This document shows positions 1-39,654 of a stretch of DNA of 39,654 nt, piece after piece. Below the pieces are notes generated by a model. The model was not told the DNA's origin. It made no database searches and was given only the letters and a program-made list of their open reading frames with translations. The stretch is from an uncultured Bacilli bacterium (lineage in GTDB: Bacteria; Bacillota_I; Bacilli_A; RF39; UBA660): NCBI GenBank assembly GCA_947628535.1, contig CANRAF010000009.1, positions 1-39,654 on the forward strand, read 5' to 3'. How positions within the stretch are numbered: the first letter of the stretch is position 1; each line of letters opens with the position of its first letter. Position numbers and translations under genes: made by a program.

Positions 1-2
1 GG

Positions 3-1271
3 GGGGTATGTAAAAGAAGTAACTATGTAGAAGCGCCAGTTGGAACAGAGATACCAATGGATGATATATTAACAATGCAAGTATGGATACCAAGATATAA
101 ATATAAGGTATGGAATTATAATTTAAATGGTGATACACCTAGTGATCCCCAAGAAATAGAAATAACATTTGAGAAAGGGACAGAAAGTACAGGAGAGATA
201 ACATGTGAGGATCATATACAAGGGCAGGAAAATAGTGATGGAAAAAGTGAAATATGTAAGATAAATAGTCAAGAATGTACAGATGATACATGTAAAGATA
301 AAACCTATACTCATCCAGGATTCACATTTGGAGAAGAAGAACTCTCAGGATTTTGGGTAGGAAAATTTGAATTATCAAGTGGTACAGAATGTACCCCGAA
401 GAATGGGGATACTTTAGGAAGCGGTTGTAATTTAAATACCATAAGACCAGAAATAAAACCGAATTTAATTTCATGGAGAGGGGCACAAATAAGTACATTT
501 GAGACAGTAGCACTTGCAATGAATGATACTGGAAATAAATATGGGTTTAAAGAAACAGAGGATGCTCATATAGTAATGGCAAAAGAATGGGGAGCGATAG
601 CATATTTATCACACTCAAAATATGGAAAAGAAGGAGAAGTAGATAATAATGCATATTATATTTCTTATGGTACTAATATATTATGGTATAGGACAGGGTG
701 TGGACCACAAGCCAAAGAAAGTAGTGCAACAATGACAATATGTAATAGTTATAATACAGATTTTGGGAAAGAAGCTTCAACAACAGGAAATATATATGGG
801 GTATATGATATGGCTGGAGGTTCACAGGAGTTAGCAATGTTAAATATGATAGGACCAGATGGTAAATCAAAGATGAGCGGATGTTATTCAGAATACAGTT
901 CAGGATACAAAGGTTTATTATATAATAGTAATCAATACACAGATTATAATAATGGAATAGAATATCCAGATAACAAATACTATGAACAAATAAGTTTTGG
1001 AACAACTTATAACGATATAGCAGCAATAAAAAGAGGAAAACTTGGAGAAATGATAAGAGAGACATATAACCAGACAGTGACAATAGGGAGCACAAGGTTA
1101 TGGAATGATGATTGGGGATTCAATCTTTATTCTGACGGCCAGTGGTTCATCCTGGGTGGTCGATCGGATAACAAGGACAATGCAGGGGCTTTTGCTTCGT
1201 TCTCCTCGTGGGGTAACGCTGACTCCAACACCTCGTCCCGCGTGGTTGTGGCCCTTTCCGGCATTTCGTAG
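3..1271 (+). CDS. DGR-type variable surface protein, C-terminal part (5' end outside window)
   Basis: The frame is open from base 3, so the gene begins upstream; the ATG at 57 is internal. The visible 422 or so residues are rich in Tyr, Asn and Gly and match what I recall of a family common in gut Bacillota: a prepilin-type N-terminus (outside the window) followed by a formylglycine-enzyme/C-type-lectin-like fold, with motifs such as VWIPRYKYKVWN, ELSGFWVGKFE, EWGAIAYLS and GNIYGVYDMAGG. The last 45 or so codons (1128-1271) have the signature of a DGR variable region: WFILGG, AGAFAS, then SSRVVVAL just before the stop. This segment is clearly GC-richer than the rest of the gene. Codons upstream of it prefer third-position A (aca, gta, ata, aga), unlike the T-ending codons of the following operon. 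Role inferred: exposed, diversifying binding protein. Family assignment is confident, ligand unknown. Confidence 0.82.
   Translation, partial: GVCKRSNYVEAPVGTEIPMDDILTMQVWIPRYKYKVWNYNLNGDTPSDPQEIEITFEKGTESTGEITCEDHIQGQENSDGKSEICKINSQECTDDTCKDKTYTHPGFTFGEEELSGFWVGKFELSSGTECTPKNGDTLGSGCNLNTIRPEIKPNLISWRGAQISTFETVALAMNDTGNKYGFKETEDAHIVMAKEWGAIAYLSHSKYGKEGEVDNNAYYISYGTNILWYRTGCGPQAKESSATMTICNSYNTDFGKEASTTGNIYGVYDMAGGSQELAMLNMIGPDGKSKMSGCYSEYSSGYKGLLYNSNQYTDYNNGIEYPDNKYYEQISFGTTYNDIAAIKRGKLGEMIRETYNQTVTIGSTRLWNDDWGFNLYSDGQWFILGGRSDNKDNAGAFASFSSWGNADSNTSSRVVVALSGIS
1128..1267 (+). other. DGR variable region (VR) at the 3' end of the surface gene
   Basis: This is a GC-rich block inside an AT-rich gene, encoding YSDGQWFILGG to the C-terminus. 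It aligns without gaps to a second copy 347 bases downstream (from 1475). Across the first 20 codons (1128-1187) I count 17 mismatches, and 16 of them have A in one of the two copies. That is the pattern expected of two descendants of one adenine-mutagenised template. Invariant codons encode W, F, LGG and AG of the lectin-like scaffold. The reverse transcriptase and template must lie outside this window. Confidence 0.75.
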
Positions 1272-1283
1272 CCTTTAGGCTAC
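1268..1283 (+). other. Hairpin overlapping the stop codon at the VR end
   Basis: A perfect 6-bp stem with a four-base loop (GTAGCC TTTA GGCTAC) includes the TAG stop and lies directly after the variable region. In the Bordetella phage DGR a short hairpin just downstream of the VR is needed for target recognition, so position and size suggest that role. A terminator is the alternative: T5 follows, but only after a CAAC gap. The HU terminator at 9298 has the same GCC-TTTA-GGC core. Confidence 0.5.
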
Positions 1284-1314
1284 CAACTTTTTGTTGAAAT
1301 GTGAATCTATAATA

Positions 1315-1339
1315 AAGTACTACATAAAAAAATAGTATC
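1315..1339 (+). terminator. Degenerate copy of the downstream terminator
   Basis: AAGTACTA, a linker, then TAGTATC closely match the intact terminator at 1648-1680 (AAGATACTA, linker, TAGTATCTT). This copy has lost an A in the left arm and its T-run (GAACTTTG follows). It lies about 45 bases after the first variable region's stop, comparable to the intact copy after the second variable region, so the whole 3' end appears to have been duplicated. Confidence 0.45.
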
Positions 1340-1355
1340 GAACTTTGTTATAGAT

Positions 1356-1446
1356 AAAGCTTTGGAGCTTTTTGCCGAAAGGCACTCCAAAGCTTCCGGT
1401 TTAAAAAACCGGGAAGATTATAAATATGGTCTTGCCGCAAAGCAAG
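1356..1446 (+). other. Cluster of three hairpins between the two VR copies
   Basis: Three hairpins follow one another. (1) An 11-bp stem, AAGCTTTGGAG (1357-1367) with CTCCAAAGCTT (1385-1395), contains an inner TGCC-GAAA-GGCA stem with a GNRA tetraloop. (2) CCGGTTT (1396-1402) pairs with AAACCGG (1406-1412). (3) CTTGC (1431-1435) pairs with GCAAG (1442-1446). The repeat GAAGATTATAAA occurs at 1413 and 1454. No coding frame or U-tract is present. This could be a structured RNA or a DGR-related target structure; function unknown. Confidence 0.5.
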
Positions 1447-1450
1447 ATAG

Positions 1451-1612
1451 GTAGAAGATTATAAAAAAGTTGCTTATTCTGCCAACCCGTGGTTCAACCT
1501 GGGTGGTAATTCAAGTAACACACTCCGTGCAGGGATTTTTGCTTCCCAGAACGATTACGGTCACTCTGAGTCCGGAAAATCGTCTCGTCTAATTATTTCA
1601 AATATAAACTAA
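1451..1612 (+). pseudogene. Orphan second DGR variable-region cassette (no start codon)
   Basis: This frame follows a TAG at 1448 and has no start codon. It encodes a homologue of the preceding gene's C-terminus: YSANPWFNLGG, AGIFASQNDYG, KSSRLIIS, then TAA. It is not the template repeat, because several bases that are C here are A in the upstream copy (GCC/GAC, CCG/CAG), and DGR transfer changes template A, not template C. It looks like the 3' remnant of a second target gene or a stored variable cassette, left by a duplication that included the terminator. Confidence 0.6.
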
Positions 1613-1647
1613 ACTTTGAAATATTTTGTTTCAAATTAATATATTTT

Positions 1648-1685
1648 AAGATACTAAATAAAAATAGTATCTTTTTTTTTCTTTT
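1648..1685 (+). terminator. Rho-independent terminator
   Basis: A 9-bp stem, AAGATACTA (1648-1656) with TAGTATCTT (1665-1673), has an 8-base loop and runs into a long T tract. It ends the DGR-target region before the rlmN promoter. Confidence 0.85.
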
Positions 1686-1690
1686 TTTAG

Positions 1691-1696
1691 TATAAT
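1691..1696 (+). promoter_or_regulatory. Probable -10 box for the rlmN operon
   Basis: TATAAT lies 15 bases before the rlmN ATG at 1712, predicting a leader of only about ten bases. No clear -35 is seen, because the upstream bases are the terminator T-run. Confidence 0.5.
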
Positions 1697-1711
1697 TATG
1701 ATGTGATTTAT

Positions 1712-2728
1712 ATGAATATTTATGATTTAACTTTTGAGGAATTAGAAAATTATTTTTTAGATATAGAGGAGAAGAAATATCGTGCTTCTCAAGTATTTAA
1801 ATGGCTTTATAAAGAAAGAGTATTATCTTTTGATGAAATGACAGATTTAAGTAAAGAACTTATTTCTAAATTAAAAAAAGATTTTAATATTAATTATCCT
1901 TTGGTAGTAAAAGAAGAACATGATAAAGATGTAAGTAAATTTTTGTTTAAACTAAATGATAATGAACATATTGAAAGTGTAGTAATGTATCATGATTATG
2001 GAATAAGTTTATGTGTTTCAAGTCAAGTTGGTTGTAATATGAAATGTTCGTTTTGTGAAAGTGGTAAAAGAGGAAGAGTTAGAAATTTACTTCCTAGTGA
2101 AATGATTCTTCAAGTTATTCAAATAGAAAAAATTATTAAAAAACGTATTTCACATATAGTAGTAATGGGAATTGGAGAACCTTTTGATAACTTTGATAAT
2201 TTAGTTACTTTTATAAAAAATGCAAATAACCCTAAAGGACTTGAAATAGGTGCGAGACATATAACTGTTTCAACATGCGGAATTGTTCCTAAAATTTATG
2301 AATTTGCAAATCTTTCTTATCAAGTTAATCTAGCAATAAGTCTTCATGCTTCAAATGATAAATTAAGAGATGAACTTATGCCTATTAATAAGGTATATAA
2401 GCTTGAAGAACTTATTGAAAGTATTAAATATTATCTTAAAAAAACAAATAGAAGAGTTACTTTTGAATATATTTTACTTAAGGGGGTTAACGACAAAAAA
2501 GAAAATGCTTTGGAACTTTGTAAACTGGTTAAGGATTTAAACTGTTATATTAATCTAATTCCTTATAATGAAAATAGTGATAAAAAATATAAAAAACCTA
2601 AAAATGATGAAATAATGAAATTTTATGATATAATAAAAAAAGAAGGTATTAATGTGACTGTGAGAAGAGAATTTGGATCAAATATTTCTGCAGCATGTGG
2701 TCAGTTAAGATCTAAGAAGGAGGAATAA
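1712..2728 (+). CDS. rlmN: Dual-specificity 23S rRNA/tRNA adenine-C2 methyltransferase RlmN
   Basis: This radical-SAM enzyme methylates C2 of A2503 in 23S rRNA and A37 in some tRNAs. The radical-SAM cluster motif CNMKCSFC (C-x3-C-x2-C) follows the family sequence LCVSSQVGC. A GIGEP motif (usually GMGEP) and a C-terminal SAACGQLR carry the second conserved, methyl-carrying cysteine. The 338-residue length is typical. I prefer the ATG at 1712 over a GTG at 1703, which falls almost on the predicted transcription start. It is first in a tight operon: prpC begins one base after its stop. The order rlmN-prpC-prkC-rsgA-rpe is the same in B. subtilis. Confidence 0.95.
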   Translation: MNIYDLTFEELENYFLDIEEKKYRASQVFKWLYKERVLSFDEMTDLSKELISKLKKDFNINYPLVVKEEHDKDVSKFLFKLNDNEHIESVVMYHDYGISLCVSSQVGCNMKCSFCESGKRGRVRNLLPSEMILQVIQIEKIIKKRISHIVVMGIGEPFDNFDNLVTFIKNANNPKGLEIGARHITVSTCGIVPKIYEFANLSYQVNLAISLHASNDKLRDELMPINKVYKLEELIESIKYYLKKTNRRVTFEYILLKGVNDKKENALELCKLVKDLNCYINLIPYNENSDKKYKKPKNDEIMKFYDIIKKEGINVTVRREFGSNISAACGQLRSKKEE

Positions 2729-2729
2729 G

Positions 2730-3479
2730 ATGGAGACATTTTATTTAACAGATACAGGAATTGTAAGAGATCATAATGAAGATAGTGTTATTATTGTAAC
2801 TAATAGTGAAAATTCTACTTTAATGGCTGTTGCTGATGGAATGGGTGGTCATAGAGCAGGAGAAGTTGCTTCTTCAATTGCTATTAGTTATTTAAGTAAA
2901 CGCTTTACAGAAAGTTTCTTTAAACTTAATAAAGCAGAAGCAGTAGAATGGATAAAAACATGTGTTAATGAAATAAATGGGCAAATATTTAAATATACTG
3001 AAGAAAATCCTGAGAGTACAGGTATGGGAACAACTCTTGTTATGGCAATAATTACTAATGAATATATTTTATTTGGAAATATTGGTGATTCTTCAGGTTT
3101 TGTTATGAAAGATGGAAAAATTCATAAAGTAACACATGATCATACTTTAGTAAATCTTCTTCTTGCAGCCGGTGAACTTACTGAAGAAGAGGCTAAAAAT
3201 CATCCTAAAAAGAATATACTAATGAATGCACTTGGAATAAATGATCCAATTGAAATAGATGTATTTGATTGTAATATGGAGATTGATGAAATACTTCTTT
3301 CATCTGATGGTCTTACTACTATGGTTGCAGAGGATCAAATTGAAAAAGTTTTATTAAGTGATTTATCAGTTTCTGAAAAAGTAATTAAACTTATTAAAAA
3401 AGCAAATAATCGTGGTGGAAATGATAATATATCAATAGCTTATCTTATAAAGAATAATAAAGGGAGTGATTCTCTATGA
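2730..3479 (+). CDS. prpC: PP2C-family Ser/Thr phosphatase PrpC (Stp)
   Basis: Metal-dependent cytoplasmic phosphatase that reverses phosphorylation by the neighbouring kinase. The PP2C motifs appear in order: DTGIVRDHNED (residues 8-18), VADGMGGH with metal ligands D36 and G37, a GNIGDS motif, the SSDGLT block and the C-terminal NDNIS. The 249-residue length is normal. It overlaps the kinase start by four bases (ATGA), which implies translational coupling. The usual HVGDSRAY block is altered to GNIGDSSGF, but all metal-binding aspartates remain, so activity is expected. Confidence 0.95.
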   Translation: METFYLTDTGIVRDHNEDSVIIVTNSENSTLMAVADGMGGHRAGEVASSIAISYLSKRFTESFFKLNKAEAVEWIKTCVNEINGQIFKYTEENPESTGMGTTLVMAIITNEYILFGNIGDSSGFVMKDGKIHKVTHDHTLVNLLLAAGELTEEEAKNHPKKNILMNALGINDPIEIDVFDCNMEIDEILLSSDGLTTMVAEDQIEKVLLSDLSVSEKVIKLIKKANNRGGNDNISIAYLIKNNKGSDSL

Positions 3480-5257
3480 TAGTAAAGGGGCAAAAAGTTA
3501 ATTCGAGATATGAAATAATTAAAACTATTGGTGAAGGCGGAATGGCTAATGTTTATCTTGCAAGAGATGTCATTCTAGATAGAAACGTAGCTATAAAAGT
3601 TTTACGTGGTGATTTAGCAACTGATGAAAAGTTTGTTAGACGTTTTCAACGTGAAGCATTATCAGCTTCAAGTCTTTCTCATCCAAATATAGTAGAAATA
3701 TACGATGTTGGAGAAGATGATGGCGATTATTATATCGTTATGGAATATGTTGATGGTAAAAATTTAAAACAACTCCTTAAGAAACGTGAAAAATTAACTG
3801 TAGCAGAAGTTGTTGACATAATGCTTCAAATTACTAGTGCTATGGGGGTTGCTCATGATAGTTTAATTATTCATCGTGATTTAAAACCACAAAATATTTT
3901 AATAAAAGAAGATGGAGAAATAAAAATAACTGATTTTGGTATAGCTATGGCTCTTAATGCAACACAACTTACTCAAACTAACTCTGCTATGGGATCAGTA
4001 CATTATTTTCCTCCAGAACAAGCTAATGGTAAGGGTTCAACTTTAAAAAGTGATGTTTACTCTCTTGGAATAATGATGTATGAACTATTAACAGGAGTTT
4101 TACCTTTCCGAGGAGATAATGCTGTTGAAATTGCTTTAAAACATTTAAAAGAAGCAATTCCATCAATTAGAACAGAACTTCCTGAACTTCCTCAAAGTAT
4201 TGAAAATATTATTATTAAGGCAACTGCTAAAAATCCTAAAAATAGATATGCTAATGCTAATGAAATGCATGATGATCTTTTAACTGCTCTTAATAAAGAA
4301 AGAGAAAATGAACCTTTAATTACTTTAAAATATGATGAAGGTATTGATGAAGATCCAGTTGTTACTGATTCTGAAAATGTTGATGAAGGAATAGTAAGTC
4401 AAATAAAAGATGAAAAGAAACCAAAAAATAAAAAATTTATAATATTAGGTTCTGTTTTAGGAGGACTTATTGTTATTACTTTATTTGCTCTTCTTGTGCT
4501 TCCAATGATTACTAAAGTACCTGAAGTAACTATTCCAGATGTTTCTAATTTAAGTGTTGAAGAGGCTACTAAAAAACTTAAAAATTTAGACCTTGAAGTA
4601 GCTGCGAAAATTATAGAAGAACCATCTGATAAAATTGATAAAGATAAAGTAATTGAAACTAATCCTAAAATAGGTAGAACAGTAAAAGAGGGCACAGAAA
4701 TAACGTTAATTGTTTCAACAGGTGTTGATAAGATAAAAATAGAAGATTATACAGGAGAAAATTATATTAAAATTGAAACTCAACTTGAACTTCTTGGACT
4801 TAAGGTAAATGTAGAGGAAAAAGATACATCATCTCCAGTTTCAAGTGATGAAAGTCAAAATATAATAGGACAATCTATTGAAGCAGGAGAAGAGGTAGAA
4901 AAGGGAACAGAAATAACTATTTATATTCCAAGTAATAAAAAATATTATCCTGATATGGTAGGTGAAGCTTGGACTTTAGCGGAAGCAAGAGCATGGGCAA
5001 CAGAAAATGGTATTAAACTTTCTGTAAGTTATAGAGAAACAAATAATTACGATCCAAATGTTATTATAAAGCAATCAAAGAATTCTTCGAGTGAAGTAAA
5101 AGAAGGAGAAACTCTTTCATTAACTGTTGCTAAAGAGAAGAAAACTACTCAAAGTCCAAGTACTAATAGTGGTAATAACAGCGGAAGCACTAATAGTGGT
5201 AATACTAATAGTGGAACTTCAAGTAATAATACTGATCCAAATACAAATGAAAGTTAA
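3476..5257 (+). CDS. prkC: Membrane Ser/Thr kinase with PASTA repeats (PrkC/Stk)
   Basis: Hanks-type kinase that senses muropeptides or lipid II and phosphorylates cell-wall and translation proteins. The kinase domain covers roughly residues 12-275: glycine loop GEGGMANVY (19-27), K41, αC E60, HRD (133-135) and DFG (153-155). An acidic linker leads to one membrane helix around 321-345. Three extracytoplasmic PASTA repeats follow: PDVSNLSVEEA, a divergent second one, and PDMVGEAWTLAEA. The C-terminus is a Ser/Thr/Asn-rich tail. The P+1 loop reads PPEQANG rather than the common SPEQARG. It overlaps prpC and is followed after nine bases by rsgA, as in other Bacilli. Confidence 0.95.
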   Translation: MIVKGQKVNSRYEIIKTIGEGGMANVYLARDVILDRNVAIKVLRGDLATDEKFVRRFQREALSASSLSHPNIVEIYDVGEDDGDYYIVMEYVDGKNLKQLLKKREKLTVAEVVDIMLQITSAMGVAHDSLIIHRDLKPQNILIKEDGEIKITDFGIAMALNATQLTQTNSAMGSVHYFPPEQANGKGSTLKSDVYSLGIMMYELLTGVLPFRGDNAVEIALKHLKEAIPSIRTELPELPQSIENIIIKATAKNPKNRYANANEMHDDLLTALNKERENEPLITLKYDEGIDEDPVVTDSENVDEGIVSQIKDEKKPKNKKFIILGSVLGGLIVITLFALLVLPMITKVPEVTIPDVSNLSVEEATKKLKNLDLEVAAKIIEEPSDKIDKDKVIETNPKIGRTVKEGTEITLIVSTGVDKIKIEDYTGENYIKIETQLELLGLKVNVEEKDTSSPVSSDESQNIIGQSIEAGEEVEKGTEITIYIPSNKKYYPDMVGEAWTLAEARAWATENGIKLSVSYRETNNYDPNVIIKQSKNSSSEVKEGETLSLTVAKEKKTTQSPSTNSGNNSGSTNSGNTNSGTSSNNTDPNTNES

Positions 5258-5266
5258 GAGGTAAAA

Positions 5267-6091
5267 ATGAAAGGACAAATAACAAAAATAAATAGTGATA
5301 ATTATTATGTATCTTCAAATGATAAAGAATATATTTGTAAATTAAGAGGTAAATTTAGAAAAGATAATTTTACTTTTAAAGTTGGAGATTATGTAATATT
5401 TAACGAAAAAGAAAAAATAATAGAAGGCCTTGAGAAAAGAAGAAATTATCTTGATAGACCTAATGTTAGTAATATTGATCAGGCTTTTATTATTACATCT
5501 TTAAAAAGTCCAGATTTTAGTGATAATTTACTTGATAAACTTCTTACTATATGTTTTATAAATGATATTAAACCTGTTATTTGTCTTACAAAAAAAGATT
5601 TACTAGGTAAAGATGAATTTAGAGCTTTAAAAAAGATAATTTCTTATTATAAAAAACTCGGTATTAAAGTAATATATAATAAAAATTTAAGAAAAATAAA
5701 AAAAATGTTTAAGAATAAAACTACAGTTTTTACTGGACAAACTGGAAGTGGGAAATCTACTCTTATGAATAGACTTGATAAAAACTTAAATTTTGAAACT
5801 AATGAAATAAGTCAGGCTTTAGGAAGAGGTAAACATACTACAAGATATGTTTCACTTGTAAATATAGGTAAGGGTAAAGTATTAGATACTCCAGGGTTCT
5901 CTTCTTTAGATTTAACAAAATATAGTGATAAAGATATAAAAGATTCTTTTATTGAATTTAAAAAGTATGATTGTCCTTATAAAAATTGTAGTCATACCAA
6001 TGAAAAAGAATGTAAAGTAAAAAAAGAAGTAGGTAAGGGGATTTTAAAATCAAGATATGATAATTATCTTAAATTTATAGAAAAGAGGTAA
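5267..6091 (+). CDS. rsgA: Ribosome small-subunit maturation GTPase RsgA
   Basis: Circularly permuted GTPase that acts late in 30S assembly. An N-terminal OB fold (about 1-65) is followed by GTPase motifs in permuted order: G4 as TKKD, G1 as GQTGSGKST, the G2 region, then G3 as DTPG. A C-terminal zinc knuckle carries C, C, H and C ligands (CPYKNCSH...C). The 274 residues are a little under the family norm of about 290. It starts at an ATG after a clear AGAGG ribosome-binding site and is followed four bases later by rpe. Position after prkC is conserved in Bacillus (cpgA). Confidence 0.95.
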   Translation: MKGQITKINSDNYYVSSNDKEYICKLRGKFRKDNFTFKVGDYVIFNEKEKIIEGLEKRRNYLDRPNVSNIDQAFIITSLKSPDFSDNLLDKLLTICFINDIKPVICLTKKDLLGKDEFRALKKIISYYKKLGIKVIYNKNLRKIKKMFKNKTTVFTGQTGSGKSTLMNRLDKNLNFETNEISQALGRGKHTTRYVSLVNIGKGKVLDTPGFSSLDLTKYSDKDIKDSFIEFKKYDCPYKNCSHTNEKECKVKKEVGKGILKSRYDNYLKFIEKR

Positions 6092-6095
6092 ATCT

Positions 6096-6719
6096 ATGAA
6101 AGAAGTATCAGCATCTTTTTTAACTAAAAAAAATTATAGTGAAAGTATAAAAATATTAAATAATTCAAATACTGATTATATTCATTTTGACGTAATGGAT
6201 GGTAAATTTGTTAAAGAGAAGAATTTAACAGTTAAAGAACTTTTAAAGTATTTAGATTTATCTTCTAAAAAAAATGATGTTCATTTAATGGTTTCAAGTC
6301 CTAAAAATTATATTGATGCTCTTTCATATTATAATGTTGATTATATTACTATTCATAAAGAGATAAAAAATTATAAAGATATGATTAATTTAATTAAAAG
6401 TTATGGTTTAAAAGCAGGTCTTGCTATATCACCAGATACAGATGTTGAAAGTATATATTCTGATTTAAAAGATGTTTCTTTAGTTTTAGTAATGGGAGTA
6501 AATCCTGGGAGAAGTGGTCAAAGTTTTATAGAGAGTACTAAAGATAAAATAGATAAACTAAAAAATAAAATAAAAGATGATAATTTAAATGTAAAAATAA
6601 GTGTTGATGGGGGAATAAATGAAGATGCTTTAAAAAAGGTAAGTAATGCTGATATAATTGTAAGTGCATCTTACATTTTAGAGGATATTAATAATATAGA
6701 CAAAATAAAAAACTGCTAA
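6096..6719 (+). CDS. rpe: Ribulose-phosphate 3-epimerase
   Basis: TIM-barrel enzyme of the pentose phosphate pathway that interconverts ribulose 5-phosphate and xylulose 5-phosphate. Visible motifs are HFDVMDGKFV (metal and catalytic Asp), HLMVSSP, a TIHKE strand, GLAISPDT, the phosphate-binding loop VMGVNPGRSGQ and VDGGI. The 207-residue length is slightly short. The stop codon sits inside a terminator hairpin shared with the convergent rpmB. In B. subtilis thiN and spoVM lie between rpe and rpmB; neither is present here. Confidence 0.95.
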   Translation: MKEVSASFLTKKNYSESIKILNNSNTDYIHFDVMDGKFVKEKNLTVKELLKYLDLSSKKNDVHLMVSSPKNYIDALSYYNVDYITIHKEIKNYKDMINLIKSYGLKAGLAISPDTDVESIYSDLKDVSLVLVMGVNPGRSGQSFIESTKDKIDKLKNKIKDDNLNVKISVDGGINEDALKKVSNADIIVSASYILEDINNIDKIKNC

Positions 6720-6734
6720 TTAAGCAGCTTTTTT
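6713..6734 (+). terminator. Bidirectional terminator between rpe and rpmB
   Basis: CTGCT (6713-6717) pairs with AGCAG (6723-6727). An A-run on the left and a T-run on the right let it work from both strands. It contains the rpe stop codon and abuts the rpmB stop. Confidence 0.75.
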
Positions 6735-6890
6735 CATATTTCTAATTTCTTTAGCAGATAATTTAACTTTTTCTCCATTTTCAAGTGTCACTACTTGAAG
6801 GTTAAGTCCTTGTTTTTTCTTAGTACTATTTAACGCATGAGAACGTAAATTTTTTATATTAGGTTTTCTGTTAGATAAGTTTTTTGCCAT
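6720..6890 (-). CDS. rpmB: 50S ribosomal protein bL28
   Basis: Structural protein of the large subunit. The 56-residue product starts MAKNLSNRKP and carries the L28 core SHALNSTKKKQGLNLQVV, followed by a basic tail. I chose the ATG at 6890 because a full AAGGAGGG site lies just upstream; an in-frame ATG 13 codons earlier would translate through that site. It has no cysteines, so it is the zinc-free form. Opposite-strand placement next to rpe is the same as in B. subtilis. A TTGACT at 6948-6943 on the minus strand is a plausible -35. Confidence 0.93.
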   Translation of the reverse strand: MAKNLSNRKPNIKNLRSHALNSTKKKQGLNLQVVTLENGEKVKLSAKEIRNMKKAA

Positions 6891-6975
6891 AAAATTCCCT
6901 CCTTTTAATAAGCATAATAAATTTATCATAAAATAGAACTTTAGTCAACTTTTTCTTTTGTTTTTACACTTTTTA

Positions 6976-7004
6976 TTTACCAAAAAATAAAACTATGTTA
7001 TACT
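6976..7004 (+). promoter_or_regulatory. Promoter of the TasA-like gene
   Basis: TTTACC (6976-6981), a 17-base spacer and TATACT (6999-7004) lie 39 bases before the ATG at 7044, which has an AGGTGAT ribosome-binding site. Confidence 0.55.
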
Positions 7005-7043
7005 TAAAATGAAATAATTGTACCATAATGAGGTGATTATAAT

Positions 7044-7823
7044 ATGAAGGATCAAGATGAAAAAGATATAGAAATACTTGATTTAACTGAAAAAGCAAAA
7101 ATTAAAAGCTCTTTAGGGGGAAGTTTTAATAATAAATTTAGTAATCTTAAGGTAAAATACAAAAGAGATCCAAAAAAATATGCGCTTTTGATAGTTGCTA
7201 TAATTGGACTATTTTCTATGTTAGTGGGTTCAAGTTATGCATATTTAACATATGTAAGTGAAACTGATCATTCTACTACTATTGAAGCGGGGACACTTGC
7301 TCTTGAATTTGAAAATGAAACTAATGCTATAAGTCTTGATGGAGCAGTTCCAAGAACTGATAGTGAAGGTTTAAGAGAAAGTGAGGCATATAATTTTACT
7401 ATTAAAAATAGTGGAACTATTCCTGCAACGTATGTAGTTTCTATTGAAAATACATGTAGTGATAATAATACTTATACTATTGGAGATGAACAAATTGATC
7501 AAGTTAATAAGTGCATTCCCCATAAATACATAAAAGTAGGAATAAAAAAATCTAGTGATAGTAATTATACAGTATATAGATATGATAATAATGTGAATAC
7601 TACTGAGGATACTGAAACTGTTGAAAGTGATTCACTAAATAATGAAAATCAAGATTATATAATTGCCACAGGAACTTTGGGAGCAGATGAAAGTGAAATA
7701 TATGAAATGAAATTATGGCTTGATTATGATACTCCAAATGATTATAATGCTCAGGGTGGAAAGAATATAATGTATTCTGGAAAACTTGCCTTAAATTATG
7801 AACAAGGTTGGAGTGAAGAGTAA
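7044..7823 (+). CDS. TasA/CalY-like exported protein
   Basis: A charged cytoplasmic segment of about 46 residues precedes one hydrophobic stretch (YALLIVAIIGLFSMLVGSS) followed by AYLTYVSETDHS. Then come TIEAGTLALEFEN and FTIKNSGTIPATYVVSIEN. This resembles the TasA/camelysin family, where a membrane or signal segment is followed by an A-Y/F-x-x-x-x-S-E-T motif and an AGTL strand, and where the protein forms surface fibres after SipW cleavage. Two cysteines could form a disulfide. No sipW is in the window and the N-terminal cytoplasmic part is longer than usual, so it may stay anchored. Own promoter and terminator make it monocistronic. Family call moderate. Confidence 0.6.
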   Translation: MKDQDEKDIEILDLTEKAKIKSSLGGSFNNKFSNLKVKYKRDPKKYALLIVAIIGLFSMLVGSSYAYLTYVSETDHSTTIEAGTLALEFENETNAISLDGAVPRTDSEGLRESEAYNFTIKNSGTIPATYVVSIENTCSDNNTYTIGDEQIDQVNKCIPHKYIKVGIKKSSDSNYTVYRYDNNVNTTEDTETVESDSLNNENQDYIIATGTLGADESEIYEMKLWLDYDTPNDYNAQGGKNIMYSGKLALNYEQGWSEE

Positions 7824-7839
7824 AAAACTTTGATAAATG

Positions 7840-7877
7840 AAACTTTAAAATGTTTGTTTTAAAGTTTTTTCTTTTTT
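7840..7877 (+). terminator. Rho-independent terminator
   Basis: An 11-bp stem, AAACTTTAAAA (7840-7850) with TTTTAAAGTTT (7857-7867), with a 6-base loop and following T-rich tract. Confidence 0.85.
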
Positions 7878-7890
7878 AATATAATTTAAT

Positions 7891-8580
7891 ATGAGAATGC
7901 ATTTAAAAAAAAGAAGAAAGGTTTTTACGAAGGGTAAAGTTATTTTTATTTTACTATTTTTAGGACTATTTTTTTATTTATTTTATATATTAAGTGAAAA
8001 TATTGGTTATTATTATCTTAGTTATTCTGAAAGAGAAGCAAGAAAAATAATTGATACTTCTATGTCAGAGGCGGTTAGTGATAATATACTCGAGGATATA
8101 AAAGATAAGGATTTATATAGTGTTATGAAAAATGCAAGTGGTGAAATTGAAATGGTTGATTATGATCCTTATTTAGTTAATGTTTTTTTAAGAGATGTTA
8201 CTGATAATATTGTTAATGCTCTTGAAGAAAAAGAAGATGATTCTCAAAACATTTCATTTTATATACCACTTGGATCTGCTCTTCAAAACCCTATTTTTAA
8301 CAATCGCGGGCCAAAAATTCCTGTTAGAATGGAAAGTATTGGATCTGTTCTTACTAATATTAATACTAAAGTTACAGAGTATGGTATTAATAACTGTTTA
8401 ATTGAGATGTATGTTCATATTGAGATTAGAGAAAAAGTGATATTACCTGTTATTTCTAAAACAATTACAGTTAAAAATGATCTTCCTGTTTCTCATAAAA
8501 TAATTAAAGGCACTGTTCCATCTTATTATGGTGGTAGTATTAGTAAAGGTTCTAATATATATTCAATTCCTATGGAATAA
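7891..8580 (+). CDS. yunB: Sporulation protein YunB
   Basis: Basic N-terminus and one membrane helix (about residues 18-40), then an extracytoplasmic domain with YunB-family blocks: IPLGSALQNP, NRGPKIPVRMESIGSV, TEYGINN, and a VP/P-SYYGG tail. In B. subtilis yunB is a mother-cell sporulation gene of unknown mechanism. TATAAT at 7880-7885 ends five bases before the ATG, so the transcript is effectively leaderless; the next in-frame ATG at 7897 would leave about five leader bases. yutD follows after its own -10 box, and both genes are near neighbours in B. subtilis. Confidence 0.87.
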   Translation: MRMHLKKRRKVFTKGKVIFILLFLGLFFYLFYILSENIGYYYLSYSEREARKIIDTSMSEAVSDNILEDIKDKDLYSVMKNASGEIEMVDYDPYLVNVFLRDVTDNIVNALEEKEDDSQNISFYIPLGSALQNPIFNNRGPKIPVRMESIGSVLTNINTKVTEYGINNCLIEMYVHIEIREKVILPVISKTITVKNDLPVSHKIIKGTVPSYYGGSISKGSNIYSIPME

Positions 8581-8617
8581 GTAATATCTTTATGATATAA
8601 TTACTTTGGTGATGGTT

Positions 8618-8899
8618 ATGAAAAAAGAATACGAATTTAATGAAATAAAATATGAACTTATTGAAAATAAATTTGATGCTTTTGACTATGAAGAGGTTAA
8701 ATCTTTAGTTACAGACTATTTTAAGGATTATGATTATATTTTTGTAGATATTGCTTATAATAAAATGAGACTTAAGGGTTTTTGTGATAAAACTAATAAA
8801 ATCTTTAATAAAAAGAATGATATTTCTTTACTTGATGACTATATAAAAGAGTACTGTGCATATAAATGTAAGTGGTTTTTACTAAAAAAAGTTAAATAA
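8618..8899 (+). CDS. yutD: YutD-family protein
   Basis: A 93-residue cytoplasmic protein. DYDYIFVDIAYNKMRLKGF, DDYIKEYCAYKCKWFLLKK and the N-terminal KYELIENK strand match the YutD family (DUF1027) as I recall it: YDYIVGDWGY-QLRLKGFF and DYLYEYCNFGC. Function is not established. The ATG at 8618 is preferred over GTG/ATG codons at 8609 and 8612, because a TGGTGATGG ribosome-binding site precedes it. A TATAAT at 8596-8601 gives a very short leader. A strong terminator follows. Confidence 0.82.
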   Translation: MKKEYEFNEIKYELIENKFDAFDYEEVKSLVTDYFKDYDYIFVDIAYNKMRLKGFCDKTNKIFNKKNDISLLDDYIKEYCAYKCKWFLLKKVK

Positions 8900-8901
8900 A
8901 T

Positions 8902-8933
8902 CTATATTTTTTATAAAAAAATATAGGTTTTTT
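8902..8933 (+). terminator. Rho-independent terminator
   Basis: CTATATTTTTT (8902-8912), ATA loop, AAAAAATATAG (8916-8926), then GTTTTTTC. Confidence 0.8.
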
Positions 8934-8986
8934 CATGAAATTGCTTGATTTTACAGGTAATAAATGGTATCTTATATATGTAAGCA

Positions 8987-8992
8987 TATAAT
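8987..8992 (+). promoter_or_regulatory. Probable -10 box of the HU gene
   Basis: TATAAT in the context AAGCATATAATG, 31 bases before the HU ATG. No convincing -35 at standard distance. Confidence 0.45.
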
Positions 8993-9023
8993 GTTTTTGC
9001 TTATTATTATATAGGAGGTAAAT

Positions 9024-9296
9024 ATGAAAAAAGTAGAATTAATCGAATCAGTAGCTGCTAAAGCTGGAATTACTAAAGCAGATGCTGGAAGAGCAGTAGA
9101 TGCAACATTTGCAACTATTACTGAAGCTTTAGTGAAAGGAGATAAAGTTCCTTTAGTAGGATTTGGAACATTTGCAGTTTCAAGAAGAGCTGCTAGAATG
9201 GGACGTAATCCTCAAACTGGTGCTGAAGTAAAAATTGCTGCTAGAAACGCTGTTACATTTAAAGCTGGTGCAGCACTAAAAGACGCAGTTAACTAA
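9024..9296 (+). CDS. hup: DNA-binding protein HU
   Basis: Small histone-like nucleoid protein that bends DNA as a dimer. The 90-residue length and the signature [21 protein letters not shown] with the following [11 protein letters not shown] are diagnostic of the β-arm. A strong AGGAGGT ribosome-binding site, its own promoter and a tight terminator fit a highly expressed single gene. Its codons are less AT-biased than those of its neighbours, as expected for high expression. Confidence 0.97.
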
Positions 9297-9297
9297 T

Positions 9298-9321
9298 AAA
9301 AAGCCTTTAGGCTTTTTTCTT
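9298..9321 (+). terminator. HU terminator
   Basis: AAAAAGCC (9298-9305), TTTA loop, GGCTTTTT (9310-9317) and a further T-run. Confidence 0.9.
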
Positions 9322-9376
9322 TTTCCTTTCTTGTAATTTAAGATAAGTTTTTGTATAATATTTGATGGAGGTAGTT

Positions 9377-10462
9377 ATGGAAAAAGCTATATTAAATGTA
9401 CTTAAAAAATTAGAAAATAATGGCTATGAATCCTATGTAGTTGGTGGTTATGTAAGAGATATGCTTTTAGGAAAAAATTCATTTGATATTGATATAGCAA
9501 CTATTGCAAAACCTAAAGAAGTTAGAACATTGTTTTCTACATTTGATGTTAAATTACATGAATATGGTAATGTTTCTTTTGATATAGATAAATTTAAATT
9601 TGATATTACTACTTTTAGAAAAGATATTAAATATAAAGATAATAGAAAGCCTGAAAAGATTGTTTATATTGATTCTTTTAAAGATGATTTAAAAAGAAGA
9701 GATTTTACAATAAATGCTATATGTTTAGATAGTGATAATAATATTATAGATTTATATGATGGTATAAATGACTTAAAGAAGAAAAAAATAAAGGCAATAG
9801 GAGATCCATATAAAAAAATGGAAGAGGATGCTCTTAGAATTTTAAGGGCAGTTCGCTTTGCAACTATTTTTAAATTTAAACTTGAAAGTGATCTTAAATC
9901 TGCTATAATAAAGAATAAAGATTTGCTTTTGAATCTTTCATATGAAAGAAAAAGGGAAGAGCTTAACAAAATATTTTCCTCTAAAAATAAAAAATATGGA
10001 ATAAAATTACTAAAAGAACTAGAATTATTAGATCCCCTTGAATTAAAGAATATTCATTATGTTAATTATACAAATGATTTAATTGGAATGTGGGCAATGA
10101 TTACAGATAAAGATTATGCTTTTACTAAAAAAGAAAAAGATATTATTAAGATGGTTAAAGAACTTTTATCTTTAGATATAAATGATATTTTGGTAGAGTA
10201 TAAGTACGGAAGATATCCTATTTCTATAGTAAGTGATTTAAAAAGATTAAATAAGAAAAAAATTATGGCAAGATATGAAAGATTGCCAATTAAAGATAAA
10301 ACTGAACTTGAAATTACAGCTGAAGAAATTTGTACTGCTTTAGGTAAAGCTCCTGATATATTTTTAAAAGATATATTAAAAGATATTGAAATGAAAGTTT
10401 TATTAGGAGAACTTGAAAATAATAAAAAGATTTTAAAAGATTATATAAAAACTAATTATTAA
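9377..10462 (+). CDS. cca: CCA-adding tRNA nucleotidyltransferase
   Basis: Adds or repairs the 3' CCA of tRNAs. The nucleotidyltransferase head has VVGGYVRDMLLG and the metal-binding DIDIAT, and RRDFTINAI marks the class II enzymes. RILRAVRFA and EERKREELNK-like helices continue the neck. The 361-residue length is a little short for the family. I use the ATG at 9377, preceded by GGAGGT; an in-frame TTG at 9362 lies upstream of that site. TATAAT at 9356-9361 lies directly upstream. Both tRNA genes in this window encode CCA, so its role here may be mostly repair. dnaD follows after 11 bases. Confidence 0.93.
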   Translation: MEKAILNVLKKLENNGYESYVVGGYVRDMLLGKNSFDIDIATIAKPKEVRTLFSTFDVKLHEYGNVSFDIDKFKFDITTFRKDIKYKDNRKPEKIVYIDSFKDDLKRRDFTINAICLDSDNNIIDLYDGINDLKKKKIKAIGDPYKKMEEDALRILRAVRFATIFKFKLESDLKSAIIKNKDLLLNLSYERKREELNKIFSSKNKKYGIKLLKELELLDPLELKNIHYVNYTNDLIGMWAMITDKDYAFTKKEKDIIKMVKELLSLDINDILVEYKYGRYPISIVSDLKRLNKKKIMARYERLPIKDKTELEITAEEICTALGKAPDIFLKDILKDIEMKVLLGELENNKKILKDYIKTNY

Positions 10463-10473
10463 GGAGATAGATT

Positions 10474-11121
10474 ATGAAAAAAAGTAACCTTATGGAAATT
10501 ATAAAAACTCATGATTTAGTTATTCCAAGTATTCTTCTTTTAAATTATAAGAAGTTAGATATTACTTTGGAAGAGTTACTTTTTCTTGCGCTTTTAATGT
10601 CTTATGAGGATATAGTTAGTTTTGATGTAAATAGTTTTAGTAAAAGTTTAGGAATGGAAGTTAGTAAAATAATAGAACTTGTCTCTAATTTGTGCAATAA
10701 AAAATATATTAATTTAACAGTTAAAAAAGAAAATGGTAAAATGAAAGAATATTTAGATATTAGTTATTTATATGAACATTTAACAGCAATTGTTATTGAA
10801 GATGAATCAAAGGAAAAAGAAGCTATTGATGAAGTTAAGATTTATAGTGTAATTGAAACAGAACTTGGAAGAACTTTATCTCCAATTGAATATGAAACAA
10901 TTGGTGGATGGCTTAATGCTGGTATTAGTGAGGATCTTATTAAAGAGGCTTTGAAAGAGGCTGTATTAAATGGAGTAGGGAATTTAAAGTATATTGATAA
11001 AATTCTTTATGAATGGACAAAAAAAGGGTATAAAAAGCCTAAAGATGTACAAAGAAAAAAGAAGAATTTAGAAGAGGCTGCTCTTTTTGATTATGATTGG
11101 CTTGATGAAAATGATGAATGA
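10474..11121 (+). CDS. dnaD: Replication initiation protein DnaD
   Basis: Primosomal protein that helps load the replicative helicase in Bacillota. An N-terminal winged-helix part (about 1-90; ELLFLALLMSYED, KKYINLTVKK) precedes a C-terminal DnaD/DnaB2 domain (about 125-185; ELGRTLSPIEYETIGGWL). The protein ends with the FDYDWLDE motif typical of this family. It has an AAGGAG ribosome-binding site 12 bases after cca. The nth gene starts inside its last codons, the same dnaD-nth order as in B. subtilis. Confidence 0.93.
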   Translation: MKKSNLMEIIKTHDLVIPSILLLNYKKLDITLEELLFLALLMSYEDIVSFDVNSFSKSLGMEVSKIIELVSNLCNKKYINLTVKKENGKMKEYLDISYLYEHLTAIVIEDESKEKEAIDEVKIYSVIETELGRTLSPIEYETIGGWLNAGISEDLIKEALKEAVLNGVGNLKYIDKILYEWTKKGYKKPKDVQRKKKNLEEAALFDYDWLDENDE

Positions 11122-11734
11122 AATATTGAATTATTTAGAAGAACTAATTAAAGATCCTAAATGTGAACTTAATTATAATAAAGATTACGAACTTTTAATT
11201 GCTGTTATGTTAAGTGCTCAAACTACTGATAAAAGAGTGAATATTGTTACTAAGGAACTGTTTAGTAAGTATCCTACTGTAAAAAGTCTTAGTATGGCAA
11301 AAATTGAAGATATAGAGAAAATAATTAGACCTCTTGGAAACTATACAAAAAAGAGTAAGGCGGTTATTGAAATCGCTAAAAATATTGATAAATGGGGTAG
11401 TGTACCTAATAATAGAACAATGCTTGAAAGTCTTCCTATGGTTGGAAGAAAAACTGTAAGCGTTGTTTTAAGTGAACTTTATAGAGAACCTAATATAGCA
11501 GTTGATACACATGTTGAAAGAGTTTCTAAAAGACTTGGTATTGCTAAAGAGAGTGCGGATGTTTTAGGAGTTGAGAGAAGTTTAAAAAGAAAGGTTCCTA
11601 GAGAGCTTTGGTGTGATACTCATTTGAGACTTGTTCATTTTGGTAGATATTATTGTACTGCGAGGAATCCATTTTGTGATAAATGTAAATTAAGTGGTAT
11701 TTGTAAATATAGAAAATCTATAAAAAATAAATAA
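11114..11734 (+). CDS. nth: Endonuclease III (DNA glycosylase/AP lyase)
   Basis: Base-excision repair enzyme for oxidised pyrimidines. It has the helix-hairpin-helix LPMVGRKTVSVVL with catalytic Lys, catalytic Asp in IAVDTHVERVS, and a C-terminal [4Fe-4S] loop of four cysteines (YYCTARNPFCDKCKLSGIC). The family usually reads LPGVGRKTA, so the Met is a minor variant. The start is at ATG 11114 or 11111, overlapping the dnaD stop; upstream ATGs at 11087-11105 would give an unlikely Met-rich extension. Translation is probably coupled to dnaD. Confidence 0.94.
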   Translation: MNEILNYLEELIKDPKCELNYNKDYELLIAVMLSAQTTDKRVNIVTKELFSKYPTVKSLSMAKIEDIEKIIRPLGNYTKKSKAVIEIAKNIDKWGSVPNNRTMLESLPMVGRKTVSVVLSELYREPNIAVDTHVERVSKRLGIAKESADVLGVERSLKRKVPRELWCDTHLRLVHFGRYYCTARNPFCDKCKLSGICKYRKSIKNK

Positions 11735-11742
11735 TTTATAGT

Positions 11743-11779
11743 AAAAGACAGATAGTTTAGTTTCTATCTGTCTTTTTTT
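11743..11779 (+). terminator. Bidirectional terminator
   Basis: A 13-bp stem, AAAAGACAGATAG (11743-11755) with CTATCTGTCTTTT (11764-11776), serves nth and the convergent gene that ends at 11778. Confidence 0.9.
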
Positions 11780-13046
11780 ATCTTTTTCTACTATTTAATT
11801 TGATTGCTAGGACAATTGTTGTTATAGCAAATATAAGAGTAGTTCCTGAGAGAATATAAATTAATATTTTAGTATTATTTATCTTTTCTTCATAGGCTTT
11901 GTCATTACTATTATTAAATTTTTGAATTGTATTTTCTTTTTTATTGTATGAATACCAACCTTTATCACCATTTTTTAAATTCATTCCATATATTATGCAA
12001 TAATCAGAATCACTTGAAGTTTTATAGCAGTTTACATCGATATCATTTATTGTCTCTTCATACTTTGAGTAACCATCTAATTTTTCATCTGTTTCAATTG
12101 GAATAAATGAAATAGCGTTTGTAACAATTTCTTTATATGGAGTATATGATTTATTTTCTTCGTCATAAATATAAAGACTGATATTTCCTTCTTCATCTTT
12201 TAGACCTACAAGAGTGTATTTAGTAAATTCATTATAAAGTGCTCCAATTTCTTGACCATCTATGGTTATTTTAATTTTTCTATAATTATCTGGTATATTT
12301 AAAGCATCTGAATTTTTTACAAGAGTATAATTTTTACCATCTAATTTAACATTTATTGGATTTTTATCACCGGTAGTTATCATTATAGTATAAATTCTAT
12401 CATTTCCATTTTCACTTGTTACAATTACTTCTATTTTGTTATCTCCTTCTAAAAGAGAAAACTCACCAGTTCCTGTTACTGTAGCACTTTTACTTTCTGC
12501 TTTGGCAGTAACATTTATGTTTTCAGTGCTATCTGGAACTTCTAATTTATAAGAAGTTGTTTTTTTATTAAATTTTGGAGATAGGGTATAATTATCTATT
12601 TTTAATGATGATAAATAATTGTTATCTGAACTAGTTATTGATGATATTATTGATGAGTTACTAATAGTTAGTGGATTTATATTTACATCCATTTTTTCAT
12701 CGCCATATGTGGATACATTATAGGATTTAATTGATATTTTATATGTTCCAGTACCAGTTACTTTAAATTTGAATGTTTTTTTAACACTTTTAGTGTTACT
12801 ATCATTTGGTCTATCTACTACATAAGAGGATCCACTTAAAAGCTTAAGTTTGTTTGGATTATAGTCTAAAGTATAAGTATAATATCCAATTGGAGTAGAG
12901 CTTTTTATATTTACGTTTACTGTTATTATATCACCTTGTTTAGCACTACCACTTGATGATGTAATATTAACTGTTGCTGTACTACTTGCATTTACTATAG
13001 TTGGTATTAATAATAGAAGTCCTATTAGGAATAAATATTTTTTCAT
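11778..13046 (-). CDS. Secreted, C-terminally anchored protein with cohesin-like and cadherin-like domains
   Basis: Signal peptide (about 1-20, ending VNA). Residues about 22-130 resemble a cohesin-type β-sandwich: QGDIITVNVNIKSS, then YTYTLDYNPNKLKLLSG and a KFKVTGTGTY strand. Residues about 145-225 match the cadherin-like β-sandwich repeat (YLSSLKIDNYTLSP, NINVTAKAES, IEVIVTSENG). A low-complexity region follows, then a C-terminal membrane helix (KILIYILSGTTLIFAITT) with a KLNSRKR tail. I see no LPxTG motif before the helix, so anchoring is likely by the helix itself. A good ribosome-binding site (GGAGGT) precedes the ATG. Partner unknown; no dockerin is visible in the window. It lies 35 bases downstream of the autolysin gene and may be cotranscribed with it. 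Confidence 0.7.
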   Translation of the reverse strand: MKKYLFLIGLLLLIPTIVNASSTATVNITSSSGSAKQGDIITVNVNIKSSTPIGYYTYTLDYNPNKLKLLSGSSYVVDRPNDSNTKSVKKTFKFKVTGTGTYKISIKSYNVSTYGDEKMDVNINPLTISNSSIISSITSSDNNYLSSLKIDNYTLSPKFNKKTTSYKLEVPDSTENINVTAKAESKSATVTGTGEFSLLEGDNKIEVIVTSENGNDRIYTIMITTGDKNPINVKLDGKNYTLVKNSDALNIPDNYRKIKITIDGQEIGALYNEFTKYTLVGLKDEEGNISLYIYDEENKSYTPYKEIVTNAISFIPIETDEKLDGYSKYEETINDIDVNCYKTSSDSDYCIIYGMNLKNGDKGWYSYNKKENTIQKFNNSNDKAYEEKINNTKILIYILSGTTLIFAITTIVLAIKLNSRKR

Positions 13047-13081
13047 TTTTACCTCCGATAAATTATATTAAATATTTTTTA

Positions 13082-15904
13082 TTATTTTACAACTGGATGA
13101 GAAGTTATATCATTTGGCATTGAGTTATATACAGGTATCTTAAAGTTAAATGCTTGGTTTAATAATCCAGCGTTTTTATAAGCTCTATAAGATGATAATC
13201 CTTCACTTGCAGGTGCTAAAATGTTTGTCATATATTGATGTGAGTATCTATTGTAGTAAGTTGTATTTGGATCTACATCAAATTTTTGATAGAAAAGAGT
13301 ATCTTGACCTTTATGAATATAACCATTAGCTACAAATGAAGCTCCATTTTCAATAGCTTTTTTATAGGTATTCCATGGAGTATTGTCATAGTCATCAACG
13401 TAACCTGCAGCAGTTGCAAGACCTCTTATAACAGGATTATCTCCATAGGCTCCTATATTATAAAAATTATATACATTCATAAGTGAATGACCATCAAGTG
13501 TTATTTTATACCATATATTATTACTGCAACCACTACTTTTCTTTGTGTGAGAGCTTAGAATTGTAAATGTTTCTTTATTATCAGTAGTTGTAGTGATACC
13601 ATATCCTGTACTAGGGCCAGATCTTACATTTACCTTTCCATCACTTACAACTGTTCCTTTGCTATATTTATTCGTTGTTTTTAAATAGGTTTTGCAAACA
13701 TATCCATATTTATTATTTATTTTAAGTTTTCTCCAGCCGGCACTGCATCCAGTTCCTGTATATACTTTAGAATCTGCGAGTATAAATTCTTCACCATTTG
13801 AAGTAGCATAAGTTTTGTTGTAACCAGTACCAGCACCTGCTCTTATATTTACTGTTCCAGTTGATGATATAGTTCCAACTGATGTTGCTTTATTTGTATA
13901 AACAGAACAGATATAACCAGTGCTATGATTCCATCTAGTAGTTACGTTTCCAGATACTGCCGCATATGATTTATCTGTCATACCTTCTTGTTTTGCTCTA
14001 GCTGCTAAAACACCAGGGCTTACTTTTTGGGCTTTTCCAGCATTTACAAAATATCCTGAATAAGTGTCAGTATCTAACCAAGTACCATTAAAAATATTTT
14101 TAACAATTTTAGTATTGTTAATTGATGAATTATAATTTAATGTTTCAAATGCAAAGATATTTTTTTCATTTAAATAGTTTCTTGGGTCAATCATAAATGC
14201 TACATAAGCATCATTTGCAACTCTCCATCCACCAGCTTCAGCAATAGCTGTTGATTTTAAATAATTTGAATTTGATATTTGAGTATAATTTTTGCCAGTT
14301 TCAGAGTTTACTGCATTTAAGAAACTATCTCCTGTTTTTTCTGGAGTAAATATCCAGTTTGAATGTTTTGAATGTAAGTATGATAAGTAAGGACAATAAC
14401 TTGCTGGGAACCCAGCTTTAGTTAGTGTATTACAATAACTAGTATTTGTTTTAGTTATTTCACTATATTTATCGACATAAGTTTTACAAACATAACCAGT
14501 TTTGTTTGTAAAATATTTTACTTTATACCAACCATCTTTACAAAGAGAATCTGTTTTAGAACTACTTGATATATATTCAAGTTCAGTACCTAGATATAAA
14601 GTATTTACAATAGATGCTGATGATGAAGCTGAGCTTCTTGCGTATGCATAATCTTCATTAATTCTATAAGTCCATTTATTAATTGTATTATAGTAGCCGT
14701 ATTTTGTTGTATGTTTAGTTATAGATTTTGAAGAGGTACTGCTTGATGTAGTATTATTTGTCTTTCCAAACTGAGTGTAAGAACTACAAATATATTTTAC
14801 TCCAGTATTTAAGTTTATTTTATACCATCCTGCAGAACAACCATCTCCCTTATATGTAGTAGTACTGCTAAGAATTATTTTTTGATCTTTATTAAAAGTT
14901 TTATATTTTGCATTATTAGTTCCGGCACCATTTCTTACATTAGTACCATTAGTTGTTATAGTTGTCGTATTATTTGATGACGATACATAAGAACTACAAA
15001 CATAACCAGTTTTATTATTAACATTTATTTTGTAGTATCCTGAAGTACATCCAGGTCCTGATACTTTAGAAGTTGACTCTAAAACAACAGGTGAAAAGTA
15101 GGAAAGTAGTTTTATAATTGATGATTTGTTAGACGCTTCAGATCTAATATTTAATCCGGTTAAATTATTTACAATATAATTAGTAGTTGCTCTTTTTAAA
15201 AGTGAGCTACAAACATATCTGGTATAACCTTTGTAATATATTTTATAATATCCGGCACTACATCCCACACCTTTATATTTAGTAGTTTCCGATAAAGTAA
15301 CTGCTTGACCGTATTTTAAAAAAGCAATTTTTGAAGATGTGTTTGAAGAACTACTTCTAATATTTGCTCCTGTCAGATTGGTTACTATTGCATTGGCTCC
15401 AGAAATATAAGTATCAGTGTAATTTTTACAAATGTATTTAGTAGAACCATTATAATTTACTTTATACCAACCTTTAGAACAACCCTTACCAGTTACTGTT
15501 TTTGTTGTTGCTAAAGTAAGTGTTTTATTATTGGCAACTTTTGTATAAATAGAATAATTTGTTCCAGCACCATTTCGCATATTTATGCTTGAAGTGGATT
15601 TTATTTTTACTGTTACATTAAATGTAGAGGCATAACTTTTACAAATATATCTTGTTGAACCATTATAATCTATTTTGTACCATCCAGCACTACATCCAGT
15701 AGTTCCTTTTAAAACGGAACTATTTAAAATATAAACAGAATCGTTATATTTTAATGATCCCATAGCAGAATAATTAGTTCCAGGTCCCGCTCTTAAAGTT
15801 ACTCCTGTATTATTAGTAACTCTTCCATATTCTAAAGCGTTTGCATTTTCTATAAAAATAAAGGAAAAACCTAAGAACAAAATAAGCATAAATATTTTTT
15901 TCAA
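13082..15904 (-). CDS. Autolysin: SH3b repeats plus split N-acetylglucosaminidase domain
   Basis: Secreted wall hydrolase of about 940 residues. Numbering below counts from the ATG at 15922; by analogy with its paralogue at 38273 the start is more likely the TTG at 15904, which has a GTGGTGG site upstream. A signal peptide (ending NANA) is followed by six SH3b units (about 31-100, 102-171, 177-247, 248-316, 317-386, 420-485), each with an N-[IVM]R-x-G/S-x-G/S strand and a C-S-x-G-W/Y-Y-K turn. A glucosaminidase module follows: IDPRNYLNEKNIF, then SPGVLAARAKQEG with the likely catalytic Glu near 646. Two more SH3b units (about 677-812) interrupt it before it resumes at NVYNFYNIGAYGDNP and YSHQYMTNI. 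Role: cleavage of peptidoglycan during growth or division. Confidence 0.88.
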   Translation of the reverse strand: MKKIFMLILFLGFSFIFIENANALEYGRVTNNTGVTLRAGPGTNYSAMGSLKYNDSVYILNSSVLKGTTGCSAGWYKIDYNGSTRYICKSYASTFNVTVKIKSTSSINMRNGAGTNYSIYTKVANNKTLTLATTKTVTGKGCSKGWYKVNYNGSTKYICKNYTDTYISGANAIVTNLTGANIRSSSSNTSSKIAFLKYGQAVTLSETTKYKGVGCSAGYYKIYYKGYTRYVCSSLLKRATTNYIVNNLTGLNIRSEASNKSSIIKLLSYFSPVVLESTSKVSGPGCTSGYYKINVNNKTGYVCSSYVSSSNNTTTITTNGTNVRNGAGTNNAKYKTFNKDQKIILSSTTTYKGDGCSAGWYKINLNTGVKYICSSYTQFGKTNNTTSSSTSSKSITKHTTKYGYYNTINKWTYRINEDYAYARSSASSSASIVNTLYLGTELEYISSSSKTDSLCKDGWYKVKYFTNKTGYVCKTYVDKYSEITKTNTSYCNTLTKAGFPASYCPYLSYLHSKHSNWIFTPEKTGDSFLNAVNSETGKNYTQISNSNYLKSTAIAEAGGWRVANDAYVAFMIDPRNYLNEKNIFAFETLNYNSSINNTKIVKNIFNGTWLDTDTYSGYFVNAGKAQKVSPGVLAARAKQEGMTDKSYAAVSGNVTTRWNHSTGYICSVYTNKATSVGTISSTGTVNIRAGAGTGYNKTYATSNGEEFILADSKVYTGTGCSAGWRKLKINNKYGYVCKTYLKTTNKYSKGTVVSDGKVNVRSGPSTGYGITTTTDNKETFTILSSHTKKSSGCSNNIWYKITLDGHSLMNVYNFYNIGAYGDNPVIRGLATAAGYVDDYDNTPWNTYKKAIENGASFVANGYIHKGQDTLFYQKFDVDPNTTYYNRYSHQYMTNILAPASEGLSSYRAYKNAGLLNQAFNFKIPVYNSMPNDITSHPVVK
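13487..13928 (-). repeat. Two-unit SH3b insert inside the glucosaminidase domain
   Basis: On the minus strand the insert is bounded by TCAT at both ends (13928-13925 and 13490-13487), 438 bases apart, exactly 146 codons or two SH3b lengths. It starts with the final strand of an SH3b (STGYICSVY) and ends with the start of another (WYKITLDGH). Joining its ends restores LDGH-STGYIC, a normal SH3b, while removing it restores WNH-SLMNVYNFYNIG, a normal glucosaminidase seam. The insert is therefore circularly permuted. Confidence 0.65.
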
Positions 15905-15937
15905 ACAAACCACCACTTTCATTATTATATATATTAT

Positions 15938-15943
15938 ATTATA
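15938..15943 (-). promoter_or_regulatory. Probable -10 box of the autolysin gene
   Basis: TATAAT on the minus strand (15943-15938), in a run of alternating A/T. It predicts a transcript start near 15930, which leaves a usable leader for the TTG start at 15904 but almost none for the ATG at 15922. Confidence 0.45.
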
Positions 15944-16045
15944 ACATAATGTTTTTTTATTACCTATGTTAATTAGTAAATTTCATAAAATTTACACACT
16001 TTTACAATATTAGTGTGCTATATTTTTAAATAAAAAAACAAAAAA

Positions 16046-16075
16046 TTGATATTAACTTTAAAAAATGGTTATAAT
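16046..16075 (+). promoter_or_regulatory. Promoter of the cytidylate-kinase-like gene
   Basis: TTGATA (16046-16051), an 18-base spacer and TATAAT (16070-16075) lie 40 bases upstream of the ATG at 16116. Confidence 0.6.
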
Positions 16076-16115
16076 ATGCTATATTTGATTTAATTTATAG
16101 GAAATGAGGTTTAAT

Positions 16116-16676
16116 ATGAATAAAAAAAATATAATTTCTTTAAGTGGTGATCCTGCTTCAGGTAAAGGAGCTGTTTCTAAAATTTTAATGAAAAACTTAA
16201 ATTTTGGTATTTACCGAAATGGAGAATACTTTAGAAAACTTGCATCTTCTATGAATATGAGTTTAGAAGATTTTGGGGAGTATGTAAAAGATCATCCAGA
16301 AATTGACAGAGAAATTGAAAATAGTGCTAAGAAATATGCTAAAGAACATGATAATTTTATAATAGATGCAAGACTTGGATGGTATGCTGTACCAGAGAGT
16401 TTTAAAGTTTATTTAAAAGTTGATATTGATGAAGCTGCTCGAAGAGCTTTTAATGATGAGTCAAGAAAAGTTGTTGAAAGTTTTTCAAGTGAAAGCAAAT
16501 ATAAAGAGGCACTTATTAAAAGATTTAATGAAGAAAATGAAAGATATTTTAATCTTTATAATGTTAGAAAAGAAAATTTAGATAATTATGATCTTGTTAT
16601 TGATACAACAAATATAACTCCTGAAGAGGTGGCATTAATTATTGAAAATGAATACAAAAAATGGTTAAATCTTTAA
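16116..16676 (+). CDS. Cytidylate kinase-like P-loop protein
   Basis: A 186-residue nucleoside monophosphate kinase-type protein. The Walker A loop SGDPASGKGAVS is near the N-terminus, GIYRNGEYFR fits the NMP-binding segment, and FIIDARLGWY carries a Walker-B-like Asp/Arg. VYLKVDIDEAARRAF and the VIDTTNITPEEV end resemble the Cmk/AAA-18 cytidylate kinase-like family. It is distinct from classic Cmk, which is longer, so the substrate (CMP, dCMP or other) is uncertain. The ATG at 16116 is preferred because the GGAAATGAGG site lies immediately upstream and would be inside the gene if the ATG at 16104 were used. It is monocistronic between its own promoter and that of the next gene. Confidence 0.75.
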   Translation: MNKKNIISLSGDPASGKGAVSKILMKNLNFGIYRNGEYFRKLASSMNMSLEDFGEYVKDHPEIDREIENSAKKYAKEHDNFIIDARLGWYAVPESFKVYLKVDIDEAARRAFNDESRKVVESFSSESKYKEALIKRFNEENERYFNLYNVRKENLDNYDLVIDTTNITPEEVALIIENEYKKWLNL

Positions 16677-16721
16677 ATTTTTAATAAATGCAACTCATTT
16701 TATACAAAAAGAAACTAAAAT

Positions 16722-16755
16722 TTGGTAGTGCTACCGAAAATATTTATAATATAAT
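16722..16755 (+). promoter_or_regulatory. Promoter with palindrome over the -35, upstream of the Xre regulator
   Basis: TTGGTA (16722-16727), a 17-base spacer and TATAAT (16745-16750). The palindrome GGTAG-TG-CTACC (16724-16735) overlaps the -35 and start of the spacer. Its place is that of a repressor operator, and the first product of the transcript is an Xre-family DNA-binding protein, so autoregulation is a reasonable inference. Confidence 0.55.
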
Positions 16756-16774
16756 CGGGGTGGAGGTGAGAAAA

Positions 16775-18154
16775 ATGAAGTTTTGTGATAAGTTACCAAA
16801 ACTTAGAAAAGACAATAATTTGTCGCAGGAAGTTTTAGCAGATAAACTTGGAGTTTCAAGACAGGCTGTATCGAAGTGGGAATCTGGAAGTTCATATCCT
16901 GATATGGAAAAGATGATTGAAATTTGTAAGATTTTAAATTGCACATTAGAAGATTTACTTGATGATGGAGCAGTAGGAAAGGGTAGTTCTAATAATAAAT
17001 TTAGTTTTTCAGATTATGTCCATGATTTTTTAAAATTTGTTACCAAAACTTGTAATATGTTTTGGGCAATGAGTTTTAAAGGTAAAATTAAATGTTTAAT
17101 TGAACTTGCTTTTATTGGACTTATATTATTATTAATAGGAATGATTATTGGAGCAGTATTTTCAAATTTATTTGGTTCTTTAATAATGTCAATTCCTAAA
17201 ATAGGATTTCAGCTTTATAATATATTTGCAAGTATTGTTTATGTTGCCCTTTTTATTTCGGGATTTATTATTTTTGTTCACATATTTAAAATTAGATATC
17301 TAGATTATTATGTGACTATTGAGGATAATAATCAGGATAAAAAAGAATTTGAAAAACCTATTGATGACGATACAGAAAAAGGGAAAGGATCTAAAAGAGA
17401 AAAAATAATTATAAGAGATCCGAAACATTCGAAATTTAGCTTTTTTGATTGTTTGGCAAATATTGTTGTAGTTATTTTTAAATTCTTGGTATTTGCCTTA
17501 CTTGTTCCTTGTATAATAATTTTTTTGGGATTAATCGCTTTATTTGTATTTTCACTTTGTAAAGTAAGTGTTGGAATTATTGCAGTATATTTTGCTATTT
17601 CAGTTTTAGGAGTATCTTTACTTGGATATGTAATTATTGAACTAGTTTTAAAATTTCTTGCATCTAAAAGGCAATCTTTAAAACGATTATTTCTTATGAC
17701 AATTTCAGGATTTATTATATTTGGCATAGGAATAGGACTTACTGCTTCAGAATATTCAACATTTAATTATACTGAAGATTTACCAGCAAAATATAAAAGT
17801 GGTAATTCAGTTAACATCAGTATGGATAATAACATAGTTCTTGATGGATACAATATGCATTATAAAATTGATAATAATGAAAAGAACATAAAGTTTAAAA
17901 GTAAATATTCTTTCTTAAAACTAGGCATTGATAAATATTATGGAGATAAATATATGTATGATACAGTTTATAATTATTTACTACCTAATGAATTTTTAGA
18001 GTTATTCTTAAATGATGTAAAAGGTAAAAATACTAGAAATTATGATGATTTAATTTCTGATAAAATTACAGTTTATGTAAACAAAGAAAACTATAAAAAG
18101 CTCATAAATAATCATAGAGATAGTCTTAAAATGACTGATGTAATTGAAGAGTAA
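16775..18154 (+). CDS. Xre-family regulator fused to a multi-pass membrane domain
   Basis: 459 residues from ATG 16775, chosen because GGAGGTGA precedes it and the promoter's -10 lies inside the longer alternative. The N-terminus is an HTH_3 domain (about 1-60: LPKLRKDNNLSQEVLADKLGVSRQAVSKWESG, given here only as its landmarks LSQEVLADKLGVSRQAVSKW). After a linker come two hydrophobic helices, a charged cytoplasmic loop, three or so further helices and an extracytoplasmic C-terminus of about 120 residues. It resembles regulators that couple a DNA-binding head to a membrane sensor, often of envelope stress. The sensory part has no family I recognise. It probably binds the palindrome in its own promoter (inference). 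Confidence 0.75.
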   Translation: MKFCDKLPKLRKDNNLSQEVLADKLGVSRQAVSKWESGSSYPDMEKMIEICKILNCTLEDLLDDGAVGKGSSNNKFSFSDYVHDFLKFVTKTCNMFWAMSFKGKIKCLIELAFIGLILLLIGMIIGAVFSNLFGSLIMSIPKIGFQLYNIFASIVYVALFISGFIIFVHIFKIRYLDYYVTIEDNNQDKKEFEKPIDDDTEKGKGSKREKIIIRDPKHSKFSFFDCLANIVVVIFKFLVFALLVPCIIIFLGLIALFVFSLCKVSVGIIAVYFAISVLGVSLLGYVIIELVLKFLASKRQSLKRLFLMTISGFIIFGIGIGLTASEYSTFNYTEDLPAKYKSGNSVNISMDNNIVLDGYNMHYKIDNNEKNIKFKSKYSFLKLGIDKYYGDKYMYDTVYNYLLPNEFLELFLNDVKGKNTRNYDDLISDKITVYVNKENYKKLINNHRDSLKMTDVIEE

Positions 18155-18161
18155 AAAATAA

Positions 18162-18199
18162 AACTTACGAAAAATACAATTCGTAAGTTATTTTTTATT
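18162..18199 (+). terminator. Rho-independent terminator
   Basis: AACTTACGAA (18162-18171) pairs with TTCGTAAGTT (18180-18189), with an 8-base loop and an ATTTTTT tract. It may also stop transcripts from the convergent tRNA-Cys. Confidence 0.85.
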
Positions 18200-18274
18200 T
18201 GGAGGGCCTAGCCGGATTTGAACCGGCGAATCAAGGTTTTGCAGACCCATGCCTTACCACTTGGCTATAGACCC
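18200..18274 (-). tRNA. trnC: tRNA-Cys (GCA)
   Basis: The minus strand folds as a cloverleaf: acceptor GGGTCTA with TAGGCCC (one G-U pair), D arm GCCAAGTGGTAAGGC, anticodon loop CTGCAAA with anticodon GCA, and T arm CCGGTTCGAATCCGG. Discriminator U73 is the identity base of tRNA-Cys, and the CCA end is encoded (18202-18200). Confidence 0.97.
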
Positions 18275-18387
18275 ATGTGCATTTATTGTATCATCTTTTT
18301 ATTTTTGATGTCAATCTATTTAATTATATATTTATTTTTATTAAATAGACTTTTTTTGTGTAAAATAATTAATAAAGGCAAAAAAGG

Positions 18388-18415
18388 TTACAAAATGAAA
18401 GTTTTGTGATAAAAT
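18388..18415 (+). promoter_or_regulatory. Probable promoter of the pyrophosphatase gene
   Basis: TTACAA (18388-18393), a 16-base spacer and TAAAAT (18410-18415), 27 bases before the ATG at 18443. Confidence 0.4.
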
Positions 18416-18442
18416 GTAAATGTTGTAAAGGATGTGGATAAT

Positions 18443-20071
18443 ATGGAAAAGACATATATATTTGGACATCATAATCAGGATACTGATTCTGTTTGTTCTG
18501 CTATTAGTTTATCATATTTGAAAAATAAGATTGGTATGAATACAGAACCAAGAATTTTAGATGAATTAAATAAAGAAACAAAATATGTTTTAGATTATTT
18601 TAAAGTTCCTGAACCAAATTATTTAGATAATGTAAAATTACAAATTAAAGATATTGAATATCATAAAAATTATTTTATGAAAACGACAGATTCTATAAAA
18701 AATGTTTATGATTTTTTACTAGATAAATCTATAACTGGACTTCCTATTGTTGATGAAAATCAAAAATTTGTTGGACTTATTACATTAAAAATGATTTTAA
18801 ATAAACTTATCGGAGGTAATTTAAGACACGTTAAAACATCTTATGATAATTTACTTAATGTAATTAATGGAAAAGAAGTTTTAAGATTTAATGAAGAAAT
18901 TGATGCTGAAGTATTAGTAGGTGGTTATCGTTCAATGATTTTTGTTAATGAAATAAAACTTTCTGATAAAAATATTTTAGTTACTTCTAATCGTCCAATG
19001 ATTATAAATTATGCTATAAATGAAGGTATTAAAAATATTGTAGTAGTGGGAAGACAAGAACTTGATGAAGAATGTGTTGAGAATGCTAAGAGAAATAAAG
19101 TTAATGTCATTAGAACAGATTATGATACTTTTTATACTTTGAAACTTATTTCGCTTTCTAATTATGCAGAGTATTTTTGTGATTCTAATAGAGTAGTTTG
19201 TTTTAATGAAGATGATTATTATAATGATTTTGTAGATATTTCAAAAAAACTTAAACATAATAACTATCCAGTTATTGATGAAAATAATAAATGTCTTGGA
19301 CTTCTTCGCCTTACAGATCTTGATAATGTAAATAAGAAAAAAGTTATTTTAGTAGATCATAATGAAAGTGAACAAAGTGTTATGGGCCTTCGTCAAGCTG
19401 AAATTGTTGAGATAATAGATCATCATAAAATAGGAGACTTGACTACTAATAACCCTATTAACTTTAGAAATATGGCTGTTGGTAGTACTTGTACAATAGT
19501 TTATCATCTTTATAAAGAAAGAAATATTGATGTTCCAAGTGATATTGCAGGACTTTTGGTATCAGGTATTTTATCCGATACACTTATATTAAAAAGTCCT
19601 ACAACAACTATGTATGATAAAGATGCAGTATTGGAGCTTTCGAAGATTGCAGGAATTGATTATGAAAAATATGGACTTAATATGTTTAAAGCTGGTACAT
19701 CTTTAAAAGGAAAAACAAAAGAACAAATAATTAACACTGATATTAAATCATTTAATTATGATGATGATTTAAAATATGCAGTTAGTCAAATATTTACTTC
19801 GGATATTGATTCAGTTATTAAAGATATAGATAGTTATGTTGAACTTATAGAAAAAATGAGGGAAGATGAAGGATATCAATTTGTTGTAATAGTAGTAACT
19901 GATATTTTAAAAGATGGCTCTTACTTTATATTTACAGATAGTGCTAAAGAAATTTTAGAAGCAGGTTATGCTATTAAAGATATGGGGCAAGGACAATATA
20001 TTGATGGACAAGTTTCAAGAAAAAAACAAATTGTTCCTACAATATTGAATGGAATTAATAGATTAAAATAG
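18443..20071 (+). CDS. ppaC: Manganese-dependent inorganic pyrophosphatase with CBS and DRTGG domains
   Basis: Family II (DHH) pyrophosphatase that hydrolyses PPi, of the nucleotide-regulated type. FGHHNQDTDSV (about 6-16) is the first metal motif. A CBS pair around about 65-125 and 255-300 flanks a DRTGG-like domain. VDHNESEQS and DHHKIGDL carry the remaining Mn ligands, and a C-terminal DHHA2 part ends with the SRKKQ substrate-binding motif (QVSRKKQIVP). The 542-residue length fits CBS-DRTGG enzymes, which bind adenine nucleotides and diadenosine polyphosphates. ATG 18443 is used; the in-frame GTG nine bases earlier lies in the ribosome-binding region (AAAGGATGTGG). Confidence 0.92.
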   Translation: MEKTYIFGHHNQDTDSVCSAISLSYLKNKIGMNTEPRILDELNKETKYVLDYFKVPEPNYLDNVKLQIKDIEYHKNYFMKTTDSIKNVYDFLLDKSITGLPIVDENQKFVGLITLKMILNKLIGGNLRHVKTSYDNLLNVINGKEVLRFNEEIDAEVLVGGYRSMIFVNEIKLSDKNILVTSNRPMIINYAINEGIKNIVVVGRQELDEECVENAKRNKVNVIRTDYDTFYTLKLISLSNYAEYFCDSNRVVCFNEDDYYNDFVDISKKLKHNNYPVIDENNKCLGLLRLTDLDNVNKKKVILVDHNESEQSVMGLRQAEIVEIIDHHKIGDLTTNNPINFRNMAVGSTCTIVYHLYKERNIDVPSDIAGLLVSGILSDTLILKSPTTTMYDKDAVLELSKIAGIDYEKYGLNMFKAGTSLKGKTKEQIINTDIKSFNYDDDLKYAVSQIFTSDIDSVIKDIDSYVELIEKMREDEGYQFVVIVVTDILKDGSYFIFTDSAKEILEAGYAIKDMGQGQYIDGQVSRKKQIVPTILNGINRLK

Positions 20072-20326
20072 TTAAAGAAAACAATGATTAGAAATTAAGT
20101 TTTTGATTGTTGTTTTTTTATATTTATTTTTTATTATCTTGATTATATGATTTAACACCTTTAAAATTAAAAGGTAATCTTAATAACAAATGGTATTGTT
20201 ATAACTATGGAAAATATAAATAGAAATTTTTATTATAAACTAAACTTTGATTATTTTAATTCAAAGTTTTTTCTTTTGTTCTATTTCTTCCTTTTACTAA
20301 TATAATTTACTAGTAGGAGGGATTAT
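20072..20326 (+). other. Intergenic region with several hairpins and a terminator
   Basis: No convincing gene. After a weak T-rich hairpin downstream of ppaC there are two short stems, ACCTTT/AAAGGT (20157-20175) and ATAACAA/TTGTTAT (20183-20202). A clear terminator follows: AAACTTTGA (20242-20250) with TCAAAGTTT (20261-20269) and a T-run. A small RNA is possible but unproven. A 32-codon frame from ATG 20207 runs through the terminator and is not credible. The next gene has TAGGAGGG before its ATG. Confidence 0.4.
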
Positions 20327-21028
20327 ATGAAACAAACAATACCTTTTAAAAAAGATATAACATTTAAAACTAAAATTGGAGAATTAACTGCTATTTCTTT
20401 AGATAATGATTTAACTTTAAAAGGTGAAGATTTAATTGTAGGTAATTTTTATATAAGTGGTAATTACAAGATGTTAGAGGGCTCTATTAATGAAGAAGAA
20501 TATAGTTATAAAATACCATGTGAAATTGCTATAAGTGATGAATATGATACTTTTGATGCAACTATTGATATTGATGATTTTTACTATGAAATTATAAATG
20601 ATGAAATATTAAGAGTTAATATAACAGTTGTTATAAATAATTTAGAGAGAAAAGAAGTAATTAAAGATGAAAAAGAGAAAAAGGATTTATTTGAAGATGA
20701 AATATTAGATACTGAACTTGAAAGTGATAGAGAAAATTCTACTTTAGAGGATATTAAAGTAAGTATGCCTAAGGAAGAAGAACTTGATAGTGCAGTAATA
20801 ATAGATAAAATAGATGAAAGAACTAATTCTTTTTACGAAGCAAAAGAAAATGCTAGTAAACAAAGTGATACATATTTAACATATAAAGTATATATTTTTA
20901 AAGAAGAAGATACTGTTGAAAAAGTTCTTGAAAAATATGATATTACAATGGAAGAACTTGGAGATTATAATGATCTTGAAAATATAACAAGTGGGACCAA
21001 ACTTGTAATACCTAGTTTTAATGATTGA
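20327..21028 (+). CDS. spoVID: SpoVID-like spore coat morphogenetic protein with LysM
   Basis: 233 residues. The N-terminal 125 residues form a β-rich domain (ISLDNDLTLKGEDLIVGNFYISGNYKM in outline; landmarks IVGNFYISGNYKM and CEIAISDEYD). An acidic linker leads to a C-terminal LysM domain (YLTYKVYIFKEEDTVEKVL, ending SGTKLVIPSFN). This N-terminal coat domain plus LysM is the plan of SpoVID, which recruits spore coat proteins and lipid II in Bacillus. The protein is much shorter than B. subtilis SpoVID, mainly in the linker. The next gene, overlapping by eight bases, is ysxE-like, the exact neighbour of spoVID in B. subtilis, which strengthens the call. A TAGGAGGG ribosome-binding site precedes the ATG. 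Confidence 0.75.
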   Translation: MKQTIPFKKDITFKTKIGELTAISLDNDLTLKGEDLIVGNFYISGNYKMLEGSINEEEYSYKIPCEIAISDEYDTFDATIDIDDFYYEIINDEILRVNITVVINNLERKEVIKDEKEKKDLFEDEILDTELESDRENSTLEDIKVSMPKEEELDSAVIIDKIDERTNSFYEAKENASKQSDTYLTYKVYIFKEEDTVEKVLEKYDITMEELGDYNDLENITSGTKLVIPSFND

Positions 21029-21902
21029 TTATAAATTACTTAAAAAAAATGGTATTACTCCAAAAAGCATAAGAAAAGTAAATAATTCTTTTATTGTTGA
21101 TACTGGAGATAGTAAATACTTAGTTAAGGAAAAACTTTCTGATTTAGATAGAAAATTTAATTATTTATATTCTAGAAACTTCAATTATTTTCCAAAACAT
21201 AAAACTCTCGGTGATTATGATTTATATGAATATATAGAAAATAGTGAAATATCAGAAGAAGAAAAATTAAATGAAATGGTTGATTTAATAAGCCTTTTAC
21301 ATACTAAAACGACAAGATATAAAAATATTGATATTGACGATTATAAAATTATATATGAAAAATTAGATAAAAAAATAGATTATTTAATGAATTATTATTC
21401 TGAACTTAATGATATAATTGATAGCGAAATATATATGTCTCCATCGCATTATTTACTTGCCTTTAATATTTCTAAAATTTATAGTGCTCTTTCTTTTTGC
21501 AAAAGAGAACTTGATAACTGGTATGAAATGGTTAAGAATAGTCCAAGACAAAGAGTTGCTTTTATTCATAATAATTTAGATCTTAATCATTTGATTTCTT
21601 CTTCTAATCCATATTTAATTAGTTGGGGTAGATCTAAAGTTGATTTTCCTTTTTATGATCTTATTTCTCTTTATAAAAAGTACTATTTAGATACTGATTT
21701 TTCTATATTACTCGATAATTATCAAAAAAGATATCCATTAAATCCTGAAGAGTTAAAACTGTTTTTTATTGAAATATCTATTCCTGAAAAATTAGAATTT
21801 TTAGAAAATGAATTTGATAATACCAAAAAAGTAAAACATCTTTTAGAGACTCTTGATAAGGGAGATAAACTTATAAGACCATATTATGATAATGAAAGTT
21901 AA
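21021..21902 (+). CDS. ysxE: YsxE/CotS-like kinase-fold spore coat protein
   Basis: 293 residues with an aminoglycoside-phosphotransferase-like fold: N-terminal lobe with YLVKEKL (possible ATP Lys), DLYEYIEN hinge, LLHTKT helix, and a catalytic-loop equivalent FIHNNLDLNHLI followed by a DFPFYDLISLYKKYY segment. The catalytic Asp of the usual H-x-D pattern reads N, so activity is doubtful, as in other CotS/YsxE coat proteins. It overlaps the SpoVID-like gene by eight bases, so the two are translationally coupled. In B. subtilis spoVID-ysxE form the same pair. It is assigned by fold motifs plus synteny. Confidence 0.68.
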   Translation: MIDYKLLKKNGITPKSIRKVNNSFIVDTGDSKYLVKEKLSDLDRKFNYLYSRNFNYFPKHKTLGDYDLYEYIENSEISEEEKLNEMVDLISLLHTKTTRYKNIDIDDYKIIYEKLDKKIDYLMNYYSELNDIIDSEIYMSPSHYLLAFNISKIYSALSFCKRELDNWYEMVKNSPRQRVAFIHNNLDLNHLISSSNPYLISWGRSKVDFPFYDLISLYKKYYLDTDFSILLDNYQKRYPLNPEELKLFFIEISIPEKLEFLENEFDNTKKVKHLLETLDKGDKLIRPYYDNES

Positions 21903-21908
21903 ATAAAG

Positions 21909-21930
21909 ACCTTTTAAAAAGGTTTTTTAT
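21909..21930 (+). terminator. Rho-independent terminator
   Basis: ACCTTT (21909-21914) pairs with AAAGGT (21918-21923), followed by TTTTT. Confidence 0.75.
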
Positions 21931-22053
21931 TTACAAAGATTAAATGAGTTTATTTTAATATTAAAGAATAGAGTAGGTGTTTATTGGAAAAGTACAAAAC
22001 ATATATATGGTGAAATGATAGTGGTTAATTTTTTTGGAATATTTAAATAATAT

Positions 22054-22093
22054 AAATAAAATAGACAACTTAATTGTCTATTTTATTTTTACC
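22054..22093 (+). terminator. Strong bidirectional terminator
   Basis: A perfect 15-bp stem: AAATAAAATAGACAA (22054-22068), CTTAA loop, TTGTCTATTTTATTT (22074-22088), A-rich left and T-rich right. It ends the minus-strand gene at 22089. What it would end on the plus strand is unclear; 21931-22050 holds no convincing gene. Confidence 0.8.
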
Positions 22094-22295
22094 AAAGTAT
22101 TCTTAATAAGAAGATGAAAAATAGAATTATTTCAATAAATAGAATAACAGCATTGAAAGTAATGCAGAAAAACATAGTTATGAATGCTTGATAGATGATA
22201 ATTAATATGAAAAGTACTAGAAAACCTAAATAAAATCTACTGGCACGTCTTCTGTTTTTGCAAGCATTACAACTGCAGAAGAAACTATGTTTCAT
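22089..22295 (-). CDS. Small two-helix membrane protein with Cys/Arg-rich head
   Basis: 68 residues. The N-terminus CSCNACKNRRRASR has three cysteines in a C-x-C-x2-C pattern, which could bind metal, followed by two hydrophobic helices (FYLGFLVLFILIIIY and a C-terminal one). The ATG is preceded by TAGGTGG and a plausible TATACT, and the gene ends exactly at a strong terminator, which together argue that it is real. I recognise no family. It lies divergently from ligA with 105 bases between starts. Confidence 0.6.
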   Translation of the reverse strand: MKHSFFCSCNACKNRRRASRFYLGFLVLFILIIIYQAFITMFFCITFNAVILFIEIILFFIFLLRILW

Positions 22296-22388
22296 AATAC
22301 CACCTAATATAGTATATGATATTTGTTTATTTTTGGGATTACTCCTTGTTTTATTTTTATATTTCTGTTATAATAAATATAAAATTAG

Positions 22389-24389
<2,001 letters not shown>

Positions 24390-24391
24390 TA

Positions 24392-24865
24392 ATGAAAAAT
24401 AAAGGTTTTACTTTAGTAGAAATTATACTGGTAATAGTTATTATCGGAATAATTGGAGCAATTACAATACCTGGAGTTATGGATTCTATGGCCGAAAGTC
24501 AAAAAAAAGGCGGAGAGACAGTTGAGAGATTACTTGAGACAAATTTAGAACTTTACAATATGGATAATAAAGATGATTTGTGGTGCCTTGATAATTCAGA
24601 TACTACAAAGTGTACACCGGAAGAACTTGCTAAAACTAAAATTAATGTTTCTTTAGAAGACCTTTATAACCTTAATCCTGATATTGATATGGGAGAATGT
24701 AAACTTAACGATGAGAATAGTTTGGTCATTAAAAGAAGTGGGGATAATTTTACATATCATGCTAATGTAATATGTTCTAAAAATTTTATATCTAAAGGAA
24801 AAATAGCTACTACTCAAGATAAAAGTGCTAATTTATATTACAGCACACCATCATCTGATATTTAG
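24392..24865 (+). CDS. Type IV prepilin-like protein
   Basis: 157 residues with a class III leader: MKNKG then FTLVEIILVIVIIG, cleaved after Gly5 with Phe +1 and Glu +5, followed by the long hydrophobic N-terminal helix. The globular part is short and has four cysteines (WCLD, KCTP, GECK, ICSK), so up to two disulfides. Pseudopilins of com or type II-like systems have this size. No prepilin peptidase, ATPase or platform gene is in the window. It starts two bases after ligA, with the run AGGGGGG overlapping the ligA end as ribosome-binding site, so it is translated from the ligA message. The DGR-type gene at the left edge belongs to a family that usually has the same leader. Confidence 0.85.
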   Translation: MKNKGFTLVEIILVIVIIGIIGAITIPGVMDSMAESQKKGGETVERLLETNLELYNMDNKDDLWCLDNSDTTKCTPEELAKTKINVSLEDLYNLNPDIDMGECKLNDENSLVIKRSGDNFTYHANVICSKNFISKGKIATTQDKSANLYYSTPSSDI

Positions 24866-24906
24866 TTCGTAAAAAAACTTTATTGTATATAATTAATTTT
24901 AATAAA

Positions 24907-24935
24907 AATAGACTCTATTTAGAGTCTATTAATTT
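24907..24935 (+). terminator. Bidirectional terminator between prepilin and sortase genes
   Basis: AATAGACTCTA (24907-24917) pairs with TAGAGTCTATT (24920-24930), with a minimal loop. The minus-strand sortase stop codon lies inside the stem. Confidence 0.7.
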
Positions 24936-25754
24936 TGCCTGAACTACTAGTCTTTGACTATCATCTATATAACAAGTTGAGATAGTTAATATTTTATCAG
25001 AAGTAGTAGGTTTTACTTTGAAATTTTTAATACTTCTTTTTAACGATTTATTTAGATAATTTTTATATTTTTCTTTACTATTAAAACTTATATATAAGTA
25101 ATCAGTTGTATCTTTTAAAGTATAAATACTAAATACTTTAAAGATTAGTCTTTCTCTTTCAGTATCTAAAGTTATTAAATGATTTTTCTCATTGTCAAGC
25201 CAAGATTGTTCTAAAACATTTTTTAAATTGCTAAAGATGGTCGTTCTTTTATAAGTGTGACCATACATAATAGTGTTAGTACTTAAATTTGGAAAAGTAT
25301 TTTTATAATCTGCAAAAGCCCAGCCCATTGAATTATATTTTTTATCAAATCCATGAGTTAAGTAATAACTATTATCTTTTCCTTGAACAATTGGCATATT
25401 TATCTCTGTACCAGGAATATAGAGCCAAGCAACAACATCTTTATTTTGTTTTTTTAGTTTATTGAAATCACGATGAATATTAGTTTTTTCTTTTTTAGGA
25501 ATTACTTTTTCAGCAATAGTTTTAGCTTTTTGTTGTTCACTAACTAATAGTTCCTGCTGTTTTTCATTAGCTTCTTTTTCATCCCTTTTTTGATCCATTG
25601 CGTATTTAATACCATAACCTCCTCCGACTAAAAGGGATATAGCTAAAATATTTATAAAAAATGAAAATTTTCTATTTTTTTTAGGTGGTTTTATTTGGTT
25701 TTTATCATTATTATCATTTATATAAGCAAATAAATCATTAAAACTATTATTAAT
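24915..25754 (-). CDS. srtB: Class B sortase, probable AUU start
   Basis: Membrane transpeptidase that anchors secreted proteins to the wall or joins pilins. Catalytic residues are visible: His in NTIMYGHTYK, Cys in ILTISTCY, Arg in DDSQRLVV. WLYIPGTEINMPIVQG is the typical class B start of the β-barrel. The first in-frame ATG is at 25598, but 52 codons of open frame precede it and encode a cytoplasmic basic segment (KPPKKNRKFSF) and one membrane helix (FFINILAISLLVGGGYG), exactly what a sortase needs. No ATG, GTG or TTG exists between the upstream TGA and 25598, while GGAGGT (25766-25761) sits six bases before ATT 25754. A 279-residue product from AUU is therefore proposed. Confidence 0.88.
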   Translation of the reverse strand: MNNSFNDLFAYINDNNDKNQIKPPKKNRKFSFFINILAISLLVGGGYGIKYAMDQKRDEKEANEKQQELLVSEQQKAKTIAEKVIPKKEKTNIHRDFNKLKKQNKDVVAWLYIPGTEINMPIVQGKDNSYYLTHGFDKKYNSMGWAFADYKNTFPNLSTNTIMYGHTYKRTTIFSNLKNVLEQSWLDNEKNHLITLDTERERLIFKVFSIYTLKDTTDYLYISFNSKEKYKNYLNKSLKRSIKNFKVKPTTSDKILTISTCYIDDSQRLVVQAKLIDSK

Positions 25755-25780
25755 AATCCCACCTCCGTATCTATAGTTTC

Positions 25781-25809
25781 ATTATATAATATTTATACCC
25801 AAATGTAAA
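25781..25809 (-). promoter_or_regulatory. Sortase promoter
   Basis: On the minus strand TTTACA (25809-25804), a 17-base spacer and TATAAT (25786-25781), about 27 bases before the proposed AUU start and 15 before GGAGGT. Confidence 0.65.
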
Positions 25810-25824
25810 TGTAATTAATCTCTT

Positions 25825-25847
25825 AAATGTAAAAGTTTAGTAAAATA
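25825..25847 (+). repeat. 23-bp direct repeat, left copy
   Basis: AAATGTAAAAGTTTAGTAAA plus ATA; identical to 27503-27525. The pair brackets the DUF3810 gene. The repeat is not palindromic. Confidence 0.75.
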
Positions 25848-25893
25848 AATATTGTCTATTCTTGTATTAATATATACTTTCAATTAATATATA

Positions 25894-27354
25894 CTAACGA
25901 TAATATTCTAGTAATAATCTAACAACTCTATCACTATCGTATTCTAAATCATATTCATCATTATATAACAAATCTAATGCTTTTTTATTAAAAGGATCCA
26001 AATAATACTTAACAAGTTCAGCAGATTCTAAAGAATTACCATATTCATATTCACTATTTAGTTGATAAATACATTGAAAATATTTTTGATATTCTTTTAA
26101 ATAAGAAGAGATATCTATAAAACTATTATTATCAAATGGTATTGTAATTTTAACTACATCTTTGCTGTGTTTATTTATTAAATCTTTAATTTTATTAATA
26201 TCTATGTTTTTATCATTAATTTTTAATTTGGTGTTGTTATAATGACATAATTTTTCTAATATATCAATAAACTCATTTTCATACATAATATAATTTCTTA
26301 ATCTATATGTTTCTATTTCAAAATAATTATTTTCACTTAAAATAATATTAATTTCTTTTGGGTAATAATTACATGATTCGGTATAATTCTTACTTAAACA
26401 TAAATTTAGATATTCTTCACTAATATCATTACTTACTTTTGGATTTATATAAGATAATACACTAGTTAACCTATAGAATGCACTATAATCAGCACTATAA
26501 TTGGAAAATTTATTTTCACTTTTTTTACCAGCAATAAAAGCGCAGAATTCTGCTTCGCTCTCTTTCATAATTCCTTTAGTATGGCAAAATTCATGAGTAA
26601 TTGTATTAAGTAAATGAACATTATTTTGATTTTTGTCTACCATCACTCCATATCCGCTAGTGTATCCTAGGGATCTACCATCATCTTTTTGTAATTCGCG
26701 TTCTGATATATAACCTACTTTTTTTGGATAAAAACCCTTTAAAAATTCATAGTCATCAGAAATATTTTTTAAATCGTTTACTGCTGTTTCTACCAAGTTA
26801 TCATTATAAACAATTTCACCATTTTCTCTTTCAAAATCATCAGACATTTCAATAAGTTCATCTTTAAAATAATTACTAAGTGCGATTAAATCATTTTCAG
26901 TATATTTTTTATCTACATTATGGGGAAAATATTTATAATTAAATTTGGGGATAGAAAAATTAATAAAAACTAATAAAAAATTTACTATAATTAATAAACT
27001 AGCAATACAAGTAATACGAATTATAATATTATAATATTTATTCCTTTTTTTATAACTTATTTTATTATATTTTGTTAGTATAAGATATAAAATTATTATG
27101 ATAATAAAGAAAATTATTACTATATCATAAAATTTACTTGCTAAAGGGGGTGAAAAATCTAATAAAGCAAACATTAAACCATTAATTACATTTAAAATAT
27201 CAATCCATAAAAAACTGTGTAACTCTGCAATGAAAAAAGATAAATCAAAAACAACTAATACCAAAATAGCAATTATTATACATCCAAAAAAAATTTTTTT
27301 AGTCACTTTATTCCATTCTGGTTTTTTAATCTTTTGTTTATCTTTTTTTTCCAT
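25894..27354 (-). CDS. DUF3810-like membrane zinc metallopeptidase
   Basis: 486 residues. The basic N-terminus is followed by three or four membrane helices (about 22-44, 77-95, 113-135, with a weaker one at 52-68), then an extracytoplasmic domain. HEFCH (254-258) is an HExxH zinc motif, followed by KESEAEFCAFIAG, whose Glu would be the third ligand. This layout matches the DUF3810 family as I recall it, where the site reads HE-x-x-H-x-KG-x4-E-x-EA. Substrate unknown. A TAGGTGAT-type site (AGGTGATTTA) precedes the ATG. It lies between two identical 23-bp direct repeats and in a broad AT-rich spacer, which suggests a separately acquired unit. Confidence 0.72.
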   Translation of the reverse strand: MEKKDKQKIKKPEWNKVTKKIFFGCIIIAILVLVVFDLSFFIAELHSFLWIDILNVINGLMFALLDFSPPLASKFYDIVIIFFIIIIILYLILTKYNKISYKKRNKYYNIIIRITCIASLLIIVNFLLVFINFSIPKFNYKYFPHNVDKKYTENDLIALSNYFKDELIEMSDDFERENGEIVYNDNLVETAVNDLKNISDDYEFLKGFYPKKVGYISERELQKDDGRSLGYTSGYGVMVDKNQNNVHLLNTITHEFCHTKGIMKESEAEFCAFIAGKKSENKFSNYSADYSAFYRLTSVLSYINPKVSNDISEEYLNLCLSKNYTESCNYYPKEINIILSENNYFEIETYRLRNYIMYENEFIDILEKLCHYNNTKLKINDKNIDINKIKDLINKHSKDVVKITIPFDNNSFIDISSYLKEYQKYFQCIYQLNSEYEYGNSLESAELVKYYLDPFNKKALDLLYNDEYDLEYDSDRVVRLLLEYYR

Positions 27355-27502
27355 TAAATCACCTCTGTAATTCTTTATACTATATTATATCATGTTACAT
27401 ATAATTTTAAAATATTTTGCTAAAAAATGTTAGAATATTAATTATATAGAAAGGTGATTCTATTTACTTAAATTTATATATATATGTCTATAAGATAATT
27501 AC

Positions 27503-27525
27503 AAATGTAAAAGTTTAGTAAAATA
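27503..27525 (+). repeat. 23-bp direct repeat, right copy
   Basis: Identical in sequence and orientation to 25825-25847. It lies in the 237-base spacer between the DUF3810 gene and the next gene. The same spacer contains an AGAAAGGTGATT ribosome-binding-like site at about 27451 with no gene behind it. Confidence 0.75.
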
Positions 27526-27591
27526 GGTAGTTTCTACTTTTATTTTTCTTTAAAATGATATAAAATATAAATAGAATAAGGAGGCTTCGTT

Positions 27592-28794
27592 ATGTTTGAT
27601 TTAGAGCTTAAAAATTATTTAAATCAAATAGAAAAAGATTGTACTATATCTTTTGAAAAAACAGATAAGCAGTCCTTAGAATACTATATTCAAATGATTG
27701 ATTTAATGTATACTGAACTTAGTTATGAAGTTTATGATAAAGGTATTTTATATGATTTAGTACATAATGTTTTTAAAAAGAATATGACAGTTATCTTTGA
27801 TAATATGAAAAAATATTCTGAAAAAGTTTCTACAAATTCAAGAAAATCATTTGATCAACTTATTAAACTTAGTACTTCAAATAAATTTGTAAGATTAGAT
27901 AGTCTTAATAGTCTTTATCAAAATTTTTCTGATGAAGTTATGAGAAATATGAATATAGATGAAAAAATTAATGCTTTAGTAAGTGCTAATGTTGATGTTT
28001 TAGAGGGTCAACTATACTCAAAGTGTGTTATTAATAATAGAAAAAAAACAGATGAGGTAATAGAAAAGTATAAGGGTATTTTAAAAGATGAACTTATAAG
28101 AAATATAAATTTAAAAAAAGAGTCAATTCTTTCTTTATATAAAGAGTTTATTAATAATATATTAAGTGAAGTATATGGGCAAAAAGATCTTATGAAAGAT
28201 AAAAACTTAAAAGTTATAGTAAATACATCTTACTTATATCTTAAAGAAAAGGAATATATAAATATTAATAAATATACAGATGAAAATATAAAAATAATAA
28301 ATGATTCTTTTACAAATATTGAAAATAGAATATATAATGAACTTGGTATTAAAAGAAATAATGGAAATATTAATCCTGTTAAAGATTATTTATTAGGATT
28401 TAATAATACAATTTGTGTAAAGATAAAAAATGTTTTTGATGAAATGAATTTAATTGTTACTTTTGATAAAGAAGAAGCAGATAAAAAAATAAGAGAGTTT
28501 AATGATTTAGTAACTCATATTTATGAAATTAGACTTATTTTTGACAAACAGTTTTTAGAATATAAGAAAGAATTTAATCTACTTGGAAAAAATCCCGATA
28601 AATTTAATGATATTTTAAATAAAGAATGTCTTCGTTTATCAGAAGGTATAAAAACTAATATTTCTAATATTTTTAGAGATAATATTAAAATATATAATGA
28701 TATTGTCTACAAAACTCTTTTATTAAAAACAAAAGCAGGAGAGTACAATGTAGTACTTACTCCTGATAAAGTAAAAGATTTACTTTTAAAATAA
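27592..28794 (+). CDS. Unrecognised helical cytoplasmic protein
   Basis: 400 residues, no signal peptide and no membrane segment. Almost entirely charged, Lys/Glu/Asn-rich α-helical sequence with heptad-like stretches (FDNMKKYSEKVSTNSRKSF, VIEKYKGILKDELIRNI), so probably an elongated coiled-coil protein. No catalytic motif or family is visible. The ATG has a strong AAGGAGG site, and base composition and codon use match the surrounding core genes, so it is a real gene. It stops four bases short of the convergent small gene, with no clear terminator between. It could be a structural or partition-type factor, but nothing in the sequence shows this. Confidence 0.75.
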   Translation: MFDLELKNYLNQIEKDCTISFEKTDKQSLEYYIQMIDLMYTELSYEVYDKGILYDLVHNVFKKNMTVIFDNMKKYSEKVSTNSRKSFDQLIKLSTSNKFVRLDSLNSLYQNFSDEVMRNMNIDEKINALVSANVDVLEGQLYSKCVINNRKKTDEVIEKYKGILKDELIRNINLKKESILSLYKEFINNILSEVYGQKDLMKDKNLKVIVNTSYLYLKEKEYININKYTDENIKIINDSFTNIENRIYNELGIKRNNGNINPVKDYLLGFNNTICVKIKNVFDEMNLIVTFDKEEADKKIREFNDLVTHIYEIRLIFDKQFLEYKKEFNLLGKNPDKFNDILNKECLRLSEGIKTNISNIFRDNIKIYNDIVYKTLLLKTKAGEYNVVLTPDKVKDLLLK

Positions 28795-28798
28795 ACCT

Positions 28799-29050
28799 TT
28801 AGTAATATGGATAGTATGGGTTATATGGGCCATAATATGGTGGTCTTGGACGTGTTGCTCCAAAAATAAGTGGGGAAGAGACAAAACCAAGTGCAAATGG
28901 AAGTAAGAATCCTCCACCACCAATTGGTCTGTTGTTAGATCCTGGACCTTGCATAGGTGGTCTCATTGGATAAGGTCTTCTTACACTATTAATTGAAGAT
29001 CTATCATACATATTTTGAGGATAATATGTCATAATATTATTGTAATGCAT
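28799..29050 (-). CDS. Small Pro/Tyr/Gly-rich protein, coat-like
   Basis: 83 residues. The N-terminus is rich in Tyr, Asn and Arg, the middle is PMRPPMQGPG and IGGGG, then one hydrophobic stretch (FLLPFALGFVSSPLIFG) and a C-terminal tail PRPPYYGPYNPYYPYY. Such Tyr/Pro tails are common in spore coat and exosporium-associated proteins of Bacillota, where Tyr residues can be cross-linked. That role is an inference supported only by the other sporulation-type genes in the window. An AAAGGAG site precedes the ATG. Confidence 0.7.
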   Translation of the reverse strand: MHYNNIMTYYPQNMYDRSSINSVRRPYPMRPPMQGPGSNNRPIGGGGFLLPFALGFVSSPLIFGATRPRPPYYGPYNPYYPYY

Positions 29051-29103
29051 ATGTAACTCCTTTCTGTTATATATTATGCAAATATCTATTTAGAGGTGAG
29101 ATT

Positions 29104-30204
29104 ATGGAAGATAAAATAAGGATTTTAGCTAAAACAATTGTTGAGCATTCGATAAAAGTAGAAAAGGGAGAAAATGTTAAAATTACTTGTGAAACTATGG
29201 AACCAAAACCTTTAGTTTTTGAACTAGTAAAACTTATTCATGAAAAAGGTGGCAATGCAGTTGTAAGTTTTTTTGATCCTGTTTTAAATGCATTTACAAC
29301 TAAGGGCTCTACTGATAAACGAATAGAACTTTTGAAAGATATGGAAAAATTTGATGTAGAAAATTTTGATAGTTTTATTAGAATTTTTTGTAATCAAGGA
29401 GATTATATAAATAGTATTGTTCCAAACGATATTAATGAAAAAATTGGAGCAGCTTTAAGAGAGTATCGTGATATTAGAACTAATGAAAGAAAATGGGTTT
29501 TATTAAATTATCCGTCAAAGGTTGATAGTCAAAAAGCTAAAATGAATCCAGATGAATTTTATAATTTTTCATTTGACGCTATGTGTTATGACTATAGTAA
29601 AATGGAAGATGATTTAAAACCTCTTAAAGAACTTATGGAAAAAACTGATAAAGTTCGTTTAACAGGCGTTGGGACTGATATTACTTTTTCAATTAAAGAT
29701 ATACCAGTTATTCCTTGTACTGGTGAATGCAATATTCCTGATGGTGAAATATATACAGCACCTGTTAAAGATAGTATAAATGGTGTTATTAAATATAATA
29801 CTCCAAGTCCTTATAGGGGAGAAGTATTTCATGGTGTTACTTTAGAATTTAAAGACGGGAAAATAATTAAAGCTACTTGTGATGAGGATAATAAAAAATT
29901 AAATGAAATATTTGATACTGATGAAGGTGCAAGATATGTTGGAGAATTTTCAATTGGAGTTAATCCAATGATTAGATATCCAATGGGAGATATACTTTTC
30001 GATGAAAAAATAATTGGTAGTATTCATTTTACTCCAGGGTGTGCTTATAAAGATGCTTATAATGGCAATACAAGTGCTGTTCACTGGGATATGGTTTTAA
30101 TTCAAAGAGATGATTTTGGTGGTGGAAATATTTATTTTGATGATGAACTTATAAGAGAAAATGGAGTATTTGTTAAAGATGAACTTAAACATTTAAATAA
30201 GTAA
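29104..30204 (+). CDS. M29-family aminopeptidase
   Basis: Cytoplasmic metallo-aminopeptidase (AmpS/PepS/AmpT type) with two metal ions. Family blocks are present: NIPDGEIYTAP, GEVFHGVTLEF, ARYVGEFSIGVNP, IHFTPGCAYKDAY and the C-terminal VHWDMVLI with His and Asp ligands. The 366-residue length is at the short end of the family (about 370-410). GAGGTGAG precedes the ATG. It is transcribed divergently from the small coat-like gene and ends in a long hairpin region. Confidence 0.9.
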   Translation: MEDKIRILAKTIVEHSIKVEKGENVKITCETMEPKPLVFELVKLIHEKGGNAVVSFFDPVLNAFTTKGSTDKRIELLKDMEKFDVENFDSFIRIFCNQGDYINSIVPNDINEKIGAALREYRDIRTNERKWVLLNYPSKVDSQKAKMNPDEFYNFSFDAMCYDYSKMEDDLKPLKELMEKTDKVRLTGVGTDITFSIKDIPVIPCTGECNIPDGEIYTAPVKDSINGVIKYNTPSPYRGEVFHGVTLEFKDGKIIKATCDEDNKKLNEIFDTDEGARYVGEFSIGVNPMIRYPMGDILFDEKIIGSIHFTPGCAYKDAYNGNTSAVHWDMVLIQRDDFGGGNIYFDDELIRENGVFVKDELKHLNK

Positions 30205-30291
30205 GAGAGTAATGAAGTTGTAAGATAAAAGTGTACACAAAAAAAGTGTATGCTTTTTATTGACAACTTCAAGAGTAAATCTCTTTTTTTT
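30203..30291 (+). terminator. Long imperfect inverted repeat with terminator
   Basis: TGAAGTTGT (30213-30221) pairs with ACAACTTCA (about 30263-30271), and AAAAGTGTACAC pairs imperfectly with GTGTATGCTTTT inside it. A local stem AAGAG (30271-30275) with CTCTT (30281-30285) is followed by T8 and forms a terminator. The left AAGAGA (30203-30208) could pair instead with the same TCTCTT, so two folds compete. Confidence 0.65.
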
Positions 30292-30317
30292 GTTTATAAT
30301 AAGTAATGGTGAAGAAT

Positions 30318-30965
30318 ATGGAATATTTTACTGTTATATTTAGAACATTTTTCTTTTATTTTTTTATTGTTTTTGTATACAGAGTAATGGGAAAAAGAGA
30401 AGTAGGACAACTTGGAATTATTGATCTTATAGTATCTGTTTTAATTGCGGAGTTAGTTGCTATCAGTCTTGATAATTCAAGTGATAGTATTTTTCTTGCT
30501 ATTATTCCAATTTTACTTTTAGTGCTATGTCAAATTGGTATGGCTTTTCTATCACTTAATAAAAAAGGCGTTAGAGAAATGTTTGATGGGAAACCTTCAG
30601 TTATTATAAACAATGGTAAAATTCAGATTAAAGAGATGCTTAAACAAAGATATAATTTGGATGATTTATTAACTCAACTTAGAGAGGAAAACTTTAAAAG
30701 TATTGGAGAGGTTGATTATGCTATTTTGGAAACAAGTGGAAAACTTTCTGTATTTAAAAAAGAAAAGGTTAAAAAGAAAACTTTTCCTCTTCCTGTTATT
30801 GTTGAAGGAAGAGTTGAATACGATACTTTAAAACTATTAAATAAAGATGTAAACTGGCTTTTGGAAAATATCAATACAGATATTGAGAACATTTTTTATG
30901 GTTTTTATAAAGGCGGGAGTATTTATATTATAAAAAATGAAGATTTAGATAGAGAAGAGGTATAA
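30318..30965 (+). CDS. YetF/DUF421 family membrane protein
   Basis: 215 residues. An N-terminal helix (TVIFRTFFFYFFIVFVY), the family motif RVMGKREVGQLGIIDLIV, and a second and third helix precede a cytoplasmic domain: GKPSVIINNGKIQ, LKQRYNLDDLLTQLRE, then VDYAILETSGKLSVFKK. Members of this family sit in the membrane and, in Bacillus spores, YetF-like 2Duf/YdfS-type proteins are linked to germination and resistance; the function here is not shown. TATAAT (30295-30300) is followed by ATG 30306, but GGTGAA sits before ATG 30318, so the latter is used. Confidence 0.82.
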   Translation: MEYFTVIFRTFFFYFFIVFVYRVMGKREVGQLGIIDLIVSVLIAELVAISLDNSSDSIFLAIIPILLLVLCQIGMAFLSLNKKGVREMFDGKPSVIINNGKIQIKEMLKQRYNLDDLLTQLREENFKSIGEVDYAILETSGKLSVFKKEKVKKKTFPLPVIVEGRVEYDTLKLLNKDVNWLLENINTDIENIFYGFYKGGSIYIIKNEDLDREEV

Positions 30966-30983
30966 TTTTTCTATTAATTTAAA

Positions 30984-31012
30984 TTGACAAAACTATATTT
31001 TTTACTTATAAT
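30984..31012 (+). promoter_or_regulatory. Consensus promoter of the T-box/aspS unit
   Basis: TTGACA (30984-30989), exactly 17 bases, TATAAT (31007-31012): a perfect σA promoter. Transcription should start near 31019. Confidence 0.9.
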
Positions 31013-31018
31013 GTTGGT

Positions 31019-31248
31019 ATAAACGTTGATTGGATGAGTAATGTTAAATTCTTTGTAGAGAGTTAGTGGTTGGTGAAAGCTAATAAGTGATTTAATATGA
31101 AAGACACCAGGAGTGCTTGAAGAATTTTAGTAGAACAAGCCGGTTTAATACCGTTATAATGATAAGAGTGATTATAGAAATATAATAACTAGGGTGGTAC
31201 CGCGGATTAATAGTTATTCGTCCCTTTTTGGAATAACTATTTTTTTGT
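31019..31248 (+). promoter_or_regulatory. T-box leader controlling aspS
   Basis: Transcriptional T-box riboswitch that senses uncharged tRNA-Asp. Stem I has TTAAATTCTT with AAGAATTTTAG at its base, the AGAGAG and GGTTGGTGAAAGC elements and a probable specifier GAC (31103-31105), which is an Asp codon and matches the downstream gene. The T-box AGGGTGGTACCGCG is at 31191-31204. A terminator stem, AATAGTTATTC (31209-31219) with GAATAACTATT (31231-31241), and T-run follow; the CGTCCC part pairs with the T-box in the antiterminator. Confidence 0.95.
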
Positions 31249-31265
31249 TTGTAAGGAGGTAAAAA

Positions 31266-33005
31266 ATGAAGAAATATTTTAATACAGATTTAAATATTAA
31301 TAATGTAGGAGATGAAGTTACTCTTTTTGGCTGGGTTTATAAAAAAAGAAATTTAGGAGGTCTTGTTTTTATTGATCTTCGTGATAGAAGTGGTATTATT
31401 CAAGTTGTAGTAAGACCTGAGAGTGAGTGTTACGATATTTCTGATACTTTAAAAAATGAATATGTAATTGAAGTTTCAGGAAAAATAGTAGAAAGAGAAA
31501 GTAAAAATCCAAATCTTAAGACAGGAGATATTGAGTTAGATGCAAAAAGTCTTAAGGTACTTAATAAAAGTTTAGAAGTTCCTTTTACGATTGATAATAA
31601 TACAACTGCTTTTGAAGAAACAAGACTTAAATATCGTTATCTTGATATAAGAAGAGATTTTATTAAGAATAAACTTGTTTTAAGAAATGAAGTTATGAAA
31701 GCATGTCGTGAGTATTTAGATAGTTTAAACTTTATAGAAGTAGAAACACCAATTTTATGTAAATCAACACCAGAGGGTGCACGTGATTTTTTAGTTCCTT
31801 CACGTATGAGTAAAGGGAAGTTCTATGCTCTTCCTCAATCACCTCAACTTTTCAAACAACTTTTAATGGTTGGAGGAATAGAAAGATATTTTCAGTTTGC
31901 TAAATGTTTTAGAGATGAAGATTTAAGAGCAGATCGTCAACCAGAATTTACGCAATTAGATTTAGAAATGAGTTTTGTTGCTGAAGATGATGTTATAAAA
32001 GTTACTGAAGGAATAATAGCAAATGTTTTTAAAAAAGTTAAAAATATTGATATTAAACTTCCAATTTTAAGGATGCGTTATGATGATGCTATTAAAGATT
32101 ATGGAACAGATAAACCAGATTTACGTTTTGATATGAAAATAAAAGATGTTTCTGATGTGTTTAAAAATACAAGTTTTGAACTATTTAAAAATAGTGAAAT
32201 TGTAAACTGTTTAGTAGTTTCTGATAGTGCTAATAAATTTTCAAGAAAAATGCTTGATGAACTTGGAGATTTTGCAAAAAGTCATGAGCTTTCCTCTATG
32301 CCATATTTAAAAATTGGAGATGAAATTACAGGTAGCATAGCTAAAGCAATTAGTGAAGAAGAAAAGAAATTATTAATTAAAAAACTTAGTTTAAAAGATA
32401 ATGATTTAGTATTATTTGGATGCGGAGAATATAATTCAGTAAAAACTGGTTTAGGATTTTTAAGATGCAAGCTTGGTAAAGATTTAAATCTATATTCAAA
32501 TGAAGATTATGCAATGCTTTGGATAGTTGATTTTCCATCTTTTGAATATAGTTTAGAAGAAAAAAGATTTATTGCTTGTCATCATCCATTTACAATGCCT
32601 AAGGATGAGGATGTAGATAAACTTTTAACTGACAAGGCTAATTGTTATTCTAAAGCATACGATATTGTAATAAATGGTTATGAAGTTGGAGGAGGTTCAA
32701 TTCGTATCCATGATGAAAAAGTTCAGGAAAAAATGTTTAAGGCTTTGGAACTTAGTGAAAAACAAATTAAAGATAAATTTGGATTTTTTACAGATGCTTT
32801 AAAATATGGAACTCCGCCACATGGTGGTCTTGCTCTTGGATTTGAAAGGCTTATAATGATTTTAAGTGGTACTGATAATATAAGAGATGTTATTGCTTTT
32901 CCAAAAACTACAAGTGGAAGTTGTCTTATGAGTGATGCTCCAAATGTTGTTGAGGATGTTCAACTTAATGATTTAGGGATAAATTTAAATAAGGAGGATA
33001 AGTAG
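31266..33005 (+). CDS. aspS: Aspartyl-tRNA synthetase
   Basis: Class IIb synthetase, 579 residues, close to the bacterial norm of about 590. N-terminal OB anticodon-binding domain (VTLFGWVYKKRNLGG), then motif 1 region YRYLDIRR, motif 2 with FRDEDLRADRQPEFTQLD, an inserted GAD domain in the middle, and motif 3 GLALGFERLIMIL near the C-terminus. GGAGGT precedes the ATG. The product feeds the tRNA that its own T-box leader measures. hisS, the usual upstream neighbour in Bacilli, is absent. A broken FxLYD gene follows directly. Confidence 0.97.
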   Translation: MKKYFNTDLNINNVGDEVTLFGWVYKKRNLGGLVFIDLRDRSGIIQVVVRPESECYDISDTLKNEYVIEVSGKIVERESKNPNLKTGDIELDAKSLKVLNKSLEVPFTIDNNTTAFEETRLKYRYLDIRRDFIKNKLVLRNEVMKACREYLDSLNFIEVETPILCKSTPEGARDFLVPSRMSKGKFYALPQSPQLFKQLLMVGGIERYFQFAKCFRDEDLRADRQPEFTQLDLEMSFVAEDDVIKVTEGIIANVFKKVKNIDIKLPILRMRYDDAIKDYGTDKPDLRFDMKIKDVSDVFKNTSFELFKNSEIVNCLVVSDSANKFSRKMLDELGDFAKSHELSSMPYLKIGDEITGSIAKAISEEEKKLLIKKLSLKDNDLVLFGCGEYNSVKTGLGFLRCKLGKDLNLYSNEDYAMLWIVDFPSFEYSLEEKRFIACHHPFTMPKDEDVDKLLTDKANCYSKAYDIVINGYEVGGGSIRIHDEKVQEKMFKALELSEKQIKDKFGFFTDALKYGTPPHGGLALGFERLIMILSGTDNIRDVIAFPKTTSGSCLMSDAPNVVEDVQLNDLGINLNKEDK

Positions 33006-33006
33006 T

Positions 33007-33428
33007 ATGGAAAAGAAGGCTACAAAAAAAATACCTGGTTGGGCTATTTTTATGGTTATTTTAGGAATTATAATTAATATTTTATATTGTATTTTTCTTT
33101 TTGTATTTGTTTTTACTACGGTGATGATGATTTTCTAGATACTATTGAATATGATGTTATTACTAGTGATAAAGTAAATACTTATTTGGATGACGATGGC
33201 GAAGGTATGACTCTTATTGGTAAAGCTACTAATAAAGGAGAACTTTCTTACTATGATGTTTAAATTTTGTATACTTTTTATGATATAAATGGCAATGTAA
33301 TTGGAATAGAAAGTGATTATATTGCAGAACTTAAACCAAATCAAACATGGTCATTTGATGTTCAATATTTTGGTGGTAATTATGATAAAATAGCTAGTTA
33401 TGAATTTAGTGAAATTATAGGAGATTAA
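33007..33428 (+). pseudogene. Broken FxLYD-domain membrane-anchored protein
   Basis: An intact ribosome-binding site (AAGGAGGATAAG) and ATG at 33007 start a basic head and membrane helix (WAIFMVILGIIINILYCIF), but that frame ends at TAG 33136. A shift near 33119 continues into a second frame (DDDFLDTIEYDVI) with the FxLYD hallmark LIGKATNKGELSYYDV. This is interrupted by TAA at 33261-33263 and then resumes as ILYTFYDINGNVIG up to TAA 33426. Two lesions, one frameshift and one nonsense, make a disabled gene more likely than a sequencing error. It was probably cotranscribed with aspS. Confidence 0.75.
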
Positions 33429-33448
33429 CGATTTATCTCTTTTTTTTT
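33421..33448 (+). terminator. Terminator after the aspS unit
   Basis: GAGAT (33421-33425) pairs with ATCTC (33435-33439), followed by a T9 run; it contains the stop of the broken gene. Confidence 0.6.
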
Positions 33449-33517
33449 ACACTTTAGCACTTTTTTATAAAAAAATGTATTGTTTTGATACTATATTACT
33501 CCAAAAAAAGGGGTGTT

Positions 33518-33637
33518 ATGGTGCAATTTAATAAGAAAAAAACCAATAATTTTGAATATAGTATTTTGGGGATTGATCTTTTAATAAGGTTTATAATCGA
33601 GAAAATCAAAAAGCGAAAAAATAATCAAAAAAAATAA
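33518..33637 (+). CDS. Possible 39-residue basic peptide
   Basis: ATG 33518 has an AGGGGTG site six bases upstream and opens a 39-codon frame. The product is very basic, with an amphipathic centre (SILGIDLLIRFIIEKIKK). It fills the otherwise empty 264-base gap between the aspS unit and tRNA-Lys. No homologue is known to me. AT-rich gaps yield such frames by chance, so confidence is low. Confidence 0.35.
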   Translation: MVQFNKKKTNNFEYSILGIDLLIRFIIEKIKKRKNNQKK

Positions 33638-33674
33638 TTTTATAATTTAGGTTTTATTTTTCTTTAATATGTGT

Positions 33675-33680
33675 TATAAT
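33675..33680 (+). promoter_or_regulatory. -10 box of tRNA-Lys
   Basis: TATAAT 12 bases before the mature tRNA 5' end; no strong -35. Confidence 0.45.
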
Positions 33681-33692
33681 TCTAGTTGTCAT

Positions 33693-33768
33693 GGTTCCTT
33701 AGCTCAGTTGGTAGAGCAACAGACTCTTAATCTGTGGGTCCAGGGTTCGAGCCCCTGAGGGATCACCA
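33693..33768 (+). tRNA. trnK: tRNA-Lys (CTT)
   Basis: Cloverleaf with acceptor GGTTCCT and AGGGATC, D arm GCTCAGTTGGTAGAGC, anticodon stem ACAGA/TCTGT with loop CTCTTAA (anticodon CTT), T arm CAGGGTTCGAGCCCCTG and an encoded CCA. The CTT form reads AAG, the rarer Lys codon here; a TTT isoacceptor must exist elsewhere. Confidence 0.97.
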
Positions 33769-33782
33769 TATTGAAATGTAAG

Positions 33783-33814
33783 GATTTAAGCTATTTTGCT
33801 TAGATCTTTTTTTT
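33783..33814 (+). terminator. Terminator after tRNA-Lys
   Basis: GATTTAAGC (33783-33791) pairs with GCTTAGATC (33798-33806), one T-G pair, then T8. Confidence 0.8.
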
Positions 33815-33868
33815 ATTTCGACAAATACTTTACTATTTATTTTCATATATTTTGTTAGGTGATTTAAC

Positions 33869-35779
33869 GTGTTTACTAAGAAAAATGATGAAAGAATAAA
33901 GTTTGTACTTTTAATTTTTATCCTTCTTTTTTTAATTATATTTTTTAAGATTGTTTATGTTCAGGTTTTTTCTTATGATAAGTTAAGTAATCTATCTGAT
34001 GATTTATGGAGTAGAGAGCTTCCAATAAGTGCTGCACGTGGGAAAATACTGGATCGTAATGGTAAAGTTCTCGCAGATAATATTACTATTACAAGTCTTA
34101 TTATTATTCCAAATCAAATAAAAGAACCGGAAAAGGTTGCAAAAACGTTAAGTGATATATTAAATACTGATTATGATGATATGTATAAACATGTAACTAA
34201 GAAAACTTCTATTGAAAGAATTCACCCAGAGGGAAGGGGGTTATCTTTTTCGGTTGCTGATAAAATAAATAGTTATAATTTTGAGGGAGTCTATTTAGTT
34301 AAAGAAGCCAAAAGATATTATCCAAATGGCAATATGCTTTCCCATGTTCTTGGATACACTGGTATTGACAATCAAGGACTTTCGGGTGTTGAACTTTTAT
34401 ATGATGATTATTTAACAGGAGAAGATGGAGCAATTAAATATTATAGTGATGCAAAGGGGAATAAACTTGATATGGCTGAAGTATATACAGAGCCAGAAGC
34501 AGGACTTGATGTTATGCTAACTGTCGATTTTGATATTCAAACTTCTATTGAAAGGGAACTTGATAATATTGTTACATCTTTTTCGCCTGACCATGCTTTA
34601 GCAGTAGCAATGAATCCTAATACTGGAGAGATTCTTGCAATGAGTTCAAGACCAGATTTTGATCCAAATAACTATAAAAATTATAGTAAAGAAACTTTAA
34701 ATAGAAATCTTCCTATTTGGATGACTTATGAACCTGGTTCTACTTTCAAAATAATTACAACAGCAGCTGCTGTTGAAGAAGGTGTAGTCAATTTAGAAAA
34801 AGATGAGTTTTATGATAGTGGTTCTGTTACTGTAAGTGGGGCAAAGCTTAGATGTTGGAAAGCAGGGGGACACGGTCATCAGACAATGCTTCAGGTATTT
34901 GAAAACTCTTGTAACCCTGGTTTTGTAAAAATGGGCTTTTCTCTTGGAAAGGAAAAATTATTTAATTATATTGATTTATTTGGTTTTGGAGATAAAACAG
35001 GTATTGATTTAAATGGTGAAGGGAAAGGAATTATTTTTGATGTAGACGATGTAAAAGATTTGGAGCTTGCTACAACTGCTTTTGGACAAGGAGTTAGTGT
35101 TACACCAATTCAGCAAATAACTGCAGTATCATCAATAGTAAATGGAGGTAATTTATATAAACCATATATAATGAAGAGTATTTTAGATAGTAAAACTAAC
35201 AATGTATATTTGGAAAAAAATAAAGAATTCGTTAAGAAAACTGTTAGTAAAAATACTTCAAACATTTTAAAGATGGCGCTTGAGAGTGTAGTTGCTAAAG
35301 GTGGAGGTAAAGTTACTTATATTGATGGTTATAGAGTAGGAGGAAAAACTGGAACTGCTCAAAAAGTAGAAAATGGGCATTATCTAGATAATAATTATAT
35401 TATGAGTTTTATGGCTGTTCTTCCAAGTAATGATCCTGAAATTGTTTTATATCTTGCAATTGATAATCCTAAAAAAACAGCACTTTTATCTAGTTATACT
35501 ACAACACCTTATGTTAGAAAAATTCTTCTTGATATTATAAATATAATGGATATTCAAAAACAAAAAATGCAAAAAGAAAAAGATTATGAATGGATGGATA
35601 AAAAATACTTTGAAGTACCTAACGTAATTGGAATGACAAAAGATGAGGCTAAAAAACATTTATCGCTCTTTGATATTACTTATGTTGGTGATGGAGATAT
35701 AGTGGTAGATCAAACTCCAAGTGCTAATACAAGATATTATGAAACAGGCACTATTAAACTTTTGATGGGAAACAGATAA
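33869..35779 (+). CDS. spoVD: Class B penicillin-binding protein with one PASTA domain (SpoVD/FtsI type)
   Basis: Peptidoglycan transpeptidase, 636 residues from a GTG start after TAGGTGAT. One N-terminal membrane helix (about 11-32), a dimerisation/pedestal domain starting ARGKILDRNGKVLADN, and a transpeptidase domain with SxxK in EPGSTFKIIT, SxN in ENSCNPGF and KTG in GGKTGTAQ. A single C-terminal PASTA domain (VPNVIGMTKDEAKKHL) follows. One PASTA is the SpoVD pattern; division PBP2B usually has two. With mraY and ftsW next to it this may be the sole division PBP, so SpoVD and FtsI roles cannot be separated from sequence. Confidence 0.92.
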   Translation: MFTKKNDERIKFVLLIFILLFLIIFFKIVYVQVFSYDKLSNLSDDLWSRELPISAARGKILDRNGKVLADNITITSLIIIPNQIKEPEKVAKTLSDILNTDYDDMYKHVTKKTSIERIHPEGRGLSFSVADKINSYNFEGVYLVKEAKRYYPNGNMLSHVLGYTGIDNQGLSGVELLYDDYLTGEDGAIKYYSDAKGNKLDMAEVYTEPEAGLDVMLTVDFDIQTSIERELDNIVTSFSPDHALAVAMNPNTGEILAMSSRPDFDPNNYKNYSKETLNRNLPIWMTYEPGSTFKIITTAAAVEEGVVNLEKDEFYDSGSVTVSGAKLRCWKAGGHGHQTMLQVFENSCNPGFVKMGFSLGKEKLFNYIDLFGFGDKTGIDLNGEGKGIIFDVDDVKDLELATTAFGQGVSVTPIQQITAVSSIVNGGNLYKPYIMKSILDSKTNNVYLEKNKEFVKKTVSKNTSNILKMALESVVAKGGGKVTYIDGYRVGGKTGTAQKVENGHYLDNNYIMSFMAVLPSNDPEIVLYLAIDNPKKTALLSSYTTTPYVRKILLDIINIMDIQKQKMQKEKDYEWMDKKYFEVPNVIGMTKDEAKKHLSLFDITYVGDGDIVVDQTPSANTRYYETGTIKLLMGNR

Positions 35780-35835
35780 TGTAAATTGTAAGTAAAATTT
35801 AAATTAAAAATGTAGTATCTTATTTAAATATATAG

Positions 35836-35841
35836 TATAAT
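35836..35841 (+). promoter_or_regulatory. Probable -10 box of mraY
   Basis: TATAAT in ATAGTATAATTG, 25 bases before the mraY ATG; the preceding 56-base gap has no clear terminator. Confidence 0.4.
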
Positions 35842-35866
35842 TGTCTAGAGGATTGAGGTGCATTTT

Positions 35867-36847
35867 ATGTTAATTTTAACTAAATCTATTTTATCAATTA
35901 TGGTTGGATTTATTGCAGCAGTTATTATTGGACTTTTCCTTATACCGGTTTTAAAAAGAATAAACTTTGGTCAAAGAATTAGTGAATATGTTGGAGAGTC
36001 TCATCGAAAAAAAGAAGGTACTCCTACAATGGGAGGAATAATTTTTATAATTCCAACGATACTTTCAATTTTATTTTTAGTTTTAGATGGTAGACTTGAA
36101 ATGTCTTATAATTTACTTATTATTATGGTTGTATTTGTCCTTTATGCCTTTATTGGATTTTTAGATGATTTTTTATCTTTAAAAAGAGGTAAAAACGAGG
36201 GACTTACAGTTGTTCAGAAATTTATTGGACAAATTATTATTGCAATTCTTTTCTTTGCTATTTATATGAAATATAATGGTAATACTTATTTAACTATTAG
36301 TACTCTTGGAATCAATATAGATTTAGGATGGTTTTATGGAGTATTTATCCTGCTTTTAATGGTTGGATTTTCAAATGCTGTTAATTTAACAGATGGACTT
36401 GATGGGTTAGCAGGTGGACTTAGTGCTATTGCATTTATTGCGTTTGCTCTTATCTCACTATTTATAAATCAAGAAGATGTTGGAATTTTTTGTTTTGTAC
36501 TTACTGGTGCTATAGCAGGATTTTTAATGTTTAATTCCTATCCAGCAAGAGTATTTATGGGCGATACGGGATCTCTTGCTTTAGGAGCTGTTTTAGCAAC
36601 AGTTGCAATTTTAACAAGAAGAGAAATTACTTTATTTGTAATTGGACTTGTCTTCTTTTTAGAAGCATTAAGTGTAATGATTCAAGTATTTTGGTATAAA
36701 CTTAAAAAGAAAAGAATATTTTTAATGACTCCAATTCATCATCATTTTGAAAAAAAAGGATATGAAGAACCTGATATTGTAAAAGGATTTTGGCTTGCAG
36801 GTATTATTTGTGCTGTTCTTGGAATATTCTTTGCAGTTTGGATTTAG
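35867..36847 (+). CDS. mraY: Phospho-MurNAc-pentapeptide transferase MraY
   Basis: Makes lipid I from UDP-MurNAc-pentapeptide and undecaprenyl phosphate. Ten predicted membrane helices with family motifs: GTPTMGG, GFLDDFLSL with the DD pair, NLTDGLDGLAGG, FMGDTGSLALG and the C-terminal PIHHHFE. ATG 35867 is preferred to GTG 35858, which overlaps the GAGGTG site. In Bacilli mraY normally sits between murE and murD; here it is flanked directly by the PBP and ftsW. Confidence 0.96.
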   Translation: MLILTKSILSIMVGFIAAVIIGLFLIPVLKRINFGQRISEYVGESHRKKEGTPTMGGIIFIIPTILSILFLVLDGRLEMSYNLLIIMVVFVLYAFIGFLDDFLSLKRGKNEGLTVVQKFIGQIIIAILFFAIYMKYNGNTYLTISTLGINIDLGWFYGVFILLLMVGFSNAVNLTDGLDGLAGGLSAIAFIAFALISLFINQEDVGIFCFVLTGAIAGFLMFNSYPARVFMGDTGSLALGAVLATVAILTRREITLFVIGLVFFLEALSVMIQVFWYKLKKKRIFLMTPIHHHFEKKGYEEPDIVKGFWLAGIICAVLGIFFAVWI

Positions 36848-36870
36848 TTTTATATATTTATCTAATAATT

Positions 36871-36897
36871 AAACACTATTATTTAGTGTTTTTTTGT
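36871..36897 (+). terminator. Terminator after mraY
   Basis: AAACACTA (36871-36878) pairs with TAGTGTTT (36884-36891), then T-run. Confidence 0.75.
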
Positions 36898-36940
36898 TTT
36901 ATCTTATTATTTATTTCATATGATTTATTAAGGTGATCTT

Positions 36941-38026
36941 ATGCTTAAAAATAAAAGACTAATCCTTTTTATTGTTATGACTTTACTAATACTTATTGGT
37001 CTTTTAATGATTTTTTCGTCATCTTATATTTGGGCTGATTATAAATTCGGTGATAGTTTAAAATATGTTAAACAACAGTTGATTTTTGTTATTATTGGAT
37101 TTTTAATTTTATATATTATTATGAAATTAAATAGTGATTTTTTTTATAAATATTCTAAGTATTTTTTAATTATCTCTTTTATTTTGCTTGGGCTTGTTTT
37201 AATACCTGGTGTAGGAGTAGTTAGAAATGGTTCGAGAAGCTGGTTTGGAATTGGATCATTTGGTATTCAACCTAGTGAAGCTATGAAGATTGCAATTATT
37301 ATTTTTACTGCGAAATATTTGAGTCTTAAGAGGAATGTTTATAAAAAATTTAGTACGATTGTACCTGTTATTATAATAATGGGACTTGCTTTTTTGCTTA
37401 TTATGCTTCAGCCGGATTTTGGGACAGGAGTAATTTTGGTGATGTCTGTTGTAGCAGTTTTATTTACTGCAGGAGTTAATATGAAATATTTTTATATGTT
37501 TGGACTTATTGGTGTAGTGGGAGCAGTTGTTTTAATCTTAATAGCTCCTTATAGATTAGATAGAATTACTTCATTTTTAAATCCATGGAGTGACCCTCTT
37601 GGGACAGGATTTCAAATTATTCAAAGCCTTTATGCTATAGGACCAGGAGGACTCTTGGGATTTGGTTTTTTAGGTTCAAGACAAAAACATTTTTATCTTC
37701 CAGAACCTCAAACAGATTTTATTTTCTCAATTATTTGTGAGGAATTTGGTATTTTTGGGGCTCTTTTAGTGATTGTTTTATTTGCAATTTTAATTATTAT
37801 GATTATAAAACTTGCTTTAGATGAAGAAAATATGTTTAAAAAATATGTTATATTTGGACTTGGGTTTCAAATAATATTTCAAGCAATACTTAATTTAAGT
37901 GTAGTTATTGGCCTTATACCAGTTACTGGAGTTACTCTTCCTTTTATTTCTTATGGGGGCTCTTCACTTCTTGTTACAATGGTTTCTATGGGAATTATTT
38001 TAAATCTTTCTAAAAGAAACGATTGA
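36941..38026 (+). CDS. ftsW: SEDS-family peptidoglycan polymerase FtsW/SpoVE
   Basis: Lipid II polymerase that works with a class B PBP. 361 residues and about ten membrane helices. Family motifs: FSSSYIWA at the start, RSWFGIGSFGIQPSEAMKI, LQPDFGTG with the catalytic Asp region, PEPQTDFIF in the large extracellular loop and PFISYGGSSLL near the end. AAGGTGATCTT precedes the ATG. Its partner is most likely the PBP encoded at 33869. RodA is the alternative, but dcw-type neighbours favour FtsW/SpoVE. Confidence 0.93.
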   Translation: MLKNKRLILFIVMTLLILIGLLMIFSSSYIWADYKFGDSLKYVKQQLIFVIIGFLILYIIMKLNSDFFYKYSKYFLIISFILLGLVLIPGVGVVRNGSRSWFGIGSFGIQPSEAMKIAIIIFTAKYLSLKRNVYKKFSTIVPVIIIMGLAFLLIMLQPDFGTGVILVMSVVAVLFTAGVNMKYFYMFGLIGVVGAVVLILIAPYRLDRITSFLNPWSDPLGTGFQIIQSLYAIGPGGLLGFGFLGSRQKHFYLPEPQTDFIFSIICEEFGIFGALLVIVLFAILIIMIIKLALDEENMFKKYVIFGLGFQIIFQAILNLSVVIGLIPVTGVTLPFISYGGSSLLVTMVSMGIILNLSKRND

Positions 38027-38060
38027 TATTAATAGTAAATAATAGTTTTTGTTTTAATAA

Positions 38061-38093
38061 AAAATATTTAATTATTTAGTTAAATATTTTTTT
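38061..38093 (+). terminator. Terminator after ftsW
   Basis: AAAATATTTAA (38061-38071) pairs with TTAAATATTTT (38080-38090), then TTT. Confidence 0.75.
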
Positions 38094-38129
38094 AGTGTTA
38101 GTTGGATTTTATTACAAAAGATATAAAGT

Positions 38130-38157
38130 TTGAAAATTGTTATATGGTTAATATAAT
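38130..38157 (+). promoter_or_regulatory. Possible upstream promoter of the SH3b gene
   Basis: TTGAAA (38130-38135), a 16-base spacer and TATAAT (38152-38157). If used it would read through the G tract and give a leader of about 110 bases. Confidence 0.4.
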
Positions 38158-38206
38158 GAGATATATTGTGTTGAAATAAAATAATAAAAGTAAATAAAAA
38201 TAAAGC

Positions 38207-38235
38207 TTGACAATACCCGGGGGGGGGGTGATAAT
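38207..38235 (+). promoter_or_regulatory. Probable phase-variable promoter with G10 spacer
   Basis: TTGACA (38207-38212), a spacer of exactly 17 bases, then GATAAT (38230-38235) preceded by T. Ten of the 17 spacer bases are one uninterrupted G run. Gain or loss of a G would change the spacing from the optimum, the mechanism of several known phase-variable promoters. At the present length the spacing is optimal, so the assembled state would be ON. A TAATATAT/ATATATTA inverted repeat follows at 38232-38252. Confidence 0.75.
38219..38228 (+). repeat. Poly-G tract (G10)
   Basis: Ten consecutive G, directly after CCC, in a strongly AT-rich intergenic region; by far the longest G run in the window. 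A homopolymer of this length is prone to slipped-strand mispairing. Confidence 0.95.
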
Positions 38236-38272
38236 ATATATGTAATATATTATATAAGTAGGAGTGGTAAAA

Positions 38273-39654
38273 TTGAAAAAAGTATTTATAATGATATTAT
38301 TCATAAGTTTTTCGTTTATGTTCATAGGGAGTGTAAATGCACTTGAATATGGAAGAGTAACTTATGACAGTGGGGTTAATGTAAGGAAAGGAGCAGGAAC
38401 AAACTATTCAAAACTAGGAACACTAAAATATAATGACGCAATTTATATATTAAATAAAACCCCAATAAAAAGTGGTAATGGATGCTCAAGTGGATGGCAC
38501 AAAATAAATTATAACGGAACATATGGGTATATATGCAGTATATATGCGTCAACATCAGGAGTAACAATAAATACAAAAACATCAGTAAATATAAGAAATG
38601 GCGCAGGAACAAATTACGGAATATATAAAAAGGCAGTAAAAAATAAACAAATGACACTTGTATCTTCAACAAAATATAAGGGTTCAGGGTGCTCAAATGG
38701 ATGGTATAAATTAAATTATAATACATCAACAAGTAAATATATATGTAGTTCTTATACAACAAATTATATGTCAGGAGTAAATGCAATAATAACAAATGCA
38801 ACAGGGGCAAATATAAGAAGTAAAGCAACAACAAAGTCAACAAAAATAGCAAGTGTAAGATATGGACAAGGAGTAACATTAGCAACAAAGACAAAATATA
38901 AAGGTACAGGATGCGCAGCAGGTTACTATAAAATAAATTATAAAGGGAATATAAGATATGTATGTAGTAATTTAGTAAAGATAGCAAAGAGCAATTATGT
39001 AGTAAATAATTTAACAGGAGTAAACATAAGAACAAAAGCATCATCAACATCAAGTAAGGCAATAGGACTATCATATGTAAAGCCAGTAGTATTAGAGTCA
39101 ACAGCAAAATATAAGGGAACAGGATGTAGTAGCGGCTGGTATAAATTAAATTTAAATGGAAAGACAAGATATGTATGTAGTAAATATGTAACATCAACAA
39201 GTAATGTAACATTTACAACATCAAGAGTAAATGTAAGAAACGGACTTGGAACAAATTATAAGATATATAAGAATTTAGCAAGTAATAGGGCAGTAGTATT
39301 ACTTTCAACAACAAAATATAGTGGAGCAGGATGTAGTGCAGGCTGGTATAAAATAAGCTTAGATGGAGGAACAAGATATATATGTAGTTCATATACAGAA
39401 TTAGGGAAAGTAAGTAAGAGTACTACACCAGAAGTAAAACCAGAAAAATCCCAAGCAACAATAAGCTTTAATGTAGATGATGGAAAATATGCAAATTATA
39501 ATCAAATATTAAAAGATAAGTTGAAATTTGAAACAAAAGATTCATATGGAGATGGAAGTTTAAAATATGAAGGTGGAAAATTAAGTGGATTATTATTAAA
39601 GAATAATAAGATAACACTAAATACAGAAGATCAAACAAAATATAAGAACACACC
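38273..39654 (+). CDS. SH3b-repeat surface protein (3' end outside window)
   Basis: A TTG start at 38273 follows GGAGTGG; the frame stays open to the window end (460 codons). A signal peptide (KKVFIMILFISFSFMFIGS, then VNALEYGRV) is closely related to that of the autolysin at 13082-15904. Five SH3b units follow, each with an N-[IV]R strand and a G-C-x-x-G-W/Y turn: NVRKGAGTNYS, NIRNGAGTNYG, NIRSKATTKS, NIRTKASSTS, NVRNGLGTNYK. They align unit by unit with the first five of the autolysin. After about residue 380 the sequence (ATISFNVDDGKYANYNQIL) leaves the paralogy and no glucosaminidase is reached. Codons prefer third-position A, unlike the core genes but like the gene at the left edge. Expression is probably phase-variable. 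Confidence 0.85.
   Translation, partial: MKKVFIMILFISFSFMFIGSVNALEYGRVTYDSGVNVRKGAGTNYSKLGTLKYNDAIYILNKTPIKSGNGCSSGWHKINYNGTYGYICSIYASTSGVTINTKTSVNIRNGAGTNYGIYKKAVKNKQMTLVSSTKYKGSGCSNGWYKLNYNTSTSKYICSSYTTNYMSGVNAIITNATGANIRSKATTKSTKIASVRYGQGVTLATKTKYKGTGCAAGYYKINYKGNIRYVCSNLVKIAKSNYVVNNLTGVNIRTKASSTSSKAIGLSYVKPVVLESTAKYKGTGCSSGWYKLNLNGKTRYVCSKYVTSTSNVTFTTSRVNVRNGLGTNYKIYKNLASNRAVVLLSTTKYSGAGCSAGWYKISLDGGTRYICSSYTELGKVSKSTTPEVKPEKSQATISFNVDDGKYANYNQILKDKLKFETKDSYGDGSLKYEGGKLSGLLLKNNKITLNTEDQTKYKNT

Follow-up and report, generated by a model that had tools for sequence, protein, structure and literature searches.

Upstream of a gene for an SH3b-repeat surface protein in an uncultured Bacilli bacterium lies what is very probably a phase-variable sigma-70-type promoter, in which slippage would change the length of the spacer and thereby set transcription of the gene. 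The locus lies near the end of a stretch of 39,654 nucleotides (the window), corresponding to contig C9 in a genome of 933 kb and 20 contigs. The elements of the locus are as follows.

38207..38212, forward strand: -35 element TTGACA, exact consensus, also present in the sister copy on contig C11 and in the genome's other G-tract promoters
38219..38228, forward strand: G10 tract, the proposed slippage switch, the only run of eight or more G in the window and one of 23 in the genome
38230..38235, forward strand: -10 element GATAAT, separated by 17 nt from the -35 element; GATAATATATATGT recurs unchanged in the C11 sister copy
38260..38264, forward strand: ribosome-binding site AGGAG, with a TTG start 8 nt downstream
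38273..39654, forward strand: 5' part of the SH3b surface-protein gene, with a signal peptide and five SH3_3 domains (Pfam E=6e-35), truncated by the contig end

A first-pass annotation had noted that TTGACA and GATAAT are exactly 17 bases apart and that ten of these bases form a single G run, and re-reading the coordinates from the sequence confirmed both points. The spacer (38213-38229, 17 nt) consists of ATACCC, G10 and T, where assembled tract lengths, G10 included, are possibly off by one base. The TTGACA-17-GATAAT site scored 11/12 in a promoter scan, and the three G8+ matches found in the window compare with a mean of 0.05 in shuffled sequences, none of 100 shuffles being as high. As in promoters of the porA/fetA type, a homopolymer long enough to slip is located between the -35 and -10 elements and the product is a surface or secreted protein. 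The product was correctly labelled an SH3b protein and described as a secreted repeat protein: the TTG at 38273 opens MKKVFIMILFISFSFMFIGSVNALEYG..., a typical signal peptide, and five matches to SH3_3 (PF08239) follow. This TTG is preferred over the GTG at 38264 as the start codon because of the AGGAG 8 nt upstream and the signal peptide.

In the proposed mechanism, strand slippage in G10 would gain or lose single bases, shifting the distance between the -35 and -10 elements to 16, 17, 18 nt and so on. Altered spacing would change transcription of the SH3b-repeat protein stepwise, and cells of one population would come to carry differing amounts of it. The locus would belong to a set of poly-G switches that control surface genes across the genome, acting either transcriptionally through the spacer or translationally just after the start codon. 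Slippage at this locus, the response of transcription and the role of the protein are inferences. The slippage-variable spacer suggested in the first pass holds as the best explanation, with 12 such promoters in this genome and hundreds in the family, but a strict ON/OFF switch is probably too strong a description, because porA, the relative studied in most detail, shows graded control (PMC3639595). Control at this locus is probably graded as well, an option that had already been raised. The surroundings of the promoter and a related gene in the window comprise the following.

36941-38026: ftsW, upstream of the SH3b promoter
38059..38092, forward strand: AT-rich stem-loop with a T-rich 3' arm, RNA fold of -8.7 kcal/mol, z=-2.4
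38130..38157, forward strand: possible second promoter TTGAAA-16-TATAAT, scoring 11/12, which would bypass the switch but is doubtful
14675..15904, reverse strand: related SH3b gene within a 966-codon frame, 58% identity, with an extended -10 element TGTTATAAT and no G tract

A second promoter had been proposed at 38130, and the gene might be transcribed mainly from there or by read-through from ftsW, leaving the G-tract promoter of little weight. The site is present, with its high score and its position downstream of a possible terminator: the stem-loop at 38059-38092 possibly ends the ftsW transcript and insulates the SH3b gene. Its role as a real bypass is doubtful; an 11/12 match is not rare because the DNA is so AT-rich, with nine such matches in the whole window and, for the 180-nt intergenic stretch, 1.5% of Markov copies scoring as high. 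The C11 sister copy also argues against this reading, which we consider unlikely, in that it conserves the hexamers and leader of the G-tract promoter while little upstream similarity is obvious in the alignment. The C11 gene is 84-86% identical to that on C9, and its promoter contains TTGACA and a spacer of 18 nt that lacks a long G run, followed by an identical GATAATATATATGT, ribosome-binding site and start. Conservation of hexamers and leader around a different spacer supports the -35/-10 assignment at C9.

The SH3b gene extends beyond the window. The last 77 nt of C9 (39578-39654) are identical to the end of C11 (L270) and to the start of contig C14 (L271), which carries the SH3b frame on for 1815 codons. 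Judged from these overlaps, the full protein probably has ~2,250 residues; a Pfam search of the 1815-residue C14 continuation gave no match. Two different SH3b 5' halves, on C9 and C11, thus join one C14 3' part, which represents either a collapsed repeat or two giant genes of nearly identical sequence. Counterparts of the SH3b gene at 14675-15904 have no tract in all four genus relatives. The switchable copy looks like a later duplicate because both the third SH3b gene and the genus counterparts are without a tract.

G tracts are found throughout the genome in two main settings. There are 23 runs of G8 or longer in the 933 kb of low G+C content, and the G is always on the coding strand where an adjacent gene can be assigned. 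Twelve of the 23 are located between TTGACA and a -10-like box, with spacers of about 16-19 nt, and the corresponding targets are SH3b, prepilin-like (N_methyl), leucine-rich-repeat and Listeria-Bacteroides-repeat proteins together with several unassigned secreted proteins. Seven runs are found just 3' of start codons, in a common leader (...AAACTAAAGGAGTGATTCCAAATGAAGAAA...), and belong to large proteins, several with Laminin-G-like domains. The other four lie within other reading frames, three of which encode sugar-transfer ATP-grasp proteins. These ATPgrasp_ST genes carry in-frame tracts of G8-G10 (L046:1751-3340, L046:5056-6615 and L045:2490-3788), hinting at phase-variable surface glycans. 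In addition, four target proteins (L036, L043, L049 and L051) end in VPKTG plus ~13 residues, a tail unusually short for a sortase-type signal.

The genes following the tracts are strongly enriched for surface or secreted products. Using a simple hydropathy threshold, rather than a signal-peptide predictor, to call secreted or membrane proteins, we found a hydrophobic N-terminal segment in the first gene after the tract in 10/11 cases in this genome and 30/35 in the family (40/46 together), compared with 7/23 of the other window genes and 118/439 genes in other loci (27-30%; Fisher p about 1e-15). The one exception in this genome is a 147-residue zinc-ribbon-like protein with a G11 promoter (L047:2412-2912, reverse strand), whose first 50 residues include no hydrophobic segment.

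The tracts after start codons appear to act as frameshift switches of large surface-protein genes. Six complete loci, on contigs C1, C3 and C5, were computable; when translated at the assembled length and at +/-1 base, each of the six had exactly one of the three lengths open. As assembled, L037, L039, L044 and L048 are open and L040 and L047 are closed. L039 (G9) and L040 (G10) have nearly identical flanks and yield 872 and 11 codons, respectively.

Tract lengths differ between promoters with a common core, as slippage would predict. Within single genomes, conserved cores are associated with tracts of 9/10/10/10/11/11 (G316), 9/10/10/11 (G424) and 14/15/15/16 (G443) bases, with further ranges of 11-12 and 13-16 in G157 and 8-9 in G422; these comparisons are between paralogous cassettes in one genome, not of one locus through time. 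Two of the G424 copies are identical in 64 of 65 downstream bases and have G10 and G11 tracts, and the flanking sequences pair a conserved core with DNA that has diverged further upstream. A comparison of the fetched loci for near-identical contigs of a single species with differing tracts yielded only two pairs that are the same assembly twice (L074/L199, L082/L182) and one pair at 95%. In two genomes the same promoter build occurs with a G run interrupted by one base (G062:C13:10905-10935 and G062:C14:557-587; G443:C82:11722-11753 and G443:C96:9177-9208), perhaps representing switches locked by mutation.

The length differences bear on the possibility that the promoter is real but its G tract a fixed feature, such as a stiff or A-form-like segment, a G-quadruplex or the binding site of a regulator. 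Tract lengths do cluster at 9-10 G, the three promoters that share a core in this genome are all G10, and MutS is present; the last two points, like the possible bypass from 38130, also count against the switch reading directly. A fixed tract nevertheless fits poorly with lengths that differ, in many genomes, from one otherwise conserved core to the next. The position of the tract within the spacer also varies, being next to the -35 element, in the middle or next to the -10 element, which a binding site would not permit, and the same genome contains G tracts in coding starts where length alone matters. We therefore judge a fixed feature to be quite improbable and favor a slippage-variable spacer. 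Loss of mismatch repair was rejected as the cause of the tracts: this genome has MutS, as do 37 of 40 searched genomes, irrespective of whether they are rich in tracts. A mutS mutant of N. meningitidis shows a porA rate increased about 1000-fold (PMC3639595), and with MutS present the basal slippage rate in this bacterium may be modest.

Poly-G spacer promoters are common in the family and occur well outside it. In the genus, the TTGACA-Gn pattern is found in one of five genomes, this one only; two relatives carry G9-G10 in promoters whose -35 box differs (TTGCTT, TTGATT), one of the two also having tracts after start codons. About a fifth of the sampled family genomes (83/386, in 51/150 genera) carry such promoters, in front of genes for surface proteins that include pilin-like and SH3b proteins, and the pattern was present in 67/288 genomes of a second draw and 20/295 of a wider one. 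The highest count for a single genome is 85 matches (G389), some sites being counted twice. Among the matches listed for named genomes are Clostridia, Saccharibacteria, Candidatus Ancillula, Streptobacillus, Helicobacter, Treponema, Chloroflexi records and others. The exact cassette had no match in named genomes (genome_contigs, from which the window's own record is possibly excluded). A phage origin was rejected, as the strict pattern is found on only three viral contigs. We found no earlier report of such switches in this lineage in the open-licence literature.

This distribution also makes it highly unlikely that the tract is an artefact of assembly or sequencing. Homopolymer lengths are error-prone, the sequence probably comes from a metagenome assembly and several tracts lie near contig ends, but hundreds of tracts from many projects are placed precisely in the interval from TTGACA to a -10 box while the reversed pattern, used as a control, gave zero matches in any genome of the three draws.

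G-tract promoters with perfect hexamers avoid the spacing that is most frequent in ordinary promoters. In family genomes, the commonest spacing of ordinary TTGACA...TATAAT promoters is 17 nt (61/128, among the matches listed, from a few genomes), whereas G-tract promoters of the family with an exact TATAAT peak at 19 nt and only 7/155 have 17 nt (Fisher p 4e-18, with comparison sites taken from among the matches listed). Separately drawn named loci show the same contrast, 5/121 G-tract and 15/27 ordinary promoters being at 17 nt (p 1e-9). Both p-values are overstated, as the two spacing sets have at least two genomes in common, sites from the same genome are non-independent and the family comparison sites are those listed for a few genomes. 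Median spacers calculated per genome agree with the avoidance, being 17 nt in only 2 of 49. The limits of the search pattern do not explain the avoidance because they trim the long side and not 17. We tentatively suggest that, across many lineages, perfect-hexamer G-tract promoters in their assembled (majority) state sit at 16 or 18-20 nt and avoid 17, either because most populations keep these switches weak, with one or two slips needed to reach full strength, or because the optimum is shifted for poly-G, poly(dG).poly(dC) being more compact than ordinary DNA, and that these switches could form a widespread, OFF-biased bet-hedging layer in uncultured gut bacteria. If the optimum is 17 nt, the window promoter, with its 17-nt spacer and non-consensus GATAAT, would be near full strength.

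The promoters described here resemble several known phase-variable systems and differ from each in scale, target or mechanism. Poly-G tracts in Campylobacter are mostly intragenic, whereas about half of the tracts in this genome are promoter spacers. Campylobacter phasomes are similar in having many poly-G tracts per genome, many of them on surface determinants (PMC6321876); for NCTC11168, 29 poly-G/C loci are reported (PMC4965091). The pilus switch of Bifidobacterium breve is likewise found in a gut commensal and combines a G tract with surface proteins, and slippage was measured there (PMC9187656). The cases studied in B. breve are translational frameshifts, similar to the start-codon class of this genome, and not spacer switches, although promoter-spacer G tracts are mentioned in passing (PMC9187656). 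In fetA/frpB of Neisseria, a homopolymer in the -35/-10 spacer sets the level of transcription as proposed here, but the tract is poly-C on the coding strand and the system is a single locus encoding a siderophore receptor (PMC5320596).

The quantitative precedent is porA of Neisseria meningitidis, where a poly-G spacer in the promoter of a major surface protein changes expression in one-base steps (PMC3639595). Surface expression decreases in the order 11G > 10G > 9G, with 2-fold (10G) and 13-fold (9G) changes relative to 11G (PMC3639595). Our system differs from porA in lineage and target, in comprising a dozen promoters and in that variation is deduced from paralogous cassettes rather than from strains. 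A tandem-repeat review lists the spacer mechanism for other pathogens (PMC3899988). The likeness to phase-variable promoters of pathogens drawn in the first pass stands with respect to the porA/fetA type but not as a restriction to pathogens, since a commensal family carries promoters of this type. On the strength of their sequences, poly-G spacer phase variation appears to extend beyond pathogens here, and surface-protein expression in these commensals may vary from cell to cell within one strain. Compared with the systems above, the mechanism is already known, mainly from pathogens; what is new is its multi-locus scale in uncultured commensals.
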